Part shown: positions 1 through 64,000 of the stretch, in pieces
Position numbering within the stretch: the first letter of the stretch is position 1
Layout: every line of letters starts with the position of its first letter
Assembly (NCBI RefSeq): GCF_019880225.1
Contig: NZ_CP082284.1
Location: forward strand, 1,674,001-1,738,000
Length of the DNA stretch: 64,000 nucleotides
From: Halobaculum rubrum
GTDB lineage: Archaea > Halobacteriota > Halobacteria > Halobacteriales > Haloferacaceae
Direction: 5' to 3'
Notes under the pieces: generated by a model
The model's database searches: none
Told to the model about the DNA's origin: nothing
Seen by the model: the letters and a program-made list of their open reading frames with translations, nothing else
Made by a program: the position numbers and the translations under genes

Positions 1-262
1 TCACGGCCACACGAAGCCCCGACAGCGGTCCGTCCGCGCCGCGCTCGTGCCCGCCGTGGTCCTCCACCCGGTAGCGGAAGGCGTTGTATTCGTCGTCGCC
101 CGGTACGTACTCGCGGGGATCGCGTTCGTCCGTCGACGGCTCGAACGCGGCCGCCATCGCGGCGGCGTCGGTCGCGTCGGCGGCGTACCGTTCGACATCG
201 CTCGGATCGAGCGCGACGCCGAGTCGGTCGGCTGCGGTTTCGACGTGGTGTTCGTCAGCCAT
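1..262 (-). CDS. Amidase-family protein, N-terminal part (runs off window)
   Basis: Reading leftward from the ATG at 262, an open frame of 87 codons continues to the window edge. It begins MADEHHVETAADRLGV and ends in PLSGLRVAV, which matches the start of the amidase-signature domain (usually G-P-L-x-G-x-x-V-A-V-K-D). The catalytic Lys-Ser-Ser triad lies beyond the edge and cannot be checked. It is divergent from hyuA with about 100 bases between the starts, so a shared role in amide or hydantoin breakdown is possible. GatA-like and general amidases cannot be told apart from this piece. Confidence 0.7.
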   Translation of the reverse strand, partial: MADEHHVETAADRLGVALDPSDVERYAADATDAAAMAAAFEPSTDERDPREYVPGDDEYNAFRYRVEDHGGHERGADGPLSGLRVAV

Positions 263-363
263 GCGGTGTGTGGACATGCGGGTCATCAGATATGACTGTT
301 CCCTCGACGGCGGGCGATGTCCGCGAGGCGAACGCATACAACCCAGCCCCCATACCCACGGGT

Positions 364-2427
364 ATGACCGACGACAACGCGCCGGCGGGCACGCGCGTCG
401 GCGTCGACGTGGGCGGCACGTTCACGGACCTCGTGACGGTCCGCGACGGCCGGATCCGCGTCGACAAGACGCCGTCGACCCCCGACGCACCCGACGAGGG
501 CGTCGTGACGGGCCTGCGCGGGCTCGACGCGCCCCTCGCCGAGGTCGACTTCCTCGGCCACGGAACGACCGTCGCGACCAACGCCGTGCTGGAGGGCGAG
601 TGGGCCGACACTGCGCTCCTCACGACCGAGGGGTTCCGCGACGCCGTCGAGATCGGCCGTCAGACCCGTCCCGACATCTACGATTTCGAGGCGACCAAGC
701 CCGATCCGGTGGTCCTCCGCGACCGCCGGTTCGAGGTCCCCGAACGGGTGGACGAGCGCGGCGAGGTGCTCCGTGAACTGGATGAGGACGCGGTTCGGGA
801 CCTCGCCGCCGACCTCCGCGAGTCCGGGATCGACAGCGTCGCCGTCTCGCTTTTGTTCTCCTTCGAGCATCCCGCCCACGAGCGTCGTGTCCGGGAGATC
901 CTCCGCGAGGAGGGCGTCGACGCCACCGTCTCCCTCTCGTCGGACGTGCTCCCGGAGATCCGCGAGTACGAGCGCACCCTGACGACCGCGATGAACGCCG
1001 CGCTCAAGCCCGTGATGGACGCGTATCTCGGCGCGCTCGCCGACGCCGTCGGCGACCTCGGGATCGACGCCCCCCTGCGCGTGATGGGGTCGAACGGCGG
1101 GCTGATGGCCGCCGAGGCGTCCCGCGAGCGTCCCGTCAACACCCTGCTGTCGGGGCCGGCGGCGGGCGTCCGCGGCGCAACCCACGTCGCCGGCCGGCGC
1201 GGCGTCGACGACCTGATCACGATGGACATGGGCGGCACCTCCTGTGACGTGAGCCTCGTGCGCGACGGCGACCCGCTCGTGACGACCGACACCGAGGTGG
1301 GCGAGTACCCCGTCTCGGTCCCGACCGTCGACATCCACACCGTCGGCGCCGGCGGCGGCTCCGTCGGCTACATCGACACGGGCGGCGCCCTCCGCGTCGG
1401 CCCGCGGTCGGCGGGCGCCCAGCCCGGCCCGGTCTGCTACAACCGCGGGGGGACCGAGCCGACCGTCACCGACGCCCACCTCGTGCTCGGCCGGATCGAC
1501 CCATCGGGCTTTCTCCCGGACGCGGTCTCTCGCGACGACGACCGCGTCCGCGACGCCTTCGCCCGGCTGGCGGAGACCGTCGCCGGCGACCCCGACGCGA
1601 CCGAGGCCGCCGCCCGCGGCCTGCTCGACGTGGCGAACGCGAACATGCGCCGCGCGCTCCGCGTCGTCAGCGTCGAGCGCGGCTACGACCCCCGCGAGTT
1701 CGCCCTCGTCGCGTTCGGCGGGGCCGGCCCCCTCCACGCGACCGCGCTGGCCGACGCCCTCGACGTTCCCGAGGTGATCGTCCCGCGGGCCGCCGGCGTC
1801 CTCTCCGCGCTTGGGCTGCTCATCAGCGACGTGGTGTACGACTACTCCACCTCGATGGTGCGCCGCTGGGACGACGTCGACCCGGCAACCCTCCGCGACG
1901 CCTACGAGTCGTTCGAGGCCGAGGGACGGACGGAACTCCGGGAGGCCGGCCGCGCGGACGACGCGATGGCCTTCGAGCGCACGCTCGACCTGCGGTACGC
2001 CGGGCAGTCGTTCGACCTTTCGGTGCCGGTCGAGGGCGACCTCGACGGCGACGAACTCGCGGCCGTCGAGGAGCGATTCCACGCGGCCCACGAGCGCCGG
2101 TACGGGCACGCCTCCCCCGAGGAACCGGTGGAACTCGTGACCGTTAGACTCCGGGCGAGGGGTCTCGTCGAGCCGCCGGAGTTGGCCGTCGAGGAGCGAA
2201 CCGGCGACCCCGCGGACGCCGTGCGGGAGACCCGGCGCGTGGGCTTTGCGGACGGCGACCGCGACACGCCGGTGTACGACCGGTCGCTGCTCCCGACGGA
2301 CGCAGCGTTCGACGGACCCGCGGTGGTCGAGGGAACGGAGAGCACCGTCGTCGTTCACCCGGGCCAGCGCGCCCGCGTCGACGGCGATGCCAATTTGGTC
2401 GTCGAGACCGGGGGTGACGGGGAATGA
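364..2427 (+). CDS. hyuA: Hydantoinase/oxoprolinase subunit A (HyuA family)
   Basis: A 687-residue protein of normal length for HyuA / N-methylhydantoinase A / acetone carboxylase beta. An actin-like ATPase start (GVDVGGTFTD, near residue 11) is followed by the conserved GSNGGL and MDMGGTSCDV motifs. The family hydrolyses cyclic amides (hydantoins, 5-oxoproline) with ATP in the cytoplasm, as a complex with HyuB. I chose the ATG at 364 over the in-frame ATG at 268 because the domain starts directly after it and an A/T-rich box (gcatacaa, 334-341) sits about 26 bases upstream. The stop overlaps the hyuB start (ATGA), so the two are probably translated together. Substrate is not predictable. Confidence 0.88.
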   Translation: MTDDNAPAGTRVGVDVGGTFTDLVTVRDGRIRVDKTPSTPDAPDEGVVTGLRGLDAPLAEVDFLGHGTTVATNAVLEGEWADTALLTTEGFRDAVEIGRQTRPDIYDFEATKPDPVVLRDRRFEVPERVDERGEVLRELDEDAVRDLAADLRESGIDSVAVSLLFSFEHPAHERRVREILREEGVDATVSLSSDVLPEIREYERTLTTAMNAALKPVMDAYLGALADAVGDLGIDAPLRVMGSNGGLMAAEASRERPVNTLLSGPAAGVRGATHVAGRRGVDDLITMDMGGTSCDVSLVRDGDPLVTTDTEVGEYPVSVPTVDIHTVGAGGGSVGYIDTGGALRVGPRSAGAQPGPVCYNRGGTEPTVTDAHLVLGRIDPSGFLPDAVSRDDDRVRDAFARLAETVAGDPDATEAAARGLLDVANANMRRALRVVSVERGYDPREFALVAFGGAGPLHATALADALDVPEVIVPRAAGVLSALGLLISDVVYDYSTSMVRRWDDVDPATLRDAYESFEAEGRTELREAGRADDAMAFERTLDLRYAGQSFDLSVPVEGDLDGDELAAVEERFHAAHERRYGHASPEEPVELVTVRLRARGLVEPPELAVEERTGDPADAVRETRRVGFADGDRDTPVYDRSLLPTDAAFDGPAVVEGTESTVVVHPGQRARVDGDANLVVETGGDGE

Positions 2428-4187
2428 GCGCCGGCGACTCCGCGTCCGCGGTCGATTCGGTCACCCTCGAAGTGATCCGCAACGGCTGCGAGGCGGTCGC
2501 CGAGGAGATGAACGCGACGCTCGTGCGGACGGGCTACTCCCCGAACATCAAGGAGCGGCGGGACTGCTCGACGGCGCTGTTCGACGCCGCCGGCGAGATG
2601 ATCGCGCAGGCGGAGACGATGCCGGTCCACCTCGGCGCGATGCCGTACTCCGTCGCCGCGGCGGTCGAGGCGTTCCCCCCGGACTCGCTGGATCCCGGCG
2701 ACTCGGTCCTCCTGAACGACCCGTTCCGGGGCGGCGCACACCTCCCGGACCTGACGCTCGTCACCCCGATACACGATGACGCCGGCGACGAGGTGATCGC
2801 CTTCGCCGCGAACCGCGCGCACCACGCCGACATCGGCGGTTCGACCGCCGGGTCGGTCGCGGCCGACTCGACCGAGATCTATCAGGAGGGACTGCGCATC
2901 CCGCCGGTGAAGTTCGAGCGGGGCACCGGCGCGGTCGCCGAGGACGGCACGCCCGAAGGGGAGGTGCGCGAGGACGTGTTGTCGATGATCCTCGCGAACG
3001 TCCGCACGCCCGAGGAGCGCCGCGGCGACCTCCGCGCGCAGGTCGCGGCGAACGCCACCGGCCGGCGACGCTTCCGCGACCTCGCGGCGGAGCACGGAGA
3101 AACCCTCGCGCCCGCCCTGGAGGCGATCAAAGACTACTCGGAGCGACGAATGCGCGCCGAACTCGCGGACCTGCCCGACGGCACCTACGAGTTCGCCGAC
3201 GCGCTCGACGACGACGGCCGCGGCAACGAGGACCTCGCGGTCGAGGTGGCACTGACGGTCGACGGCGACGGGGTGACCGTCGACTTCACGGGCACCGCCG
3301 ACCAGACCGAGGGGCCGATCAACGCCGTGCTCGCGGTGACCGCGTCGGCGACGTACTACGCCGTGCGGTGCGTGACTGACCCGGACATCCCGCCCAACCA
3401 CGGCTGCTATCGCCCGATCGAGGTCGTCGCGCCCGAGGGAACCATCGTGAATCCCCGACCGCCGGCGGCGGTCGTCGGCGGGAACCTGGAGACGAGCCAG
3501 CGCGTCACGGACGCCGTGCTCGGCGCACTCGCGAAGGCGGCCCCCGAGGCCGTCGCCGCCGCGGGACAGGGGACGATGAACAACGTCACGCTCGGCGGCA
3601 CCGACCCGCGGGGCGACGGCGACTCGCCGTACGCGTTCTACGAGACGCAGGGCGGCGGCTTCGGCGGCCGCGCGAGCGGCGACGGCATGGACGGCGTCCA
3701 CGTCCACATGAGCAACACGCTGAACACGCCCGCGGAGGTCCTCGAGACCGCCTACCCGCTCCGGATCGAACGGTACGAACTCCGCCCGGACTCCGGGGGC
3801 GCGGGAGAGCACCGCGGCGGGCTGGGTCTCCGGCGGGACATCCGCGTGCGCGGGCACACGGCGCGGCTCAGCCTGCTGGCCGAGCGCCACGAGTCGCGGC
3901 CGTACGGGCTCGCGGGCGGCGGCGAGGGAGCCAACGGCGCGGCGTACCTCGTCGATGACGCCGGCGACGAACTGGAGAAACTGCCCGCCAAGCACACCCG
4001 CGACCTCCCGGACGGCTCGGTCGTCAGCGTCCGTACCCCCGGCGGCGGCGGCTACGGTGACCCGGCCGACCGCTCCGACGAGGCCGTCGAGCGGGACCTG
4101 CGACTCGGGAAGCTGACGCCCGGTGCGGCGCGCGAGGAGTACGGCTACGAGGCTGCCCCCGACGCGACTGACGGCGACGGCGACTGA
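2424..4187 (+). CDS. hyuB: Hydantoinase/oxoprolinase subunit B (HyuB family)
   Basis: A 587-residue HyuB-type protein, partner of HyuA in ATP-dependent opening of hydantoin or 5-oxoproline rings. Typical family features are the N-terminal E-V-I-R-N-G segment, ERRDCSTALFD, LNDPFRGGAHLPDL, and the C-terminal glycine-rich TPGGGGYGDP close to the end. It overlaps hyuA by four bases (ATGA) and is followed by a perfect 17-base hairpin that probably ends the transcript. The full-length family domain is present and no frameshift is seen. Confidence 0.88.
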   Translation: MSAGDSASAVDSVTLEVIRNGCEAVAEEMNATLVRTGYSPNIKERRDCSTALFDAAGEMIAQAETMPVHLGAMPYSVAAAVEAFPPDSLDPGDSVLLNDPFRGGAHLPDLTLVTPIHDDAGDEVIAFAANRAHHADIGGSTAGSVAADSTEIYQEGLRIPPVKFERGTGAVAEDGTPEGEVREDVLSMILANVRTPEERRGDLRAQVAANATGRRRFRDLAAEHGETLAPALEAIKDYSERRMRAELADLPDGTYEFADALDDDGRGNEDLAVEVALTVDGDGVTVDFTGTADQTEGPINAVLAVTASATYYAVRCVTDPDIPPNHGCYRPIEVVAPEGTIVNPRPPAAVVGGNLETSQRVTDAVLGALAKAAPEAVAAAGQGTMNNVTLGGTDPRGDGDSPYAFYETQGGGFGGRASGDGMDGVHVHMSNTLNTPAEVLETAYPLRIERYELRPDSGGAGEHRGGLGLRRDIRVRGHTARLSLLAERHESRPYGLAGGGEGANGAAYLVDDAGDELEKLPAKHTRDLPDGSVVSVRTPGGGGYGDPADRSDEAVERDLRLGKLTPGAAREEYGYEAAPDATDGDGD

Positions 4188-4248
4188 CCCCCTGCGACTC
4201 CGGCGAGAGGCAGGCCGGAGGGTCTGTCGGGGTCACTGCCGTCGAGTA

Positions 4249-4265
4249 CCTCCCGTGACGGGAGG
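4249..4265. terminator. Hairpin between convergent hyuB and DHH genes
   Basis: A perfect inverted repeat CCTCCCG-tga-CGGGAGG lies between the stop of hyuB and the stop of the leftward DHH gene. Placed between converging genes, it could act as a bidirectional terminator or RNA 3' stabiliser. No T-run follows directly, so archaeal termination here is inferred. Confidence 0.45.
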
Positions 4266-4279
4266 AACGGCCGCTCGTG

Positions 4280-5299
4280 TCATTCGTCCGTCTCGTCGGA
4301 CAGATTGAGTTCCGCGAACAGCCGTGCGGTAACGATCTGTTCGACCATCTCGAGCAACTGTGCGTCGTCGGACGTGTAGTCGGCAAAGATACCGAGCGGA
4401 ACCTCGCCGCCCGCGACGTCGTGGTGACCGCCGCCGCTCCCGACGTCGTCGAACGCCCCGTTCAGTATCTCGCCGACGTTCACTCGCGCGTCCGGAGACC
4501 GAGCGCTGAAGTGGATCGCGTCGTCGACGAGTCCGAACACGATGGCGGTCTGAACGCCCTCCAATCGCACGAGATAGTCGACCGCCTGGGGGAGCGCATC
4601 CCGTTCGGTCGTCCGCCCGACATGAGAGATGAGCACCGCCGCGTTCGTCCGTCGATTGTCGATGGCGGTCGAGATCGCGTCGAGGGTCCCTCCGGAAACA
4701 GACGGCGTCGATAGCGTCCGGAGCAGTTCCTGATCCGCGTACTCGTGCAGGTACCCTGCCGCATCGTACTCGTCGTGGGTCGCTCCGCGGAGGAAGTCGA
4801 GGGTATCCGAACGGATGGCGAACAGCAGTGCTGTCGCGAGATCCGTATCCATCTCTATCTCGAGGGCGCGCACGTACTCCGTCAGGATCGTCGCAGCCGC
4901 CCCCAGTTCCTCACGGTGATCGACGAACCGAGCGTCGACGTCCTCGGCAGGATGATGGTCGATCACGATATCAACGGCCGTGTCCGGGGGAACCGTGTTG
5001 TTCTCGCCCGGGAGCGAATGATCGACGAACGCGAGCAGCGAGTCCGGTTGGCGGTTCTGGACGGTCGCGGATTCGAACGGGTGGAGGTCGAGATCGAGGA
5101 GATTGACGAACGCCCGGTTCTGTTGGTGTGAGATGTCGCCGCTGTAGAGGATCCGCCGCTCGTCGATGCCAGCCGCGGCCGCGATCCGGCCCAACGCGAG
5201 CGCGCTCGCGAGACAGTCCGGATCGGGGTTGTTGTGACAGACGATGTTGATATCGCTGCTCTCCTCGAGAAGTTCATACAGTCGTTGTGGCTGGTTCAT
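4280..5299 (-). CDS. DHH-family phosphoesterase (RecJ/NrnA-like)
   Basis: A 339-residue protein with a DHH domain followed by DHHA1. Visible are motif I (HNNPDPDCLASALALG, near residue 20), the DHH motif (VIDHHPAED, near residue 112) and the DHHA1 signature GGGHHDVAGG near residue 305. These bind two metal ions, usually Mn2+, and hydrolyse phosphodiesters such as nanoRNA, cyclic dinucleotides or single-stranded DNA ends. The frame is open much further upstream, but MNQPQRLYEL at 5299 is the first start next to conserved sequence; the upstream extension is arginine-rich shadow. A conserved RNase-like or nucleotidase role is likely; the substrate is open. Confidence 0.85.
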   Translation of the reverse strand: MNQPQRLYELLEESSDINIVCHNNPDPDCLASALALGRIAAAAGIDERRILYSGDISHQQNRAFVNLLDLDLHPFESATVQNRQPDSLLAFVDHSLPGENNTVPPDTAVDIVIDHHPAEDVDARFVDHREELGAAATILTEYVRALEIEMDTDLATALLFAIRSDTLDFLRGATHDEYDAAGYLHEYADQELLRTLSTPSVSGGTLDAISTAIDNRRTNAAVLISHVGRTTERDALPQAVDYLVRLEGVQTAIVFGLVDDAIHFSARSPDARVNVGEILNGAFDDVGSGGGHHDVAGGEVPLGIFADYTSDDAQLLEMVEQIVTARLFAELNLSDETDE

Positions 5300-5560
5300 T
5301 CTCACATGTACGACCTCCAGACGGTTACAACACGGGTATCTCGGGCCAGGCGTTCGTCTGTCGGCTACACGAGAGGCTTTTCGGCGGTCTGCAGGACACG
5401 GGCTGTGGATGCGGCTCGCGGGTCCGAAGATCCAGCACGGAGTGACCGGGGTTCTGACAGTCGATTCGCTCACCGGCCGACCACACGGGCCGCACCGACA
5501 CGGCCGAACCGGACTACCGCGGCACGAAGGGTTTAGCCGGCGCCCCCACACGACACGGAC

Positions 5561-6139
5561 ATGCTCGAGGCAGGCGACGACGCTCCCGAGGTAACCGCAC
5601 CGATGGCGACGCCGGAGGCCGCACGGGAGACCGACCGCGGCTCGTACACCGGCGACGACGTGAGCGAGTTCTCGTTGACCGAGGCCCTGGAGGACGGCCC
5701 GGTCGTCCTCGCGTTCTACCCCGGCGTCTACTCGCGCACCTGCACGCGGGAGCTGTGTGAACTGCGGGACTGGAAGGCGGACCTCGCGGCGGTGGACGCG
5801 CCGCTGTACGGCGTCAGCGTCGACTCGCCGTGGTCGCTGCTGGCGTTCATCGACGAGTACGACCTCCAGTACCCGCTCGTGTCGGGGTTCAACAACGACG
5901 TGATCGCGGACTTCGGGGTTCGCCGCGGGGGGCGAAGCGCCCCGGACGACGCGAGCGGGGAGGGACCCGACCCGCGAGAACGCGAGGACTCGATCATGCG
6001 GGGTATCGCGAACCGCGCGGTGTTCGTCGTCGCGCCCGACGGCACCGTGGCGTACACCTGGACGGCGACGGAGCCGCTGACGTTCCCCGACACCGACGAG
6101 GTGGAGGCGGCGGTGGCTGAGGCCGCCGCGGTGGAGTAG
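5561..6139 (+). CDS. Peroxiredoxin (AhpC/TSA, BCP/AhpE-like)
   Basis: A 192-residue thioredoxin-fold peroxidase. The active-site stretch FYPGVYSRTCTRELC places the peroxidatic cysteine at C61 inside the classic T-x-x-C motif, with another cysteine at C66. The protein would reduce hydrogen peroxide or organic peroxides in the cytoplasm. A short acidic insertion (about residues 128-145, ASGEGPDPRERED) is unusual but common in haloarchaeal proteins. It stands alone between the divergent DHH gene and a small membrane gene. Confidence 0.85.
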   Translation: MLEAGDDAPEVTAPMATPEAARETDRGSYTGDDVSEFSLTEALEDGPVVLAFYPGVYSRTCTRELCELRDWKADLAAVDAPLYGVSVDSPWSLLAFIDEYDLQYPLVSGFNNDVIADFGVRRGGRSAPDDASGEGPDPREREDSIMRGIANRAVFVVAPDGTVAYTWTATEPLTFPDTDEVEAAVAEAAAVE

Positions 6140-6209
6140 GACCCCGCTTCCACGGACACGCGGGATTCGGCCGGAACGTTTGTACGACGGGCCGCCGTCG
6201 CGCGTGACG

Positions 6210-6671
6210 ATGCCCTCCACCACGCACGCCTCCGGAAGCCTCGCCAGACAGACCGGGTTCGCGCTCGCGGCCGCCCTCGTCGCCGCGGTCGTCGCCACCG
6301 CGCCGGGACTGGTCCCGACGGTCGTCGGGATCACGGCGGACACCGTCTGGCTCGTTTCGGCGGCGGGAGCCGTCTCGACGCTCGTCGCGGTCGTGATCGC
6401 CGGCGTGGCCGGCGCGGCCGCGGGGATGCCCGAGGCGTCGGAGGCGGCGCTCGCGCGCACCACGGCGGTCTTCGCCGTCGTCTCCGTCGTGGCATTCTCG
6501 GCTGCGACCGTGCTGTTCGGCCTGTTCGTCCCGGGCGGAAGCGTCGGTCCGCCGCTGGTCGCGGTTGCGGGCGTCGCCGAGCGGACGGTCCCGTTCGTCG
6601 CCGGCGGCGTCGCGGGCGCCGCGCTCTCGCTCGCCCGTGGCGCAAGCTACTCGGCGACCGACCCGAACTGA
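6210..6671 (+). CDS. Small four-helix membrane protein, unknown function
   Basis: A 153-residue protein made almost entirely of four hydrophobic segments rich in Ala and Val (about residues 15-37, 43-66, 80-104 and 115-140). I do not recognise a family. The ATG at 6210 is preferred over the one at 6180 because it directly precedes the first polar N-tail. It ends 5 bases before yqeC, so the two are probably co-transcribed. That places it in the molybdenum/tungsten cofactor neighbourhood, with no direct evidence of function. Confidence 0.65.
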   Translation: MPSTTHASGSLARQTGFALAAALVAAVVATAPGLVPTVVGITADTVWLVSAAGAVSTLVAVVIAGVAGAAAGMPEASEAALARTTAVFAVVSVVAFSAATVLFGLFVPGGSVGPPLVAVAGVAERTVPFVAGGVAGAALSLARGASYSATDPN

Positions 6672-6676
6672 CGGAC

Positions 6677-7420
6677 ATGACCATCGAACCGGAGGAGGCC
6701 CTCCCGACCGAGGGGCTCGTCTGCGTCGTCGGCGCCGGCGGCAAGAAGACGACCCTGTACACGCTGGCGAACAGCCTCGACCGCGCGGTCGTCACCGCGA
6801 CGGTCCGCATCCCGATATTCGACGACCACGTCGCGCGAGTCGGCGTCACGGGGGACCCGGTCGACGCGCCGGCGGAGGCGAAGGCGGGCGACTTCCCGCT
6901 CGGCCTCGTCCCCGAGCGCGAGCGCGACGACCGCTATCTCGGCTACGATACCGCCGTCGTCGACGACCTCGCGGCCGCCCACGACGGGCCGGTGCTCGTG
7001 AAGGCCGACGGCGCGCGCATGCGCGAACTCAAGGCCCCCAGCGACCGCGAACCGCAGATCCCCGCGAGCGCCGACGCCGTGGTCCCGATCGCCTCCGCGC
7101 ACGTCGTCGGCGAGCCGCTGACCGACGAGCACGTTCACCGCCCCGAGCGAGTCGCGGCGGTCGCGGGGATCGACGAGGGCGAGGCGATCACCGCCGGTAC
7201 GGTCGGTCGCGTCCTCGCGTCCCCCGCGGGTGGGCTGAAGGACGTACCTCCCGGAGCCGAGACGGTCGCGCTCGTCAACAAGGTGGACGACGCCGACGAC
7301 GAGGCCGTCGCGCGCGAGGTCGCCCGCGCGGCGTTCGACGCGGACGACGCGGGGCGGCTCGACCGCGTGGTGCTCGCGGCGCTCGGCGAGGGGCGGGTGG
7401 TCGACGTGCTCGACGCGTAG
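6677..7420 (+). CDS. yqeC: YqeC-family protein (selenium/molybdenum cofactor accessory)
   Basis: A 247-residue protein that matches the YqeC family: a P-loop-like VGAGGKKTTLYTLA near residue 17, then VKADGARMRELKAP near residue 108 and EPQIPASADAVVPI. In bacteria YqeC genes travel with selenium-dependent molybdenum hydroxylases and with MocA/MobA-like nucleotidyltransferases; the exact reaction is unproven. Here it meets mobA tail to tail with no spacer, and an AOR-family oxidoreductase follows. No molybdenum hydroxylase of the xanthine dehydrogenase type is seen in the window, so its client may be the AOR homologue or lie elsewhere. Confidence 0.8.
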   Translation: MTIEPEEALPTEGLVCVVGAGGKKTTLYTLANSLDRAVVTATVRIPIFDDHVARVGVTGDPVDAPAEAKAGDFPLGLVPERERDDRYLGYDTAVVDDLAAAHDGPVLVKADGARMRELKAPSDREPQIPASADAVVPIASAHVVGEPLTDEHVHRPERVAAVAGIDEGEAITAGTVGRVLASPAGGLKDVPPGAETVALVNKVDDADDEAVAREVARAAFDADDAGRLDRVVLAALGEGRVVDVLDA

Positions 7421-8113
7421 CTATCGCGGGGCCAACGCCTCGGCGGCCGCCTCGAACTCCTCGCGGGTGTTGAGGTTCTCGAAGCTCCGCTCGTCGACGC
7501 CGAGGGCGTCGAGCTCGTCGGCGCCGACCTCCGCGTACTCGAGGTCGAAGAGGGGCGCGACGATCTTGCGGTCGCCCCGCGCCAGCGCGGCGTCGCAGGC
7601 GTCGGCCATCGCCCCGGCGCGGTAGGCCGCGTGGGTCGTCTGGAACCACTCGTCGTCGACCCGGGGGACGACGGCGTCGAGGCCGCCGCCGTCGATCCGG
7701 TCGAACAGCGCGTCGACGAGCGCGGGGTCGACGAACGGCATGTCGCAGGCGACGACGAACGCGGGGGCGTCCGCGCCGGCGGCGTGGTCCACGTCGTCGC
7801 CTCCGCCGCCCGCGCCGTCGTCGGCCGCCCACCCCTCGACCCCCCGGAGCACCGTCCGGATGCCCGCCATCGGCCCCTCGTCGGGGTCGGGGTCCTCGGC
7901 GTAGCGGACGGGGTTCGAGTACCCGACCATCGCGTTCTCGATGTCCGCCCGCTGGTCGGCGCGGCAGTTGACGACCAGGCGGTCGGTCGCGTCGGCGAGT
8001 CGGTCGGCGACGCGGCGGATCATGGGGACACCCGCGAGGTCGGCGACGGCCTTGTCGCGGTCGCCGAAGCGGGTCGAGCGCCCGCCGGCGACGACGGCAG
8101 CGTACCGTGGCAT
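7421..8113 (-). CDS. mobA: Molybdenum cofactor guanylyltransferase-like (MobA)
   Basis: A 230-residue GT-A-fold nucleotidyltransferase. The N-terminal motif VVAGGRSTRFGDRDKA (near residue 7) is the NTP-binding loop. EGPMAGI and CDMPFVDPALVDAL (metal-binding Asp region) follow in the order expected of MobA, which attaches GMP to molybdopterin. The loop has GGRSTRFGDRDK in place of the usual GGxSxRMGxDK. A CTP-using MocA-type enzyme, or a cofactor for the neighbouring AOR homologue, are alternatives. It is antisense to its neighbours and converges directly on yqeC. Confidence 0.82.
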   Translation of the reverse strand: MPRYAAVVAGGRSTRFGDRDKAVADLAGVPMIRRVADRLADATDRLVVNCRADQRADIENAMVGYSNPVRYAEDPDPDEGPMAGIRTVLRGVEGWAADDGAGGGGDDVDHAAGADAPAFVVACDMPFVDPALVDALFDRIDGGGLDAVVPRVDDEWFQTTHAAYRAGAMADACDAALARGDRKIVAPLFDLEYAEVGADELDALGVDERSFENLNTREEFEAAAEALAPR

Positions 8114-8223
8114 ACCCGAAGACGGGTCACGGCGAGTGAAAACGCCTGCGGGCGTGACAGCCAAGCCAGCGCGGCTCGCCCCCTGGCAAACCCTTATCGG
8201 CGTCGACTGTTTCCACGGTGACG

Positions 8224-9987
8224 ATGACACGGACCCGGGTGCTCCGCGTCGACCTCTCGGCCGGGACAGCCACGTTCGAGACGGTCCCGGAGGAGTGGCG
8301 GCGCCGCTATCTCGGCGGCAAGGGGCTCGGCGCCCGGTACCTGTACGACGAGCTGTCGCCCGGGGCCGACCCGCGCGGTCCCGAGAACCTCCTCGGGTTC
8401 ATGCTCGGCCCGCTGTCGGGCGCGCTCCCCGGCGAGTCGCGCTACGCCGCGGTGACGAAGTCGCCGCTGACGGGGGCGTTCCTCGACTCCTACTCCGGAG
8501 GGACGTTCCCGGACCGGCTGGCGGGGTCGCTGCCGGACTGTCTCGGCGTGCTCGTGACGGGCGCGGCCGACGAGCGGACGGCGCTGGTCGTCGGCGACGG
8601 GGACCCCCGACTCGAAGCCGCTGGCGACCTCGCGGGCGCCGACACCGTCGAGACGGCGGAGGCGTACCCCGACGCGGCGGTCGCGTGCGTCGGACCGGCC
8701 GGCGAGCGGGAGGTCGCGTACGCGACGATCGCTTCCGACGCCGGCGACCACCACGCCGGCCGCGGCGGCGCGGGCGCGGTGCTGGGCGCGAAGAACCTCA
8801 AGGCGGTCGTCGCGCGCGGCGACCCGCCGGACGTGCCCGACGAGCTCGCGGCGCTGCGCGAGACGTACGCCGACGCGTTCGCCGCCGACGACGCCGGCAA
8901 GTGGCAGACGGCGGGGGAGACGCTGGAGTCGATCGACTTCGCCGCCGAGGTGGGAGTGTTGCCCGCGAACGGCTGGCGCGACACCGCCAACGAGGTCGAC
9001 GGCATCGGGATCGAGGCGGCCGCGGCGGCCGCGGTCGGACGCGAGCATCCCGAGGACGACGTTCCCGGCGGCTTCCGCGTCGAGACAGACGACGGCGAGA
9101 CGGTCCCCCGCGGGGCGGCGCCGATGACGCTCGGCGCCGGGTTGGGGATGGACGACTTCGACGCGGTCGCGGCGCTGGGTGAGGCGTGTGACCGCCTCGG
9201 CGTCGACGTGATCACCGCCGGCAACGCCGTCGCGTGGGCGGTGCGCGCCGGCGAGGTCGACTTCGAGTTCGGCGACGAGGACGGCGCGCGCGAACTGATC
9301 GAACGGATCGCCCGCCGCGCCGACGGCGACGACCTCGCGGACGCGCTCGCGGAGGGCGTCGACGCCGCCGCCGAGCGCTACGGCGGCGACGAGTACGTGC
9401 CGACGGTGAAGTCGATGGAACTGCCCGCCTACGACCCCCGCGGCGCGATCGGGATGGCGCTGGCGTACGCGACCGCCGACCGCGGCGGCTGTCACCGCCG
9501 CGCCCGACCCATCGAGGAGGAGGTGTTCCGCGAGGACTGGGACACCGCCCGCCGCGTCGAGGCGGTCGTCGGCGCACAGAACGCCCGCGCGGTGTTGTGG
9601 AGCCTCGTCGTCGACGACTTCGCCGGCGAGACGCTGTGGGACGACCTGGGCGCCGAGTGGCTCGACGCGCTCGGGGTTCCGCACGACGACCTCCGTCGCG
9701 TCGGCGACCGCGTGTGGACGCTCGTGCGGTTGTTCAACGCCCGCGAGGGGTTCGACCGCGACGCCGACGTCCTCCCGCCGCAGTTCGCCGAGCCGCTCCC
9801 GGCCGGCGAGGCGCCCGCGGCCGGCCGCGCCGTCGACGGCGAGGCGTTCGAGCGGCTGCTCGACGCCTACTACGCCGCCCGCGGGTGGGACGACCGGGGG
9901 CTCCCGACGGCCGAGCGCTGTCGCGCGCTGGAGCTCCCGACCGACGCGCCCGATCGACGCACCGACCGCCCGCGAGCCGAGGACTGA
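8224..9987 (+). CDS. Aldehyde:ferredoxin oxidoreductase homologue lacking Fe-S ligands
   Basis: A 587-residue member of the AOR family. The N-terminal pterin-binding domain is clear (RRYLGGKGLGARYLYDEL near 27, KSPLTGAFLDSYSGG near 79, HAGRGGAGAVLGAKNLKAVV near 177), and the C-terminal ELPAYDPRG near 399 also fits. Canonical members carry CxxCxxxC plus a fourth Cys for a 4Fe-4S cluster. Here the only cysteines are at 106, 155, 322, 423 and 566, none in a CxxC, and the fourth-ligand region reads NARAVLWSLVVD. Electron transfer to ferredoxin by the usual route should be lost. The ATG at 8224 is favoured over GTG at 8218 because a TATA-like cttatcg is centred about 28 bases upstream. Confidence 0.85.
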   Translation: MTRTRVLRVDLSAGTATFETVPEEWRRRYLGGKGLGARYLYDELSPGADPRGPENLLGFMLGPLSGALPGESRYAAVTKSPLTGAFLDSYSGGTFPDRLAGSLPDCLGVLVTGAADERTALVVGDGDPRLEAAGDLAGADTVETAEAYPDAAVACVGPAGEREVAYATIASDAGDHHAGRGGAGAVLGAKNLKAVVARGDPPDVPDELAALRETYADAFAADDAGKWQTAGETLESIDFAAEVGVLPANGWRDTANEVDGIGIEAAAAAAVGREHPEDDVPGGFRVETDDGETVPRGAAPMTLGAGLGMDDFDAVAALGEACDRLGVDVITAGNAVAWAVRAGEVDFEFGDEDGARELIERIARRADGDDLADALAEGVDAAAERYGGDEYVPTVKSMELPAYDPRGAIGMALAYATADRGGCHRRARPIEEEVFREDWDTARRVEAVVGAQNARAVLWSLVVDDFAGETLWDDLGAEWLDALGVPHDDLRRVGDRVWTLVRLFNAREGFDRDADVLPPQFAEPLPAGEAPAAGRAVDGEAFERLLDAYYAARGWDDRGLPTAERCRALELPTDAPDRRTDRPRAED

Positions 9988-9996
9988 CACCCAGCG

Positions 9997-10980
9997 ATGC
10001 CAGACAAGATCGACCTCGACGAACTCGACGTACAGCCCGACGACGACGAGCGACCCAACCGTGGCGACTGGTTCTGGGGCGACGACGCCGGCAGCGAGCC
10101 GTCCGGGGGAGCCGACGCGGCCGCGATCGACGACGACGGGACCGCGACTCCCGGCGACGAAACCGCGGCCGCCGGTGACGGAGCCGCGACCGACGACACC
10201 GGCTCCGCCGACGACGCCGCCGGTTCCGGTCCCGACGACGGCGCCGACACGGCGGGCTCGACCGACGGCTGGCGCTCGGGGGCCGCCCGCGCGGACGAAC
10301 TGGGCGCGAACGAGCCGGAGCCGCCGGCGTACGACGACGATCTGGGCGCGGATCTGGAGTCGGCGACGCCGCGGGTGCCGCACGCGGACGACGACAAGCC
10401 CGTCGGCATCCCTCGGGAGTCCGGCGGCGGCGGCGGCGTCTCGGCCGACGCGCGCGACGAGGAGACGCAGCAACAGCCCGAGGCGACGGGTCCCCACGGC
10501 GAGACGAAAAGCGACATGACGATGGCGCTGTCGTACCGGGCGGTCCGGTCGCTGTCGAGCCTCCACGCCGCGCTCGCGGACGCCGAGACGTGGACCGACT
10601 ACGTCGGCATCGTCGGCGACGTGGACGCCCACGTGATCAACAAGTACCAGCGCGACAACCGGCTGGACTTGGACTTCTTCAACGGCACCGGCACCGGCCC
10701 GAGCGAGCGCCTCGAGGAGGTCGGCCCGACCTCGATGTTCTACGCCGACCGGATGGTGCTGGTCGGCGTCGAGTCGGCGGGCGAGCGCGTGTGGGCCGAG
10801 CGCGCCGGCTGGGAGTTCGTCCCGCTGGCGGAGGCCGCCGAGGCGTCGGGATGGGCGCTCGACGGAAGCGAGGACGAGCGCAGCGAGTCCGCGACGCGAG
10901 CGGGGGATGAAACGACCCGCGAGCAGGGCGACGTGGATCGTGACGAGGACGCCATCCCGGACGACGGCGACGCGACCTGA
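9997..10980 (+). CDS. Acidic two-part protein of unknown function, partner of AOR homologue
   Basis: A 327-residue protein that starts 9 bases after the AOR homologue and is probably in its operon. Residues 1-170 are low-complexity and very acidic, apparently disordered apart from RPNRGDWFWGDD near 20. A compact conserved-looking domain follows (about 173-285; MALSYRAVRSLSSLH, INKYQRDNRLDLDFFNGTG, GPTSMFYADRMVLVGV). A second acidic tail ends it. I recognise this only as a haloarchaeal uncharacterised family. No signal peptide, membrane segment or cysteine ligand is present. Confidence 0.7.
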   Translation: MPDKIDLDELDVQPDDDERPNRGDWFWGDDAGSEPSGGADAAAIDDDGTATPGDETAAAGDGAATDDTGSADDAAGSGPDDGADTAGSTDGWRSGAARADELGANEPEPPAYDDDLGADLESATPRVPHADDDKPVGIPRESGGGGGVSADARDEETQQQPEATGPHGETKSDMTMALSYRAVRSLSSLHAALADAETWTDYVGIVGDVDAHVINKYQRDNRLDLDFFNGTGTGPSERLEEVGPTSMFYADRMVLVGVESAGERVWAERAGWEFVPLAEAAEASGWALDGSEDERSESATRAGDETTREQGDVDRDEDAIPDDGDAT

Positions 10981-11056
10981 GCGGCGTGACCTGTCGCGTC
11001 TTCCGGCTCCACGATCGGAGGTACACTTTTTGCGATCCCCGTATCACGGTGTTGCC

Positions 11057-11323
11057 ATGGGACTTCGAACCGCCGTCTCACAGAGCTGGCTGCTGACCGC
11101 GATGGCCACCGGGATCGGGCTGTGGTGCGCGTACATCGCCGTTCGGACGTTCGCCACGATCGAGAACCTCTGGGCGTTCTCCGGCTCGTACGTCGGGACG
11201 AACCCGGTCGGCGGGCTCGCCGGCGTCGCGGTGCTCGCGGGTATCGTGGCGCTGTTGTTGATCTACATGGGCGAGCTCGGCGAGTCCGACCCCGCGCCGC
11301 GGGCGTGGCCGCCCGAGGAGTAA
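11057..11323 (+). CDS. Small two-helix membrane protein
   Basis: An 88-residue protein with two predicted membrane helices (about residues 10-30 and 48-70) and an acidic, proline-containing C-tail (DPAPRAWPPEE). No family is recognised. The start ATG at 11057 follows a T-rich box (actttttgcg, around 11025-11034) by about 28 bases, in keeping with leaderless transcription. Confidence 0.6.
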   Translation: MGLRTAVSQSWLLTAMATGIGLWCAYIAVRTFATIENLWAFSGSYVGTNPVGGLAGVAVLAGIVALLLIYMGELGESDPAPRAWPPEE

Positions 11324-11397
11324 GCCGCGACATGATCGCCGCCGGCCTCGATCGATCGAGGGACAAGGCTAACACGACGGATTCCGTTCGTTCGTTC

Positions 11398-11535
11398 ATG
11401 CAGTACGAGTGCGTCGACTGCGGCACGATGACGCGCGTCGGCTCCCCCGAGGAGGACGTCCGCCGGGAGTGCCCGGTGTGTGAAACGGTGACGCTGTGGG
11501 AGCCGGCGTTCGAGGGGCAGGGGGTGTCGTTCTGA
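11398..11535 (+). CDS. Zinc-ribbon (rubrerythrin-like) microprotein
   Basis: A 45-residue protein with two CxxC knuckles, CVDCG at residues 5-9 and CPVCE near 25, spaced as in a single rubredoxin/rubrerythrin-like zinc ribbon. Haloarchaea encode many such microproteins, some affecting motility or biofilm; the role here is unknown. Its TGA overlaps the next start (TGATG), so the two are likely translated together. Confidence 0.75.
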   Translation: MQYECVDCGTMTRVGSPEEDVRRECPVCETVTLWEPAFEGQGVSF

Positions 11536-11882
11536 TGGCCGTCTCCTTCGAGCCCAGCGACCGGCTCGTCGAGGCCGCCGACGAGTGGGCCGAGCAGCGC
11601 ATGATGGAGGACGAGCGGGCGCTGGAGGTGAAGGTCGAACAGGCGCTGTTGGAGATCGAACACCTCGTCTCCGGCGGCACGGAGGTCACCTTCGAACTCG
11701 AGGAGGGCGGCGAGCGCGTCCGGTTCTCCCCGAGCGACGACCTCGAGACGTTCCTCGAGCGGCAGGCGGCCGAGTCCGGGCTGTCGGCCGAGCGTCTGCT
11801 GCGGCTACACGTCGACCTGTTCGCGAACGTGTTCCTCGAGGAGGACGCCGAGCGGCCGCCGAACGCGCCGCCGACGGAGTAG
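11535..11882 (+). CDS. Conserved small acidic protein, translationally coupled to zinc ribbon
   Basis: A 115-residue cytosolic protein, mostly charged helices with no cysteine. About residues 35-60 (alternating EVTFELEEGGERVRF) look like a beta hairpin, and the rest is helical with an ETFLERQAAESGLSAERLLRLH segment that could form a helix-turn-helix-like unit. The start shares its A with the preceding stop. The function is not recognised. Confidence 0.65.
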   Translation: MAVSFEPSDRLVEAADEWAEQRMMEDERALEVKVEQALLEIEHLVSGGTEVTFELEEGGERVRFSPSDDLETFLERQAAESGLSAERLLRLHVDLFANVFLEEDAERPPNAPPTE

Positions 11883-12028
11883 CGCACCCGCCGTCATCCG
11901 CTCTCGTATCGAGCACCGAACACGCCGAACGCGCGACCGCACGGACAGTTTCGCCGGTTCCCGATCGGTGAGAACGACCCCGCCCCGGTTTTTTACGTCG
12001 CTCCGTAGGCCGACGTAGGTGAAGATAG

Positions 12029-12196
12029 ATGGCGGCTACCACAACCGAAACCGGAACGATCGATCAACGCGACCAGATCGGAATCGGGACGAAAGCGCTC
12101 GTCGCCGTGCTCCTCGCCGCGGGAGTCGTCGGGCACGCCGCGCTCGGTATCGCCGCGCTCACGTTCTTCACGGGAGTGCTCCCTGCGGTGCTGTGA
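12029..12196 (+). CDS. 55-residue single-pass membrane microprotein
   Basis: ATG at 12029 to TGA at 12196 encodes 55 residues: a polar Thr/Glu-rich head (MAATTTETGTIDQRDQ) and one or two short hydrophobic helices from about residue 22 to the end (ALVAVLLAAGVVGHAALG then ALTFFTGVLPAVL). A T-run (ggttttttacg, around 11988-11998) upstream supports a promoter. No family is recognised. Confidence 0.5.
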   Translation: MAATTTETGTIDQRDQIGIGTKALVAVLLAAGVVGHAALGIAALTFFTGVLPAVL

Positions 12197-12303
12197 GGCC
12201 GGTCGGCGCGTGACCGGTCGGGGGCTTCGCGTGTCGACGCGTCGGCGCGGCGATGCGCCGCGGCGGGACAACAGCTAAGTTCTCGGATCCTGATCTCGGG
12301 TGC

Positions 12304-12462
12304 ATGGCCACGGAGGACACCGGCTGGCGACCGAAGGGCGCACTGGAGGAGTACAAGGGACACGAGGTGTGGGAGTACGAGAGCGGCCCGCACGAGGAGA
12401 ACCGCCGGGAGAGCGAGGGCGAAGTCGAGATCGACGACGCCGCCGCGGCCGCCGACGAGTAA
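12304..12462 (+). CDS. 52-residue acidic hypothetical protein
   Basis: A short soluble protein, MATEDTGWRPKGALEEYKG and an acidic tail ending in AAAAADE. The aromatic core (WRPKGALEEYKGHEVWEYE) looks constrained and is haloarchaeal in style. It has no cysteine or signal. It may be a small partner protein; nothing in the context assigns a role. Confidence 0.5.
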   Translation: MATEDTGWRPKGALEEYKGHEVWEYESGPHEENRRESEGEVEIDDAAAAADE

Positions 12463-12535
12463 CCGACGCCGTCGGCCGTCGTCGTCGCGCGGCTCTCGCG
12501 ATGATCGCTGCGGGTTCGGCTATCGACTCCCCCTC

Positions 12536-13729
12536 TCAAGTGATCGTGAGCGGGAACGCTCGCTTCTCCCGCGGCGGAACGACGAAGTTGGCCCGTGACT
12601 GGGTGCTGATGAACTCGAGGATGCCGTTGTTCTCGCGGTCGGTGATGTCCGGGTGGTCGTCACGGAGGTACCAGCCGTTCATCGACTTCCGCGTCCGCCG
12701 GAAGTGTGCGAGTTCCCGCTGATAGCTGAGGAAGTGGACGCCGGTCCGACCGTGATCGACGGTGTTGAAGTCCCGACGGAGTACGACCGGTTCGCCGTCT
12801 CGACGGACGCGCGCGACCTTCTCGTGATGGCCGACGCTGCCGTGGTCGCGGGCGTGTTCGCGCACCGCGTCGGCGAACGGCACGTCCGTCCCGAGGTCCG
12901 CCACGTCCTCGGGGGTGAACTCGGGCGAGAACATCTTCCCGACCCGGCTCCCCTCGTCGACGGAGAACCACTCCGGGAGGTCGAACGTGATGTGCGAGAG
13001 GTGGGCGGTGGTGCCGCCCGCCAGCGGACCGTCCCCGATGGCGACGCGGTCCTCGCCGGCCTGCGATCCCTTCCGACCCGAGAAGAACCCCGAGAACATC
13101 GGCGCGTCGGCCTCCAGCCCCTCCACGTCGACGTGCTCCGCGGGCAGCCCCTCGCCGAGGAAGCCCGTCCGGCGGTCGCGGCGGCGAAACACGCCGCCGA
13201 GGGTGTGTTCGACCGGCTCGCCGTTCAGCTCGTCGCGCGAGCCGAACAGCGCGCTCTCGGCGGCCGGGAGATGCGACTGCACGTCCGACTCCAGCACGAG
13301 CATCGCGTCGAACCGCTGGAGCTCCTCGTCGTCGGTGCGGGTGAGCACCTCGGGGTGCTCGATGGGGACGCGTCCGAGCGCGTCGTTGTCGTCGAAGTAC
13401 CGCGACCCCCACGCGAGGGTGTGAAACAGCCCGTCGGGCGCCCAGCCGTACGCCGTCTCCACGGTCCGGAGCGCGCGCTCGACGGTCTCTGCGGCCTCCT
13501 CGGAGGGGTCGCGCTTCAGGTCCAACAGGAGGATCCGTCGGTGACGGGCCTGGAGCTCGTTGCCGTCGGCGTCGCGCCGGAGCACGTCGTTCTGTGCGAA
13601 CTGTCTGCTCGGAACCGGGTGCGGGTTGGCGTCGAGCGGGAGCCCGGGCGGCGCGCCGGTCGTGCAGCCGGCGACGCCGATCCCGGCCGCGACCGCGAGC
13701 TTCCCCAGCATGCTCCGTCGTGACGGCAT
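12536..13729 (-). CDS. Tat lipoprotein related to dye-decolorising peroxidase (DyP)
   Basis: A 397-residue secreted protein. The twin-arginine SRRSMLGKLAVA and lipobox VAGC (Cys22) predict Tat export and lipid anchoring outside the membrane. The C-terminal half follows DyP order: GFFSGRKG at 214 (position of the G-x-x-D-G motif), HLSHITFDLPEW at 243, a candidate proximal His in VGHHEKVAR at 299, RRDFN at 318, and GVHFLSYQRELAHF at 330. The catalytic Asp of GxxDG appears replaced by Ser, so activity may differ. The ATG at 13729 is chosen because a cttttgg box (13756-13762, minus strand) lies 30 bases upstream; GTG at 13744 is the alternative. Confidence 0.7.
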   Translation of the reverse strand: MPSRRSMLGKLAVAAGIGVAGCTTGAPPGLPLDANPHPVPSRQFAQNDVLRRDADGNELQARHRRILLLDLKRDPSEEAAETVERALRTVETAYGWAPDGLFHTLAWGSRYFDDNDALGRVPIEHPEVLTRTDDEELQRFDAMLVLESDVQSHLPAAESALFGSRDELNGEPVEHTLGGVFRRRDRRTGFLGEGLPAEHVDVEGLEADAPMFSGFFSGRKGSQAGEDRVAIGDGPLAGGTTAHLSHITFDLPEWFSVDEGSRVGKMFSPEFTPEDVADLGTDVPFADAVREHARDHGSVGHHEKVARVRRDGEPVVLRRDFNTVDHGRTGVHFLSYQRELAHFRRTRKSMNGWYLRDDHPDITDRENNGILEFISTQSRANFVVPPREKRAFPLTIT

Positions 13730-13861
13730 TCTACGACGTGTCACGGCTCACACGGCCAAAAGCGTTCGGTCGCCGCGGATCCGACGGACCGGGGCGACGC
13801 GTCGGCGACCGTCGACCCCGACACAAACGCTATGCGTCCGCGGACCGAGCGATCCCGTGTT

Positions 13862-14065
13862 ATGGGCGGAACACACGCGAACCTCCCGCTCGCGCTCGGT
13901 CCCGCGTTCGTCGTGCTCGGCGTCGGCGTGCTCGTCCTCGCGTTGGCGACGTACGACGCGTACCGATCGTACGACGCGGCGGACGCCGTCGACGGCGCGT
14001 CCGCGGAGGCCGGCGGCGCGCCGGGGGGCGTCAACGACGCCTCGGGGGGCGGCGTCGATGAGTAG
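13862..14065 (+). CDS. Small single-pass membrane protein (first of three overlapping genes)
   Basis: A 67-residue protein with one hydrophobic helix (about residues 9-30, ALGPAFVVLGVGVLVLALA) and a Ser/Gly/Ala/Asp tail. Its end overlaps the next start by 8 bases, and that gene overlaps the third by 8 bases, so all three look like one operon. No family is recognised. Confidence 0.6.
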   Translation: MGGTHANLPLALGPAFVVLGVGVLVLALATYDAYRSYDAADAVDGASAEAGGAPGGVNDASGGGVDE

Positions 14066-14378
14066 TCCGACCGCGCCCGCCGAGGGCGGCGCGGGTCCGG
14101 GAGAGGTCGCCGACGGCGCCGGCGACGACGGGGGCCGACTCGCCGGCGCGCTGTACTGGGTACGGGCCGGCGCGTACACGCTCGCGTCGCTGCTCGCGCT
14201 CTCGTTGCTCATGGTGGGCACCGTGGCCGTCATCGCGGAGGTCAAGGGTACCTGGCACTGGGCGATCCACCTCGAGTCGACGATCAGCTACATGGGCATC
14301 CTGATGGGGGGGCTGCTCGCGCTGCTGGTTCCGCTCCTCCTCGTCTCGCTGACCGCGCGGGTGGTGTACGATGTCTGA
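14058..14378 (+). CDS. Small two-helix membrane protein (second of three)
   Basis: A 106-residue protein. A 25-residue polar head is followed by two hydrophobic helices (about 35-57 and 75-100) separated by the loop VKGTWHWAIHLESTISYMG, which contains Trp and His residues that could sit at a cofactor or interface. It is translationally coupled on both sides. No family is recognised. Confidence 0.62.
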   Translation: MSSPTAPAEGGAGPGEVADGAGDDGGRLAGALYWVRAGAYTLASLLALSLLMVGTVAVIAEVKGTWHWAIHLESTISYMGILMGGLLALLVPLLLVSLTARVVYDV

Positions 14379-14673
14379 CCGGCTCTTCGGGCTGTCCGAC
14401 CGGCTCTCCGGCGCGTGGCTCGCGCGGGCGTTCGCGGCGCTGTCGGTGCTCGGACTCGTCCTCTCGGTTGCGGGTGTCGCGGCGATGGCGATCGCCGCCG
14501 AATCGATCGGCCGGAAGACGTGGGGCGCGTACTTCGCGATGGAGCAGGCGATGGCGATCGGCACCCCCGTCGCCGTCGCCTTCGCGGGGCTGTCGGTGCT
14601 GGGCGGGTTCGCGGTCGTGTACACGACGGACGCGTCGACCGCGGGATCGACGACGCGCCCGTCGGACGACTGA
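14371..14673 (+). CDS. Small two-helix membrane protein (third of three)
   Basis: A 100-residue protein with helices at about 18-42 and 62-88 joined by SIGRKTWGAYFAMEQAMA. Its general plan (two helices and a Trp-containing loop) mirrors the preceding gene, which suggests a hetero-oligomeric membrane unit. It converges on the TorD gene. The function is unknown. Confidence 0.62.
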   Translation: MSDRLFGLSDRLSGAWLARAFAALSVLGLVLSVAGVAAMAIAAESIGRKTWGAYFAMEQAMAIGTPVAVAFAGLSVLGGFAVVYTTDASTAGSTTRPSDD

Positions 14674-14734
14674 GTCGGCGCTGGCGCACCACCGGAGAAA
14701 CGGGAACCGCGTCGCGAGTCGGCCTCGCCCGCCC

Positions 14735-15367
14735 TCACGTCATCTGCGCGACGATCTCGTCCTCGAACTCGACGAGACCGGCCAGGATCTCCGCGGCCGC
14801 GAGGAACAGCGGTTCGTCCGTCTCCTCCCGGATGTCGGCGACGGCGTCGTCGACCCACGTCATGAGGTGGTTGTCGAGGAACACGCGCTCGTAGCCGAAC
14901 GTCTCGTCTCGCCCCTCGCGCTGTTTGGTGACGAGCCACCGGAGGAACGCCAGCTCGACGGCGACGAAGTCGTTCTCCTCGGGGTACTCCTCGGGCGGCG
15001 TCCACCCGGCGGCGTCGTAGCTGGCCTCGACCTCCGCGAGCCCCTCGCCGATGAACTCCGTGTCCTCGCGGTAGTTCGTCTCGTGCAGCAGGACCGGCGG
15101 GCGCGGGCCGACGAACACCTCGGTGTACTTCCGGCGGAGCTCGGTGTGGAGCTCCTCGACGTCGTCGCTCTCGTGGGCGTCGACGAACGCCCGCACGTGC
15201 TCGAAGCCGGCGTCGAGGTGGTCGTTGACGTTGTCTTCCGGGGTGCGCATGTCGCCCGAGAGGAGATGCGAGAGGAACTCCTCGGTCGGCGCGTCGTGGA
15301 ACACCTCGATACAGAAGTCGATCAGTTCGATCCGGGCGTCGTAGACGGCGAGTTCGTCGGTGCTCAT
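14735..15367 (-). CDS. TorD/DmsD-family chaperone for molybdoenzymes
   Basis: A 210-residue all-helical protein. The YTEVFVGPRPPVLLHETNYRE stretch near residue 85 and the later EENDFVAVELAFLRWLV near 130 match TorD/DmsD/NarJ chaperones, which bind Tat signal peptides and assist molybdopterin insertion. It follows the HdrA/MvhD fusion on the same strand (36 bases apart) and lies across from the Tat-dependent formate dehydrogenase, the obvious client. Start ATG at 15367. Confidence 0.82.
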   Translation of the reverse strand: MSTDELAVYDARIELIDFCIEVFHDAPTEEFLSHLLSGDMRTPEDNVNDHLDAGFEHVRAFVDAHESDDVEELHTELRRKYTEVFVGPRPPVLLHETNYREDTEFIGEGLAEVEASYDAAGWTPPEEYPEENDFVAVELAFLRWLVTKQREGRDETFGYERVFLDNHLMTWVDDAVADIREETDEPLFLAAAEILAGLVEFEDEIVAQMT

Positions 15368-15402
15368 GGTGTCTGTGTGGGTGGGAAGTGGGCGGTCGGA
15401 TC

Positions 15403-17553
15403 TTAACCGTTGTCGAACAGTAACTGCGCGCGGCAGTCGCCGCAGTACTCGAAGACGCTGTGGTCGGCGTCGGGCGCGATCCCCTCGACGAGCCCCCCGA
15501 CCTCCGACTGGATGTGCTCGGCGGAGGCCGCCGAGGTGAACGGGTCGCCGCAGCTGACGCATTCGAGCATCTCGCCGTCGTGGACGGTCTCCCAGCGCGG
15601 GTCGTCGTCGGCGACGGCGCCCTCGCCGGCGGTCCGGTTCTCGGGCAGCCGCGAGAGGTCCAGCCCTTGCTCCATCGTGATCGCGGTCTCGGGACAGCCC
15701 TCCTCGCAGAGCTCGCAGTTGACGCAGTCCTCGTGGTTGAACTGGAGGGTCCCGTCGTTCGTCCGACGGATGGCGTCGGTCGGGCACAGCGTCGAACACG
15801 TCGGCGTGAGGTTGCAGGCGTCGTTCACGGACATCACGCCGAAGTCCTTCAGTCCGCGGATCACCTCGCGCTCGGGCTCGGCGAACTCGAGGAGTCGCCG
15901 CACCGACTCGAGCGTCCAGTCGTGGCTGTTGAACGCGGGGTTGGGCTTGTCCTCGCGGACGACGCCCGTCGCGCGGTGCTCGCCCTCGGGGACGGGCGTC
16001 GGGTCCAGCGTCAGTTCGGTGAACCGGCCGATCTCCTCGGCGAACGCGGCGGGTTCGCGTGGGTCGGGCGCGAAGAACCCGACGCGCTCGCCCAGCCCGA
16101 GATCGCTCGTCGCGCGGTTGAGGCGGTCGACGAGGTCGGCCTTCGGGTCCGGGCCCGAGTGGAGGCAGTCGCCTCCGCAGCCGACGATGGCGACGCCGGC
16201 GGCGCCGGCCGCGAGCGCATGCATGACGTGCCCCTCGCCGACGGTGTCGGTGCAGTTCACCGCCACCGGAAGCACCGGCGGATAGGTGATGTCCTCGCCG
16301 GCGGCCGCGCGGCGGCCGTACTCGTCGAGCGCCGCGGCGGCGCGCTCGTCGCAGGTGAACGCGATCACGGGCGTCTCGATGCCGCCGTCGCCGCCGGTGA
16401 ACGGCCAGATGCCGCCCTCGTCGGTCTCGCGGCTGAGCAGCGCCTCGACCTCGCGGGCGATCCGCTCGTTCGACGGCTCCCGCAGCGACGTCGCGCCCGT
16501 CGGGCACGACGAGGTGCACGCGCCGCAGTTCTCGCAGGCGGTCAGGTCGAACTCCACCTCGTCGACGGCGGGGCGATCGACGGCGTCGTGCGGGCAGGCG
16601 TCGACGCAGGCGGTACAGCCCTGCTGGCCGGACTCGCCCGCGGCACAGACGTCCATCTCCAGATCGAGGTACTTCGGCTTCTCGACCCCGCCCAACAGCG
16701 ACTCCACGGCGGCGATCGTTCCGGCATCGACCGGGCCGGTGTAGTAGCCGATCCGACCGGCCCGCGCGGTCGACGTGCCCGCCGGGTCGACGACCTGATC
16801 GGCGCCGACGGTTCGCGTGACGCCCGAGAGATCGATCGCGTCAGTGGGACAGCAGTCGGTCCACTCGCCCTCCGGGGCGTCCGGGTGGATGTCGACGGGG
16901 CGTCGCGTCACCATGCCGTCGGGACCCTCCTTCACGCACTTCATACAGGAGATACAGTCGTCGGTGACGCGGGCCTCCACCCGCACCTCGAACTCGCCGA
17001 ATCCTCCCTCGACGGCGACGAGCCGGCCGCGCTCGACGCTCACCTCCGAGAGATCCGCGTCGGAATCGGCGTACTCCGCGCCGTCCGCGAGCAGCGTCAC
17101 GTCGGCGGTGTCGGCGAGCGCGGCCGCGGTCTCGGCGTCGCCGACGACGAGGACCTCCTCGCCGGCCTCCCGGGAGACGGTGCGCGTGGCGGCCTCGTAC
17201 TCGATGCCGGTGCGTCGTGCGTTGATCAGTCGCGCGGTCTTGTCCGTGGCGTCGTCGCGCTCGTGGACCCAGCCGGCCCGCTCGCGGTGGTCGACGTAGG
17301 CGGCCGCGTCCGGGTGGAGCCCGTTGCGCTCGACGAGGTCGTCGAACTTCGCCTTGCAGCCGTCGTCGCAGGCGCCCACGATCAGCTGGTCGAGGTCGTA
17401 CTCGTCGATCAGTCCGTCGACGGCGGGGAGCGCGTCCCGGCACAGCTGCTCGGAGGACGCGACCACGTCGACGTCGCGGACTCCGTCGCGGACCGACTCC
17501 AGATCCACGTCGCACGTTCCCCCGCACGAACAGACGAATGCCCCGACGTTCAT
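15403..17553 (-). CDS. HdrA-like / polyferredoxin / MvhD fusion protein
   Basis: A 716-residue cytoplasmic iron-sulfur protein with no signal or membrane segment. Order: an HdrA-type N-terminus with CSCGGTC (8-14) and CDDGC (62-66); a Rossmann-like stretch LVVGDAETAAALADTADVTLL (135-155) that lacks the G-x-G-x-x-G flavin motif; CISCMKC at 200 and CC at 234; two 4Fe-4S sites (CTACVDACP 313, CENCGACTSSCP 340); an MvhD/FlpD domain (NCTDTVGEGHVMHAL 433, VGCGGDCLHSG 458); another Fe-S pair (CNLTPTCSTLCP 580, CVNCELCEEGCP 610); and a zinc-finger-like end (CVSCGD, CGDC). MvhD normally links HdrA to a hydrogenase or formate dehydrogenase. Start ATG at 17553; the upstream TTG is not needed. Confidence 0.8.
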   Translation of the reverse strand: MNVGAFVCSCGGTCDVDLESVRDGVRDVDVVASSEQLCRDALPAVDGLIDEYDLDQLIVGACDDGCKAKFDDLVERNGLHPDAAAYVDHRERAGWVHERDDATDKTARLINARRTGIEYEAATRTVSREAGEEVLVVGDAETAAALADTADVTLLADGAEYADSDADLSEVSVERGRLVAVEGGFGEFEVRVEARVTDDCISCMKCVKEGPDGMVTRRPVDIHPDAPEGEWTDCCPTDAIDLSGVTRTVGADQVVDPAGTSTARAGRIGYYTGPVDAGTIAAVESLLGGVEKPKYLDLEMDVCAAGESGQQGCTACVDACPHDAVDRPAVDEVEFDLTACENCGACTSSCPTGATSLREPSNERIAREVEALLSRETDEGGIWPFTGGDGGIETPVIAFTCDERAAAALDEYGRRAAAGEDITYPPVLPVAVNCTDTVGEGHVMHALAAGAAGVAIVGCGGDCLHSGPDPKADLVDRLNRATSDLGLGERVGFFAPDPREPAAFAEEIGRFTELTLDPTPVPEGEHRATGVVREDKPNPAFNSHDWTLESVRRLLEFAEPEREVIRGLKDFGVMSVNDACNLTPTCSTLCPTDAIRRTNDGTLQFNHEDCVNCELCEEGCPETAITMEQGLDLSRLPENRTAGEGAVADDDPRWETVHDGEMLECVSCGDPFTSAASAEHIQSEVGGLVEGIAPDADHSVFEYCGDCRAQLLFDNG

Positions 17554-17748
17554 CGTCGGAGTCAACGGAGTGGCGCGTATATAGCTTGCGCCGCGAAACC
17601 GCGGGATGGCGTCATCCCGGGTGATCTTTCCGGTAGTTTTAGGGCTGCCAAAATAATTCCGTAACGATCGTGGCGAACATTAATAGGGGATGATTACATG
17701 AACCGGTACGATAGCATCTCAATCAGTGGTGGATGTCAACAAAGAACA

Positions 17749-20700
17749 ATGAGCACGGAACCGGTCTCACTGGACCTAGACAGACGGTCGTTCATGAAGG
17801 CGAGCGCGTTGGCCGGCGCGGTCGCCCTCGGTGGCGGCGGCGCCGGACAGGCGCTGGCGCAAAGCGACGAGGGAGAAGAGGACGGAACGGACACAGATCA
17901 CAACGAGCTGACGAAGACGATCTGTAACTACTGCTCGGTCGGCTGCGGCTTCCACGGCGAGAAGAAGGGCGACGCGTTCGTCGGAATGGAGCCCTGGGAG
18001 GACCACCCGATCAACAACGGGTCGCTCTGCTCGAAGGGCGCCGGCATCTACGAGACGGAGCACTCCGAGAAGCGGCTGAAGTCGCCGATGCGGAAGGTCG
18101 ACGGCGGCTGGGAGAAGCTCTCGTGGGACGAGGCGTACTCCACGGTCGCCGACGAGCTGACCCGGATCAAAGACGAGTACGGGGCCGACAGCACGATGTG
18201 GCTCGGGAGCGCGCACCACTCCAACGAGGAGTCGTACGCGTTCCGGAAGCTCGCGTCGCTGTGGGGCACGAACAACGTCGACCACCAGGCGCGCATCTGC
18301 CACTCGACGACGGTCGCCGGCCTCGCGAACACGTGGGGCTACGGGGCGATGACGAACTCGATCAACGATTATCGGAACTTCGATATGAACCTGATAATCG
18401 GGCAGAACCCCGCCGAGGCCCACCCGATCGCGATGCAGCACATCCTCGAAGGGCAAAAGCGCGGCGGGGACATCGTCGTCGTCGAGCCGCGGTTCACGAA
18501 GACCGCGGCCCACGCCGACTACTTCTACCGCCTGCGTCCCGGCACGGACGTGGCCCTCATGATGGGGGTCATCAAGCAGCTCCGCGACCGCGACGAGCTG
18601 GACGACGAGATGCTCGAGGGGCGCGTGCAGGCGTGGCCGGACGTCGAGAACGACCTCGACGACTACGACCTCGAGACGGTGTCGGACATCACGTGGCTGT
18701 CGACCGACGAGATCGAGGAGCTGACGGATCTCGTCGTCGAGAACAAGCCGAAGATGCAGATCGAGTGGGCGATGGGTGGAACCCAGCACAACAACGGGAC
18801 CCAGAACATCCGCTCGTACGCGATGCTCTCGCTGGGCGCCGGCGCGGCGGCCCAGTCCGGCGGCGGCCTGCAGGTCATGCGCGGGCACGCGAACGTCCAA
18901 GGGGCGACCGACCTCGCGGTCGCGAGCCACATCCTGCCGGGCTACTACTCCGTCGGCTCGCCCGGCTCGTGGCAGTACTGGTGTGACGTCTGGTCGCGCA
19001 CGCCACAGACCTCGGGCACCATCGAGTTCGAGGACCTGTACGAGGAGTACGGGACGATGCCGGCCGACAAGTACGTCCGGCAGTCCACGAACACCGAGAA
19101 CGCCGACGACATCGACGAGTCGTTCCCGGCGGAGCACTCGATGATGTTCCAGAAGGGCCTGACGGTGGCCCGCTGGTTCGACGCCGCGCTCCCGAAGGAG
19201 GAGCGGCTCAACGAGACGCCGATCTACCAGCCGAACCAGCTGAAGGCGGCGATCGTGTGGGGCCACTCGCTGAACTCCATCTCGGAGATGGAGAAACAGC
19301 GGAAGGCGATCGAGAACCTCGACCTGCTGGTCGTGGTGGACGTGTTCCCGTCGGTGGCGTCGGTGCTGGCCGACGTGGACCAGTCGGACACGGAGGTCGT
19401 CCTGCTCGCGGCCTCCAGCCAGTACGAGCACTACCGCTCGCTGACGAACTCCCACCGCGCGACCCAGTGGTCCGAGCCGGTTCGCTCGCCGGGTCACAAC
19501 TCGCGCCCCGACCTGCGGATCATGCAGGAACTCGCCGGTCACCTCGGCATGGGCGAGCACTTCGACTGGGGCTCGGGTGTGGACCTGTACAACGGGAAGT
19601 CGACGTACGAGTCCGTCATCCGGGAGTTCAACCTCGGCATGCGGACCATCGGGTACTGCCAGGACCCCGAGCGCCTCCAGCAGCACCTGGAGTACGACTA
19701 CGCCTTCTCCACTGAGGACGCGAAGGCGCACGCGCCCGGCACGCCCGTCGACGGCGAGTACTGGATGCTCCCGTGGCCGTGCTGGGGCGAGGGGCACCCG
19801 GGGACGCCGATCCTCTGGAACGACGACATGGACCCCAACGACGGGGGTCAGGACTTCCGCGCCCGCTGGGGCACGCAGGCGCCCACGCCCGGCGAGTGGG
19901 ACGAGATGGCGACCGACGAGCCGTACCCGATGCAGGAGACGGTCGACCAGATGGGCGAGGAGGCGGGGCTGAACCTGCTGCGTGACTCCTACGAGCCCGA
20001 CTGGCACGACAGCGAGGTCGAGGGCGTCCCGCAGTACCCCGGCTTCGCGACGACGATGCCGGACGACCCCTCGAACGCGGACGCGCTGACGATCCCGTAC
20101 GAGTACGCGCTCGACCCGGACAGTTCGGTAGCGGACGCGGCCGAGGCGATGAACGAGACGTACGACTGGGCCGACTACGACACGGACTTCTACGGCCAGT
20201 TCGACAACCCGCAGCCGGACGCGCCGACCGGGCGCGGCCGCGCCCGCGGCGTCGTCTGGAGCTTCCTCGACACGACGCCGGTCCACCGCGAGCCGATCGA
20301 GAGCCCGCGGCCGGACCTGGTGGAGCAGTGGCCGTCGAACGGGCAACAGCGGAACTTCTACCGGCTCGATCAGAACAACTCGACGGTCCAGGAGGACTCC
20401 ATGCAGCGGCTCACCGACGCCGGCGCCTTCGAGGAGCAGTCGGGCGACGCCGAGTGGACGATCCTCACGAGCGGCCGCCAGGTCGAACACCAGGGCGGCG
20501 GCTCGGAGACGCGCTCGAACAAACACACCGCCGACCTCCAGCCGCACATGTACGTGGAGATCAACCCGGACATGGCCGAACGGCTGGGTGTCGACGGCGG
20601 CGATCTCGTGGTCGCGTCGACGACCGACCGCGGGTCGATCCTCGTGAAGGCGCGCGTCACCCACCGCCCGAACGACAGCGAGACGTTCTTCCCGTTCCAC

Positions 20701-21021
20701 TGGGGCGGGATGTTCAAAGGCGAGTCGCTGGAGGACCGCTACCCCGAGGGGACGGTGCCGTACGCCATCGGGGAGCCGGTGAACGCGATCACCTCCCGCG
20801 GCTACGACGTGGAGACGCAGATGCAGGAGACGAAGGCGTCGATGGTCCGGCTCCAGCCGGCGACGCCATCGGTGGTCGAGGAGCTGTCGATGCGGCCCGT
20901 CGAGGAGGACGGGCTCTCGGAGAACGTCGTCGACATCGAGTCGTACGAGTTCCCGCAGGACCGCGACGGCTTCGGCCGGCAGAAGGACTTCGACGTCCGC
21001 GACAGCAGCACGGTTCAGTGA
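17749..21021 (+). CDS. fdnG: Formate dehydrogenase catalytic subunit (FdnG-like, Cys type)
   Basis: A 1090-residue Tat-exported molybdopterin oxidoreductase. The signal DRRSFMKASALAGAVALG (11-28) ends near GQALAQ. Next come the 4Fe-4S ligands C59, C62, C66 and C94 and the catalytic Cys184-His185 in QARICHSTTVAG, where E. coli FdnG has selenocysteine. Downstream NPAEAHPIA and MRGHANVQGATD fit formate dehydrogenase-N. It is longer than the usual 1015 residues, with insertions around 680-850. It oxidises formate on the outer face and passes electrons to the following ferredoxin and cytochrome subunits. The ATG at 17749 places the twin-arginine near the end; ATG 17698 would add 17 residues. The upstream 100 bases are AT-rich and divergent from the HdrA/MvhD gene. 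Confidence 0.88.
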   Translation: MSTEPVSLDLDRRSFMKASALAGAVALGGGGAGQALAQSDEGEEDGTDTDHNELTKTICNYCSVGCGFHGEKKGDAFVGMEPWEDHPINNGSLCSKGAGIYETEHSEKRLKSPMRKVDGGWEKLSWDEAYSTVADELTRIKDEYGADSTMWLGSAHHSNEESYAFRKLASLWGTNNVDHQARICHSTTVAGLANTWGYGAMTNSINDYRNFDMNLIIGQNPAEAHPIAMQHILEGQKRGGDIVVVEPRFTKTAAHADYFYRLRPGTDVALMMGVIKQLRDRDELDDEMLEGRVQAWPDVENDLDDYDLETVSDITWLSTDEIEELTDLVVENKPKMQIEWAMGGTQHNNGTQNIRSYAMLSLGAGAAAQSGGGLQVMRGHANVQGATDLAVASHILPGYYSVGSPGSWQYWCDVWSRTPQTSGTIEFEDLYEEYGTMPADKYVRQSTNTENADDIDESFPAEHSMMFQKGLTVARWFDAALPKEERLNETPIYQPNQLKAAIVWGHSLNSISEMEKQRKAIENLDLLVVVDVFPSVASVLADVDQSDTEVVLLAASSQYEHYRSLTNSHRATQWSEPVRSPGHNSRPDLRIMQELAGHLGMGEHFDWGSGVDLYNGKSTYESVIREFNLGMRTIGYCQDPERLQQHLEYDYAFSTEDAKAHAPGTPVDGEYWMLPWPCWGEGHPGTPILWNDDMDPNDGGQDFRARWGTQAPTPGEWDEMATDEPYPMQETVDQMGEEAGLNLLRDSYEPDWHDSEVEGVPQYPGFATTMPDDPSNADALTIPYEYALDPDSSVADAAEAMNETYDWADYDTDFYGQFDNPQPDAPTGRGRARGVVWSFLDTTPVHREPIESPRPDLVEQWPSNGQQRNFYRLDQNNSTVQEDSMQRLTDAGAFEEQSGDAEWTILTSGRQVEHQGGGSETRSNKHTADLQPHMYVEINPDMAERLGVDGGDLVVASTTDRGSILVKARVTHRPNDSETFFPFHWGGMFKGESLEDRYPEGTVPYAIGEPVNAITSRGYDVETQMQETKASMVRLQPATPSVVEELSMRPVEEDGLSENVVDIESYEFPQDRDGFGRQKDFDVRDSSTVQ

Positions 21022-21027
21022 TTCCCA

Positions 21028-21720
21028 ATGGCAACTAACGAAACCAGCAAGCAGGTGATGAGTCAGGGGGTGATGAGCACCGGCGACGGGGCTCGGATCT
21101 TCCCGGACGTCGAAGCCTGCATCGACTGCGGCGGGTGCGTCGTCGCGTGCAAACGCACGTGGGACGTGCCCAGAGACGAACAGCGAATCAGCATCTCGAC
21201 GATGCTGGAGGGCCAGCCCGCCGAGCCGATGGAGCGGTACAACACCAACAGCGGCGGCGCGCTCGGGCAGGAGGGTGCTTCGCCGGGCGAGACGGCGATC
21301 CCGATGCAGTGTTACCACTGCGAGGAGGCGCCGTGCGTCTCGGTGTGCCCGACGGACTCGTTGATCAAGAAGGACGACGGGTTCGTCGACGTGCGCGACA
21401 ACCTCTGTGTGGGCTGTCAGTACTGCCTGTCCGCGTGCCCGTTCGGGGCGCCGCAGTTCCCCGGCTCCGACGATGGCACCGCGCGGCTGTTCGGCAACGG
21501 CGGCACGATGGACAAGTGTACGATGTGCGAGGAGCGCCAGGACGTGGGCAAGGGGCCCGCCTGCGCCGAGGAGTGCGCGACCGACGCGCTGCTCGTGGGC
21601 GACGCCGAGGAGATCTCGAACGAGCTCGACCGGCGCGGCTCCGACTCGTTCTTCAACGGCGTCGCCATGGAGATCATCTTCGGCGAGGACGCCGACGAGT
21701 TCGAGGGGAGCAACGCATGA
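21028..21720 (+). CDS. fdnH: Formate dehydrogenase iron-sulfur subunit (FdnH-like)
   Basis: A 230-residue electron-transfer subunit with four 4Fe-4S sites: CIDCGGCVVAC near 31, CYHCEEAPCVSVCP near 94, CVGCQYCLSACP near 131, and CTMCEE paired with CAEEC near 168-190. It has no Tat signal of its own and would travel with FdnG. Its stop overlaps the next start (ATGA). It carries electrons from FdnG toward the cytochrome b subunit. Confidence 0.88.
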   Translation: MATNETSKQVMSQGVMSTGDGARIFPDVEACIDCGGCVVACKRTWDVPRDEQRISISTMLEGQPAEPMERYNTNSGGALGQEGASPGETAIPMQCYHCEEAPCVSVCPTDSLIKKDDGFVDVRDNLCVGCQYCLSACPFGAPQFPGSDDGTARLFGNGGTMDKCTMCEERQDVGKGPACAEECATDALLVGDAEEISNELDRRGSDSFFNGVAMEIIFGEDADEFEGSNA

Positions 21721-22175
21721 GCTACCGAGAGCACCTTCCGGAGACCAAGGGGTACCCGCGGACGGCGATCGCGATCAACGCGGTCGTCGCGCTCGCGGTG
21801 ACGGCGCTGATCCTGTGGTGGGCCGCGGACTTCGCGGTGTTCTACGAGGAACTGTTCCGTATCCAGCCCGTCGCCGAGGGCGCCAACGCCGGCGTCGGCT
21901 CCGACTGGACCTCGGGTAACCAGGTCGCGTGGCTCGATTTCCTGATCGCGATCACGCACGCGGCTGACGTGATCATGGGCGTGTTCATCCTGTTCATGGT
22001 GTTCCTTCACTGGGGCGCGTTCCGTCGGCTCGCCGGCCGGATGCGCCAGCCCGGCGACTCGGGCTCCAGCGCCGTCGCCGCCGACGGCGGGCGCGTGGCC
22101 GACGAGGTCGCGACCGACGACGAGGCCGCGACGGGCGACGACACCGTCGCGACCGACGGAGGTGAGAGCCGATGA
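21717..22175 (+). CDS. Small two-helix membrane subunit in the formate dehydrogenase operon
   Basis: A 152-residue protein with two hydrophobic helices (about 17-42 and 72-98; AINAVVALAVTALILWWAADF and THAADVIMGVFILFMVFLHW) and a 45-residue acidic tail rich in Asp, Ala and Thr. It overlaps its neighbours by four bases on each side, so it is certainly co-translated with FdnH and the cytochrome. Standard FdnGHI has no such gene. Histidines H77 and H99 could bind heme or quinone at the membrane face. The role is inferred only. Confidence 0.7.
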   Translation: MSYREHLPETKGYPRTAIAINAVVALAVTALILWWAADFAVFYEELFRIQPVAEGANAGVGSDWTSGNQVAWLDFLIAITHAADVIMGVFILFMVFLHWGAFRRLAGRMRQPGDSGSSAVAADGGRVADEVATDDEAATGDDTVATDGGESR

Positions 22176-23179
22176 CGCAGCTCGATCACGGGAAGTTCAG
22201 CAGGATGACGACCACGTTCCACACGCTGTTGGCGCTGGACGTGTTCGTGCTGTTCTTCTCGGGGTACAGCCTCATGTTCAACGACGAACTGTGGTGGATG
22301 GTCGGGCTCATGGGCGGCGCCTCCGGCGTCTCAGCCGTCCACCGCATCGCCGGCGGCGGGCTGCTCGCGCTCATCGTCTTCTGGATGCTGATGATGGTGA
22401 CGACCGACACCGGCCGCGGCAACTTCCGGGAGATCCTGCCGTCGAAGGGCGACTTCGACGCGTTCATCCAGGACGTGCAGTTCCTCCTGGGGAACGCCGA
22501 CGAGCGCCACCAGAACGCCCGCCAGTTCGCGGGCGGCACGGCCGACGAGATCCCGCTGCTCACCTACATCGGCAAGGGCGTCGTGTTCATCTTCGCGATC
22601 GAGCTGGCGCTGCTGACGGTCTCGGGGATCCTCATCTGGTCGAAGACGGGCGTGATGGACATCATGGCGACGAAGACCGCCGCCGCTGCGTTCGTCACGT
22701 TCCACGGCCTGCTGGGCGTCATCATGCTGATGGGCGTCATGTTCCACATCTTCGAGCACGGCTTCCACCCGGCGCTGTACCCGGTGGAGGTGAAGGCGTT
22801 CATTCCGAAGTCGATGATCCCCGAGGATCACGACGACGACACCGAGGGAACGGGTATCGAGCGGCTCGAACTCTCCCCGTCCTGGAACATGGCGTCGACG
22901 ATCGTCGGCGCGATGACGGTGATCGGCATCGTGTCGGTCCTGCTCGGCAGCCTGTTCGACGAGGGGTACCCCGTCCCCCGCGAGCTCGCGATCGGGGGGG
23001 GGCCGGCCGACATCCTGCTGACCGTCGGTATCAACATGGGCGTGTTCGTGCTGCTGCTCGGGCTCGTCCTCCAGATGTACGGCAACCTGCTGCGCGTCCG
23101 CTGGCAGAAGCAGCTGGAGCAGGAGGCCTCGGAGCCGGCGACCGCCACCGACGGCGGGCACGTCGAATCCGACGACTGA
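22172..23179 (+). CDS. fdnI: Formate dehydrogenase cytochrome b subunit (FdnI-like)
   Basis: A 335-residue integral membrane protein with about five helices. Candidate heme-ligand histidines sit in helix 1 (TTFHTLLALDVF, H17), helix 2 (VHRIAGGG, H57) and later helices (TFHGLLGVIML, FHIFEHGFHP), in the style of cytochrome b561 subunits of formate dehydrogenase. The C-terminal part (about 235-320) has two further helices. It would reduce the quinone pool. A pyrimidine-rich run (ctccctctcttctcctcc, about 23211-23228) follows as a possible terminator. Confidence 0.8.
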   Translation: MTQLDHGKFSRMTTTFHTLLALDVFVLFFSGYSLMFNDELWWMVGLMGGASGVSAVHRIAGGGLLALIVFWMLMMVTTDTGRGNFREILPSKGDFDAFIQDVQFLLGNADERHQNARQFAGGTADEIPLLTYIGKGVVFIFAIELALLTVSGILIWSKTGVMDIMATKTAAAAFVTFHGLLGVIMLMGVMFHIFEHGFHPALYPVEVKAFIPKSMIPEDHDDDTEGTGIERLELSPSWNMASTIVGAMTVIGIVSVLLGSLFDEGYPVPRELAIGGGPADILLTVGINMGVFVLLLGLVLQMYGNLLRVRWQKQLEQEASEPATATDGGHVESDD

Positions 23180-23390
23180 GGCGGGCATCGGCCCGCACCG
23201 CACGGACTCTCCCTCTCTTCTCCTCCGACGGCGAGAACCGACCGAGTGCTCACGCCCCGGTCGTCGCGTCCGCTCCCGAAGGCGACGGGCGCGACGCTCG
23301 CGGACGAGGAGTACCGGCTCAGAAAGCGGGACGTGTCGATGGACCGAACGACCGATCGAGAACGCTCAACGCGGACGACGGGCGATCCGG

Positions 23391-23795
23391 TCAGGCCTCG
23401 ACGCCGAGGCGCAGCGCCTCCTCGCTCAGATCGACCGTCACGTCGTTGCTCGTGTGGGTGTTGATCTGCTCGACGTTTCGTGTGAGCACCTCCAGGATGT
23501 CCTTCGGCTCGGGGTACACGAGCATGTTCCCGTCGTCGTCCTCCATCACGAGCTGGGTGTCCGACAGCTGGATCTGGTTCCCCTCGATGCTGGCGACGAC
23601 CGCCGGCAGCGCCTGGGCGGCGCCGCTGTCGCCCTCTGTGACCTTCGTGATGTAGATGCTGTCCAGTCCGATGAGGTCCTTGTACTCGCGAACGGTCTCG
23701 GCGCACTCGACCATGTCCTTCGAGACCTCGGTTTTCGACGGGTTCCCGTGCTCGCCGGCGAGACAGTGCTTGCAGACGCGCAGCTCCATTCGCAT
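23391..23795 (-). CDS. Conserved haloarchaeal protein with N-terminal CxxC
   Basis: A 134-residue protein, MRMELRVCKHCLAGEHGNPS at the start with CKHC, later a lone Cys in VECAETVREY, and an alpha/beta C-terminal half. It might bind zinc, but only one CxxC is visible. The ATG at 23795 is supported by a strong tatatat box (23819-23828) centred 30 bases upstream; ATG 23789 is the alternative. It is convergent with the formate dehydrogenase operon. No family is recognised. Confidence 0.6.
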   Translation of the reverse strand: MRMELRVCKHCLAGEHGNPSKTEVSKDMVECAETVREYKDLIGLDSIYITKVTEGDSGAAQALPAVVASIEGNQIQLSDTQLVMEDDDGNMLVYPEPKDILEVLTRNVEQINTHTSNDVTVDLSEEALRLGVEA

Positions 23796-23900
23796 ACCCC
23801 GGCGTCGGCGGCCCGTCCGGATATATATTCGCCCCGCGGCACCGGCGTGGACGCCCTGAAGACGGGTCGTTGACCCCGGAACGGCCCGTCTCGGCACGGG

Positions 23901-23910
23901 CTTTTATTAG
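23901..23910 (+). promoter_or_regulatory. TATA element of the 61-residue membrane protein gene
   Basis: The sequence cttttattag is an unusually A/T-rich island in GC-rich DNA, centred about 28 bases before the ATG at 23933. This is the spacing expected for a leaderless haloarchaeal transcript. Confidence 0.6.
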
Positions 23911-23932
23911 GTGCCGGGGCGAGCCGCGAATT

Positions 23933-24118
23933 ATGGTTTCGACACTCCTGAATACGGTGTACAGCGTCGTGGTGCTCGTCGTGGCGCTCGCCGGACTGGC
24001 GATCGTTTTGCGCATCGGCGGCACCGGCGGCGAAGGGTCGACGCGCATGGAATTGACCGCGGTGGCGGTAGCGCTGTTCGTCATCGGGCTCGTCGCCAGC
24101 ACCTTGGGGTACATCTGA
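23933..24118 (+). CDS. Small two-helix membrane protein
   Basis: A 61-residue protein with two hydrophobic helices (about 5-27 and 40-60) joined by GGTGGEGSTR. A strong TATA element supports the start and suggests the gene is well expressed. The next small gene follows 37 bases later. No family is recognised. Confidence 0.62.
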   Translation: MVSTLLNTVYSVVVLVVALAGLAIVLRIGGTGGEGSTRMELTAVAVALFVIGLVASTLGYI

Positions 24119-24155
24119 TCTCGCCGGCGGTAGCGACGCGACCGGGAGGATAGCG

Positions 24156-24314
24156 ATGCTCCGAAACCCTCACGAGTGCGACCGCTGCGGGACGACGGTA
24201 CGGCCAGGCGACGAGTACGCCGCCGTCGACGGGATCGCTCCCGACGGGGAGATCCGTGTGCTGTTGTGCGTGTCGTGTACGGCTGCCCTGTCGCGGTTCC
24301 TCGACGGGGAGTGA
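24156..24314 (+). CDS. 52-residue zinc-finger microprotein
   Basis: ATG 24156 to TGA 24314 encodes MLRNPHECDRCGTTVRPG and continues to LLCVSCTAALSRFLDGE. Two CxxC knuckles (C8/C11 and C38/C41) 26 residues apart predict a single zinc-binding site. A good Shine-Dalgarno, gggagga, ends 6 bases before the ATG, unlike the leaderless neighbours, which suggests co-transcription with the membrane protein upstream. Confidence 0.6.
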   Translation: MLRNPHECDRCGTTVRPGDEYAAVDGIAPDGEIRVLLCVSCTAALSRFLDGE

Positions 24315-24394
24315 TCGGATCTGCGGCCGGAATCGCCGGACGGACCGGGTCCGCCCGACGGAAGTCTTTACTCGCGCCCGCCGAATCCGGAGGC

Positions 24395-24784
24395 ATGGAC
24401 GTGGACCTCGACCTCGGTATCCCGCGCGGCGTGCTCGAATCGCTCCCCGACGACGACGGCGCCGCCGAGCAGGACATCCGACGCGCCGTCGCGGGCTACC
24501 GACAGGCGCTGGAGGACGGCTTCGCGGACGCCGCAGACGAGTCCGAGGCGGCTCAGGTCGCGGTCGACTTCCTGGAGTACGCCGAGGAGCGCGCGGAGAT
24601 CTACGACGAGTTCGTGCCGGAGCTGCGCGCGTGGGGGCAGTCGCCCATCTACGCCATCGCGTGGCGCGACCTCTACATCGAGCTGGCGGCGCAGGTGTAC
24701 GAGGTCGACTGGCTCGCCGAGCGTATCGACCGGGAACGGAACTATCGGCTCGTGGACGACGGGATCCGGTTCGGGAAGGACTAG
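24395..24784 (+). CDS. Conserved helical haloarchaeal protein
   Basis: A 129-residue acidic, all-helical protein without cysteine or membrane segment. About residues 25-110 are amphipathic helices with several Tyr and Trp (FLEYAEERAEIYDEFVPEL, WGQSPIYAIAWRDLYIELA). An A/T-rich box (gtcttta) sits about 29 bases before the ATG. No family is recognised. Confidence 0.6.
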   Translation: MDVDLDLGIPRGVLESLPDDDGAAEQDIRRAVAGYRQALEDGFADAADESEAAQVAVDFLEYAEERAEIYDEFVPELRAWGQSPIYAIAWRDLYIELAAQVYEVDWLAERIDRERNYRLVDDGIRFGKD

Positions 24785-24844
24785 GCCTCGGTTTCGTCGG
24801 TGGAGACATCCGCGGTGCGGTTACTGCGGCATCGACCGCGACGA

Positions 24845-24897
24845 GGACCGCGAAAGTCCCCGGCCCCTTTCAGTCCCGCCCGTGGCTCGGACGGGCG
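24845..24897. repeat. Intergenic structured element (GAAAG/CTTTC and 7-bp stem)
   Basis: In the 232 bases between converging genes there is a stretch with GAAAG (24852-24856) and CTTTC (24867-24871) as a small inverted repeat, followed by a perfect CGCCCGT-ggctcgg-ACGGGCG (24877-24897). From memory, a very similar GAAAG..CGGCCCCTTTCAGTCCC string recurs in haloarchaeal intergenic DNA. It occurs once in this window. Function unknown; a terminator or dispersed element is possible. Confidence 0.5.
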
Positions 24898-25016
24898 ATC
24901 GTCGCGGCCGGACTGACCCGTGTGCGACTTACGGCTCACTGGGTTCGCCGTTCGTATCGAGGCCTCGTTACGCTCGGCCTCGCGCGCCGCGGTCAGTCGG
25001 GAAAACGTGAGGCGAG

Positions 25017-26423
25017 TCAGTCGTCGGCCGTCGCCGTCTCTCCCGCCCGCTCCGCGCGCTCGCGTTCGCTCAGGAGCGGCGTCCCGTCGGCCTTCGGGCC
25101 GAGCCTCGGGCCGAAGGGGGGGCCGTCGTCGGGATCGATCCGGCGGCGCTCGCGGTAGTCGGTCGAGCGCTCGACGGGAACTCGACCTACCGAGGTGATC
25201 AACTCGACGTAGTCGTCGAAGCTGCGGAACTCGCCGTAGGAGCCGCCCGCGCGTTTGGTGATCTCCTCGGAGAGGATGGTGCCCATGAAGTCGTTCGCGC
25301 CACACGAGAGCGTCTTCAGCGCCTTCCCGTCGCCGTACTTCACCCACGAGGTCTGGATGTTCTCGACGTTGTCGAGGAACAGTCTGGAGACCGCGATCAG
25401 GAGTTCGTCCTCGGCGTCGGTGGCGCCCCCGTCGACGACCCCGTGCTCGTACAGCGGCGTGCGCTCGTGGACGAACGAGAGCGGGACGAACTCCGTGATG
25501 CCGCCGGTGCGGTCCTGCAGGTCGCGCACCCGCTTCAGGTGCATCGCGCGGTGCATCTCGTTGTCGACGTGGCCGTACATGATGGTCGCGGTGGTGTCGA
25601 GGCCGGCGGCCATCGCGCCCTCCATCGCGTCGATCCACCCCCGGGTGTCGATCTTCCCGGGGCAGATCACGTCCCTGACCTCGTCGACGAGGATCTCCGC
25701 GGCCGTCCCGGGCGCCGAGTCGAGCCCCGCCTCGGCGAGTTCACGGTACACCCGCTCGTAGTCCCAGTCGGTGCCGCGGCGGGCGTGGTACGCCTCCTCG
25801 GGCGTCATCGAGTGGAGGTGGACGCCGTCGACGCTCATCGCCTCCAGCTGCTCGACGTAGGTGCCCGGATCGGTCGCGTACGTCTCCGGCGGCTTGTAGT
25901 TCGCCGCGCTCGCGGCGTCGTCGATCCCGCGGAGGATCTCGTGGTGTTCGTCGTTCAGCGCGAACGCCGGGTGCAGTCCGGAGACGGACGTGACCTCGTA
26001 GACGCCGCGCTCGACGGCCGCCCGGACCGCCGCTCGCGACTCCGCCGGCGTCTTCGTGAACCCCGCGTGCTCGCCGTCGTGGTCGGCCTCGAACTGGTGG
26101 GCGGTGTCCTTGAAGTTGCAGAACAGACAGCCCGTGTTGCAGGCGGTTGTGACGTTGTTGTTGAGGTTCGCGACGAACGTCACCTCGTCGCCGACGACCT
26201 CGGCGCGCCGGCGGTCGGCCGCCTCCAGCACCGCCTCCTTGCGTTCCCGGTCGATACCCGTCGTGTCGCTGCCGGTCGTGAGCAGTTCGACCGCGTCGTC
26301 GACCGTCAGCCGGGTCCCGTCGCGCGCCGTCGCCAGCGCGTTCTCGAACGACTGGTCGGTCTCGGGGACGTGCTCGAACCCGAGGTCGTCGGGGTCGAGG
26401 TCGGCCGCTGACGGTCGCGTCAT
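25017..26423 (-). CDS. cofH: 7,8-didemethyl-8-hydroxy-5-deazariboflavin synthase subunit CofH
   Basis: A 468-residue radical SAM enzyme for the F420 chromophore (F0): with CofG it joins tyrosine and the ribityl-aminouracil. The cluster motif CNTGCLFCNF (C-x3-C-x2-C) is near residue 91, followed by VTSVSGLHP, VDGVHLHSMTPEEA, APGTAAEIL and MYGHVDNEMHRAMHL, all typical of CofH. The last 60 residues are a low-complexity charged tail, longer than in methanogens. CofG is not in the window. Start ATG at 26423. Confidence 0.9.
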   Translation of the reverse strand: MTRPSAADLDPDDLGFEHVPETDQSFENALATARDGTRLTVDDAVELLTTGSDTTGIDRERKEAVLEAADRRRAEVVGDEVTFVANLNNNVTTACNTGCLFCNFKDTAHQFEADHDGEHAGFTKTPAESRAAVRAAVERGVYEVTSVSGLHPAFALNDEHHEILRGIDDAASAANYKPPETYATDPGTYVEQLEAMSVDGVHLHSMTPEEAYHARRGTDWDYERVYRELAEAGLDSAPGTAAEILVDEVRDVICPGKIDTRGWIDAMEGAMAAGLDTTATIMYGHVDNEMHRAMHLKRVRDLQDRTGGITEFVPLSFVHERTPLYEHGVVDGGATDAEDELLIAVSRLFLDNVENIQTSWVKYGDGKALKTLSCGANDFMGTILSEEITKRAGGSYGEFRSFDDYVELITSVGRVPVERSTDYRERRRIDPDDGPPFGPRLGPKADGTPLLSERERAERAGETATADD

Positions 26424-26479
26424 CGTGGTACCGGTGTCGGTACGGCGTGAAAAACGGGGCGGTCGCGGCCACCGTCGCC

Positions 26480-26998
26480 TCACTTCCGGACGTGCTCCAG
26501 TATCTGGAGGAACCGGAACGCCAGTTCGTTCCGCTGTGCGTACGTTGAGGCCGCCGCCGCCCGCAGCTCGTCGACGCGGTCGGCGTACCCCTCGTTGACG
26601 ACCAATTCGAGTTCGGCGTCCGTCCGCGCGTCGAAGTCGGTCGCGACCTCCCGGAGGGTCGCCTCGGACGCCGGCGGAACGTTCGGGCTCCAGAACTGGA
26701 ACCGGTGCGTCTCGGCGGGTCCGAACACGCGGTCGACGTACCGCTGCGCGCGCTCGAACTTCCTCGCCACCCGCTCGCCGTTCTCCGCGGCGGTGCCGTA
26801 GCCGAGGCCGCGGAGGTGGGTCGCGACCTCGCAGGTGATGACCTCCCGGTCGCCGCTCGGTTGGATGCCGATCACGTCGACCTCCGTCTGTTCGCCCTCC
26901 AGCGGGGAGTGTTGTCCGTACGCGACGACCTCGCACTCCTCGATGAGTTTGAGGTAGGCGCCGACCAGCATCTCGCCCGCCCTCGGTTGCGTCGCCAT
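26480..26998 (-). CDS. Putative PD-(D/E)XK-like nuclease-fold protein
   Basis: A 172-residue soluble protein. The N-terminal half reads like a restriction-endonuclease fold: LIEECEVVAYG, TEVDVIGIQ (Asp41), then VITCEVATHLRG (Glu57). The usual lysine of E-x-K is an alanine, with H61 nearby, so catalysis is doubtful. The C-terminal half is helical. It lies 56 bases upstream of cofH on the same strand. Family assignment is inference from motif pattern only. Confidence 0.5.
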   Translation of the reverse strand: MATQPRAGEMLVGAYLKLIEECEVVAYGQHSPLEGEQTEVDVIGIQPSGDREVITCEVATHLRGLGYGTAAENGERVARKFERAQRYVDRVFGPAETHRFQFWSPNVPPASEATLREVATDFDARTDAELELVVNEGYADRVDELRAAAASTYAQRNELAFRFLQILEHVRK

Positions 26999-27114
26999 GT
27001 GCGGGCTCTCTCGGCGCCCCGAGTAAACGTAGCGGGGAGCCACACGGCAGTCGATCCGGTGTGGGACCCGTCGCACCGACGCGTTGATGACCGCGCGGGT
27101 ACGCGAGTGAGACA

Positions 27115-28536
27115 ATGACACGGGAGAGAGCGACGGACGGGCCGCCGGATCACCTCCGCCACGGCGTCGGCTTCCTCGCGGACCTCGAACTCGCGGGCGA
27201 GGTCAGCCTCGGCGACGCCGACCGCGACGAGCACGCGACCGACTACGCCACCGACGATGCCGACGCGGTTCGCCCCGACGCGGTCGTGTACCCGGAGTCG
27301 ACCGCGGACGTGTCGGCCGTCGTCGCCGCCGCGGACGAGCGCGGCGTCCCCGTGACGGCGTACGCGGCCGGAACCGGACTGGAGGACGGTGCGGCGCCGC
27401 TCCATGCGGGCATCAGCCTGGACGTGACCCGAATGGACGCGGTCCACGAGATCCGTCCGGACGACCTCCAGGTCGACGTGGGTCCGGGCGCCATCGGCGC
27501 CGACGTGGACGAGGCGGTCGCGGCGCACGGCCTGTTCTTCCCGCCGCTTCCCTCCTCGGGCGACATCTCCACGGTCGGCGGCATGATCGCCACCGACGCC
27601 TCCGGCATGCGGACGGTCAAGTACGGCGAGGTGGCGGACTGGGTGCTCGAACTGGAGGTCGTCCTCGCGGACGGGTCCGTCACGACCGTGGGCTCGACGG
27701 CCGCGAAGTCGTCCTCCGGGTACAACCTGAAGGAACTGATCGTCGGCAGCGAGGGGACCCTCGGGATCGTCACGCGCGCGACGCTCGAACTCGCGGGCAG
27801 ACCCGAGCAGATCAGGGGCGGCCGGGCCACCTTCCCGACGCTCGACGACGCGACCGCCGCCATCTCCGACGCCGTCACCGCCGGCGTCGACGTGGCGAAG
27901 ATCGAGCTGTTCGACGCCGAGACGGCGATGCTCGCGAACGACTACAGCGACGCGAACCTCCCCGAGCGCCCGATGGTCTTCGTGGAGTTCCACGCGAACC
28001 ACGGGATCGACGAGGAGATCGACTTCTGTCGGGCCGTCTTCGAGGCCCACGGCGTCGAGGAGTTCGAGATGGCCGGCGGCGAGCGAATGGAGGCGTTGTG
28101 GCAGGCGCGCAAGGACATCACCTACGCGGCGGAGGCGTACGACCCCGACCGCGAGATGGGCCAACCGGGCGACGTGACCGTCCCGATCGGCTCGTATCCG
28201 GAGATGATCCGGGCGGTGAAAGACGTCGCCGACGAGTACGACCTGTTCGTTCCGTGCTTCGGCCACGCCGGCGACGGCAATCTCCACTACTTCGTCCTGC
28301 AGAACCCGGACGACCCGGACGAGGTCGCGCGCGCGGAGGCCGCCTACGGCGAGTTGGTCGAGCGCGCGCTGGAGCTGGGCGGTACCGCCACCGGCGAACA
28401 CGGCATCGGCGCGGGCAAACGGAAGTACCTGGAACGGGAACACGACGCCGCCGCGGTCGGGGCAATGCGGGCGGTCAAGGGGGCGCTCGACCCGAACGGG
28501 ACGCTCAACCCCGGCAAGGTCGTGCCGGACGAGTAG
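27115..28536 (+). CDS. FAD-linked oxidase (GlcD / D-lactate dehydrogenase type)
   Basis: A 473-residue flavoprotein. The PCMH-type FAD domain covers about residues 50-225 (VVYPESTADVSAVVAAADE, TAYAAGTGLEDGA, PPLPSSGDISTVGGMIATDASGM, SSSGYNLKELIVGSEGTLGI). The C-terminal FAD-oxidase domain ends with CFGHAGDGNLHYF near 379, carrying the histidines that bind substrate, and TGEHGIGAGKRKYL near 425. It oxidises a 2-hydroxyacid such as glycolate or D-lactate. No membrane segment or Fe-S partner gene is next to it. Confidence 0.85.
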   Translation: MTRERATDGPPDHLRHGVGFLADLELAGEVSLGDADRDEHATDYATDDADAVRPDAVVYPESTADVSAVVAAADERGVPVTAYAAGTGLEDGAAPLHAGISLDVTRMDAVHEIRPDDLQVDVGPGAIGADVDEAVAAHGLFFPPLPSSGDISTVGGMIATDASGMRTVKYGEVADWVLELEVVLADGSVTTVGSTAAKSSSGYNLKELIVGSEGTLGIVTRATLELAGRPEQIRGGRATFPTLDDATAAISDAVTAGVDVAKIELFDAETAMLANDYSDANLPERPMVFVEFHANHGIDEEIDFCRAVFEAHGVEEFEMAGGERMEALWQARKDITYAAEAYDPDREMGQPGDVTVPIGSYPEMIRAVKDVADEYDLFVPCFGHAGDGNLHYFVLQNPDDPDEVARAEAAYGELVERALELGGTATGEHGIGAGKRKYLEREHDAAAVGAMRAVKGALDPNGTLNPGKVVPDE

Positions 28537-28551
28537 CGGCCGCAGCCGACC

Positions 28552-28565
28552 CACGAACGTGGATA
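28552..28565. promoter_or_regulatory. Candidate purine-regulon motif upstream of purC
   Basis: CACGAACGTGGATA, 75 bases before the purC start. The same 14 bases occur upstream of purS at 30887. The core CACG-aa-CGTG is an inverted repeat. A 14-base identity at two purine operons within 64 kb is unlikely by chance. Confidence 0.5.
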
Positions 28566-28639
28566 CCTGAGGACTTGATCCCGTCGAGATACGCACGAGA
28601 GTGGAAGGATTCTTGCCCCCCGCGTGCGCGCCACCGACC

Positions 28640-29659
28640 ATGACGAGCGTCAAGGAGTTCGTCGTCGAGCGCGAGCCGACCGCCGACGACCTCGGCGCCG
28701 GCCGGTTCGCCTTCACCGACGACTACTCTGTCTTCGATTGGGGGAAGATGCCCGACCCGATCCCGGGGAAGGGGGCGTCCCTGTGCACGATGGGCGCGGA
28801 CAACTTCGAGCTGCTGGAGGAGGCGGGCGTTCCGACCCACTACCGCGGGGTCGGCCCGGACGCCGAGCCGCTGTCGGCCCTCGAGGAACCGCCCCGCGAA
28901 CTCGCCATCGAGCTGGCGACGGTGCCGGATCTCCCCTTCGTCGACGGCGCGTACGACTACGACGCGTTTCACGGGGAAGCCCGCGAGGCCGCCGGCTCCG
29001 TCGTTCCCCTCGAGATCGTCTTCCGCAACACCGTTCCCGTCGGTTCCAGCCTCCGATCGCGTGCGGCCCCGAGCGACGTGGGCCTCGATCTCGAGGACTG
29101 GCCGGCCGAGGTCGTCGAGCTTCCGGAGCCGGTCGTGGAGTTCTCCACGAAGTACGAGGAGCAGGACCGCTATCTCGACGCCGACGAGGCCGACCGGATC
29201 GCCGGCGCGGCGTCGCTGTCGGAGCTGAAGTCGGTCGCCCGCGAGGTGAACGACTTGGTCACCGAGCGCGCCGCCGAAGCCGGGTTCGTCCACGAGGACG
29301 GCAAGATCGAGTGCGTGTACGCCGACGGCGAGGTGCGCGTCGCCGACGTGGTCGGCACGTTCGACGAGAACCGTTTCGCGTACGACGGTCAGGAGGTGTC
29401 CAAGGAGGTCGTCCGCCAGCACTACAAACGGATCGCGCCGGAGTGGGTCGATGCCGTGAGCGACGCGAAAGCGCGCGCGGGCGAGGAGGGCGTCGCCGAC
29501 TGGCGGCCGCTGTGTGCGGTCGAACCCCCGGCGCTCGATCCGGACGTGATCGAGCGCGTCGCGGACATGTACGCCGCGGGGACGAACGCGTACACCGGCA
29601 CGGACTGGTTCGACGCGCCGGCCGTCGGCGACGCTGTCGACGCCGTCCGCGACCTCTGA
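28640..29659 (+). CDS. purC: Phosphoribosylaminoimidazole-succinocarboxamide synthase (PurC)
   Basis: A 339-residue SAICAR synthetase. It ligates aspartate to CAIR with ATP in purine synthesis. Characteristic stretches are [15 protein letters not shown] (about 26), [16 protein letters not shown] (near 121), [13 protein letters not shown] (near 168) and EDGKIECVY. It is longer than bacterial PurC (about 235-240) because of N- and C-terminal extensions that I believe are usual in haloarchaea. The start at 28640 has a weak box (attcttg, about 28609-28615) 28 bases upstream. Confidence 0.9.
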
Positions 29660-29703
29660 GCGGTCGACCGGGTTGGCGGTGTCGGCGGTCGACCCGGGCT
29701 CTC

Positions 29704-29850
29704 TCACGAGGCGGGCAGCGGATCGGGCAACGAGGCGAGCAGGTCGGTCGTGTAGTACAGCAGCAGCGCCAGCGCGACGAGCGCCACGAGCAACAGAAAC
29801 AGCGTCAGAGCGGCGTCGACGGTCCCCGACGCACCGGTACGCTCCGACAT
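29704..29850 (-). CDS. 48-residue single-pass membrane microprotein
   Basis: On the minus strand ATG 29850 to TGA 29704 encodes MSERTGASGTVDAALTLFLL and a continuing hydrophobic helix (about 14-34), then YYTTDLLASLPDPLPAS. The frame is small but has a clean polar head and helix. It lies between convergent purC and upstream of the purU end, on the purU strand. No family is recognised. Confidence 0.45.
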   Translation of the reverse strand: MSERTGASGTVDAALTLFLLLVALVALALLLYYTTDLLASLPDPLPAS

Positions 29851-29901
29851 GAGTGTCCGGGTGAACGGGTCGGGGCCGCTAAACAGTGCCGGCGGCCGCT
29901 C

Positions 29902-30828
29902 TCAGTCCGGTCCCGCCGCGACGCCGCCCAGATCGTAGGCGTCCGGGTCGACGCCCTCGCGGAAGTGGGTGCGGCCGCGCCGGACGACGACGGCGTCGTC
30001 GAGGTGTGCCCGGAGGCCGGCGACGAGCGCCTCGGCCTCCAGCGGCTGGCCACGCTTTTTCAGATCCGCCGGGCCGTCGTCGGGGGCGACGGAGAACGCC
30101 CGTTGGGCGATGATCGGTCCCTGGTCGAGATCGGTCGTCACGTAGTGGGCGGTGGCGCCGTGGACGCGCGCGCCGCCCTCGACGGCCTGCCGGTACGCCT
30201 CCGCGCCGGGGTACGACGGCAGTAGCGACGGGTGGACGTTGAGGATCCGCCCCTCGTAGCGGAAGACGATCTCCGGCGAGAGGATGCGCATGAACCGCGC
30301 GAGCACCAGACAGTCGACGTCGTACTCGTCGAGCACGCGCAGGAGTTCGCGCTCGTCGTGGGAGCCGCCGTCGTCGCCCACGTCGACGAACGGCACGTCG
30401 TACTCGTCGGCGAGCGACCGGAGCGTGTCGTGGTTGCCGATCATCACCGGCACCTCCGCGTCGAGGGTGCCGTCCTCGCACGCCTCGAGCACGGCGCGCG
30501 GGGCGTGGTCCTCCTTCGTCACGAGCAGCGCAGCCTTGCGCGCCGCGCCGGCGTCCGCGAGACGCACCCGGATGTCGACCCCGAGTTCGGCTCCGAGGTC
30601 CCGCAGGTCCTCCTCCAGCGTCGCGGGCTTACACACCATTCCGTCGGTGTCGGCGTGCAGGCGCATCCGAAAGACGTCGTCGCGGACGTCCTGGTCCAGA
30701 TCCTCGATGTTGCATCCCCGCTCGAACAAAAGCGAGGTGACGCGGGCGACCAATCCCGTCGCGTCGTCCCCGACAACGACGATCTCGGTGTCCCAGCGTC
30801 TCGGATTCGGGCGGTCGGCCGCGGTCAT
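29902..30828 (-). CDS. purU: Formyltetrahydrofolate deformylase (PurU)
   Basis: A 308-residue enzyme that hydrolyses 10-formyl-THF to formate and THF. An N-terminal ACT domain (VVVGDDATGLVARVTSLLFERG-type start near residue 17, with CNIEDLDQDV) is followed by the formyltransferase fold. The latter has IGNHDTLRSLADEYDVPF near 129, RILNVHPSLLPSYPGAEAY near 193, and the catalytic VHGATAHYVTTDLDQGPI near 221. It is divergent from purS across 122 bases that carry the shared motif. The released formate could feed PurT-type steps or formate dehydrogenase. Confidence 0.88.
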   Translation of the reverse strand: MTAADRPNPRRWDTEIVVVGDDATGLVARVTSLLFERGCNIEDLDQDVRDDVFRMRLHADTDGMVCKPATLEEDLRDLGAELGVDIRVRLADAGAARKAALLVTKEDHAPRAVLEACEDGTLDAEVPVMIGNHDTLRSLADEYDVPFVDVGDDGGSHDERELLRVLDEYDVDCLVLARFMRILSPEIVFRYEGRILNVHPSLLPSYPGAEAYRQAVEGGARVHGATAHYVTTDLDQGPIIAQRAFSVAPDDGPADLKKRGQPLEAEALVAGLRAHLDDAVVVRRGRTHFREGVDPDAYDLGGVAAGPD

Positions 30829-30886
30829 ACCGACCGGTTGCCCTCCGGCGAGTAAACACGTGTCGCTCCGCGCGACGACCGCCGTA

Positions 30887-30900
30887 CACGAACGTGGATA
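30887..30900. promoter_or_regulatory. Candidate purine-regulon motif upstream of purS (and purU)
   Basis: CACGAACGTGGATA, identical to the copy upstream of purC. It lies 51 bases before purS and 59 bases before the divergent purU. A TATA-like gattttgcg (30920-30928) follows at the right distance for a leaderless purS transcript. Confidence 0.5.
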
Positions 30901-30950
30901 TCGAATCCGTCCCGAAACGGATTTTGCGCATGAACTCGCAGAGTCGAACG

Positions 30951-31205
30951 ATGACCGGCTACACCGCCACGGTGACGGTCCGCCTGAAGCACGGCGTGCT
31001 CGACCCGGAGGCTGAGACGACACAGCGGGCGCTCGAACGGCTCGACTTCGAGCTGGCGGACCTGCGCTCGGCCGACCGCTTCGAGATCGACCTGGACGCC
31101 GCCGACGCCGACGAGGCGGGCGAGCGCGCCGGCGAGATGGCCGACCGGCTGCTCGCGAACCCGACCATCCACGACTACGAGGTGGCGGTCGAGGAACGCG
31201 AATGA
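30951..31205 (+). CDS. purS: Phosphoribosylformylglycinamidine synthase subunit PurS
   Basis: An 84-residue PurS: TATVTVRLKHGVLDPEAETT near residue 4 and the late MADRLLANPTIHDYEV are diagnostic. PurS bridges PurQ and PurL in the FGAM synthase complex. I chose the ATG at 30951, which has a TATA-like gattttgcg 28 bases upstream; the longer frame from 30894 is unlikely. It overlaps purQ by four bases (ATGA). Confidence 0.9.
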   Translation: MTGYTATVTVRLKHGVLDPEAETTQRALERLDFELADLRSADRFEIDLDAADADEAGERAGEMADRLLANPTIHDYEVAVEERE

Positions 31206-31879
31206 CGGTCTCGGTGATCCAGTTCGGCGGCTCGAACTGCGATCGCGACGCCGTCCGCGCGCTCGCGCACCTCGGCGTCGACGCCGAGCGCGTCTGGCAC
31301 GCGGACGGCCTTCCGGACGACGCCGACGGGATCGTCGTCCCCGGCGGCTTCTCGTACGGCGACTACCTCCGCGCCGGCGCGATGGCCGCCCGGCAGCCGA
31401 TCATGGCGGACGTCCGCGACGCGGCCGAGTCTGGAACGCCCGTGCTCGGCGTCTGCAACGGCGCCCAGATCGGCTGTGAGGCCGGGCTCACCGACGGCGC
31501 GTTCACGACGAACCGCTCGGCGCGCTTCCAGTGTGAGCACGTCCACCTGCGCGTCGAGCGCGCGGACACCCCCTGGACCGCGGCCTACGACGAGGGCGAC
31601 GTGATCGAGGTGCCGATCGCCCACGGCGAGGGCCGCTTCGAGATCCGGCAGGACCGTCTCGAGACGCTGGAGGCGGAGGACCGGGTCCTCTTCCGCTACT
31701 GCGACGCCGACGGGACCGTCACCGACGAGGCGAACCCGAACGGGTCGACCGCCAACGTCGCGGGCCTGCTCGGCGCCCGCGAGACCGTCGCGGTGATGAT
31801 GCCCCACCCCGAGCGCGCGACCCTCCCCGACGTGGGCGGGACGGACGGGCAGGGTGTCCTCCGCGCGTTCGCTGAGTAG
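31202..31879 (+). CDS. purQ: Phosphoribosylformylglycinamidine synthase subunit PurQ
   Basis: A 225-residue class I glutamine amidotransferase that supplies ammonia to PurL. It begins VIQFGGSNCDRDA; the nucleophile Cys is in LGVCNGAQIGCE near residue 84, and the catalytic His-Pro-Glu is in MMPHPERAT near 199. GGFSYGDYLRAGA and PIAHGEGRF are family-typical. PurL is not in the window. Confidence 0.92.
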   Translation: MTVSVIQFGGSNCDRDAVRALAHLGVDAERVWHADGLPDDADGIVVPGGFSYGDYLRAGAMAARQPIMADVRDAAESGTPVLGVCNGAQIGCEAGLTDGAFTTNRSARFQCEHVHLRVERADTPWTAAYDEGDVIEVPIAHGEGRFEIRQDRLETLEAEDRVLFRYCDADGTVTDEANPNGSTANVAGLLGARETVAVMMPHPERATLPDVGGTDGQGVLRAFAE

Positions 31880-32051
31880 CCGACTGCGGCGCCGTGGCCG
31901 ACCGCGGTAAGCCGGTCGTACTTCCGGAAGAACCGCCCGGAGACGACGGGTTAGTTACCCGTGGACTGCGGGCTGAGATGACCGGTGTCAGTAACTGCTT
32001 ACCCACGCTGATAGCCGTATAACAATCCGGATGCGGGCCGGATGTTCGGCC

Positions 32052-33482
32052 GTGAATGACGACCGACGATCCCTCCTCCGTCGGCTCGCCGTCCTTTCGG
32101 CGGGCGTCGGTCTCGCGGGCTGCGGGTCGGTGACCGACCCCGGGCCGCGCGAGGACGGTACACCGACCCCGACTCCGACCGGAGAGTCGACCCGAACGAC
32201 CGAGCGATCGACGCCCGGACAGCTCGCCAACGAATGGGGGTTCGACGACGTGGTCGACCTCGTCGATGCGGGCGCGGACCCGACGGGAGAGACGCCGATC
32301 GACGACGTGTTCGAGGGCGCCATCGGGGATGAGACGCTCCTGTATCTCCCGCCGGGCACGTACCGCCTCGAGGGATCGGTCGCGGCCGACGACGCCTCGC
32401 GGATCGGCCTCGTGGGCGACGGCGCGACGGTCGTTCCGCCGGACGGCAACGACGACGTGCTGTTCGGGTTCGGCTGGTCCGAGCCGATAGACGCGGCGTT
32501 CTGCCGGGGCCTCACCTTCGATTTCACCGCCGAGAACACCGGCGGGCGCCCGCTGCTCGCGCGTGCGAACGACGCCGTCCTCGTCGAGGACGTCACGGTC
32601 CGGGGAGAGGCAGACGTCGAACAGGACCTCGTTCGCGTCGACGTGACCGGGTCGGGCGGTTCGGGGATGGTCAGGCGGCTCTCCCTCCCCGACGGTGCGC
32701 CGGGTGACACCAAGGTGACGGGCTGTGAGGTCGGCGACAGCAACCGCGGCGACGTGTCGTTCGTCGACTGCCGGATCGACGGCTTCCCCGACAACGGCCT
32801 GTACGCGAACCCGCCGGAGGGAAGCGTCCACGTGATCGGCGGCCGCTACCGGAACAACGGCATCGCGGGCGTTCGCGTCGAGGTCGCCGACGATGCGATC
32901 GTCCGCGGCGTCCACGTCCGCTGTGACGACGCCACCGGGGCCGGCGAGAACATGCGGGGGATCCGCCTGCGCGCGGGCCACTCGGTGCTCGTCGAGGACT
33001 GCGTCGTCGAGATGTTGGATGTCACCTCCAGCGACGGCGGGATCACGTTCGCCTCCGAGCTGGGCGGGGGGACGGTGCGGAACTGCCTGATCCGCGTCGA
33101 CGCCGACGACGTGAACGGGATCCGCATCAAGCGCGCCGCCGGCGCCGAGAGTCAGCGCGGGCCGTTCGTCTGCGACTCCATCACCATCACCGGCGACGCC
33201 AGCGGCGGCGGCGCCATTCAGGCGTCGGACCGGACGGGGCTGTCCTTCCGCGAGATGTGTATCCACCAGCCCGGTGCCGACCGGGACGGACTGCACGCAG
33301 ACTACGTCGACGGGGAGTTCGTCGACTCGCGAGTGTCCGTGACGGGCGACGCGTTCGTCCTCACCGAGTCGCGGATCGAGCGGCGGAACGTGACGGTGGC
33401 GGACGGCACGGTGGACGACGACGGCGACGGCAGCTCGTGTGGGGCCGTCGACGTCGGCAGCGACGAGTCGATCGACGCCTGA
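32052..33482 (+). CDS. Tat-exported lipoprotein with parallel beta-helix (pectate-lyase-like)
   Basis: A 476-residue protein with a twin-arginine signal (DDRRSLLRRLAVLSAG) and lipobox GLAGC (Cys24), then a Thr/Pro-rich linker. From residue 70 the text is made of short repeated turns (DCRIDGFPDNGLY, GGRYRNNGIAGVRVE, DAIVRGVHVRCDD, HSVLVEDCVVEML) typical of right-handed parallel beta-helices, near a pectate-lyase type PDGTYRL-like opening (LYLPPGTYRLEG). I chose the GTG at 32052 because gtataaca (32018-32025) is centred 30 bases upstream; ATG 32031 would add seven residues. It may bind or cleave polysaccharide at the cell surface; no catalytic residues are assigned. Confidence 0.68.
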   Translation: MNDDRRSLLRRLAVLSAGVGLAGCGSVTDPGPREDGTPTPTPTGESTRTTERSTPGQLANEWGFDDVVDLVDAGADPTGETPIDDVFEGAIGDETLLYLPPGTYRLEGSVAADDASRIGLVGDGATVVPPDGNDDVLFGFGWSEPIDAAFCRGLTFDFTAENTGGRPLLARANDAVLVEDVTVRGEADVEQDLVRVDVTGSGGSGMVRRLSLPDGAPGDTKVTGCEVGDSNRGDVSFVDCRIDGFPDNGLYANPPEGSVHVIGGRYRNNGIAGVRVEVADDAIVRGVHVRCDDATGAGENMRGIRLRAGHSVLVEDCVVEMLDVTSSDGGITFASELGGGTVRNCLIRVDADDVNGIRIKRAAGAESQRGPFVCDSITITGDASGGGAIQASDRTGLSFREMCIHQPGADRDGLHADYVDGEFVDSRVSVTGDAFVLTESRIERRNVTVADGTVDDDGDGSSCGAVDVGSDESIDA

Positions 33483-33514
33483 GCTGCGGACGTCCGATAC
33501 GGCGACCCGTCCGC

Positions 33515-33694
33515 TTACTGCGGCCGCCCGGCCGCGACGGACTCGCCGCCGGCGCGGTGCCGATCGAGCGGTCCGACGACCGTCCCGCATCCCGGGCACA
33601 CCGGATAGCCGAGGCCGTCGTACTCGATCCCGAACGACGGCGCCGATGCCCCGCAGTCGTCGCAGGTGAATATCGCTCGGTCGACTATCTCCAT
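33515..33694 (-). CDS. 59-residue zinc-ribbon protein
   Basis: MEIVDRAIFTCDDCGASAPS followed by CPGCGTVVG: two CxxC knuckles 22 residues apart form a zinc ribbon. The upstream minus-strand sequence contains tatgtatatt around 33714-33723, a strong TATA element about 28 bases before the ATG at 33694. Function unknown; possibly a nucleic-acid or protein adaptor. Confidence 0.62.
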   Translation of the reverse strand: MEIVDRAIFTCDDCGASAPSFGIEYDGLGYPVCPGCGTVVGPLDRHRAGGESVAAGRPQ

Positions 33695-33875
33695 GTTCGT
33701 GTCATACGGTGTCAATATACATAACTGTATGCCAGACGTCTGACGGCGACGGAAACGGTCCCCGACTCGCTTAGGACGCCGACATTCGGGGATCTTCGAC
33801 TCGCGAGCCGATCGGTGCCGTGGCTCGACAGTCCGTGCGGTCGAGGTCCTCGACCCGACGGGGTCGGATCCGGAC

Positions 33876-34952
33876 TCAGCGCGCCAGCGGCTGATCGAAC
33901 CCGGTTTCCTCCTCCAACACCAGCTCCCAGGTGCGCTCACAGTCGCAGGCCACCTGATCGAACACCGACGGGTCCTGCCGGAGGTCGAAGTCCTTGATCG
34001 CCGTCTGGACGCGGTCGTCACACTCGCCGCAGTTGTGGGGACCGCGGTCGGAGCCGGCACCGACCGGGTCCGAGACGACGATCGCGTCGGCGTCGGCGGT
34101 GCGCTCCAGCACGGCGGCGACCGACCACAGCCACGGCGGCCGGTAGCCGCCGCGGAAGTGGAGCTCGTCGACCATCGTGTACCGCTGGACGTTGCAGGGG
34201 TTCATCGAGACGGTGTGGCAGTTGTCGACCGCGGCACAGCGCTCGACCGAGGAGACCATATCGTCGAGGGCCTCCGACTCCGCGAGGAACGGCGGCTTCA
34301 TCAGGAGGTACGCCTTCACGCCGGCGCCGGCGTCCGCGGCCTCCGCGCAGGCGTCCTCGAAGTCCGAGAAGGCGAAGTACTTGTTCACGCAGTCGTGGCG
34401 GACGCGGTCGGTTGCGGTCTCGAGCCCGACCGCCACGTCGGTTTCGAGGCCGTGGTCGGTGAACTCCGAGAGCTTCTCCGCGGAGACGAAGTCGGGGAGC
34501 GACTCGACGACAATGCGCTCGCGGTCGGCGAACGTCTCGGCGACGGCCCGGCGGCTCTCGGCCGGCACCTCGCGCTCGTCGAGGAACGAGCCGGAGGTGT
34601 AGATCTTGATCAGCTCCGCGGGCTCGTCCGCGTTCTCCGCCTCGTGCTCCAGACACACGTCGATCTGGTCCATCAGCGCCTCGTGGGAGACGCTACCGCC
34701 CTCGACGGACTCGGCGACGTAGCCGCACATCGTACAGCCGCCGGCGCGGGCCCACCGACAGCCGCCGGTGTTGAGGATGATCGTGAGGCTGCTCTTGACG
34801 CCGTCGGGGGTGTTGTCCTCGTCGAGCCACACGCGGGTGGGCTCGTGGGCGTCGTACGTCTCGTCGCGCTCGGCGCGGATGTCGCGCATGACCGCGTTGT
34901 GGGCGTCCATCCCGCGGTCTCGCTCGTAGACCTCGGGGCTCGGCTGGCTCAT
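33876..34952 (-). CDS. Archaeosine biosynthesis radical SAM protein RaSEA
   Basis: A 358-residue radical SAM enzyme. The signature GGCRWARAGGCTMCGYVAES near residue 63 is distinctive for RaSEA, which with ArcS converts the lysine adduct at tRNA position 15 to archaeosine. Later HTVSMNPCNVQRYTMVD near 247 and paired cysteines (HNCGECDD near 308, ACDCERTW near 336) suggest a C-terminal metal site. It is encoded alone between the zinc ribbon and the VanZ-like gene. ArcS is not seen in the window. Confidence 0.85.
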   Translation of the reverse strand: MSQPSPEVYERDRGMDAHNAVMRDIRAERDETYDAHEPTRVWLDEDNTPDGVKSSLTIILNTGGCRWARAGGCTMCGYVAESVEGGSVSHEALMDQIDVCLEHEAENADEPAELIKIYTSGSFLDEREVPAESRRAVAETFADRERIVVESLPDFVSAEKLSEFTDHGLETDVAVGLETATDRVRHDCVNKYFAFSDFEDACAEAADAGAGVKAYLLMKPPFLAESEALDDMVSSVERCAAVDNCHTVSMNPCNVQRYTMVDELHFRGGYRPPWLWSVAAVLERTADADAIVVSDPVGAGSDRGPHNCGECDDRVQTAIKDFDLRQDPSVFDQVACDCERTWELVLEEETGFDQPLAR

Positions 34953-35027
34953 TGTCCGATGTGGGCGGCAGCCGCGGAAAACCGCTTCGCTCACGTGTCG
35001 TCGTCGTATCCCCGGGCGCCAGCTCCG

Positions 35028-35465
35028 TCACGTCCCGCGGCGCGATCGGTACGTCTCGCGCCACCACCACACTACAACGCCGACTGCGGCGCCGACCGCG
35101 TTCGCGACGGCGTCCAATGTCGACGGGTCGCGCCCGGGGACGGCACCCTGCACGACCTCGACGCCCGCGCCGATCGCTGTCGCCGTCGCGGCGACGCCGA
35201 CGAGCGCGACGATGGACGGGTCGGTTCCGTCGGGTCGGAGATCGTTCCCGTCGCGCCGAAACCGCGCCGGGAGCGTTCGCCTCAGGGTGTACGCGACGGC
35301 GGCGTAGCCGACTCCGTGGAGCAGTTTATCGGTCCCCGACGGCAGCGGCACCATGTCGACCGTGGACGCCCGATCGGCGGTCGTCGACATCGGCACGAGC
35401 GACGAGGTAACGACGAGAGCCGTCACCGCGGCAAATATGGCGAACCGCCGAACGCGGGGGTCCAT
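35028..35465 (-). CDS. VanZ-like membrane protein
   Basis: A 145-residue protein with about four helices. GTDKLLHGVGYAAVAYTL near residue 43 (D-K-x-x-H) and a later EVVQGAVPGRDPSTLDAVAN near 103 are VanZ hallmarks (D-K-x-x-H-x-x-x-Y and Q-x-x-x-P-x-R-x-x-x-x-D-x-x-x-N). Function in archaea is unknown. It is divergent from AOR2 across 139 bases that hold an inverted repeat. Confidence 0.7.
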   Translation of the reverse strand: MDPRVRRFAIFAAVTALVVTSSLVPMSTTADRASTVDMVPLPSGTDKLLHGVGYAAVAYTLRRTLPARFRRDGNDLRPDGTDPSIVALVGVAATATAIGAGVEVVQGAVPGRDPSTLDAVANAVGAAVGVVVWWWRETYRSRRGT

Positions 35466-35524
35466 CGATCGGATCCGGCGACTGCACGGCAAAAAACCTC
35501 ACATCTCGACGTGGACGGCGATCG

Positions 35525-35539
35525 GTTGACGTAATCAAC
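35525..35539. promoter_or_regulatory. Inverted repeat upstream of AOR gene
   Basis: GTTGA-cgtaa-TCAAC lies in the AT-rich region between VanZ and AOR2, 66 bases before the AOR2 start. It resembles a dimeric regulator site. The TATA-like atataact (35583-35590) is only about 19 bases before the ATG, so transcript and start positions are uncertain. Confidence 0.35.
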
Positions 35540-35604
35540 TATGGTTACTCCGGTGTGGCAACGGCTAACAGAATCCAGTCCCATATAACTAACGTAGATT
35601 AACC

Positions 35605-37533
35605 ATGACAGACCTCGGTGGCTTTCAGGACCACGTCGCACACGTGGACCTCTCGGCGGGCGACGTATCGTACGCGGGTATCGACGATGAGGACGCGAAG
35701 AAGTATATCGGCGCGCGCGGCCTCGGTGTGAAGTACGTCTTCGAGGCGGGACCGGACGTGGATCCGCTGGGGCCGGACAACCGGCTGGCGTTCATGAACG
35801 GTCCGCTCACGGGGACCCAGACCGTCATGAGCGGCCGGATCGCGGTCGTCACGAAATCCCCGCTGACGGGCACCGTCACCGACAGCCACCACGGCGGCTG
35901 GTCGGGCGCGCGACTGAAGTGGTCCGGCTTCGACGGCCTCGTCTTCGACGGCGCCAGCGACGACCCGGTGTACGCCGTCGTCGAGGACGGCGAGGTCGAA
36001 CTGCGCGACGCCTCCCACGTGGCGGGTGAGGGCGTCCACGACACCATCGACACCCTCGGCGAGGAGGTCGACGGCACCGTCGGCCGCAACGTCTCGGTGA
36101 TGGCGATCGGTCCCGGCGGCGAGAACGGCGTCAAGTACGCCTGCATCATCAACGAGGACGACCGCGCGTCCGGTCGCGGCGGCACCGGCGCGGTGATGGG
36201 TTCGAAGAACCTCAAGGCGGTCGTCGTCAAATCGGGCACCAAGATGCCCAAGCCGGAGAAGCCCGACGTGTTCCAGGAGGGGTATCAGCAGGCGATGCAG
36301 GTCATCCAGGAGTCCGACGTGACCGCGCCCAACGAGGGCGGCCTCTCGTTGTACGGCACGAACGTCCTGATGAACGCGGGCGAGGAGATGGACGGCCTCC
36401 CGACGAAAAACGGGAAGTACACGTCCACGGCCGCGATGCGCGACGCCGAGGGCGCCGACATCGACGCCGAGCGCGTCTCCGGAGAGAACGTCCGCGAGAA
36501 CATCCTCGTCGACGAGCCGACGTGTCACTCCTGCCCGGTCGCCTGCAAGAAGGAAGTCGAGGTCTCGGTGATGCACAAAGGCGAGGAGCTGAACGTCCGC
36601 ACCGAGTCCTACGAGTACGAGTCGGCGTACGCGCTGGGCCCCAACTCCGCACACACCGAGCGCGACGAGATCGCGGTCATGATCGAGCGGTGCAACGACA
36701 TGGGCGTCGACACCATCGAGATGGGCAACATGATGGCCATGGCGATGGAGATGTCCGAGGAGGGCAAGCTCGACGACCTCGACGAGCAGCTCGACTGGGG
36801 CGACACCGAGCGGATGATCGACCTCATCGACGAGGTCGCCCACCGCGACGGCGAACTCCCCGACGCGCTCGCCGAGGGCGCCAACGGCCTCGCAGAGCGC
36901 TTCGACGCCCACGACAACTCGCTGGCGGTCAAGGGGCAGACGATCCCGGCGTACGACCCGCGCTGTATGAAGGGTATGGGCATCGCGTACGCGACCTCCA
37001 ACCGGGGGGCGTGCCACCTGCGCGCGTACACGCCCTCGGCGGAGATCCTCGGCATCCCGCAGAAGGTCGACCCCTACGAGCACGAGGGGAAAGGCGAGCT
37101 GACGGTCACCTTCCAGGACCTGCACGCCATCTCGGACTCGTTCGACATCTGCAAGTTCAACGCCTTCGCCGAGGGGATCGAGGAGTACGTCATGCAGTAC
37201 AACGGCATGACTGGCCGCGACGTGACCGAGGACGACCTGTTCGAGGCGGGCGAGCGGATCTACACGCTCGAGCGCTACTACAACAATCTCAACGGCTTCG
37301 ACGGCGCGGACGACTCGCTGCCCGCGCGGTTCCTCGAGGGCGGTATCGCCGGCCAGGGTGCCTCCGAGGGCGAGTACTGCGAGCTGCCGGAGATGAAAGC
37401 GGAGTACTACGAGGTCCGCGGCTGGGTCGACGGCGTCGTCCCCGACGAGAAGCTCGACGAGCTCGGTATCGACATCGGGCCGGGCACGGGCGTTTCCGCG
37501 GGCGACTCGGGCGTCGCGCCCGCTGACGACTAG
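35605..37533 (+). CDS. Aldehyde:ferredoxin oxidoreductase (canonical AOR family)
   Basis: A 642-residue tungsten/molybdenum bis-pterin enzyme that oxidises aldehydes to acids and reduces ferredoxin. All elements are present: KYIGARGLGVKYVFE near 33, KSPLTGTVTDSHHGGW near 84, GRGGTGAVMGSKNLKAVV near 190, the 4Fe-4S ligands C307, C310 and C314 (CHSCPVACKK), and the fourth ligand C516 in SFDICKFNAF. It is a useful contrast to the ligand-less homologue at 8224. It stands alone with a strong hairpin after its stop. Substrate aldehyde unknown. Confidence 0.9.
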   Translation: MTDLGGFQDHVAHVDLSAGDVSYAGIDDEDAKKYIGARGLGVKYVFEAGPDVDPLGPDNRLAFMNGPLTGTQTVMSGRIAVVTKSPLTGTVTDSHHGGWSGARLKWSGFDGLVFDGASDDPVYAVVEDGEVELRDASHVAGEGVHDTIDTLGEEVDGTVGRNVSVMAIGPGGENGVKYACIINEDDRASGRGGTGAVMGSKNLKAVVVKSGTKMPKPEKPDVFQEGYQQAMQVIQESDVTAPNEGGLSLYGTNVLMNAGEEMDGLPTKNGKYTSTAAMRDAEGADIDAERVSGENVRENILVDEPTCHSCPVACKKEVEVSVMHKGEELNVRTESYEYESAYALGPNSAHTERDEIAVMIERCNDMGVDTIEMGNMMAMAMEMSEEGKLDDLDEQLDWGDTERMIDLIDEVAHRDGELPDALAEGANGLAERFDAHDNSLAVKGQTIPAYDPRCMKGMGIAYATSNRGACHLRAYTPSAEILGIPQKVDPYEHEGKGELTVTFQDLHAISDSFDICKFNAFAEGIEEYVMQYNGMTGRDVTEDDLFEAGERIYTLERYYNNLNGFDGADDSLPARFLEGGIAGQGASEGEYCELPEMKAEYYEVRGWVDGVVPDEKLDELGIDIGPGTGVSAGDSGVAPADD

Positions 37534-37547
37534 GAACCGCTTTTCGG

Positions 37548-37593
37548 ATGAGGGTTTCCTCGGCCGCCTTCGGCGGCCTGCGGGAACCCTCAT
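37548..37593. terminator. 46-base hairpin after AOR gene
   Basis: Outer arms ATGAGGGTT / AACCCTCAT (37548-37556, 37585-37593) continue with TCC/GGG (one wobble pair), then an inner perfect stem GGCCGCC-ttc-GGCGGCC (37562-37578). It starts 14 bases after the AOR stop and is preceded by ttttc. It probably marks the transcript 3' end. Confidence 0.55.
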
Positions 37594-37751
37594 TGAAAAC
37601 CCGTTCATGACAAAACTTCCGCTCGCTCGGGCCTGACGGCCCTCGCTCGCGGTCCAAGGTCCTGATGACCAGTGGACCCACGGCTTCGTCGCTCGGCGGT
37701 CTCGTGATTCCACCGCCCCGATTTATCACCTCCCCGTGAGGATCGCGGTCC

Positions 37752-38096
37752 GTGTCCAGCGAGTCCCCGCCCACCCTCCGAGAGTCGCTGAGTTCTCGAC
37801 CCGGGATCGCAGTCGTCGTCCTGTTCGTCCTCGTCAGCCTCTACGCCGTCCTGATACAGGCGCAGATCCTCGCGATCGTGTACCTGCTCTCGGTCGCGTT
37901 TCTGCTGTGGCTGCTGTACCGCTTCGTCCGCGCACACGAGCGTATCGCGGTCGCGCAGGAGCGCCGCGCCGCGGTCGCAGCGGGCGACCGCGCGGGAGAC
38001 GAGGATCGGTCGGCTGCCGACGGCGTCGACCGCCCAGGCTCAGGCGTCGCCGAAGCGGGCGATCAGCCAGACGGTGAGCACGACCGCGAGGAGTGA
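37752..38096 (+). CDS. Small two-helix membrane protein, GTG start
   Basis: A 114-residue protein with two adjacent helices (about 18-35 and 40-58, IAVVVLFVLVSLYAVLIQAQ then ILAIVYLLSVAFLLWLLY) and a long polar, acidic C-tail. The last 57 bases overlap the tail of the convergent MFS gene, so the C-terminal residues may be constrained by both frames. Start is GTG. No family is recognised. Confidence 0.55.
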   Translation: MSSESPPTLRESLSSRPGIAVVVLFVLVSLYAVLIQAQILAIVYLLSVAFLLWLLYRFVRAHERIAVAQERRAAVAAGDRAGDEDRSAADGVDRPGSGVAEAGDQPDGEHDREE

Positions 38097-39323
38097 GACG
38101 CCGGCGACCGCGAGGAACGCCGCCCGGCGGCCGGCCGTCTCGATGAGGTAGCCGAACGCCGGCGGCGCGACGGCGTTGCCGAGCATGACGCCGATCGTGG
38201 TGATCGCGAAGCTCGTCCCCGTCGCGCCCGACGGCGAGAGCGCGTCGGTCAGCTTCGAGCGCGCCGGCCCGGCGATCGAGCGCGCGCCGCCGACGAGGAG
38301 GACGAGCCCGACGGCCGCCAGCGGGCCGACCGTCCCGAGCGCGAACACGCCCACGAGAACGCCGACGGTCGCGAAGCTGGCGATCATCACCGGCCCGGCG
38401 TTGACGCGGTCCGAGAGGTCGCCGCCGACGAAGACGGCGACCGCGCCGACGAGATACGAGCCCGTGAGCGCGAGGTTTGCCCGCGACAGCGACAGCTCGT
38501 AGCCGTCCTGCAGGAAGACGACGACGTAGCTGGTGAACCCCCAGCTCGAGGTGGAGCTGACCAGCGCCAGCAGCGCCAGCGCGAGCACGCCCGGCGCGGC
38601 CGCGAGCTCCCGGAGGTACGCTCGCGTGCGCGCGACCCACGAGCCGCGCGAGCGGGAGCGAGAGCCGCCCGGATCCGCGCCGTCCCCGTCGCCGTCGTCG
38701 GTCACGTTCGGCGCGGTGACCGTGTCGCCGACGCGGGTCTCGAACAGCCACGTGACGGCGAGGGCGTACGCGAGGCCGACGGCGCCGATGAGGCCGACGC
38801 CGATCCGCCAGGAGTAGCCCGCCGAGACGACGCCCGCGATGAGCACGGGCGGGGTCGCGAAGCCGAGCGACCCGCCGAAGCCGTAGAGGCTGTACGCCCG
38901 GCCCATCAGGTCCTCGGGCGTCGAATCGGAGATGAGCGGGTAGTGGGCCGGGTGGTGGCCGGCGACGCCGATGCCGATGACCGCCTGCGCGACGAGCAGC
39001 CACTCGTAGGTGGGCGCGACGGCGGCGCCGAGCACCCCGAGCGCGCCGAGCACCGACGAGAGTCCGAGCGCGATCGTTCGGTCGTAGCGGTCCGCGAGCC
39101 GGCCGAACGGGAGCTGAAACGCGGTGTTGGTCGCGCCCTGCACGCCGAGGGCGACGCCCAGCGCCGCCAGCCCGACGGTGAACTCTCCCGACAGCACCGC
39201 GAGGATCGGCGGGAACAACACGAGGTACGCGTGGTTGAGGTACTGCGAGGCGGAGACGGCGCCGACGACCACCCACGTCTCGCGGGGCGTCCGTCGCGCG
39301 GCCGCCAGCAGCGACTCGGTCAT
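38040..39323 (-). CDS. MFS transporter
   Basis: A 427-residue membrane protein with 12 hydrophobic segments in two halves and a charged central loop (about 205-225, GSRSRSRGSWVARTR). The GRLADRYDRTIAL near residue 74 is the MFS loop 2-3 signature, and GGDLSDRVNAGPVM near 300 is its second-half counterpart. Substrate cannot be told; the ADRYDR and cell-surface style resemble sugar/drug or organic-acid exporters. It overlaps the convergent upstream gene. Confidence 0.82.
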   Translation of the reverse strand: MTESLLAAARRTPRETWVVVGAVSASQYLNHAYLVLFPPILAVLSGEFTVGLAALGVALGVQGATNTAFQLPFGRLADRYDRTIALGLSSVLGALGVLGAAVAPTYEWLLVAQAVIGIGVAGHHPAHYPLISDSTPEDLMGRAYSLYGFGGSLGFATPPVLIAGVVSAGYSWRIGVGLIGAVGLAYALAVTWLFETRVGDTVTAPNVTDDGDGDGADPGGSRSRSRGSWVARTRAYLRELAAAPGVLALALLALVSSTSSWGFTSYVVVFLQDGYELSLSRANLALTGSYLVGAVAVFVGGDLSDRVNAGPVMIASFATVGVLVGVFALGTVGPLAAVGLVLLVGGARSIAGPARSKLTDALSPSGATGTSFAITTIGVMLGNAVAPPAFGYLIETAGRRAAFLAVAGVSLLAVVLTVWLIARFGDA

Positions 39324-39411
39324 CGGCGGGCGTTCCGCCGGGAGGGAGGTGTACGCGCGGCCTCCGGCAATCGCCGCCGTCTCCGACCCGGCCCGGTCGC
39401 GGGACGGGAGG

Positions 39412-39747
39412 TCACAGCAGGAAGCGCGCGACGTGAAGGCCGACCATTCCGGCGGCGACCGTCCAGAGCACGTCCTCCGTCCGCCAGGCGGCGGCGACCG
39501 CCGCGGCGCCGCCGAGCAGTTCCGGCGTCAGCGCCGCCTCGACGGTCGCGCTCGCGGGCGCGAAGTCCGGCGCGACGAGCGCCGCCAACACCGCGGCGGG
39601 GACGTACACGAGCGCGCGCTCCAGCCACGGGGGGACCTCGTCGACGCGCCCGAACAGGTGGATGAACGACAGCCGGATCGCGAACGTCGCCAGCCCGCCG
39701 GCGACGATCACCGCCCAGATCGACAGCGGCCCGTAGCTGGTCGCCAT
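39412..39747 (-). CDS. azlD: AzlD-like branched-chain amino acid transport subunit
   Basis: A 111-residue protein with four helices. ATFAIRLSFIHLFGR near 20 and PAAVLAALVAPDF near 50 match AzlD, the small partner of AzlC in branched-chain amino acid export. It overlaps the azlC stop (TGATG). Confidence 0.82.
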   Translation of the reverse strand: MATSYGPLSIWAVIVAGGLATFAIRLSFIHLFGRVDEVPPWLERALVYVPAAVLAALVAPDFAPASATVEAALTPELLGGAAAVAAAWRTEDVLWTVAAGMVGLHVARFLL

Positions 39748-40508
39748 CAGTGTCCCTCCGCGGGATCGGAATCGGTCACGTCTCCGCCCCCGCTCCCGCC
39801 GCCGGCGCTCCCGAGCCGCGATTCATCGAGCGCGATCCCGGTGGCGACGCCGACGACGGCGCCGACGATCAGCCCGGCGTTGAACGGGAGCCCGGCGCCC
39901 AGCACCGCGACCACGCCGGCGACGACGGCGGCCCCGAGGCTCGGCACGTCCGAGACCGCGGGGACCAGCAGCGCGAGAAACACGAGCGGGACCGCGAAGC
40001 CGAGGCGCCAGCTGTCGGGGACGGCGGCGCCGAAGACGACCCCGACGACGGTCCCCGCCTGCCAGACGATCCACAGGGTGAGCGCGACGCCGAGGTAGTA
40101 GTACGGGCGCCGGGTCGTCGTCTCGCGGTCGCGATCGCCCGCGTAGCGGGCCAGCGACAGTGCGTACGCCTGGTCGGTGAGGACGTACGCGCAGCCGGCG
40201 CGCACGCGTGCCGACAGCTCGCGGAAGTACGGCGCGATCGACGCGGAGTACATCAACATTCGGAGGTTCACGACGACGACGGTGAGCACGACGACGCCGA
40301 GGGCGGCGTCGCGCCCGAGCAGATCGATGGCGGCGAGCTGGGAGGCGCCGGCGAAGACGACGACCGAGAGGCCGACCGTCTGCAGCGGGGTGAGTCCCGC
40401 CTCGATGCCGGCGACGCCGGCGACGAGCGCGAACGGCACGATCCCGAGCAACAGCGGGAGCGTGTCGCGGATCCCGTCGCGCAGGTCGGGGGGAACGCGG
40501 CTGTCCAT
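39747..40508 (-). CDS. azlC: AzlC-like branched-chain amino acid transport subunit
   Basis: A 253-residue membrane protein with about six helices. The N-terminal LLLGIVPFALVAGVAG and GASQLAAIDLLGRDA near 70, NLRMLMYSASIAPYF near 102, and LTDQAYALSLAR near 131 are the AzlC signatures. With AzlD it exports branched-chain amino acids or analogues. The C-terminal 25 residues are glycine/acidic low complexity. Confidence 0.85.
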   Translation of the reverse strand: MDSRVPPDLRDGIRDTLPLLLGIVPFALVAGVAGIEAGLTPLQTVGLSVVVFAGASQLAAIDLLGRDAALGVVVLTVVVVNLRMLMYSASIAPYFRELSARVRAGCAYVLTDQAYALSLARYAGDRDRETTTRRPYYYLGVALTLWIVWQAGTVVGVVFGAAVPDSWRLGFAVPLVFLALLVPAVSDVPSLGAAVVAGVVAVLGAGLPFNAGLIVGAVVGVATGIALDESRLGSAGGGSGGGDVTDSDPAEGH

Positions 40509-40632
40509 GTGTGTGCGGCGGCGCGCGCACTCAAGGGGTCACCGGTCTCGGCAGCGGAAGCGGGAGACGGCTCGCGGTTGCGGATGGCTGACCTCCCGGG
40601 GACGGGGACAGGGGACCGCCGCTGGCGGACGG

Positions 40633-41118
40633 CTACCCCCCGATGACGACCGCTTCTCGAAGCTCCACCGCCGACTCGAACTCCTGCCGTCGTCGCCGTT
40701 TCGTCCCGAGTCGCAGGAGGTGCTGCTCGTGGGCCCGTCGGAGCGCGTCGGCCTCGCGGCGGTTCACGCCGAGTTCGTCGGCGACCTCGCTCCAGTGACC
40801 GTCGGGAACGAGATACGTTGCGGCGCCGGTGTCGTCGGCCTCGTCGACGCACTCGTAGCTCCGATCGTACTCCTCGCGTCGCGTCCGGAGGTGCTCGTCG
40901 GCGACCCGGAGCAGTTCCGGGAGGCGCCCGGCGCCGACGCTGGCCGTCGCCGCCGCGATCAGGAGCGCGTTGGGATCGATCGGATGTCCAACCGCTCGTG
41001 TGTCCGGGTCGTACGACGGATCGGCCGGGTCGTCGGTTCCGTCTCCGTGTTCGTCGCCTTGGGGGTCGGTGTCGCCGAGGCGGTCCCGGTCTCCACCGCC
41101 GCCGTCGCGACCGGCCAT
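40633..41118 (-). CDS. HTH-like acidic protein ending in Gly-Gly, coupled to SAMP-like gene
   Basis: A 161-residue soluble protein. Residues 1-50 are acidic and Asp/Gly-rich. The middle is helical (LLIAAATASVGAGRLPELLRVADEH as two helices), and GHWSEVADELGVNRREADALR near 109 resembles a helix-turn-helix. The protein ends AVVIGG. Its ATG overlaps the TGA of the MoaD-like gene upstream (TGATG; a GTG one codon earlier is an alternative), so the two are co-translated. No family is recognised. Confidence 0.6.
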   Translation of the reverse strand: MAGRDGGGGDRDRLGDTDPQGDEHGDGTDDPADPSYDPDTRAVGHPIDPNALLIAAATASVGAGRLPELLRVADEHLRTRREEYDRSYECVDEADDTGAATYLVPDGHWSEVADELGVNRREADALRRAHEQHLLRLGTKRRRRQEFESAVELREAVVIGG

Positions 41119-41777
41119 CACCCGCCGGCGCGCATCGCCTTCTGTCCGAAGCGATCGACCAGGTCGTCGAGCACTGCGGGGTCGCCCTCGAAGGTGACAG
41201 TCACCTCCGTGATCGTGATCGCGGCGACCGGCGTGATCTTCTCGGCCCGGACGGACGCCCGCCAGCCGTCGCCTTCGACCTCGCGAACCTCCTCGTCGGG
41301 GCCGTCGGCCTCGCCGCCGAGGTGCCGGAGATACCGAACGGCGAGGCGCCGCGAGATGCCGCGGTACGCCTCGACTCTGGTCTCGGTCCCGTCACCGTCC
41401 GTTGCGGCGGCACCGGCGTCGCTGCCGGTGCTGTCGTCGCCGCCGTCGGCCCGCGCGCCGGAACCGACTGGATCGTCGCCGGCGCGGTCGCAGTCGACGG
41501 CGCCGCCCGCGACCGGCGGGAACACGGCGACGGTGTCCCCGTCGGAGACCGCGGTTTCGACGCCGTCCATGTGGAGGACCTCGCGGCCGTTCAGCAGGAC
41601 GTTGATCTGAGGCTTGAGGTCCCCGTCCTCCAGTAGGTTGCCCGCGAGCCCGTCGTACTCGGATTCGAGCGCGGTGAGCACGTCCCCGACGGTGCTCGCG
41701 TCCGGAAACGACCGGTCGACGATCTTCGAGCCGACCGCCTCCCGAAAGGTAGCGAAGAACTTCAGCGTGAGCTCCAT
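41118..41777 (-). CDS. MoaD/SAMP-like beta-grasp protein fused to C-terminal domain
   Basis: A 219-residue protein. Residues 1-92 are a beta-grasp MoaD/ThiS domain (LTLKFFATFREAVGSK start, INVLLNGREVLHMDG, and VAVFPPVAGG), very close in pattern to haloarchaeal SAMP3-type modifiers. The diglycine there is internal: an acidic linker follows (about 93-132), then a second domain (YRGISRRLAVRYLRHLGG, GWRASVRAEKITPVA, VTVTFEGDPAVLDDLVDRF) that itself ends RAGG at the stop. Standalone members act as molybdopterin-synthase sulfur carrier or ubiquitin-like modifier. Whether the linker is cleaved is unknown. Confidence 0.78.
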   Translation of the reverse strand: MELTLKFFATFREAVGSKIVDRSFPDASTVGDVLTALESEYDGLAGNLLEDGDLKPQINVLLNGREVLHMDGVETAVSDGDTVAVFPPVAGGAVDCDRAGDDPVGSGARADGGDDSTGSDAGAAATDGDGTETRVEAYRGISRRLAVRYLRHLGGEADGPDEEVREVEGDGWRASVRAEKITPVAAITITEVTVTFEGDPAVLDDLVDRFGQKAMRAGG

Positions 41778-41817
41778 GCGGACACGTGGGTGGAGACGAA
41801 CAAAAAGCTACGCGGGT

Positions 41818-41960
41818 GTGCGCGGTCGAACGCAGTGAGACCGCGACAGCGAGCGGGGAGGAACGACCCGCGAGCACGTGCGAGGCCGAGCGGATCGAGG
41901 CCTCGAAGCGAACGGGGAGGAACGACCCGCGAGCACGTGCGCGGTCGACGGAAGGGAAAC
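41818..41960. repeat. Tandem structured intergenic repeat, 59-60 base unit, two and a part copies
   Basis: Units start at 41818, 41878 and 41937. A 29-base core is identical at 41854-41882 and 41913-41941. Each full unit holds a first stem that differs but keeps pairing (CGGTC/GACCG in unit 1, AGGCC/GGCCT in unit 2) and a second stem (GCGGG..CCCGC) around gaggaacga. The region lies between the MoaD-like gene and the next gene on the plus strand. Confidence 0.65.
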
Positions 41961-42026
41961 GGCGAGCACGGCGCGGCCGACACGAAAACCGGTATCGGTA
42001 TCCCTCCGGTGAACCGATACCGCCGT

Positions 42027-42425
42027 ATGACCGACACCATCGACCGGGACCTCTACGAGCGGACGAAGGCGCTGTTGGAGCCGGGTGACATCGACCTCCT
42101 CGGACTGGTCGTCCACACGTCGCTGGGCGGCCAGGAGGACCTGGAGATGCAGGAGCTCACCGTCGATCTCAACGAGGTCATCGCCGAGCACGCCGGCAAG
42201 GGCGAGTCGTACATCCACGCCGGAAACGAGGACACGGACTTCTCCTCGAACCAGTTCCAGGGGCTCACCCTCGAGGACGAGGAGTTCGTCTGGGAGTGTC
42301 AGCAGCTGCTTCGCGAGGGGACGTTCGACCTCGTCTTCTACTACGAGGCGGGCGTCGACCAGGAAGCGCTCGGCGAGGACGTGCGCGCGCTCGACGGCGT
42401 CACCGACGTGACGCTCGTTCCCTGA
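42027..42425 (+). CDS. Conserved haloarchaeal protein (uncharacterised)
   Basis: A 132-residue acidic soluble protein beginning MTDTIDRDLYERTKALLEP. It contains LGLVVHTSLGGQED, ELTVDLNEVIAEHAG and FDLVFYYEAGVDQEAL. The pattern recalls a haloarchaeal domain of unknown function often near heme or regulatory genes, but I cannot name a role. No cysteine pair or membrane helix; one Cys at WECQQLL. Confidence 0.62.
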   Translation: MTDTIDRDLYERTKALLEPGDIDLLGLVVHTSLGGQEDLEMQELTVDLNEVIAEHAGKGESYIHAGNEDTDFSSNQFQGLTLEDEEFVWECQQLLREGTFDLVFYYEAGVDQEALGEDVRALDGVTDVTLVP

Positions 42426-42494
42426 GTGGACCTGCGGTCCGGTACCGGGTCACACGAACGCGACGCTTATCCTCGCGGCGTCCCGAGCGCAGGT

Positions 42495-43589
42495 ATGGAC
42501 CAAGTCGGGACGGACGCCGACCTCTCGACGCTCGAACGCGCCGTCGTCAACGCCTTCCAGGGCGGCTTCCCGGTGACCGAGCGTCCGTGGGAGCCGGCCG
42601 CGGCGGCGCTCTCGGAGCGCGGCGTCGACGTCGACGCCGACGAACTGCTCGCGACCGTCCACGAACTGGACGAGCGCGGCGTGCTCTCGCGGTTCGGCGC
42701 GCTCGTGAACGCCGAGGCGATCGGGGGAACCGCGACGCTCGTGGCGATGCACGCGCCCGAGGAGCGCTACGACGAGGTGGCCGAGACGGTCAACGGCTTC
42801 CGCGAGGTGGCGCACAACTACGAGCGCGAGCACCCGCATCTCAACATGTGGTTCGTCGTCAGCGTAGCCAGCGAGGACGAGGTCGAGCGCGTGCTCGCGG
42901 ACATCGAGGACGCCACCGGCCAGGAGACGTACAACCTCCCGAAACGGGAGGAGTTCCACGTCGGCGCGAAGTTCCTGCTCGACGGGCCCGTGAACGACGG
43001 GGACCTCGACCTGTCACACCTCGGCCCCGCGGTCGAGCCCTCCGAGGAGCGCGGGATCACCGCCCGCGAACGCGACCTCGTCGTCGAGGTGCAGGGCGGC
43101 CTGCCGATCACCGAGACGCCCTATGCGGCCGTGGCCGAGGCGATCGACCAGCCCGTCGAGTGGGTGATCGAGACGATCAAGCGCTTCAACGAGGAGGGAA
43201 AGGTGCGCCGCGTCGGCGTCATCCCGAACCACTACGCGCTCGGCTACTCCGAGAACGGGATGACCGTCTGGGACGTGCCCGACGAACTGCTCTCGGAGGT
43301 CGGCCCCGCCGTCGCGTCGCTGGGGTTCGTCACCCACTGCTATCACCGCCCGCGCCACGAGGGCGTGTGGCCGTACAACTTCTTCGCGATGACCCACGGC
43401 CGCGACGAGGCCGAGTCCGAGCGCCGCATCGAGCAGGTGCGCGAGACGATGGCGGAGTTCTGGGACGTCGACGACGACGAGTGGGACTCGCTGTTCTCGA
43501 CGCAAATCTTGAAGAAGACGGGCATCCGGCTGGACGAGCGCGCCGACGCCCAGGTGCGAAGCGAGGACGGCGAGCCCACGGACGCGTGA
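42495..43589 (+). CDS. ahbAB: Siroheme decarboxylase, fused AhbA-AhbB
   Basis: A 364-residue protein formed from two Lrp/AsnC-like halves. Each has a winged-helix start (FQGGFPVTERPW near 20; VQGGLPITETPY near 197) and an RAM-like ferredoxin fold (AHNYEREHPHLNMWFVVSVAS near 112; THCYHRPRHEGVWPYNFFAM near 278). The paired Tyr/His/Arg motifs bind siroheme. AhbA/B decarboxylates siroheme to didecarboxysiroheme in the alternative heme pathway of archaea. Two following genes, precorrin-2 dehydrogenase and hemA, supply the earlier steps. It is easily misread as a transcription regulator. Confidence 0.85.
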   Translation: MDQVGTDADLSTLERAVVNAFQGGFPVTERPWEPAAAALSERGVDVDADELLATVHELDERGVLSRFGALVNAEAIGGTATLVAMHAPEERYDEVAETVNGFREVAHNYEREHPHLNMWFVVSVASEDEVERVLADIEDATGQETYNLPKREEFHVGAKFLLDGPVNDGDLDLSHLGPAVEPSEERGITARERDLVVEVQGGLPITETPYAAVAEAIDQPVEWVIETIKRFNEEGKVRRVGVIPNHYALGYSENGMTVWDVPDELLSEVGPAVASLGFVTHCYHRPRHEGVWPYNFFAMTHGRDEAESERRIEQVRETMAEFWDVDDDEWDSLFSTQILKKTGIRLDERADAQVRSEDGEPTDA

Positions 43590-43742
43590 TCGCGATCGAA
43601 ACGCGGTCGCAGTCCACCGGCACGTGCTCACGGTCTCTCGGAACGCTCCCTCGCCCCACGTCGGGGGAACGACGAGCGCGGCCGACGGCTCGCCCCGAAC
43701 GGGTTCGCCCGCGGTCCACGGATCGCGATTCGGGGGGCGAAG

Positions 43743-43750
43743 TTTATATA
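43743..43750 (+). promoter_or_regulatory. TATA box of precorrin-2 dehydrogenase/hemA operon
   Basis: tttatata is a clear TATA element 46 bases before the GTG start at 43789. A Shine-Dalgarno ggagg (43777-43781) sits 7 bases before the GTG, so this transcript has a short leader, unlike the leaderless majority. Confidence 0.6.
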
Positions 43751-43788
43751 GATCGGAGCAAACCGCCGGACGATGCGGAGGCAGACCC

Positions 43789-44427
43789 GTGATCCCGCTG
43801 CTACACGACTTCGGGGGGGAGACCGTGCTCGTCGTCGGCGGCGGGCCGGTGGGCGCTCGCAAGGCCCGCTCGTTCGCCCGAGAGGCGAGGACGGTCGTCG
43901 TCAGCCCCGCGTTTGCCGACCGCGACTTCGGCGACGCGGAGATGGTTCGCGCGTCGCCGGCGGCCGAGGAGGTGGCCGACTGGGTCGACCGCGTCTCCCC
44001 GGCGCTGGTCGTCGCGGCGACGAACGACGACGCGGTGAACGAGGCGGCCGAGCGCGCCGCCCGCGAGGCGGGCGCGCTCGTGAACCGGGCGGACCGCTCG
44101 GGCGGGCGCGACGCCGGCAGCGTCGTCGTTCCGGCGACGGTCCGCGACGGCTCGGTCGTCGCCGCCGTCGCGACCGGCGGCGCCGCGCCCGCGCTCTCGA
44201 AGGAGCTACGTCGCCGGCTCGAGTCGGAGATCGAGGGGGCGGGACCGATGGCCGACCTGCTGGCGGAGATCAGGGCCGACCTCAAGGCGGCCGACGTCCC
44301 GCCGACCGACCGACGGGAGGCGGTTCGCGCGGTGGTCGGGTCGTCGGCAGTTTGGAAGGCTTTACAAGAGGGACTCTCCAACGCCCGGCAGGAAGCGGAC
44401 CGAGTCATGGAGGCGACCAATGATTGA
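43789..44427 (+). CDS. Precorrin-2 dehydrogenase / siroheme synthase N-terminal-like (Met8/CysG-N)
   Basis: A 212-residue enzyme that oxidises precorrin-2 to sirohydrochlorin with NAD. The Rossmann start IPLLHDFGGETVLVVGGGPVGARK carries the NAD glycine motif. AATNDDAVNEAAERAAREAGALVNRAD and ATGGAAPALSKELRRRLE are typical of the Met8/CysG family. The GTG start is placed by the SD 7 bases upstream. Its end overlaps hemA by 8 bases. Whether it also chelates iron, as Met8 does, is not clear. Confidence 0.88.
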   Translation: MIPLLHDFGGETVLVVGGGPVGARKARSFAREARTVVVSPAFADRDFGDAEMVRASPAAEEVADWVDRVSPALVVAATNDDAVNEAAERAAREAGALVNRADRSGGRDAGSVVVPATVRDGSVVAAVATGGAAPALSKELRRRLESEIEGAGPMADLLAEIRADLKAADVPPTDRREAVRAVVGSSAVWKALQEGLSNARQEADRVMEATND

Positions 44428-45751
44428 CACCGGCGTCATCGCGGGCGTGAGCGTCAGCCACACGAACGCGTCCGTCGAGGAGATCGAGTCCGCCCAGACG
44501 GCGGACGCCGCGACGCTCGTGTCGGACCTGCTCGCGCGCGAGGGAATCGAGGAGGCGTTCGTCATCCAGACGTGCAACCGGGCGGAGGCGTACGTCGCCG
44601 CCGACGACGCCGCGGTCGCGCGGGCGGCGGTGGAGGCGCTCGCTCCCGACGTTCGCGAGGGCGCCATCGTTTACCTCGACCACGAGGCCAGCCTGCGACA
44701 CCTCATGCGTGTCGCGGCGGGGCTGGAGTCGCTCGTGCTCGGCGAGGACCAGATCCTCGGCCAACTGCACGACGCCGCCGAGGCCGCCCGCCGAGTCGGC
44801 GGACTGTCGGGCGGCGTGCTCGACGACGCGCTCTCGAAGGCACAGCAGGTCGGCAAACGCGCACGCGCCGAGACGGCGATCAACGAGGGGTCGCTGTCGC
44901 TCGGGTCGGCAGCCGTCGAACTCGCCGCCCGGGAGATCGATCTCGCCGACGCCTCGGGCCTGGTCGTCGGCGCCGGCGAGATGGGCCTGCTCTCGGCGCG
45001 GGCGCTGGACGCCTCGCCGGTCTCGCGGATCGTCGTCGCCAATCGGACGCTCCGGACCGCCGAGCACGTCGCGTCCGACCTCGACACCGACTCGACGGCG
45101 ATCGAACTCGACGATCTGCCGGCGGCAGCCGCGTGCGCGGACGTCGTCATCGCGGCGACCGGCGCGGACGAGCCTACTGTCCGCGACGGCACGGTCGCCG
45201 ACGCGGGCGAGACGCTGTGTATCGACCTCGGGCAGCCCCGCGACGTCGTCCCGGACGCCGGCGACGACCGCGTCGCCGTCCGCGACATCGACGACCTCGA
45301 GACCGTCACCGACGAGGCGCGCGAGCGGCGCGCCGCCGCCGCGACGGCCGTCGAGGAGCTGATCGACGCGGAGTTCGATCGGCTCCTCGAGGAGTTCAAG
45401 CGAAAGCGCGCCGACGACGCCGTCTCCGCGATGTACGAGTCGGCCGAGCGGACGAAACAGCGCGAGCTGCGCGAGGCGATGGCGAAGCTGGAGGCCCACG
45501 GCGAACTCACCGACGACCAGCGCGAGGCCGTCGCCGGCCTCGCGGACGCCCTCGTCGGACAGCTCCTCGCGGCGCCGACGAAGAGCCTCCGCGAGGCGGC
45601 CGCCGAGGACGACTGGGCCACGATCCACACGGCGATGCAGCTGTTCGACCCCGAGTTCGACGGACCGCCGTCGACGCCCGAGAGCGCACGATCGCCCGAC
45701 GGCAGCGCGGACATCCCCGACGGAGTGCTCGAACAGCGCTCAGAGGACTGA
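44420..45751 (+). CDS. hemA: Glutamyl-tRNA reductase (HemA)
   Basis: A 443-residue enzyme reducing Glu-tRNA to glutamate-1-semialdehyde, the first committed step of tetrapyrrole synthesis. The nucleophile Cys is in EAFVIQTCNRAEAYVA near residue 52. HLMRVAAGLESLVLGEDQILGQ near 94 and the Rossmann LVVGAGEMG near 178, RIVVANRT and IDLGQPRDVVPD confirm the family. The C-terminal helical dimerisation domain (about 315-415) is complete, followed by an acidic tail. It is co-transcribed with the precorrin-2 dehydrogenase. Confidence 0.92.
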   Translation: MIDTGVIAGVSVSHTNASVEEIESAQTADAATLVSDLLAREGIEEAFVIQTCNRAEAYVAADDAAVARAAVEALAPDVREGAIVYLDHEASLRHLMRVAAGLESLVLGEDQILGQLHDAAEAARRVGGLSGGVLDDALSKAQQVGKRARAETAINEGSLSLGSAAVELAAREIDLADASGLVVGAGEMGLLSARALDASPVSRIVVANRTLRTAEHVASDLDTDSTAIELDDLPAAAACADVVIAATGADEPTVRDGTVADAGETLCIDLGQPRDVVPDAGDDRVAVRDIDDLETVTDEARERRAAAATAVEELIDAEFDRLLEEFKRKRADDAVSAMYESAERTKQRELREAMAKLEAHGELTDDQREAVAGLADALVGQLLAAPTKSLREAAAEDDWATIHTAMQLFDPEFDGPPSTPESARSPDGSADIPDGVLEQRSED

Positions 45752-45822
45752 GCCGCGGTCGTTCGGTTTCCCACGAACGCCGAGAGAAAATTTCGCTCCC
45801 GTGTTCCCTAGGGGAAACTGTG

Positions 45823-46770
45823 ATGTGCGATGCCGTCACACGTAGGTGTATGCAAGGAGCGAGTCACGGTGTCGGTCGGCTGTCGACCGAACCGGTCGAA
45901 CTGGGCGTCGAGTCGGTGTGCCGGGCCACGGCGTGCGGACAACCGGACGTCGCCGCCGCGATCGCCGTCCTGGGGCTGACGGCGATGCTCGCCGTCGTCG
46001 CGGGGACGGTGCTTACGCGGCTCGACGGCGCACGCGAGGCGCTCGCGCGGGAGGCGACTCGCACGCGCGCCGAGCGGGACGCGTTCGAGCGGTTCCGGCG
46101 CCGCGTCGCGAACCTTGAGTCGAGCGAACGCGCCGCCCCGACGCCGACCGGCGGGGGAACGAACGTCCTGACGGTGCCGTCCGGAGGGACCGCCGTCGAC
46201 GGCGGCGGGCTGGCTGACGCCCGTCGGGCCTACCGCGAGACCGTCATGGCGACGACCCACTACGAGGAGGAGTACGACGAGACGCTCGCGACGAACGTCG
46301 CCGAGGAGTTCTCCGCGCCGGTCGCGAGCGCGCTCGCCGAGGAGGGCGGGACGCTGACCCCGTCGCTGCGGACGACCCTCGCGAGCGGCGCCCGGCGGGC
46401 GAGCGAGGAACGCACGGACCTGCTCTCGAAGCTGGAGGCCGAGCGGTCGTCGATCGAGGCGGCCGAGTCGACGCTCGCGCCCGCGGTCGATGCGAGCGAG
46501 AGCGTCGCCGACCGCGAGCTGTCGCGCGCGGCCTACACTGACTTGATCGCGGAGTACGAGCGCCTCGAGTGGTACGAGGGACGTGTCGAGTCGCTGCTGT
46601 CCGACCGGCAGACTCGAATCCACGACGAGGAGGGCGACCGAAGCAACTGGTTCGACTACCTCTACAGCTCGTTATCCTCACCGTATCCGGTGCTGTCGGC
46701 GGGCGCGAGCACGCTCTCGTCGATCGACGACGCGAAGTCCGCGCTGGCGTCGGCCGCGTGCAACCGCTGA
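45823..46770 (+). CDS. Membrane-anchored coiled-coil protein, unknown
   Basis: A 315-residue protein with one membrane helix (about 47-66, AAIAVLGLTAMLAVVAGTVL) followed by a long charged helical region predicted as coiled coil (LDGAREALAREATRTRAERDAFE onward), an acidic/Thr linker, and further helices to the end. The pattern resembles haloarchaeal DUF7260-type proteins. The start is uncertain: ATG 45823, with A/T-rich aaaattt centred about 33 bases upstream, or ATG 45850. An imperfect palindrome GTTCCC-ta-GGGGAAAC (45803-45818) sits near the expected transcript start. Confidence 0.55.
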   Translation: MCDAVTRRCMQGASHGVGRLSTEPVELGVESVCRATACGQPDVAAAIAVLGLTAMLAVVAGTVLTRLDGAREALAREATRTRAERDAFERFRRRVANLESSERAAPTPTGGGTNVLTVPSGGTAVDGGGLADARRAYRETVMATTHYEEEYDETLATNVAEEFSAPVASALAEEGGTLTPSLRTTLASGARRASEERTDLLSKLEAERSSIEAAESTLAPAVDASESVADRELSRAAYTDLIAEYERLEWYEGRVESLLSDRQTRIHDEEGDRSNWFDYLYSSLSSPYPVLSAGASTLSSIDDAKSALASAACNR

Positions 46771-46900
46771 CGCGTCCCGGACGCATCCCGGACGCGTCTC
46801 GACCCGCTCCGTCTGACCGCTTCTGTCCGAGCGCCCGTCCCGTTCTCACGGGTCGACCCGCCGAGATACGCTTTTGCCCCGGGGGTCCGTTCGTGTTCGC

Positions 46901-47185
46901 GTGAGCGACGTACTCGAGACCGACGAGATCGCGGCGGAACTGCCCGACGGCTGGCATCACGACGCCGACACCGACGAGATCGCCCGTACCTTCGAGTTCG
47001 ACTCGTATCTCGAGGGCGTCGGCTTCGCGGCCGGCGCGGGCGGCCTCGCGGAGGAGGCGTTCCATCACCCGTCGATGACGGTCGAGTGGCGCGAGGTCGA
47101 GGTCCGGCTCACTACCCACGACGCCGGCGGCGTCACCGGGAAGGACATCGACCTGGCACAGCGACTGAACGAACTCGCGGAGTGA
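46901..47185 (+). CDS. Pterin-4a-carbinolamine dehydratase-like (PhhB/DCoH)
   Basis: A 94-residue protein. The typical PCD core is AAELPDGWHHDADTDEIARTF and then AEEAFHHPSMTVEWREVEVRL, where the active-site histidines of PhhB lie, ending THDAGGVTGKDIDLAQRL. The enzyme dehydrates 4a-hydroxytetrahydropterin; archaeal copies may serve pterin recycling or cofactor repair. Start GTG at 46901 is supported by cttttg (46871-46876) about 28 bases upstream. Confidence 0.85.
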   Translation: MSDVLETDEIAAELPDGWHHDADTDEIARTFEFDSYLEGVGFAAGAGGLAEEAFHHPSMTVEWREVEVRLTTHDAGGVTGKDIDLAQRLNELAE

Positions 47186-47197
47186 CCGGGGGAGGCG

Positions 47198-47632
47198 ATG
47201 GACGCATCGTATGTGTTCCGCGTTCGGTTCACCCTCTCGCCGCGGCGCGCGCGGATCGACCCGGACGTCTTCGAGACGGTGCTTCGGATCCCCGCGCCGC
47301 GGCCGGGCGAGGAGGGGTGGCTGCTGTTTCGCGACGCGCTGTGGCGCGGCGAGGCGAACGACGAGGAGCACGTCCGCACGCTGTGTGCCGACCGGCTCCC
47401 CGCGGGAGTCGAGGTGGTGTCCGCCACGTTCGCGGAGTTCGAGACCGACGAGGCGTATCTCGACGCGCTCCGGGACGCCGTCGGCGACGACCTCGCGGCG
47501 TTTCGCGCCGACTCGGTCCGCGAGGCGTTGCACAAGTACCTCGGCTCGTCGATCCGAGTGGACTCGCCTGGGGGTGCGGAGACCGGACGGCCGACCGACG
47601 AGTCGGCGGGTTCAACCGCGGACGGTTGGTAA
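47198..47632 (+). CDS. LWR-salt protein (haloarchaeal uncharacterised family)
   Basis: A 144-residue acidic protein. FVFRVRFTLSPRRARIDPDVFETVL and the ALWRGEANDEEHVRTLCADRL segment, with its Leu-Trp-Arg motif, recall the haloarchaea-specific LWR-salt family. Its function is unknown. It follows the PCD gene by 12 bases and is probably in the same transcript. Confidence 0.7.
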   Translation: MDASYVFRVRFTLSPRRARIDPDVFETVLRIPAPRPGEEGWLLFRDALWRGEANDEEHVRTLCADRLPAGVEVVSATFAEFETDEAYLDALRDAVGDDLAAFRADSVREALHKYLGSSIRVDSPGGAETGRPTDESAGSTADGW

Positions 47633-47711
47633 GCGATGACAAACCCGACTGTTACTGACCGTTAGGGTACGAAGATATAACAGCGGGAACGACCTACTCC
47701 AGACTCCTTCG

Positions 47712-48437
47712 ATGGTCCCCAACACGTACGACTTCTGGCTGTTCGACCTCGACGGCACGCTCGTCGACGCGGAGTGGTCGTACACCCGCGAGGTGTTCGA
47801 CCGGGTCGGATCCCGCATCGGCTACGACTTTTCCGACCGGCAGTCGGAAGTGCTGTGGCACGGGCTCTCGGGTGCGCGCGACCCGCTGCTTCGGGAGTGG
47901 GGGCTCGACCCGACCGAGTTCTGGCCGGCGTTCCACGCCGTCGAGGACCCCGAGGCGCGGGCCGAGGCCTCGTACCTCCACGACGACGCCGCGCGGCTGC
48001 TCGACGACATCCACGGGCAGGACGTTCCGGTGGGGCTCGTCACCCACTGCGCGGAGTTCCTCGCGCGACCGGTCACCGATCGCCTCGACCTGACCGCCCG
48101 CTTCGACACGTTCCTCTCGTGTTCCGACGAGACGGGGTGGAAGCCCGCCCCCGACCCGCTCCACATCGCGATGGACGACATCGGCGTCGACCCGACGAGC
48201 CAGCGGGGCGTCTACCTCGGAGACGGCGACAGCGACGTGGGCGCCGCGTGGAACGCGGGCCTCGACGCCGTCCACGTCGAGCGCCACGGGCACGACCGGC
48301 GCGGCCGCTGCGTCCGGGCGGATCACCGCGTGTGGAGCTTCGACGACCTCCCGCGGACCGGCACGGCCGGCAGCGCGTGGGGGTCGGGGGCCGCTCGCGC
48401 GGACGGCTCCGGCTTCGACGGCGACGCGCTCGACTGA
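47712..48437 (+). CDS. HAD-superfamily hydrolase
   Basis: A 241-residue phosphatase-type protein. Motif I FDLDGTLVDAEWSYT near residue 11 holds the nucleophile Asp. VGLVTHC near 102 is motif II, WKPAPDPLH near 144 the Lys motif III, and YLGDGDSDVGAAW near 168 motif IV. The cap is alpha-helical (DFSDRQSEVLWHGL). A phosphoglycolate- or sugar-phosphate-phosphatase-like role is possible. The last 25 residues are Gly/Ala/Asp low complexity. A TATA-like gatataac (47674-47681) precedes the ATG by about 34 bases. Confidence 0.82.
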   Translation: MVPNTYDFWLFDLDGTLVDAEWSYTREVFDRVGSRIGYDFSDRQSEVLWHGLSGARDPLLREWGLDPTEFWPAFHAVEDPEARAEASYLHDDAARLLDDIHGQDVPVGLVTHCAEFLARPVTDRLDLTARFDTFLSCSDETGWKPAPDPLHIAMDDIGVDPTSQRGVYLGDGDSDVGAAWNAGLDAVHVERHGHDRRGRCVRADHRVWSFDDLPRTGTAGSAWGSGAARADGSGFDGDALD

Positions 48438-48461
48438 CCGGCTGCGTCGCCGGAGTCCCGG

Positions 48462-50252
48462 TCAGTCGCCCGCGCTCGTCTCGGGACTCGCGTTCTCCGC
48501 GGCGTCGATCCGCTCTCCGCGCAGTAGCCGCGCGGCGATGGAGAACGTCTGCTCGCGAGAGCGGCGCGTCGGGTAGTGGGCGGCCATGTAGCGCGCGGCG
48601 GCGACGAGACAGTCGCGGCGGTCGTCCGGATCGTCCCGGGCATCGAACTGTCGACACGCCGCCTCGTACGCCTGAAACGTGTGGAAGTTCGTGTCCTCGA
48701 CCAGCAGCGCGTTCCCCAGTTCCGCCTTCAGCCGGTCGGGGTCGCCGCCGGCGGCGAGGAAGTCCGCGACCGCGTCGCCCGCCTGTTGCACCTTCCCCTG
48801 CTGCTCGAACGCCGCACGGAGCGACTCCAGCGCCGCGTCCGGATCCGCGTCGGGATCGCCCGTCGCCGCCGGCGCCGGCGGCGTGTTGAGGAACCGGTCG
48901 AGATAGACGTTCGCGGCGGCGTCGAACACGCCGCGGTACAGCGCCGTCGCGTCGGTTCGTTCGGCCGCGCGGTGGACCGCGTTCGCGAAGGTGAACGTGT
49001 GATGGACCGTGTTCCAGTCGTCGAACTCGTTGCTCGTGGCGAACAGCGCGACGCGCTCGGCGGCCGCGAACGACACCGCGCTCGCGAGCTGTTCGACGGT
49101 CGCGCCGTCCCGGATCGCCCCCTCCAGCGCGTCGAACACCGTCTCGGGGTCGGCGGCGTGCAGGCGCTCGGTGAAGTCGTCCGGCTCGGTCCACGTCTCC
49201 CCCTCGCCGGCGGCGACGAGGTCGTCGAGGCGAGCGAACGTGTCCTCGCACATCGCCGCGAGGTCGTCCGGCTGCCGCCACGACGAGGTCTCCTCGGCGC
49301 GGTCGGCGGTCGCGAGCCCGCGCACGAGCGAGGCGAGCACCTCGGCGGTCCGTTCCTCGTCGTCCCAGCCGACGAGATCGAGGGCCTCGGTCGCCTTGTT
49401 CACGTAGTCGAAGGTGTGACCCGTGTCCAGGTAGCGGTGGTCCGTCGCCGCGGTGACGAGCAGCTCGGTCAGCGCCTCGCGGCCGTAGCCGGCGGCGACG
49501 GCGGTACGCAGCACGCGCTCGGCGCCGTCGGCGTCGCGCACCTCGACGTTCTCTCGGAACCACGACAGCAGGCGCTCGAACGGTACGTCCGTGGCGGCGA
49601 ACGCCTCCTGATCGAACTTCGGCGCCTCGCCGTCGCAGTCGCCGGCGACCTCCGTGAGCCCCTGATACAGCGCCCGTTTCCGGTCCTGCTCATCGAGATC
49701 GGGGAGACGGTTCGCCAGCGCCGTGAGGATCGTGAGCCCGGTACTCCAGCCCTCGGCGCGGTTGCGGACGCCGAACGTGACGCCGCGTTCCACGACCTCC
49801 GCGGGGCTGACCCCGCTGTCGAGCAGCGCGACCGCCGACTTCGCGAGCACGAGCCGGAGGTTCTGCTCGAGGCCGTCGTCGAGGCGGCCGCGCCAGTGGC
49901 GCTCCGGTGGTTCCGTACGTCGAGGCTCCGGGGAGACGTACACCGTCCCCTCCCGGATCTCGGTCGGGTACGTGTCCACGTCGTCGGCCCACGGATCGAA
50001 CGTGTCGCCGCAGGAGAGCTCGAACCGGGCGTGGTGCCAGTGGCACGTGAGCACGCCCTCGTCGACGCTCCCCTCCGTCAGCGGAAAGCCCATATGCGGA
50101 CAGCGGTTGTTTACCGCCCGAACCTCGCCCTCGTGGTGGAACACCGCGATCGGCGTCCCGTCGACGGCGGTCAGCGCGCGACCCTCCTCGCGCAGGTCCG
50201 CGAGGTCGACCGCCTCGTGGAACTCGCCGTGGCTCGTGTCATCGACTGCCAT
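48462..50252 (-). CDS. Rieske 2Fe-2S domain fused to long helical C-terminal domain
   Basis: A 596-residue soluble protein. Residues 10-108 are a Rieske ferredoxin domain with ligands C51 and H53 (CPHMGFPLTEG) and C70 and H73 (CHWHHARFEL). The remaining 480 residues are all-helical and contain three look-alike segments: GHTFDYVNKATEAL at 278, HHTFTFANAVHRA at 417 and FHTFQAYEAACRQF at 523. The repeated His-Thr-Phe suggests a metal or substrate site. No membrane segment or Tat signal. The pattern is loosely like questin-oxidase-like families; the substrate is unknown. The frame is open upstream past 50252 but that part is intergenic hairpin sequence. Confidence 0.72.
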   Translation of the reverse strand: MAVDDTSHGEFHEAVDLADLREEGRALTAVDGTPIAVFHHEGEVRAVNNRCPHMGFPLTEGSVDEGVLTCHWHHARFELSCGDTFDPWADDVDTYPTEIREGTVYVSPEPRRTEPPERHWRGRLDDGLEQNLRLVLAKSAVALLDSGVSPAEVVERGVTFGVRNRAEGWSTGLTILTALANRLPDLDEQDRKRALYQGLTEVAGDCDGEAPKFDQEAFAATDVPFERLLSWFRENVEVRDADGAERVLRTAVAAGYGREALTELLVTAATDHRYLDTGHTFDYVNKATEALDLVGWDDEERTAEVLASLVRGLATADRAEETSSWRQPDDLAAMCEDTFARLDDLVAAGEGETWTEPDDFTERLHAADPETVFDALEGAIRDGATVEQLASAVSFAAAERVALFATSNEFDDWNTVHHTFTFANAVHRAAERTDATALYRGVFDAAANVYLDRFLNTPPAPAATGDPDADPDAALESLRAAFEQQGKVQQAGDAVADFLAAGGDPDRLKAELGNALLVEDTNFHTFQAYEAACRQFDARDDPDDRRDCLVAAARYMAAHYPTRRSREQTFSIAARLLRGERIDAAENASPETSAGD

Positions 50253-50298
50253 ACTCGGCGGGACGACACGAGCGGGGAAGTAGCTTCTCGGAAGCCGA

Positions 50299-50311
50299 GT
50301 TCTGTAAGAAC
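50299..50311. promoter_or_regulatory. Palindrome upstream of the Rieske gene
   Basis: GTTCT-gta-AGAAC, 47 to 59 bases before the Rieske start, next to a second small stem GCTTC-tcg-GAAGC (50283-50295). They may be regulator sites; nothing else supports this. Confidence 0.3.
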
Positions 50312-50346
50312 GTGGAGATTTCGGTGCGCTCGATCTCGCGTTTTTC

Positions 50347-50423
50347 GTGGGCGGCTCGCCCACAAGCTCGCCGTTCACGAGACCGCCGGTCTCGTGAGCG
50401 CACAAATCGCCGCGCGATTTGTG
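50347..50423. repeat. Array of three perfect hairpins
   Basis: Three consecutive perfect inverted repeats: GTGGGCG-gct-CGCCCAC (50347-50363), CACGAGACC-gcc-GGTCTCGTG (50376-50396) and CACAAATCG-ccgcg-CGATTTGTG (50401-50423), in the 276 bases between carA and the Rieske gene. The stems have unrelated sequences, so this is structure without sequence repetition. Confidence 0.7.
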
Positions 50424-50528
50424 AACGCCGTCCCTCCGAGGCCTCCCTTCGCGGAACTCGCTTCGCTCGTTCTGCGTGCTCTCGTTCGCTCCCCCCGGTC
50501 GCTCACGAGAACTTCGGTCGGCCTCGCG

Positions 50529-51596
50529 TTAGTCGGCGGTGGCCGGGGTCCGCGACCCGTTGCCCGCCATCTCGAGCACGTCGTCGAAGAAGCTCAGCGA
50601 GTCGTGCGGGCCGGGGTTCGCCTCGGGGTGGTACTGCCGGGTGACGACGGCGCACTCGGTGCTTTTGAGCCCCTCGGCGGTATCGTCGTTGACGTTCACC
50701 TGCGTCACCTCCAGGTCGCCGGGGTCGGCGACCGAGTACCCGTGGTTCTGGGTCGTCATGACGACCCGTCCCGTCTCCAGATCGCGCACGGGCTGGTTGA
50801 CGCCGTGGTGACCGAACGCCATCTTCTCGGTGTCGCCGCCGAACGCGCGGGCGACGATCTGCTGGCCGAGACAGATGCCCGCCAGCGGGATCTCGCCGGC
50901 GAACTCCTCGACGAGCGCCTGCGCCGACTCGAAGTTCGCGGGGTCGCCCGGGCCGTTCGAGACGAACAGCACGTCCGGGTCCACCTCGGCGACCGTCTCG
51001 GCGTCCACGTCGTACGGCAACACGTGTACGTCGGCGCCGCGCTCGGCCAGCGAGGAGGAGATGGAGCCCTTCATGCCGCAGTCGACGAGCGCCACGTCGT
51101 ACTCGCCGCCGCCCTCGACGGTGTACGCCTCGTCCGTCGACACCTGCTTGCCGATGTCGAGGTGGTCGGACATCTCGACGCACTGCGCCAGTTCCTCCTT
51201 CGCGGCCTCCGGAGACGCGTCCGGCCCGGCGGCGATGCCGCAGGCCATCGCGCCCTCCTCGCGCACGCTCGTGACGATGTCGCGGGTGTCGAGGTGGTCG
51301 ACCGCGGGGACGCCCTCCGACTCGAGCCACTCGGCCACGTCGTCGGTGAACTCGCGGGCGATCGCGGCGTTCGGGTGGACGCGGTCGGACTCGAACCGCT
51401 CGTCTCGGACGCCGTAATTGCCGATCAACGGGTAGGAGAACGTCAGAACCTGCTCCTCGTAGGAGGGATCCGTGAGCGACTCCTCGTACCCGGTGTACGC
51501 GGTCGTAAAGACCAACTCACCACGTGTCCGGCCCGGCGCGCGGGCGCGTGCCTCGAAGACACGGCCGTCGGCCAGGGCGACGTAGGCGTCCGCCAT
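50529..51596 (-). CDS. carA: Carbamoyl-phosphate synthase small subunit (CarA)
   Basis: A 355-residue glutaminase subunit for arginine and pyrimidine synthesis. The N-terminal CPSase domain (GELVFTTAYTGYEESLTDPSY near 26) is followed by the class I amidotransferase: SNGPGDPANF near 213, nucleophile Cys in AGICLGQQIVARAF near 240, and catalytic His/Glu in YHPEANPGPHDS near 321. The ATG at 51596 is leaderless-like, with TATA aatataag (51621-51628) 29 bases upstream. CarB is not in the window. It is divergent from an Lrp regulator. Confidence 0.93.
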   Translation of the reverse strand: MADAYVALADGRVFEARARAPGRTRGELVFTTAYTGYEESLTDPSYEEQVLTFSYPLIGNYGVRDERFESDRVHPNAAIAREFTDDVAEWLESEGVPAVDHLDTRDIVTSVREEGAMACGIAAGPDASPEAAKEELAQCVEMSDHLDIGKQVSTDEAYTVEGGGEYDVALVDCGMKGSISSSLAERGADVHVLPYDVDAETVAEVDPDVLFVSNGPGDPANFESAQALVEEFAGEIPLAGICLGQQIVARAFGGDTEKMAFGHHGVNQPVRDLETGRVVMTTQNHGYSVADPGDLEVTQVNVNDDTAEGLKSTECAVVTRQYHPEANPGPHDSLSFFDDVLEMAGNGSRTPATAD

Positions 51597-51620
51597 TACG
51601 AGATACACAGCGTCGGGCGG

Positions 51621-51628
51621 AATATAAG
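51621..51628 (-). promoter_or_regulatory. TATA box of carA
   Basis: The minus-strand cttatatt element is centred about 29 bases before the carA ATG at 51596. This fits a leaderless haloarchaeal promoter. Confidence 0.7.
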
Positions 51629-51647
51629 TGCGTCGTTCGAAGATACG

Positions 51648-51662
51648 TTACGAAGTTCGTAA
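51648..51662. promoter_or_regulatory. Perfect palindrome between carA and lrp, candidate Lrp operator
   Basis: TTACGAA-g-TTCGTAA is a 15-base perfect palindrome just before the lrp TATA element (aatatcttt, 51661-51669) and 52 bases upstream of carA. Lrp/AsnC regulators commonly bind such sites at their own promoters. It could control both divergent genes. Confidence 0.5.
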
Positions 51663-51693
51663 TATCTTTGGCGGGCCTCGGCCAAGGGCGTGC

Positions 51694-52107
51694 ATGGACG
51701 ACCTGGACCGGCGCATCCTCAACCTCCTTCGACGGGACGCCCGAACGCCGTACACCGAGATCGCCGATGAGGTCGGCACCAGCGAGGGGACGGTGCGCAA
51801 CCGCGTCGACCGGATGACCAGCGACGGCGTGATCGAGCGGTTCACCGTCACCACGCGCACGGGGAACGTGAAGGCGATGGTGGAGATCTCCGTCGACATG
51901 AACGTCAACACGAGCGCCGTCTCCGAGCGCCTCGCCGACTGGGAGGAGGTCGACTTCGTGTGGCAGGTGTCGGGACAGGAGGACATCGTGCTCATCGTCG
52001 ACTGCGTCGACACCCGCGCGGTCAACGAACTCATCACGCGCGCCCGCGAACTGGACGAGATCGAGGGGACGAAGACGCGGCTCATTCTCGACGAACGGCT
52101 CGGCTAG
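51694..52107 (+). CDS. Lrp/AsnC-family transcription regulator
   Basis: A 137-residue one-domain-pair regulator. An N-terminal winged helix (DDLDRRILNLLRRDARTPYT, EIADEVGTSEGTVRNRVDRM, about 1-50) is followed by a RAM ligand-binding domain (about 65-137, with VWQVSGQEDIVLIVDCVDT). It would bind an amino acid and repress or activate its own gene and perhaps carA, whose promoter shares the intergenic region. Start ATG 51694 has a TATA about 28 bases upstream. Confidence 0.9.
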   Translation: MDDLDRRILNLLRRDARTPYTEIADEVGTSEGTVRNRVDRMTSDGVIERFTVTTRTGNVKAMVEISVDMNVNTSAVSERLADWEEVDFVWQVSGQEDIVLIVDCVDTRAVNELITRARELDEIEGTKTRLILDERLG

Positions 52108-52177
52108 GTCGTCGCCGGAAGCGAACCGGTCGCGGTCGACCGAAGCGGTCATGGTCCACCCTGACGCACAACGCGCT

Positions 52178-52771
52178 ATGAGCACGGAGGACGCCGGCGC
52201 GAGCGACACCGCGGCGACCGCGAGCGAGGACTCGGAACACGAGAACGCCCTCCAGGACGTGATCGCCGTCGACAGCGACGACAACCCGCAGGGCGCGGTG
52301 AACCGACTGGACGCCCACACCGGCGACGGTATCCGCCACCGCGCGTTCACCTGTCTCGTCTTCGACTCCCAAGGCCGCCTTCTGCTGGGCCAACGCGCGC
52401 CCGGCAAGCGCCTGTGGGGCACCTACTGGGACGGCACGGTCGCTTCCCACCCCGTCGAGGGACAGACACAGAGGGAAGCCACCCGCCAGCGGCTGGAGGA
52501 GGAGCTCGGCATCACCCCGGACCAGTACGGCGACGTGACGCTCACCGACCGCTTCGAGTACAAGCGCTACTTCGAGAACGCGGGGCTGGAGTGGGAGGTC
52601 TGTGCCGTGCTGAAGGTCACGCTGGAGGAGGACGCGCTGAACCCCGACGAAGAGGAGATCGCGGGCCTGCTGTGGGTCGACTACGAGCACTTCCACGAGC
52701 ACCCCGAGTGGTACCGCCAACTGCGCCTGTGCCCGTGGTTCGAGATCGCCATGCGGCGCGATTTCGAGTAG
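52178..52771 (+). CDS. idi: Isopentenyl-diphosphate delta-isomerase (Idi, type I, Nudix)
   Basis: A 197-residue Nudix-fold isomerase that interconverts IPP and DMAPP for archaeal lipid synthesis. RLDAHTGDGIRHRAFTCLVF, LLGQRAPGKRLWGTYWDGTVASHP near 85 with the metal-binding His, and the Nudix-box-like REATRQRLEEELGI near 116 are characteristic. The catalytic Cys is probably Cys67 in RHRAFTCLVF; a Glu sits in EYKRYFE. ATG 52151 is an alternative start that adds 9 residues; the first 25 residues are low complexity either way. Confidence 0.88.
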   Translation: MSTEDAGASDTAATASEDSEHENALQDVIAVDSDDNPQGAVNRLDAHTGDGIRHRAFTCLVFDSQGRLLLGQRAPGKRLWGTYWDGTVASHPVEGQTQREATRQRLEEELGITPDQYGDVTLTDRFEYKRYFENAGLEWEVCAVLKVTLEEDALNPDEEEIAGLLWVDYEHFHEHPEWYRQLRLCPWFEIAMRRDFE

Positions 52772-52788
52772 CGCCACGAACCGACCCC

Positions 52789-53256
52789 ATGCCCGTCGAT
52801 CGCCTCCTGTTGCCGGCCGCCGTTCGCGACGCGCTCCACGAGCGCCGGGCGGCGGGCGCCCCCGCGGAAGTGTGCGGCGTGCTCGTCGGCGACCGCGCGG
52901 GCAGCGCGGACAGCGGGGGCGACACGGACGGCACGGGCGACGGAATCGAAGTAACGGACGCGGCCGATCGCGTCGCCGAGGCGGTCCCCGTCGCCAACGT
53001 CGCCGCCGACGTCGAGCGTCGTTACGAACTCGACCCCGCGGAGACCGTCGCCGCCGTCGAGGACGCCGAGGACCGCGGCCGCGACGTGATCGGCTTCTAT
53101 CACAGTCACCCGCGCGGTCCGGCCGAACCCTCCGAAACCGACCGCGACCGCGCGACGTGGACCGGCTACGTCTACGCGATCGTCGCGCCCGAAGGGATCG
53201 TCGCGTCCCGCTGGACCGGCGAGTCGTTCCGGCCGCTCCGGGTCGAAACGCCGTAA
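52789..53256 (+). CDS. JAMM/MPN+ metalloprotease (HvJAMM1-like desampylase)
   Basis: A 155-residue JAMM-domain protein. Zinc-binding and catalytic residues are Glu27 (AEVCGVLVG), His105 and His107 (YHSHPRG), Ser115 and Asp118 (PSETD), giving the complete E-HxH-S-D motif. Archaeal members cleave ubiquitin-like SAMP conjugates or precursors. A likely in-window substrate class is the MoaD/SAMP-like protein at 41118-41777. It sits 17 bases after idi and is followed by an SDR gene whose possible start overlaps its stop (TAATG). Confidence 0.85.
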   Translation: MPVDRLLLPAAVRDALHERRAAGAPAEVCGVLVGDRAGSADSGGDTDGTGDGIEVTDAADRVAEAVPVANVAADVERRYELDPAETVAAVEDAEDRGRDVIGFYHSHPRGPAEPSETDRDRATWTGYVYAIVAPEGIVASRWTGESFRPLRVETP

Positions 53257-53279
53257 TGCCCCCGCCGTCAACGTCGGGT

Positions 53280-54038
53280 ATGACCGACAGCGACGCCGAC
53301 GCGGGCGGCGCGGGCACGCCCGCTCCCGGCGAGGAGTCCTCGGTGGAGCCGGATCTCTACGACGACCTCTCGGGACAGGCCGCGCTCGTCACGGGCGCCA
53401 ACCGCGGCATCGGCGCCGCGATCGCGAGCGACCTCGCCGCGTTGGGGGCGACCGTCTACGCGGGCGTGCGCAGCGTCACCCACGACCTCCCCGACGAGTA
53501 CGAGCGCGTGACTCTCGACGTGAGCCAGGAGGGCGACATCCAGGACGCGCTCAACCGGATCGGCGAGGACGAGGACGGGCTCGACGTCCTCGTCAACAAC
53601 GCCGGCGTCGGCCATTTCGGCGCGGCGCTGCACGAGGAGCGGAGCCACCACGTCGACCACTCCATCTCGGTGAACCTCCGCGGGCCGATGCTGCTGTGCA
53701 AGTACGCGATCCCGCCGATGCTGAACACGGCGACGCCGCGGATCGTCAACGTCTCCTCGGGGATGGGCGCGCTCGGCGAGGAGCAGTCGGGCGGGTCGCC
53801 CGCCTACCGCGTGACGAAGACGGGCCTCAACGGGCTCACGAAGTACCTCCACGGCGAGTACGCAGACGAGGGCCTGATCGCCAACTCGGTGTGCCCCGGC
53901 TGGGTCCACACCGAGATGGGCGGCGAGGAGGCGCCGCGGACGCCCGCCGAGGGGGCGGAAACGCCGACGTGGCTCGCGCGGTTCCGCGACGGTCCGGGCG
54001 GGCGGTTCTGGCGCGACCGCGAGATCATCGACTGGTGA
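53280..54038 (+). CDS. Short-chain dehydrogenase/reductase
   Basis: A 252-residue SDR: cofactor motif VTGANRGIGAAIA near 39, LVNNAGVGHFG near 112, catalytic Ser in NVSSGMGALGEE near 160, and Tyr-x3-Lys in AYRVTKTGLNG near 181. NAD(P)H-dependent; the substrate is unknown. The first 25 residues are an acidic haloarchaeal head. A longer form could begin at ATG 53256, overlapping the JAMM stop (TAATG), which would couple translation. Confidence 0.85.
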   Translation: MTDSDADAGGAGTPAPGEESSVEPDLYDDLSGQAALVTGANRGIGAAIASDLAALGATVYAGVRSVTHDLPDEYERVTLDVSQEGDIQDALNRIGEDEDGLDVLVNNAGVGHFGAALHEERSHHVDHSISVNLRGPMLLCKYAIPPMLNTATPRIVNVSSGMGALGEEQSGGSPAYRVTKTGLNGLTKYLHGEYADEGLIANSVCPGWVHTEMGGEEAPRTPAEGAETPTWLARFRDGPGGRFWRDREIIDW

Positions 54039-54089
54039 CGGCAGGGAACCGACCGGTGTTCACGCGTTCCTCGCCGGCGTCGTGGCGGC

Positions 54090-54521
54090 TCACAGCGGGA
54101 GGAGGTCGCGGAACTCCCTGATATCCTCGTCCATGACGCCGTAGGCGGTGACGCGGCGGCCGTTGTGCGAGAAGACGGCGTACCGCGGGCTGCGAACGCC
54201 GACGATCCGCTCGGTCGGGATCGAGACGTAGTCGTAGCCGTCGGTGCCGGCCTGGTCGAATCCGACGACCCACGGCCAGTCTTCGATGACGAACGCCGCC
54301 GAGAGCACCACCGGCTCGCCGTCCTCGTAGTACACCTTCGCGACCGAGGCATCGTCGGCGATCGGCGCGTCGGCGTCCCCCGCGCCGTCCTCGCCGAGCG
54401 TCGCCGGCGCGGCCTCGTCGTTGTTCCCGTCGCCCTCGGGTCGGCTGTCACCGTCGTGAGTCGGCGTCTCGTCCCGGCGTCGTGTCTCGTCGTGGGTCGG
54501 TGCCTCCGCGTCGTCAGTCAT
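54090..54521 (-). CDS. Conserved haloarchaeal protein with disordered acidic N-terminus
   Basis: A 143-residue protein. The first 58 residues are Asp/Glu/Thr low complexity. The C-terminal domain (VAKVYYEDGEPVVLSAAFV, WPWVVGFDQAGTDGYDYVSI, TERIVGVRSPRYAVFSHNGR) is probably a small beta fold. It is convergent with the SDR gene. No family is recognised. Confidence 0.6.
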   Translation of the reverse strand: MTDDAEAPTHDETRRRDETPTHDGDSRPEGDGNNDEAAPATLGEDGAGDADAPIADDASVAKVYYEDGEPVVLSAAFVIEDWPWVVGFDQAGTDGYDYVSIPTERIVGVRSPRYAVFSHNGRRVTAYGVMDEDIREFRDLLPL

Positions 54522-54652
54522 GATCTCCCGTTCGTCGTGACGGCACATAATCACGTAGTGAGCCGTGTTCGCTCGTCACAGCGGCGGACCCGATCTCGGC
54601 CGGCTCCGGCACTATCAAACCGTTTATACCGGTCCGACGGGAATCGCGAGGT

Positions 54653-55030
54653 ATGCCGAGAGAGCAGAAGCAGGTCCGCGAACTGCAAGAGGGGAGCTAC
54701 GTGATGATGGACGACTCCCCCTGCAAGATCAACGCCTACAGCACCGCCAAGCCCGGGAAGCACGGCAGCGCGAAGGCCCGTATCGAGGGCAAGGGCGTGT
54801 TCGATGACAGGAAACGCTCGCTCTCCCAGCCCGTCGACGCGAAGGTCTGGGTCCCGATCATCCAGCGCAAGCAGGGACAGGTCGTCTCCATCTCCGGCGA
54901 CGACGCGCAGGTCATGGATCTGGACACCTACGAGACGTTCACGATGCGCGTCCCCGAGGACGAGGACTTCACGCCCGACCAGAACATCGAGTACCTCGAG
55001 TACGAGGGACAGCGGAAAGTCGTCGGATAG
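54653..55030 (+). CDS. eif5A: Translation factor aIF5A (eIF5A/EF-P family)
   Basis: A 125-residue aIF5A: KOW-like N-terminal domain and OB-fold C-terminal domain. The modified lysine is K36 in the loop [13 protein letters not shown], the target of deoxyhypusine synthase (or an agmatine-derived adduct in haloarchaea). The TATA-like gtttatac (about 54620-54627) lies 30 bases before the ATG. The agmatinase gene follows at once. Confidence 0.95.
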
Positions 55031-55034
55031 TTCC

Positions 55035-55934
55035 ATGCGGTTCCCCGGCGCGGTCGTCGATCGCGACGAGGCGGCGTACGTCCTCACGGGCTCCCCCCTC
55101 GACGCGACGACGACGTTCCAGCCGGGGACTCGCTTCGGGCCCGATCGGGTCCGAAAGTTCGCTTCGACCTACGACGACTACGACCGACGGACGGACTCGT
55201 TCTTCTCCGATCTCCGCGTCCACGACGCGGGCGACGTGCCCGCGTGGGACGCGCTCGACGAATACCTCGATCACCTGAGCGCCGAGCTGCGCGCGGCGGT
55301 CATCGACGACGCCGTTCCCCTCCTCGTGGGGGGCGAGCACACCGTCACGTGGGCGGGCGTTCGCGCGAGCGACCCCGACGTGCTCGTCACCGTCGACGCG
55401 CACCTCGACCTCCGCGACGCATACGACGGCAACCCGCTGAATCACGCGTGCGTGGTCCGTCGATGCATCGACGGGTACTCGGGTGACGGCGCGGACGGCG
55501 CGGACGAGGCGGATGGCGCGGACGCCGCCGCCGACACCGGCGTCGACGACCTCCCGACGGTCGACGAGGTCGTGGTCCTCGGCGCCCGCACCGGCTCTCC
55601 CGAGGAGTGGGAGCGTGCCGAGGCGTCCGACGTGACCGTCGTCGCGCCCGAGGACGTGGCCGACTGGACGCGCGAGTTCGACGGGTTCGGCGGCCGCGAC
55701 GCGTACCTCTCGGTCGACATCGACGGCGCTGACCCCGGCTTCGCGCCCGGTACCGGGACGATGGAGCCGTTCGGGCTCTCCCCGCGGGAGATGCGCGACG
55801 CGGTTCGTGCGGTCGCGCCCCACTCCGTCGGCGTCGACGCGGTGGAGGTGAACGACCGCGACGACGGACAGGCGGCGGCACTGGCCGGGAAACTGCTGCG
55901 GGAGGCGGTGTACTCCCACGCCGACGCGAACTGA
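55035..55934 (+). CDS. speB: Agmatinase / SpeB-like ureohydrolase
   Basis: A 299-residue ureohydrolase. Metal ligands are visible in order: LVGGEHTVTWAGV near 95 (His), VDAHLDLRDAYDG near 121 (Asp-x-His-x-Asp), and LSVDIDGADPGFAPGTGTMEP near 223 (two Asp). An acidic insertion (SGDGADGADEADGADAAADTG, about 153-173) interrupts the core. It lies 4 bases after aIF5A, so the two are co-transcribed; agmatine-derived polyamine for the hypusine-like modification is the natural link. Confidence 0.88.
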   Translation: MRFPGAVVDRDEAAYVLTGSPLDATTTFQPGTRFGPDRVRKFASTYDDYDRRTDSFFSDLRVHDAGDVPAWDALDEYLDHLSAELRAAVIDDAVPLLVGGEHTVTWAGVRASDPDVLVTVDAHLDLRDAYDGNPLNHACVVRRCIDGYSGDGADGADEADGADAAADTGVDDLPTVDEVVVLGARTGSPEEWERAEASDVTVVAPEDVADWTREFDGFGGRDAYLSVDIDGADPGFAPGTGTMEPFGLSPREMRDAVRAVAPHSVGVDAVEVNDRDDGQAAALAGKLLREAVYSHADAN

Positions 55935-56033
55935 ACTCTCCCGCGCTCGGGACCGGTTCGCGTCGCCGGCGCGGTGACCGGTCCGCGTCGCCGACGCGGT
56001 GGCTACAAACGTCCGCCGGTCGAACGCCACTCC

Positions 56034-56801
56034 ATGCAGCGATCGGAGTTCGTCGACCGACTCGACGCGAAGCTGGACACCGACGCGTACGCCGACCTCG
56101 ACGCCTCCCCCAACGGCCTGCAGGTCGGGGGCGACGCGGGCGAGGTCGAGACCGTCGCGTTCGCGGTCGACGCCGTCGAGGCGACCGCCGAGGCCGCCGT
56201 GGATCTCGGCGCCGACGCGCTCGTGACCCACCACGGGATGATCTGGGGCGGCCTCGATCGCGTGACGGGTCGGGAGTACGACCGCATCGAACCGCTCGTC
56301 GCGAACGACGTGGCGCTGTACGTCTCGCATCTCCCGCTCGACGGCCAGCAGGAACTCGGCAACGCCGCCGGCGTCGCGGACGTGCTCGGCCTCGTCGGCC
56401 GCGAGCCGTTCGGCGAGATCGGACCGGAGCACGTCGGCCAGCGCGGCGTCGCGCCCGACGGCTACACGGCCGATGAACTCGCGGCGACGCTGGAGGCGGA
56501 GTTGGACCACGGCGGCGAGGGCGTACAGGCGCTCGCGTTCGGCCCCGACGAGATCGAGTCAGTCGGGATCGTCACCGGCAGCGGGAGCGACTGGCTGCGC
56601 GAGGCCGAGGAGCTGGGGCTGGACGCGCTCGTCACCGGCGAGGGGAAGGGGAAGGCGTACCACGAGGCGCGCGAGGCGGGCGTCTCCGTGTTCCTCGCGG
56701 GCCACTACGCGACCGAGACGTTCGGCGTTCGCGCGCTGCAGTCGCTCGCGGACGACTGGGGGCTGGAGACACGCTACATCGACCACCCGACCGGGCTGTG
56801 A
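56034..56801 (+). CDS. Nif3-like dinuclear metal-centre protein
   Basis: A 255-residue Nif3/YbgI-family protein. N-terminal SEFVDRLDAKLDTDAYADL and ASPNGLQVGGDAGEVE, the metal-binding LVTHHGMIWGG near 63, SHLPLDGQQELGN near 97, GSGSDWLREAEE near 182, and the late FLAGHYATETFG near 221 give the paired His and Glu ligands. Proposed roles include GTP cyclohydrolase I-like activity. Start ATG 56034. Confidence 0.85.
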   Translation: MQRSEFVDRLDAKLDTDAYADLDASPNGLQVGGDAGEVETVAFAVDAVEATAEAAVDLGADALVTHHGMIWGGLDRVTGREYDRIEPLVANDVALYVSHLPLDGQQELGNAAGVADVLGLVGREPFGEIGPEHVGQRGVAPDGYTADELAATLEAELDHGGEGVQALAFGPDEIESVGIVTGSGSDWLREAEELGLDALVTGEGKGKAYHEAREAGVSVFLAGHYATETFGVRALQSLADDWGLETRYIDHPTGL

Positions 56802-56857
56802 CGGACCCACGTCCGCGGATCGGCGTTCGTTTCGATCCTGATACTTAGGCCCCTGGG

Positions 56858-56864
56858 TTTATCA
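56858..56864 (+). promoter_or_regulatory. TATA box of the htrII-sopII operon
   Basis: tttatca is centred 28 bases before the htrII ATG at 56889, in an otherwise GC-rich region. A leaderless bicistronic transcript is likely. Confidence 0.6.
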
Positions 56865-56888
56865 GTAGATCGCCGCGCTCGGTACGGT

Positions 56889-59156
56889 ATGGATTTCACG
56901 AGTGCCTGGCGCGCGCTCGTTCCGGACTGGCTTCGACAGCGGTACGCGGCCAAGCTGACGTTCGCCCTGCTGGCGGTCGTCGTGCTCACGGTCGCGTTCG
57001 GCGTCGTCGTCCACGTCCAGACGGACACGCAACTGCGACAGGACGTCAACGCGGAACTGTCCTCGACCGCGGAGGTGCGCGCCGACACCCTCGACACCTG
57101 GCTCGCCGGTGTACAGAAGCAGACCGTCATGACCTCGCGGCACCCCGCCGTCGCTTCGGGCGACGTCGACCGCGTCGACGACCACCTCGCGGAGCTACAG
57201 GCGGCCGACGCCCTCCCGGAGGACGTCGCCGCCGTCCACTACTACGACACCGGCGAGAAGCAGATCGTCACCTCGACCGCCGACCCGATGATCGGGGTGA
57301 GCCCGGCCGAGCAGGGGGCCCCGTTCGCCGAGAACCCGCCGGAGTTCTCCGGCTCCGACGACACGCACGTGACCGACCCCTTCGAGGTACCGGTCGTCGA
57401 TCACCCGGTCGTGGCGGTCGTCTCGCCCGTCCCCGGGGTCGAGGACCGCGCGCTCATCTACATGATCGACATCGAGTCGCGGGCCGCGGCGCTCTCGGAC
57501 GGCTCCGACACCGAGACGCTCGTGGTCGACGGTGACGGCGAGTTCGTCGCCCACCCCGACACGGCACGGATCACCGACGCGTTCGACGCCGCCGGCTCGG
57601 TCGACGGCGGCGACGGCGTCACACAGCGCGAGGGCCGGGTGATGGCGTCGGCGTCGCTGTCGAGGACCGAATGGACCGTCGTGACGCGGACGCCGGCGGC
57701 GAGCGCGTACGCGCTCGGCGACAGCGTCACCTCCAGCATCCTCGGACTGATCCTGCTCACGGTCGTCGGCCTCGCGGTCGTCGGCGTCACCGTCGGCTCG
57801 AACACGGTCATCTCGTTGCGCCGGCTCGCCGACCGCGCCGACGCGATGGCCGCCGGCGACCTCGACGTGGAGATGCGGAGCCGTCGCGACGACGAACTCG
57901 GGACGGTTGTTCGGTCGTTCGATACGATGCGTGGGTCCCTCGGTGACACGATCGACGAGGCCGAGGCGGCCCGCGCCGACGCCGAGGCCGCACGGTCGCG
58001 GGCGCAGTCGAGCGCCGAGCGCCTGGAGTCGACCGCCGACGAGTACGGCGACGTGATGCGAGCGGTCGCGGACGGCGACCTCTCCCGCCGGATCGACACC
58101 GACGTCGACAGCGACGCGATGCGGGCGGTCGGGAACGCGTTCAACGGGATGGTCGCGGAGATCGAGGCGACGCTCGTCGACGTGAAGCGGTTCTCGGGAC
58201 ACGTCGTCGCCGCCGCCGACGCGGCAGAGGAGAACACGGAGGAGGCGCGAACCGCGAGCGCGGCCGTCGCCGAGTCGGTGGCCGAGATCTCGGCGGGCGC
58301 CGACGACCAGACCGACCACCTCCACGACGTCGAAGACGAGATGTCACAGCTGGCGGGCTCCGCCGAGGAGGTCGCCGCCACCGTCGAGCGGGTCGCGGAC
58401 ACCGCAAGCAGCGCGGCGGAGGCGGGCGCGGACGGGCAGGCCGTCGCCGAGGAGGCGCTCGACGAGATGGACGCCGTGCGCGAGCGCACCGCCGATACGA
58501 TGGCGGAACTGGAGACGCTCGACGACGAGGTGGGCGAGATCGGCGAGATCGCCGAGGTGATCGCCGATATCGCCGAACAGACGAACATGCTCGCGCTCAA
58601 CGCCTCCATCGAGGCGGCCCGGACCGGCGCCGCCGGCGACGGCTTTGGGGTCGTCGCCGACGAGGTGAAGGCGCTCGCCGAGGAGACGAAGGAGTCGGCA
58701 GAGGCGGTCGAGTCGCGCATCGACCGGGTACAGTCTCGAACCGACGCGACGGTCGAGGGGATGCGGGAGACGGGCGAGCGCGTCCGCGCCGGCGTCGAGA
58801 CGGTCGAGGGGGCGATCGAGTCGCTCTCGACGGTCGCGAGCCACGTCGAGGGGATCGACGACGAGCTCTCGGGGATCGAGCGAGCCACCGACGAGCAGGC
58901 CGACGCGGTCGACTCGGCCGTCGGCATGGTCGAGGAGGTGGCGACCATCGGCGATCAGACCACCGCGGAGGCCGAGCGTGCGGCCGCGGCGACCGACGAA
59001 CAGACCGACGCGCTGGCCGACGTCGACGGAGCGGCGACGGACCTGGCGACCCGGGCCAGACGGCTCCGGAGCCTGCTCGACGAGTTCGAGGTGGACGCCG
59101 ACGAGCGGATCGAACCCGAGCGACCTGCCGCGGCTCCAACGGGGGCGGACGACTGA
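56889..59156 (+). CDS. htrII: Phototaxis/chemotaxis transducer HtrII
   Basis: A 755-residue membrane transducer. TM1 is at about 22-43 and TM2 about 280-304. Between them is a large extracellular sensor domain of 230 residues, as in the serine-binding Halobacterium HtrII rather than the short Natronomonas form. Two HAMP-like regions (about 305-360 and 390-440) follow, then the signalling hairpin [18 protein letters not shown] with [13 protein letters not shown] near 560-590. No CheB/CheR tether is seen. The stop overlaps the rhodopsin start (TGATG), as in known htrII-sopII pairs. It should relay SRII light signals to CheA/CheW. Confidence 0.88.
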
Positions 59157-59863
59157 TGCTCGCGTTCACCGTCGGACTCTGGCTGTCGCTCGGCTTCGCC
59201 GGGATGGCGCTGAGCACGCTTCCGCCCCTGTGGCAGCTCGTCGCCGACCCCGACAATAGGGTGCACTACCTCACCCTCGTGGGGATCACCGGCATCGCGG
59301 CGGTCGCGTACCTCGGAATGGCCCTCGGCGTCGGGACCGTCACGGTCGACGGACGGCCGCTGTACGTGCTCCGGTACGCCGACTGGCTCGTGACGACGCT
59401 GCTGCTCGTCGGCTACCTCTGGCTGCTGACGAACGCGGGCCGACGAGCGCTGGGTCGACTGCTCGCGCTCGATGCGGCGGTCATCGTCCTGGGGGTCGCG
59501 TCGGTCGTCCTCCCCACGCCGGTGCGGTTCCTCGCGTTCGCGGCCGGCGCCGCGGCGTTCCTGGCGCTCGCGCGAGAACTGGTCGTCCGACTGCCCCGAC
59601 TGGCGGCCTTCGACGACGACCGCCACGGGGCGACCTTCGAGAAGCTCCGCAACGTCACGGTCGTCCTCTGGACGATGTACCCCGTCGTCTGGCTGCTCGG
59701 GCCGGCCGGGATCGGGCTGCTCCAGCCGTCGACGGAGGTGCTCGTGTTCGTCTACCTCGACGTGGTCGCGAAGGGCGGCTTCGTCGTGATGGCGGTCAAC
59801 GGGCTCGCGGCCGTCGGGGACGGCGAGACCGCGGCGGGGTCCGACCCGGTCGCCGCGGACTGA
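59156..59863 (+). CDS. sopII: Sensory rhodopsin II
   Basis: A 235-residue seven-helix retinal protein. The Schiff-base lysine is K206 in VYLDVVAKGGF, and the counter-ion is D76 in LRYADWLVTT. The proton-donor position (Asp96 in bacteriorhodopsin) is Tyr87, which fits a sensor and not a pump. TVVLWTMYPVVWLLGPAGIG near 167-186 is closest to Halobacterium SRII. Two oddities: the conserved T-T-P of helix C is T-T-L, and the residue before the lysine is Ala. It is coupled to htrII by a one-base overlap. Confidence 0.9.
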   Translation: MLAFTVGLWLSLGFAGMALSTLPPLWQLVADPDNRVHYLTLVGITGIAAVAYLGMALGVGTVTVDGRPLYVLRYADWLVTTLLLVGYLWLLTNAGRRALGRLLALDAAVIVLGVASVVLPTPVRFLAFAAGAAAFLALARELVVRLPRLAAFDDDRHGATFEKLRNVTVVLWTMYPVVWLLGPAGIGLLQPSTEVLVFVYLDVVAKGGFVVMAVNGLAAVGDGETAAGSDPVAAD

Positions 59864-59938
59864 CAGAGCCGGCTGCGGTCCCGGCGACCACGGCCACGAA
59901 CCACGCGGTTCAAACGCCCCGCGGCCGCACGCCCGACA

Positions 59939-61090
59939 ATGAGCGACGAGGACCACGACGGACGCGACGCCGGAGACGATACGGAGGGAATCGACGCCGG
60001 CGACGGCGGCCACCACCCGCCCGAGCGCGAGGCGTTCGACCACGACCCGCTGGGACACGCGCGGGTCCGCGGCGGCATGACCGTCGGCGAGTTGGTCGAG
60101 CAGTACGGTCACGCCGGCATCGGTGCCGAGTCGGTCCATGAGTCCGCAGACGTGCTCTCGGAGATGTGGGCCGACGACGACTGCACCGTCTTCGTCTCGC
60201 TGGCGGGCGCGATGGTCCCCACCGGGATGCGCCGCATCGTCGCCGATCTCATCCGCGACGGCTACGTCGACGCGCTCGTGACGACGGGGGCGAACCTCAC
60301 CCACGACGCGATCGAGGCCATCGGCGGAAAGCACCACCACGGAGACGCCGGCCCGCCGAGGCGGACCGGCGGCTCCTACTCACACTCGCCGTCCGGCTCG
60401 CGTGACCACGGCGAGGAGCGGCAGGAGGGCAAGAGTCTCCGCGAGCACGACGAGCAGCTTCGCGACGAGGAGGTCGACCGGATCTACAACGTCTATCTCC
60501 CGCAGGAGCACTTCGCGGAGTTCGAGGCGCACCTCCGCGAGGAGGTGTTCCCGCCGCTGGCCGAGCGCGACGGCGCCGTCTCGATCGCCGAGTTGACCGC
60601 CGAGTTGGGCCGCGCGAACGCCGCCGTGAACGAACGCGAGGGCGTCGACGAGGGCCCCGGGGTCGCCGCCGCCGCGCACGAGCACGACGTGCCGATCTAC
60701 TGCCCCGCCGTGCAGGACTCGGTGCTCGGGCTGCAGGCGTGGATGTACAGCCAGACCTCCGGCCTGACGCTCGACGCGCTGGCTGACATGACGCCGCTGA
60801 CGGACCAGGCGTTCGAGGCCGACAACGCCGGCTGCCTGCTGATCGGCGGCGGCGTGCCGAAGAACTTCACGCTCCAGACGATGCTCGTCACCCCGCGTGC
60901 GTACGACTACGCGGTGCAGATCACGATGGACCCGGAGGCGACCGGCGGGCTCTCCGGGGCGACGCTGGAGGAGGCGCGCTCGTGGGGGAAACTGGAGACG
61001 GACGCGGAGAACGCGTCCGTCTACGGCGACGCGACGGTGTTTCTCCCGCTGCTCGTCGCGGCGGCGCGCGAGCGGGTCGAGGTCGAGTAG
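59939..61090 (+). CDS. dys: Deoxyhypusine synthase
   Basis: A 383-residue enzyme that transfers the aminobutyl group of spermidine (or an agmatine derivative) to the aIF5A lysine. FVSLAGAMVPTGMRRIVADL near 84, VTTGANLTHDAIEAIGGKHHHG near 114, and the active lysine K351 in EEARSWGKLET match DHS. The N-terminal 45 residues are acidic and low complexity, and a His/Ser/Gly-rich insert follows the GGKHHHG (about 138-175). It lies 5 kb from its substrate aIF5A. Start ATG 59939. Confidence 0.9.
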   Translation: MSDEDHDGRDAGDDTEGIDAGDGGHHPPEREAFDHDPLGHARVRGGMTVGELVEQYGHAGIGAESVHESADVLSEMWADDDCTVFVSLAGAMVPTGMRRIVADLIRDGYVDALVTTGANLTHDAIEAIGGKHHHGDAGPPRRTGGSYSHSPSGSRDHGEERQEGKSLREHDEQLRDEEVDRIYNVYLPQEHFAEFEAHLREEVFPPLAERDGAVSIAELTAELGRANAAVNEREGVDEGPGVAAAAHEHDVPIYCPAVQDSVLGLQAWMYSQTSGLTLDALADMTPLTDQAFEADNAGCLLIGGGVPKNFTLQTMLVTPRAYDYAVQITMDPEATGGLSGATLEEARSWGKLETDAENASVYGDATVFLPLLVAAARERVEVE

Positions 61091-61102
61091 GACTGGTAGC
61101 CG

Positions 61103-61210
61103 CTACCCGTCGATCCGTTCCTCTCGTACGTGTCGTTCGAGTTCCGCTGCGGAGTCGAACCCCCTGCCACAGTCGTGGCAGAAGACGCGGTCGGAGCCGG
61201 TGAGACTCAT
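61103..61210 (-). CDS. 35-residue C2H2 zinc-finger microprotein
   Basis: MSLTGSDRVFCHDCGRGFDS followed by AAELERHVREERIDG: one C-x2-C and a C-terminal His, in the layout of a classical C2H2 zinc finger with only one clear terminal His and an Arg/Glu-rich helix. The start could also be ATG 61225 (40 residues). It converges on deoxyhypusine synthase. Haloarchaea encode several such single-finger proteins; role unknown. Confidence 0.5.
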   Translation of the reverse strand: MSLTGSDRVFCHDCGRGFDSAAELERHVREERIDG

Positions 61211-61325
61211 GTGTATAGCTCGCATACCTCGGGGACGTTCTTGAAAGCGACGGCTCGTGACAACCGTTGCCACGTCAGGTTCGAACGTTGACATCGACAG
61301 CGGTCCCGTTCGGGTCCCCGATCGG

Positions 61326-62588
61326 TCAGGAGTGTCGCGGCGCGCGGTCGTCGGCGTAGCGGGGCCACGGCAGCCGCGACAGGCCGTCGACGACGCCCTC
61401 CGGAAGCGCCCTGCGGAGCCCGGCGACGAACGGCCCGGGGTCGTCGAGCGTGAGGTAGTCGAAGTGTGGCTCGCGGACGATCGAGGCGCCGATCTCCCGG
61501 AGAGTTCCGGGGACGGAGGGTCGCTCGACGTGTGGCGAGTCCTCCGTCAGGACGCTCATGAGGTAGCCGAACTCGCCGTAGAGCATGTGGGTTCCGACGC
61601 CGACGTCGTAGCCGTCGTCGATCGCGTCCGCCCGTCCGGTCGCCGCCAGCCAGCAGTGCCAGGGGAAGTCGGCGCCCGCATGGACCGTCGACGGGAGCGA
61701 CTGCCACATCCGCGGGTTGATCTCGGTCAGGACGTACTCGCCGGTCGTGGCGTCGCGCATATACTCGATACACGCGAGTCCGTGCCAGTCGAGTTCCTCC
61801 AGTAGCGCCCTCCCGACACGTTCCAGCTCCGGGTCGGAGATCGACCGACGGTAGACGCCGCCGCCGCCGGTGTAGGAGTTCCCGCGGATCTGGCGGTGTT
61901 GGAACGTCGCGAGGGGGTCGCCGTGGTCGTACAGCCCGGCGAACATGAACTCCCCGTCGGTGTGGACGAACTCCTGCACGATGGGGTCGTGCCCCATCGA
62001 GGCACGGATCTCCGACACGTCGGGGGTCTCGCCGCGGCCGACGTGGTGGATGTCCTTCACGACGTCCACGTCAGCCGGCCCCAGTTTGTCGAGGGACATA
62101 CCCGTGAGGACGTTGTACCGCGATTTGATCAGCAGATCGGGGCTCCAGTCGTCGACATCGGAGAGGCGCCGGGTCTCGGGCACCGGGACGCCGGCCGCCT
62201 CCGCGGCCGCCGCGAGCTGGAGGCGGTCGAAGACGCGCTCCAACTGCGGCATCGACGGAACGACCAGTGAGACGTGCTCGGCGAACGACGCCTCGTACCG
62301 CGACAGCAGGTACGTGTCCTCCGGCCGGACCGGGATGATCGTCCGCACGTCCTCGCGTTCGGCCAGCGCCATGAGCGCGTCCCGATACGTCAGCAGGTCC
62401 GCTCGCGGTGGCGGGAGCGTGACCGACTCGTCGCAGTAGCGCGACGCGGCCGCCGGGACGTCCGGCTTCTCCGATGCGACGATCGTGCCCACTCCCTGCC
62501 GTGCGAGCGACCGGACGCACGCACACGTCGCTCCGTCGTACCCTGTCGGGATCAGCGCGCGCTCGCGCCTCTCGTTCGCGGAGTCCAT
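61326..62588 (-). CDS. ATP-grasp ligase-like protein
   Basis: A 420-residue protein with an N-terminal nucleotide-like fold (RALIPTGYDGATCACVRSLA near 9, TIIPVRPEDTYLLSRYEAS near 83) and an ATP-grasp core from about residue 115 (LQLAAAAEAAGVPVPETRR, LIKSRYNVLTG, VQEFVHTDGEFMFAGLYDHG, EINPRMWQSLPSTVHAGADFPW). The late E-I-N-P-R is the metal-binding motif. It is like the CarB-like ATP-grasp enzymes that join amino groups to carboxylates, possibly in cell-surface or peptide modification. The substrate is unknown. Confidence 0.78.
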   Translation of the reverse strand: MDSANERRERALIPTGYDGATCACVRSLARQGVGTIVASEKPDVPAAASRYCDESVTLPPPRADLLTYRDALMALAEREDVRTIIPVRPEDTYLLSRYEASFAEHVSLVVPSMPQLERVFDRLQLAAAAEAAGVPVPETRRLSDVDDWSPDLLIKSRYNVLTGMSLDKLGPADVDVVKDIHHVGRGETPDVSEIRASMGHDPIVQEFVHTDGEFMFAGLYDHGDPLATFQHRQIRGNSYTGGGGVYRRSISDPELERVGRALLEELDWHGLACIEYMRDATTGEYVLTEINPRMWQSLPSTVHAGADFPWHCWLAATGRADAIDDGYDVGVGTHMLYGEFGYLMSVLTEDSPHVERPSVPGTLREIGASIVREPHFDYLTLDDPGPFVAGLRRALPEGVVDGLSRLPWPRYADDRAPRHS

Positions 62589-62711
62589 TCGTTCCGCTAC
62601 GTTGGGCGGTATCCGCGATTAGTATGTGGCGCTGATCCCCGAGTACGGTGCTGATAACCGGCCGATCGCCCGCATCATCGGTTGACACGCCGGCGTCGGA
62701 CCCGGTGTCGA

Positions 62712-64000
62712 CTACGGCAGCGTCGACGATACGGTCCGGTCGGACTCGATCGTGTGAGCGTCGGGGCCGCGGGGCGTCGCAGCAGGTTCCGTCTCCGGTG
62801 CGGGACGGACGCTCACGTCGTGGACGAGCGCCGGGCCGGTCCGCCGCTCACGCTCCTGTTCGCGGTCGCCCGTCGACTCGCTTGTGTCCGACCCGGTGGC
62901 ATTCGAGTTGTTCACGTCCGACTCCTGAACCACGTAGCGCTGGCCGACCATCGGATCCAGGAGGCTGTCGACGGGAGCCCGGTCGTCGCGCAGGACGGGC
63001 ACGTCGTCCGTCGGCGGCGCGGCGGCGTACGTCCGGATCTCCGCGTCGAGGTCGATGCCGATGTCGCGCCGCTCGTTGCGTGCGAGCAGCCGTTCCTCCG
63101 AGATCCGACTGTCGTTCTTCGTGGCGACCAGTTCGATGTTCTGGACGACGCCGCCGCCGGTGGTCGGGAAGCTGTACACCTGCGGGAACACCCGCGACAT
63201 GGTCCGGTACTCCGCGCGGTAGAACTTCGAGGCCGGGCCGCTGGCCGCCGAAATGAGGTTCGCGAAGAGGATCCCGTCCTCGTCGAGTCGACTGCTCGCC
63301 AGCGACATGAACTCCCGCGTCGTCAGCTCGAACGGTACCTTGTCCTTCTGATAGGCGTCGAGGACGATCAGGTCGTACGTGTGGTTCGTCTCCCGGAGGA
63401 ACTGGCGGCCACCCTCGTTGTGGATGTTCAGCCGCTCGGATTCCTCGACGCGGAAGTACTCCTTCGACGCCGCGATCACCGCGGGGTCGATCTCGGCGAC
63501 GTCGACGGTCACGTCGTCGTACTCGTGGACGAACCGCTTCGGGCCGGTGAACCCGCCGCCGCCGATGAACAGCACGCGGTCGATCTCGTCGGGGTCGTTG
63601 GCGAAGAGATACGGGAGATGGAAGTAGCGCGTGTACTCGAACACGTGTCGGTTCGGTTCGTTCAGATCCATCGCGCTGTGCCGCTGGCCACCGAGATAGA
63701 GGGTTCGGGTGTCGCCGAGGTCGACGACCCGGAGGCTCTGGTACGGCGTCTGCGTCTCGTGGACGACCTGCCCCTCGACTGTGTAGCCCGCCGCCCCGGT
63801 CGCGGCCGACGCGACGAGCAGCAGCGCGACGAAGCCGGTGACGGTCGCGCGCTCGCGGTCGATCGGCCGACTGATCGCGACTGCCGCCGCGATCGAGAGC
63901 GCCCCGAACGTCAACGCGATCTGGTCGATCCCGAGCGACGGGATCAGGAGGTAGGTGGTCGCGAACGCCCCGACGATGCTGCCGACGGTGCCGAGCATGT
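62712..64000 (-). CDS. Membrane-linked spermidine-synthase-like protein, C-terminal part (runs off window)
   Basis: At least 428 residues; the true start lies beyond 64000. Visible N-terminal helices (SIVGAFATTYLLIPSLG, ALTFGALSIAAAVAIS, FVALLLVASAATGAAG) precede a spermidine-synthase-type methyltransferase fold: FIGGGGFTGPKRFVHEY near 144, DVAEIDPAVIAASKEYF near 165, EGGRQFLRETNHTYDLIVLDAYQKDKVP region near 188-213. The D-A-Y replaces the usual D-x-x-D substrate region, so an aminopropyltransferase reaction is not certain. The C-terminal 60 residues are low complexity. Confidence 0.72.
   Translation of the reverse strand, partial: MLGTVGSIVGAFATTYLLIPSLGIDQIALTFGALSIAAAVAISRPIDRERATVTGFVALLLVASAATGAAGYTVEGQVVHETQTPYQSLRVVDLGDTRTLYLGGQRHSAMDLNEPNRHVFEYTRYFHLPYLFANDPDEIDRVLFIGGGGFTGPKRFVHEYDDVTVDVAEIDPAVIAASKEYFRVEESERLNIHNEGGRQFLRETNHTYDLIVLDAYQKDKVPFELTTREFMSLASSRLDEDGILFANLISAASGPASKFYRAEYRTMSRVFPQVYSFPTTGGGVVQNIELVATKNDSRISEERLLARNERRDIGIDLDAEIRTYAAAPPTDDVPVLRDDRAPVDSLLDPMVGQRYVVQESDVNNSNATGSDTSESTGDREQERERRTGPALVHDVSVRPAPETEPAATPRGPDAHTIESDRTVSSTLP

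Follow-up and report, generated by a model that had tools for sequence, protein, structure and literature searches.

The window analyzed here, a 64,000-nucleotide stretch of the Halobaculum rubrum genome, encodes on its forward strand (positions 8224 to 9987, from an ATG codon to the stop) a 587-aa protein of the aldehyde:ferredoxin oxidoreductase (AOR) family that lacks the ligands of the [4Fe-4S] cluster and is referred to below as AORx. Its only Pfam matches are to two domains, AFOR_N (E value of 1.3e-59) and AFOR_C (1.7e-77), which together span the full length of the protein; the FdhD-NarQ domain (PF02634) is absent. AlphaFold modeling, as proposed in an earlier note on this DNA, predicts that the AOR fold is intact (pLDDT of 93.2, pTM of 0.93, TM score of 0.90 to PfAOR, PDB 1AOR), and by fold and homology AORx belongs to the AOR/WOR family. 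Three other AOR copies in the same genome each carry the CxxCxxxC motif. The canonical paralog in the window, used for comparison (35605-37533, forward strand), has intact ligands, C307/C310/C314 and C516, just as the earlier note had read them, and resembles the Haloferax volcanii protein WOR83, whose deposited structure (PDB 9q1t) is like this copy and unlike AORx.

AORx is flanked by genes of molybdenum cofactor metabolism, namely yqeC (6677-7420, forward strand; TIGR03172, above the cut-off) and a divergently transcribed mobA-like gene for a Mo-cofactor guanylyltransferase (7421-8113, reverse strand; TIGR02665, E value of 6.4e-24, below the equivalog cut-off). On the other side, a gene for a DUF7124 protein (9997-10980, forward strand; PF23439, E value of 8.9e-36) starts 9 bases past the AORx stop and is possibly cotranscribed with it. 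A formate dehydrogenase (FDH) module follows 5 to 12 kb from AORx. It includes a NarJ/TorD-type molybdoenzyme chaperone (14735-15400, reverse strand; PF02613, E value of 4.2e-22), an FlpD/HdrA-like iron-sulfur protein (15403-17565, reverse strand), a Tat-type FDH alpha subunit of type d (17698-21021, forward strand; 1107 aa, with an ARICH active-site motif), and an FDH beta-type iron-sulfur subunit (21028-21720, forward strand; FDH3_beta, E value of 2.4e-42, below the cut-off). The best PDB match of the alpha subunit is FdhA (9vap, E value of 2.6e-210), and its match to the Fdh-alpha model (E value of 9e-129) is below the equivalog cut-off. In several genera, the interval from AORx to the FDH module also encodes a DUF7405 protein with a weak match to Dyp-type peroxidases (12536-13744 in the window).

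The five cysteines of AORx (positions 106, 155, 322, 423, and 566) had been noted earlier as forming no CxxCxxxC motif, and none of them is able to ligate an AOR cluster. In the alignment to PfAOR, E277 and V280 occupy the positions of the ligands Cys288 and Cys291, the Cys295 column falls within a loop that is deleted from AORx, and Cys494 corresponds to D464. The shortened loop at the CxxCxxxC site (9052-9117, forward strand), delineated by alignment to PfAOR and 66 orthologs from many haloarchaeal genera, ends in R296-G297-A298, which stands in for E311-Y312-E313 (PfAOR numbering). The ligand loss, which the earlier note had proposed to check across the family, is clade-wide: CxxCxxxC is lost and Cys494 is replaced by Asp in 66/66 orthologs, none of which retains the motif together with a fourth Cys. 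The retention of a cluster through other ligands, or an ordinary AOR with differently placed cysteines, is very improbable. C155 (in 65/66 orthologs) and C322 and C423 (in 66/66) are indeed conserved, but the latter two align with the ordinary PfAOR cysteines C337 and C447, neither of which is a ligand, C155 is located elsewhere in the sequence, Cys is absent from each of the four ligand columns, and the loop is deleted. The substitution of other cysteines for the ligands was accordingly rejected. C155 (codon at 8686 in the window) belongs to an AC(V/I)GPAGE loop and is shared by only 1/5 sister proteins and few other AORs; it may be a thiol of functional use.

Changes at the catalytic site accompany the loss of the ligands. 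In all 66 orthologs, the catalytic Glu313 is replaced by Ala or Gly and the pterin-contacting Asp489 by Trp; in addition, E311-Y312-E313 is replaced by R-G-(A/G), N93 by Tyr, and R182 by His. The RG(A/G)/D464 signature was found in none of the 44 other AORs that served as the contrast set. The cluster ligands are changed jointly with Glu313 and the EYE motif in 66/66 orthologs and in 0/44 other AORs, a pattern that would be expected if redox catalysis had been given up. Among the second-shell residues E313, Y427, H448, and T243, the set is incomplete: T243 and H448 are kept, Y427 is Tyr or Phe, and E313 is lost throughout.

The suggestion that the pterin-binding motifs remain holds for only one of them. 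The first motif (D338-xx-G-x-D, DxxGLD) is kept, and the second one (D489...C494, DxxGLC), which includes the fourth cluster ligand, has given way to W459...D464-D465-F466 (9598-9621, forward strand), with the W and DD present in 66/66 orthologs, so that AORx does not have the DxxGLD plus DxxGLC pair. T243, D338, G341, D343, R430, and H448 are kept, and the invariant residues of the pterin pocket include R76, G95, R186, G188, T243, D338, G341, D343, and H448. Because the bridging Mg2+ is held by main-chain carbonyls at positions 93 and 183, the N93Y and A183H replacements are compatible with both the retention and the loss of the Mg2+-bridged bis-pterin.

The absence of ligands from 66/66 orthologs rules out chance, sequencing error, an artefact, or a pseudogene, as do about 170 near-invariant columns (in an alignment of 54 orthologs) and dN/dS values of 0.14 to 0.29 among near relatives. 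Given these columns and ratios, the AORx clade is under purifying selection. In an AOR tree built after leaving out the trait columns, the clusterless proteins form one clade with 100/100 support, and their sister, with equal support, is a cluster-bearing haloarchaeal clade of 44 to 46% identity; sequence comparison thus indicates that the cluster loss is clade-wide and of single origin. The clusterless form is found in about 220 of the 394 haloarchaeal genomes by the count from a class-wide search, whose intermediate-scoring matches turned out to be clusterless copies with split alignments or members of the cluster-bearing sister clade. No clusterless copies were found outside Halobacteria among those examined in a phylum-wide search; the closest relative there (G576, 42% identity) keeps the cluster ligands and has Y93 and W489 in common with AORx. 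Members of the sister clade (L106, L108, L110-L112, and NMAG_RS18645 of Natrialba magadii) share with AORx Y93, H182, H183, D443, C447, and an aromatic residue at position 489 but, unlike AORx, keep CxxCxxxC, C494, and E313. Since both the sister clade (Y93, H182, H183, and aromatic 489) and G576 (Y93 and W489) are already changed, the remodeling of the pterin site preceded the cluster loss, and the part of it present in cluster-bearing relatives is not specific to the new role. No FDH, yqeC, or mobA genes were found in the neighborhoods of the sister clade; its N. magadii member (NC_013923.1, 262470-264329) is encoded near amidase, agmatinase, and ABC transporter genes.

Among 33 genomes in which the position of AORx is known, an FDH alpha gene lies within 11 kb of it in 28 (a simple model gives a chance expectation of about 2% per genome) and yqeC within ~7 kb in 20. 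In addition, mobA adjoins AORx in L059, L135, L136, L137, L145, L153, and Haladaptatus. The same neighbors recur in varied order and orientation (L059, L135, L136, L145, and L153), such as YqeC-AORx-FDH-MobA in L135, FDH-AORx-MobA-YqeC in L136, and MobA-AORx-YqeC-FDH in L059, and are also seen in the RefSeq annotation of three plasmids. Three FDH architectures are linked to AORx, with varied gene orders: besides the type in the window, other genera have beside it either a 717-aa FdhF-like FDH (TIGR01591, 739 bits against a cut-off of 666) or an FDH of ~1108 aa with an N-terminal extension and a NuoF-like neighbor (816 to 843 bits). AORx is thus genetically linked to FDH and Mo-cofactor genes, as an FDH maturation factor would be. 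Neither FDH nor yqeC was found next to AORx in G006, G049, G057, G294, and 2/5 annotated plasmids. Other genes were also observed repeatedly at these loci. In several genera (L042:5221-5802, L049:4530-5123, and L155:10351), the gene for an unannotated ~195-aa protein with no Pfam match separates FDH from AORx or from yqeC/mobA, and a ~50-aa protein (MCQYCNWAFHDGW...) and a CobW GTPase are repeatedly encoded next to the FDH/AORx locus (L049:3109-3258 and L042 at ~10047), which suggests metal handling.

The cooccurrence of AORx with FDH was evaluated in 40 AORx-positive and 40 AORx-negative genomes, hand-picked from the class search for within-genus contrasts rather than drawn at random. With FDH type bands that were defined only after the matches had been seen, FDHs of type a, c, or d are present in 40/40 AORx-positive versus 9/40 AORx-negative genomes, the 717-aa FDH in 25 versus 4, and the window-type FDH in 21 versus 0, whereas type b (the 47-51% type) showed no association with AORx (13 versus 10 genomes, P = 0.62). 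Of the 20 genera that include both AORx states, 13 are concordant, 4 mixed, and 3 discordant (sign test on these hand-picked genomes, P = 0.02). Four AORx-negative genomes, one of which (L155) has FDH, MobA, and YqeC together, retain the 717-aa FDH, so that AORx is neither universal nor strictly needed.

YqeC is encoded in all 40 AORx-positive and 19 of the 40 AORx-negative genomes and tracks the presence of any FDH more closely than AORx does; its distribution (55/56 haloarchaeal genomes with any FDH type versus 4/24 without FDH) marks it as a separate candidate for FDH maturation. YqeC has been proposed as an accessory protein of Mo hydroxylases (PMC2276186), and its deletion in Clostridioides difficile had no clear phenotype (PMC11448449). 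FdhD, which binds sulfurated bis-MGD (PMC6239281), was detected in 0/80 haloarchaeal genomes by PF02634, including those with several FDHs, and in 0/30 by TIGR00129; both models were positive in 8 control genomes, two methanogens among them. This agrees with a 2023 review, according to which halobacteria have FDH genes and no fdhD, and the proteins that insert the cofactor and sulfurate it had yet to be identified (PMC10609526).

The AOR fold of the relatives of AORx clamps the metal between two pyranopterins. With both the electron wire and the general acid lost, AORx would not be expected to oxidize aldehydes any longer, and the kept fold and first pterin motif, together with the FDH and Mo-cofactor neighbors, suggest that it holds the bis-pterin cofactor and passes it on for FDH. 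The earlier note had left the choice among another acceptor, another reaction, and a non-redox or regulatory homolog; the FDH, yqeC, and mobA neighbors and the lack of FdhD in the sampled haloarchaea favor the non-redox, cofactor-handling side. The preferred reading, held at just under even probability, is that AORx is a non-redox protein handling the bis-pterin cofactor of FDH. A fuller version is slightly more doubtful, namely, that an AOR was converted once, in haloarchaeal ancestors, to a carrier without redox activity, which takes the place of FdhD in assembling the bis-pterin Mo/W cofactor or delivering it to FDHs. AORx would then no longer be an oxidoreductase and would work in the cofactor supply of haloarchaeal FDHs: its fold would bind either the bis-pterin Mo/W cofactor itself or an intermediate close to the MobA step, contact FDH or MobA, and pass the cofactor to apo-FDH. 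It may thereby fill part of the role taken elsewhere by FdhD; sulfuration would more likely be carried out by YqeC, which tracks every FDH type, or by another factor. This role draws on the observed fold, the clade-wide loss of the cluster and Glu313, purifying selection, the linkage to FDH, yqeC, and mobA, and the lack of detectable FdhD. Against this role and the putative cofactor binding stand the loss of the second pterin motif (D489), the four AORx-negative genomes with the 717-aa FDH, the missing association with type b FDH, and the AORx genes that stand alone.

Closeness on the genome does not tell a maturation factor apart from an enzyme of the pathway, and AORx could still be a one-carbon enzyme with a bound Mo/W-bis-pterin whose substrate, formaldehyde or a similar compound, is converted upstream of FDH; electrons would then either not be transferred at all or be donated directly to a partner. 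Genes for a Zn-dependent alcohol dehydrogenase of the glutathione-independent formaldehyde dehydrogenase type, formate-tetrahydrofolate ligase, and FDH are found near AORx in several genera, and glyA in another, which would suit such an enzyme, as would the kept H448, Y427(F), and T243. It is nevertheless unlikely: Glu313, which has been described as present throughout the AORs (PMC12096430), is replaced by Ala or Gly in all 66 orthologs, AORx has neither a cluster nor an alternative redox domain, and mobA and yqeC are unexpected neighbors of a pathway enzyme. A cofactor-free pseudoenzyme, which would assist FDH structurally or in its regulation or would sense the supply of cofactor, appears to be equally improbable. 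The loss of catalytic and ligand residues from an otherwise strongly conserved protein and its linkage to FDH are consistent with this possibility, but the many invariant residues of the pterin pocket speak against it, and the association of one AORx with three FDH architectures that have different partner subunits is more readily explained by a common supply step than by a subunit. That AORx assists the canonical AOR copies is not favored, because many AORx-negative genomes carry AOR paralogs and the genes linked to AORx belong to FDH.

AORx resembles the tungsten AORs (PfAOR, 1AOR; 9mqx; CaAOR, 9g7j; WOR83, 9q1t) in its two Pfam domains, full-length fold, first pterin motif, T243, Y427(F), and H448 and differs from them in the absence of the [4Fe-4S] ligands and Glu313, in the W...DD that replaces the second pterin motif, and in the linkage to FDH, yqeC, and mobA. 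Its likeness to the chaperone-sulfurtransferase FdhD/FdsC is limited to the proposed role, the handling of the bis-pterin cofactor for several FDHs; the fold and sequence are unrelated, and no FdhD was detected in the haloarchaeal genomes examined. The BamB and YdhV clades are likewise AOR-family members whose chemistry is no longer that of aldehydes and in which the conserved second-shell residues are missing (PMC12096430), but their metal has an additional Cys ligand and BamB functions in an iron-sulfur electron chain, whereas AORx lacks any cluster ligands. No report of the clusterless clade was found in the mainly open-access literature searched, and AORx appears to represent a form of the AOR family that is new and distinct in function. 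A bis-pterin cofactor with a nearby Fe4S4 cluster has been listed as a shared feature of AORs and WORs in a 2025 review of W enzymes (PMC12096430) and a 2026 WOR classification (PMC13328260); a clusterless clade in over 200 haloarchaeal genomes contradicts the generality of Fe4S4 in this family. AORx also provides a named candidate for how haloarchaeal FDHs may obtain their cofactor without FdhD, the question raised in PMC10609526.

Follow-up and report, generated by a model that had tools for sequence, protein, structure and literature searches.

HdrA2, or type Ia HdrA, carries an HdrA N-terminus, ferredoxins and a fused MvhD domain (PMC12054007; here and below, sources are cited for the accessible part of their text), and the haloarchaeal protein described here, which we call P, has these parts in the same order. 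P differs in that most of the flavin domain appears to be missing, that it has no HdrB partner, and that an extra C-terminal ferredoxin pair and a CxxC...CxxC site are present.

FdhE shares with P a genetic tie to exported formate dehydrogenase (FDH) and the possession of CX2C metal-binding pairs; in E. coli it is required only for periplasmic FDHs and is an iron-binding rubredoxin with CX2C motifs (PMC10609526). Unlike FdhE, P carries ferredoxins, and the two are not recognisably related: Pfam finds no FdhE match in P, and FdhE_N is absent from the genome that encodes it. Both genes, fdhD and fdhE, have a critical role in E. coli, and fdhD is found near fdh operons almost always, with some archaeal exceptions (PMC10609526). 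NapF is, like P, of ferredoxin type; it is cytoplasmic and is named together with NapD for the folding and assembly of an exported nitrate reductase (PMC10609526), but has no HdrA or MvhD part. HydN and YsaA of E. coli are ferredoxin-like and raise FDH activity (PMC6004506), whereas they are small, have another architecture than P and act on the cytoplasmic FDH-H.

Genes named fer4 and hybA are among the operon neighbours of TorD/DmsD-linked (fdhGHI) systems (PMC4464133), and in the accessible part of that article we found neither a function for them nor a mention of P. Membrane FDHs with signal sequences occur in some ANME-1 genomes (PMC9012536, whose accessible part contains no mention of P that we could find), and formate oxidation and an expressed membrane FDH have been reported for haloarchaea (PMC5437934). 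Our literature search, which had most subscription journals outside its reach, found no published function for P. In RefSeq, P-type proteins go under the name 'hydrogenase iron-sulfur subunit' or the name '4Fe-4S binding protein', which hides a family tracking TorD and exported FDH across archaea and proteobacteria.

Domain organization of P

The window analysed here is a stretch of 64,000 nucleotides from Halobaculum rubrum. P and its parts occupy the following positions.

15403..17553 (−), P, a 716-residue flavin-less HdrA/MvhD-type polyferredoxin (open reading frame, Pfam/NCBIfam matches, orthologues)
17164..17553 (−), HdrA-type N-terminal domain, residues 1–130 (NCBIfam HdrA models; cysteine counts)
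16969..17163 (−), probable remnant of a dinucleotide-binding domain, residues 131–195, with VVGDAETAAALAD (sequence; family alignments)
16825..16968 (−), inserted single [4Fe-4S] ferredoxin site, residues 196–243 (Cys 200, 203, 206, 235)
16474..16656 (−), first ferredoxin pair, residues 300–360 (domain search, ferredoxin at about 312–354; alignment, 303–350)
16015..16368 (−), MvhD/FlpD domain, residues 396–513, with Cys 401, 434, 459, 463 (Pfam)
15664..15831 (−), second ferredoxin pair, residues 575–630 (domain search, 577–629; alignment, 580–620)
15418..15576 (−), C-terminal CxxC...CxxC metal site, residues 660–712 (Cys 665, 668, 704, 707; alignment)

Translation is assigned to an ATG; an in-frame TTG is also present 12 bases upstream, and the ATG is supported because orthologues open with the same start region. 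These orthologues are full-length and mostly 50–95% identical to P, the closest named relative being that of Halobaculum saliterrae (95%). A related-locus search with P alone as query returned six loci, five of which hold full-length orthologues. Since P has orthologues in other genomes and in bacteria, a chance reading frame is excluded.

As the original prediction had stated, an HdrA N-terminus and MvhD are joined in one chain. NCBIfam HdrA models match residues 2–140 (model 2–142), the HdrA2 model matches residues 310–511 (model 579–764), and PF02662 identifies MvhD/FlpD at residues 396–513 (E 1.3e-17) with the cluster cysteines present. The curated cut-offs for HdrA and HdrA2 are not reached (71.7–98.5 bits vs 1100–1400). 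The predicted minimum of five Fe-S sites can be raised, the cysteine groups allowing at least six in addition to one CxxC...CxxC site. At the N-terminus, Cys 8, 10 and 38 are retained in most relatives and Cys 14 only in haloarchaeal members of types A and C. Two AlphaFold models computed with only six close sequences, one of the whole protein (mean pLDDT 43.4) and one of residues 1–260 (55.1), were too poor to bear on the flavin site.

The position of the flavin-binding GxGxxG motif reads GDAETA (within VVGDAETAAALAD), so that its absence, as first noted, stands. The description of a merely decayed motif does not, since the loss probably extends to most of the domain. Between residues 140 and 310 no model of an FAD-binding domain of the thioredoxin-reductase type matches P, and the 170 residues that separate its two HdrA matches correspond to about 437 in the HdrA and HdrA2 models. 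In all aligned relatives the spacing between positions 138 and 303 is 141–203 residues, except for one member at 110, indicating that the flavin domain was cut down before the lineages split. GGGAVG can still be read in two relatives (loci L110 and L126) despite a similarly short spacing. Judging from length and model matches, we regard the flavin motif of P as a remnant, most of the flavin domain having apparently been deleted.

The HdrA-type N-terminus and the MvhD fusion resemble HdrA2, raising the possibility that P is a flavin-based bifurcating HdrA that works with HdrBC encoded elsewhere. With most of its flavin domain apparently deleted, P should be unable to bifurcate electrons. No HdrB or HdrC was seen near P in the part of the window examined, in agreement with the original prediction, and a co-conserved partner encoded elsewhere was likewise not found as regards HdrB: TIGR03288 scored above its curated cut-off in 0 of 243 haloarchaeal genomes and had no match in the whole H. 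rubrum genome, where five CCG-domain matches all lie outside the window. We consequently rejected the bifurcating reading, to which we give next to no credence. Its HdrA/MvhD ancestry, the loss of the flavin site and the absence of HdrB together imply that P is not an HdrA of the methanogen type.

The P locus in H. rubrum and other haloarchaea

The genes around P in the window are as follows.

6677..7420 (+), YqeC protein (TIGR03172, above its cut-off)
7421..8116 (−), MobA-like nucleotidyltransferase
8218..9987 (+), AOR-family enzyme, a frequent but not constant neighbour of P
9997..10980 (+), DUF7124 acidic protein accompanying the AOR gene
14735..15367 (−), TorD/NarJ-family chaperone, 35 bases after P on the same strand (Pfam Nitrate_red_del, E 3.5e-22)
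17554..17697 (no strand), intergenic region of the divergent gene pair P and fdhA, where both promoters presumably lie (gene positions)
17698..21021 (+), FdhA-like catalytic subunit with Tat signal (TIGR01591, E 9e-129, below cut-off)
21028..21720 (+), FdhB-like four-cluster subunit (FDH3_beta, E 2.4e-42, below cut-off)
21717..22175 (+), small membrane protein without a known family, a conserved part of the locus
22172..23179 (+), cytochrome b561-type membrane subunit, FdhC (PF01292, E 4.5e-19)
23391..23795 (−), 134-residue CxxC protein without a known family, conserved together with P in haloarchaea

The divergent FDH with a Tat signal that the original prediction described is thus in place, the signal itself scoring below its cut-off (TAT_signal, E 0.0011). 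The 243 haloarchaeal genomes were searched with limits of E ≤1e-20 for P, ≤1e-200 for FdhA and ≤1e-10 for TorD, giving P in 72, FdhA in 65 and TorD in 77. P and FdhA occur together in 63 genomes, P alone in nine, FdhA alone in two and neither in 169 (Fisher values for this table ignore relatedness), and within several genera the two appear and disappear together. The genetic link to TorD and the exported enzyme is tight: of the 72 genomes with P, 65 have TorD no more than 3 kb away from it and 63 have FdhA no more than 8 kb away.

In two of the nine P-only genomes (G046 and G168) a type B FDH is accompanied by a P copy at 29–31% identity, and four (G090, G161, G204 and G208) have an FdhA of 44–45% identity inside the fetched 20 kb; FdhB is followed in G090 and G204 by an NrfD-like gene, not a b-type one (by Pfam for G090 only). 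The copy in G263 and a second copy in G090 are of type C, described below. In G225 P is shortened at its N-terminus, and the gene after it looks Mrp-like by eye; G100 has no FDH in 20 kb. As for the FdhA-only genomes, G244 has a P homologue at 29% identity, and G044 has an FDH locus with TorD (L079) in which no P was recognised. Around three haloarchaeal copies (L059, L076 and L077) neither TorD nor a molybdoenzyme was recognised in the fetched stretch.

Relatives of P in other archaea and in bacteria

The type C loci (L060, L061, L069, L070 and L084) have the order Tat molybdoenzyme, four-cluster subunit, NrfD, TorD-family gene and then P. Their molybdoenzyme is Psr-like, the best NCBIfam match for L084 being PhsA, below cut-off. 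A MobA match is found near P in all five, as it is near P homologues in L087, L112, L114 and L128, and a DUF59-Mrp gene follows P in four (L060, L061, L069 and L070; by Pfam for L069 and by eye for the others). Yet another partner is seen in L123, where the relative adjoins the small subunit of a [NiFe]-hydrogenase (Tat signal, RRTFLK motif) and its large subunit; neighbouring genes resemble hyp maturation genes by eye, and no TorD was recognised in 19 kb.

In a phylum sample of 226 genomes (threshold 1e-15), P matches were obtained in 45, of which 10 are haloarchaea and 20 others are near full length. Nineteen non-haloarchaeal loci were fetched, leaving out G385, G425 and the partial or split copies of G304 and G355, and including the split copy of G284. 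TorD is adjacent in 18 of the 19, and 14 have an FdhA match within the fetched stretch, several contigs ending early.

Eight annotated bacterial plasmid records, picked by hand and not counting the unannotated L083 and L086, each combine a P homologue with genes for TorD, DUF3305/DUF3306 and formate dehydrogenase; for Sinorhizobium, fdh3B is annotated and the table lacks an FdhA row. The '4Fe-4S binding protein' of these proteobacterial TorD-DUF3305/DUF3306-FDH clusters is thus a full-length homologue of P with the same neighbours, but its MvhD cysteines are gone, as is the inserted single-cluster ferredoxin site in seven of the eight. Archaeal–bacterial homology extends over the full length (hhalign profile E 9.7e-59, 631 columns), and the N-terminal 195 residues alone match the bacterial homologue at E 1.7e-19. 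Full-length homology together with a TorD neighbour points to a family of TorD-linked FDH polyferredoxins that spans both domains.

Five of the eight bacterial loci have an Mrp/NBP35 gene, and in type C a DUF59-Mrp gene immediately follows P; both would be expected if P were a cluster scaffold or carrier that cooperates with ATPases of the Mrp/NBP35 type in providing the exported enzyme with its [4Fe-4S] clusters. Such a role would also explain the hydrogenase-linked copy. We consider it very unlikely: no Mrp gene was recognised beside haloarchaeal type A copies, and ferredoxin-type sites are normally stable electron-transfer sites.

Conserved cysteines and electron transfer

The 53 loci with a P candidate gave 46 distinct sequences after identical ones were collapsed. 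Divergent members outside the motif filter were added by hand, and copies with broken frames or missed by the filter were left out; the alignment comprised 79 members (48 haloarchaeal of types A and C, four of the divergent haloarchaeal type B, 19 from other archaea and eight from bacteria). All eight cysteines of the first ferredoxin pair, seven of the second and the C-terminal Cys 665, 668, 704 and 707 are kept in 79/79. At position 583, the eighth ligand of the second pair, all 48 haloarchaeal A/C members have Thr and the remaining 31 have Cys. The MvhD domain behaves differently: all four cysteines are present in 48/48 haloarchaeal A/C members, none in 0/4 of type B or 0/8 bacterial members, and in the 19 other archaea the count ranges from 0 to 16 with the position. 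With the MvhD cysteines missing from all 12 type B and bacterial members, a role exerted through MvhD cannot be family-wide. In the tree, type C members cluster together inside the haloarchaeal A/C clade, and type B is joined with the bacteria at an unsupported node (0.08).

The original prediction suggested that P may be a stand-alone wire, perhaps for AOR-reduced ferredoxin. In a broader form, P would exchange electrons between a ferredoxin pool, for instance one reduced by AOR, and the membrane FDH or the quinone pool. Six or more Fe-S sites, many of them conserved, equally fit a working electron carrier, and the intact MvhD domain of the haloarchaeal A/C members is in keeping with one. An AOR gene is found no more than 8 kb from P in 47 of 72 genomes and no more than 12 kb from it in 51, and AOR is present in 69 of the 72. 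For HydN/YsaA, moreover, the authors favoured alternative electron routes over a cofactor role, which they deemed unlikely (PMC6004506). On the other hand, the Tat signal of FdhA would place the active side outside, and P pairs with TorD and not with a membrane or NAD/F420 module. A wire leaves the Psr-like reductase and hydrogenase partners unexplained and runs counter to the loss in type B and bacteria of the MvhD cysteines, on which conduction through MvhD would depend. A further 59 genomes have AOR but lack P, and the annotation of the bacterial loci opened shows no AOR beside the P homologues. AOR-linked transfer as the sole explanation was therefore rejected, and the stand-alone form first proposed is not supported, TorD being the steady partner. 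The broader wire is rather unlikely, and less likely than an accessory role of P.

A probable role in maturation before export

From gene linkage, we propose that P is probably a cytoplasmic maturation polyferredoxin for Tat-exported metalloenzymes, chiefly membrane-bound FDH. No signal sequence or Tat motif was seen in P, and the protein is predicted to be cytoplasmic; without a visible signal sequence, it and the exported enzyme could meet only before export. The puzzle that P lies on the wrong side of the membrane would then be resolved, because P would act on the enzyme before it leaves the cytoplasm. P travels with genes that build an exported formate-oxidising enzyme, which argues for assembly and probably not for a working current.

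The partner enzyme may be a b-type or an NrfD-type FDH or a Psr-like molybdoenzyme, and in one case it is a [NiFe]-hydrogenase with a Tat signal, while the link to TorD mostly stays. Since a dehydrogenase, a reductase and a hydrogenase share needs of assembly and export and not a direction of electron flow, maturation is favoured. The clustering of other maturation genes with P (MobA, Mrp/NBP35, DUF59-Mrp and FdhD) also speaks for such a role, as does the pattern of cysteines, in which the MvhD path seems dispensable, whereas all members keep the C-terminal site and, position 583 apart, both ferredoxin pairs. The example of FdhE, a CX2C iron protein required for periplasmic FDHs whose FdhE_N domain H. 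rubrum lacks, points the same way. Against it stand the haloarchaeal copies L059, L076 and L077 and the hydrogenase-linked L123, all with no TorD recognised in the stretches fetched, and locus L079 of genome G044, with TorD and no recognised P.

In the proposed mechanism, P, which descends from an HdrA-MvhD fusion that apparently had most of its flavin domain deleted, would act with a TorD-family partner on apo-FdhA still in the cytoplasm, presumably in contact with TorD or FdhA. Single low-potential electrons would most likely pass from the ferredoxin pool through the ferredoxin pairs of P and serve the reductive loading or activation of the Mo/W-bisPGD or [4Fe-4S] centre, or a check of loading. 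TorD would then release the enzyme to the Tat exporter. At the docking end, the CxxC...CxxC site may hold a metal in a setting similar in kind to the FdhE iron sites. If P is a maturation factor, it would show an energy-conserving module reused for assembly and is a candidate for the missing part in making exported Mo/W FDHs in other hosts.

FdhD and the 134-residue CxxC protein

The FdhD sulfurtransferase is held to be essential in E. coli. In our survey none of the 243 haloarchaeal genomes, not even the 65 with FdhA, had an FdhD match (PF02634), and the same search was positive in eight of 14 controls, two methanogens among them. P has no match to the FdhD-NarQ domain. FdhD does lie near P in three loci, two from other archaea and one bacterial, so haloarchaea differ from these, and P is not simply a replacement for FdhD; its reading as a simple substitute is weakened by the loci that carry both.

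The 134-residue CxxC protein encoded at 23795–23391 matches no Pfam or NCBIfam family. At 58% identity or more, a limit chosen after a gap in the list was visible (E 1e-15 gives 106/243 genomes), it occurs in 67 genomes, all 67 with P, and lies within 13 kb of P in 65 of them. The five P genomes without it at this limit have a type B, type C or shortened P copy.

The absence of FdhD, even from genomes with FdhA, and the confinement of the CxxC protein to P-positive genomes at this limit would both be consistent with a sulfur route, in which P, with or without the CxxC protein, supplies sulfur or reducing power for the Mo/W sulfido ligand and so replaces FdhD in haloarchaea. We hold this to be distinctly unlikely in view of the three loci with both P and FdhD and of the type B FDH loci that lack the CxxC protein at 58% or more. 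Psr-like enzymes and hydrogenases, moreover, are not known to require FdhD, which counts against the sulfur route. In a more specific form of the maturation proposal, itself tentative and on balance unlikely, the flavin-stripped HdrA-MvhD enzyme would be a pre-export activation factor that, with TorD and in haloarchaea also the CxxC protein, charges exported Mo/W enzymes, the haloarchaeal FDH being active without FdhD. The absence of FdhD from all sampled haloarchaea allows a direct test of the source of, or need for, the sulfido ligand in FDH. More distant copies of the CxxC protein, at 40–55% identity, occur also in genomes without P.

Residue 583 of P and a co-occurring CxxC protein

The flavin-less HdrA/MvhD-type polyferredoxin (P) has a ferredoxin ligand position at residue 583. 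In the alignment, all 48 haloarchaeal members from type A and type C (Psr-like) loci carry threonine there and the other 31 carry cysteine, suggesting from sequence that the haloarchaeal A/C proteins may hold a [3Fe-4S] cluster at this site. Copies of a 134-aa CxxC protein at ≥58% identity all lie in P-positive genomes (67/67), with none outside them.

Window 15805-15807 (-): P residue 583, ferredoxin ligand position
Window 23391-23795 (-): CxxC protein, 134 aa, no known family
Window 12536-13744 (-): member of DUF7405 that matches Dyp peroxidase weakly

Gene neighbourhoods

The DUF7405 protein adjoins TorD repeatedly, in several type A loci, and genes for YqeC, MobA, AOR and DUF7124 (window 6677-10980) form a second recurring block close to the FDH locus. 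FdhD was not found in the whole H. rubrum genome nor in 243 haloarchaeal genomes, despite the formate dehydrogenase genes there.

Neither a molybdoenzyme nor TorD was recognised in the fetched stretches around the P copies L059:9109-11475 (788 aa), L076:8708-10840 and L077:10244-12121 (N-terminus shortened). At L123:6042-11107, the P homologue has as its neighbours a [NiFe]-hydrogenase bearing a Tat signal and what look like hyp genes. In L060, L061, L069, L070 and L084, one operon comprises a Psr-like Tat molybdoenzyme, a four-cluster subunit, NrfD, TorD and the P homologue; MobA is close by in all five and DUF59-Mrp is also present at four, and arsenic genes follow the operon in L084.
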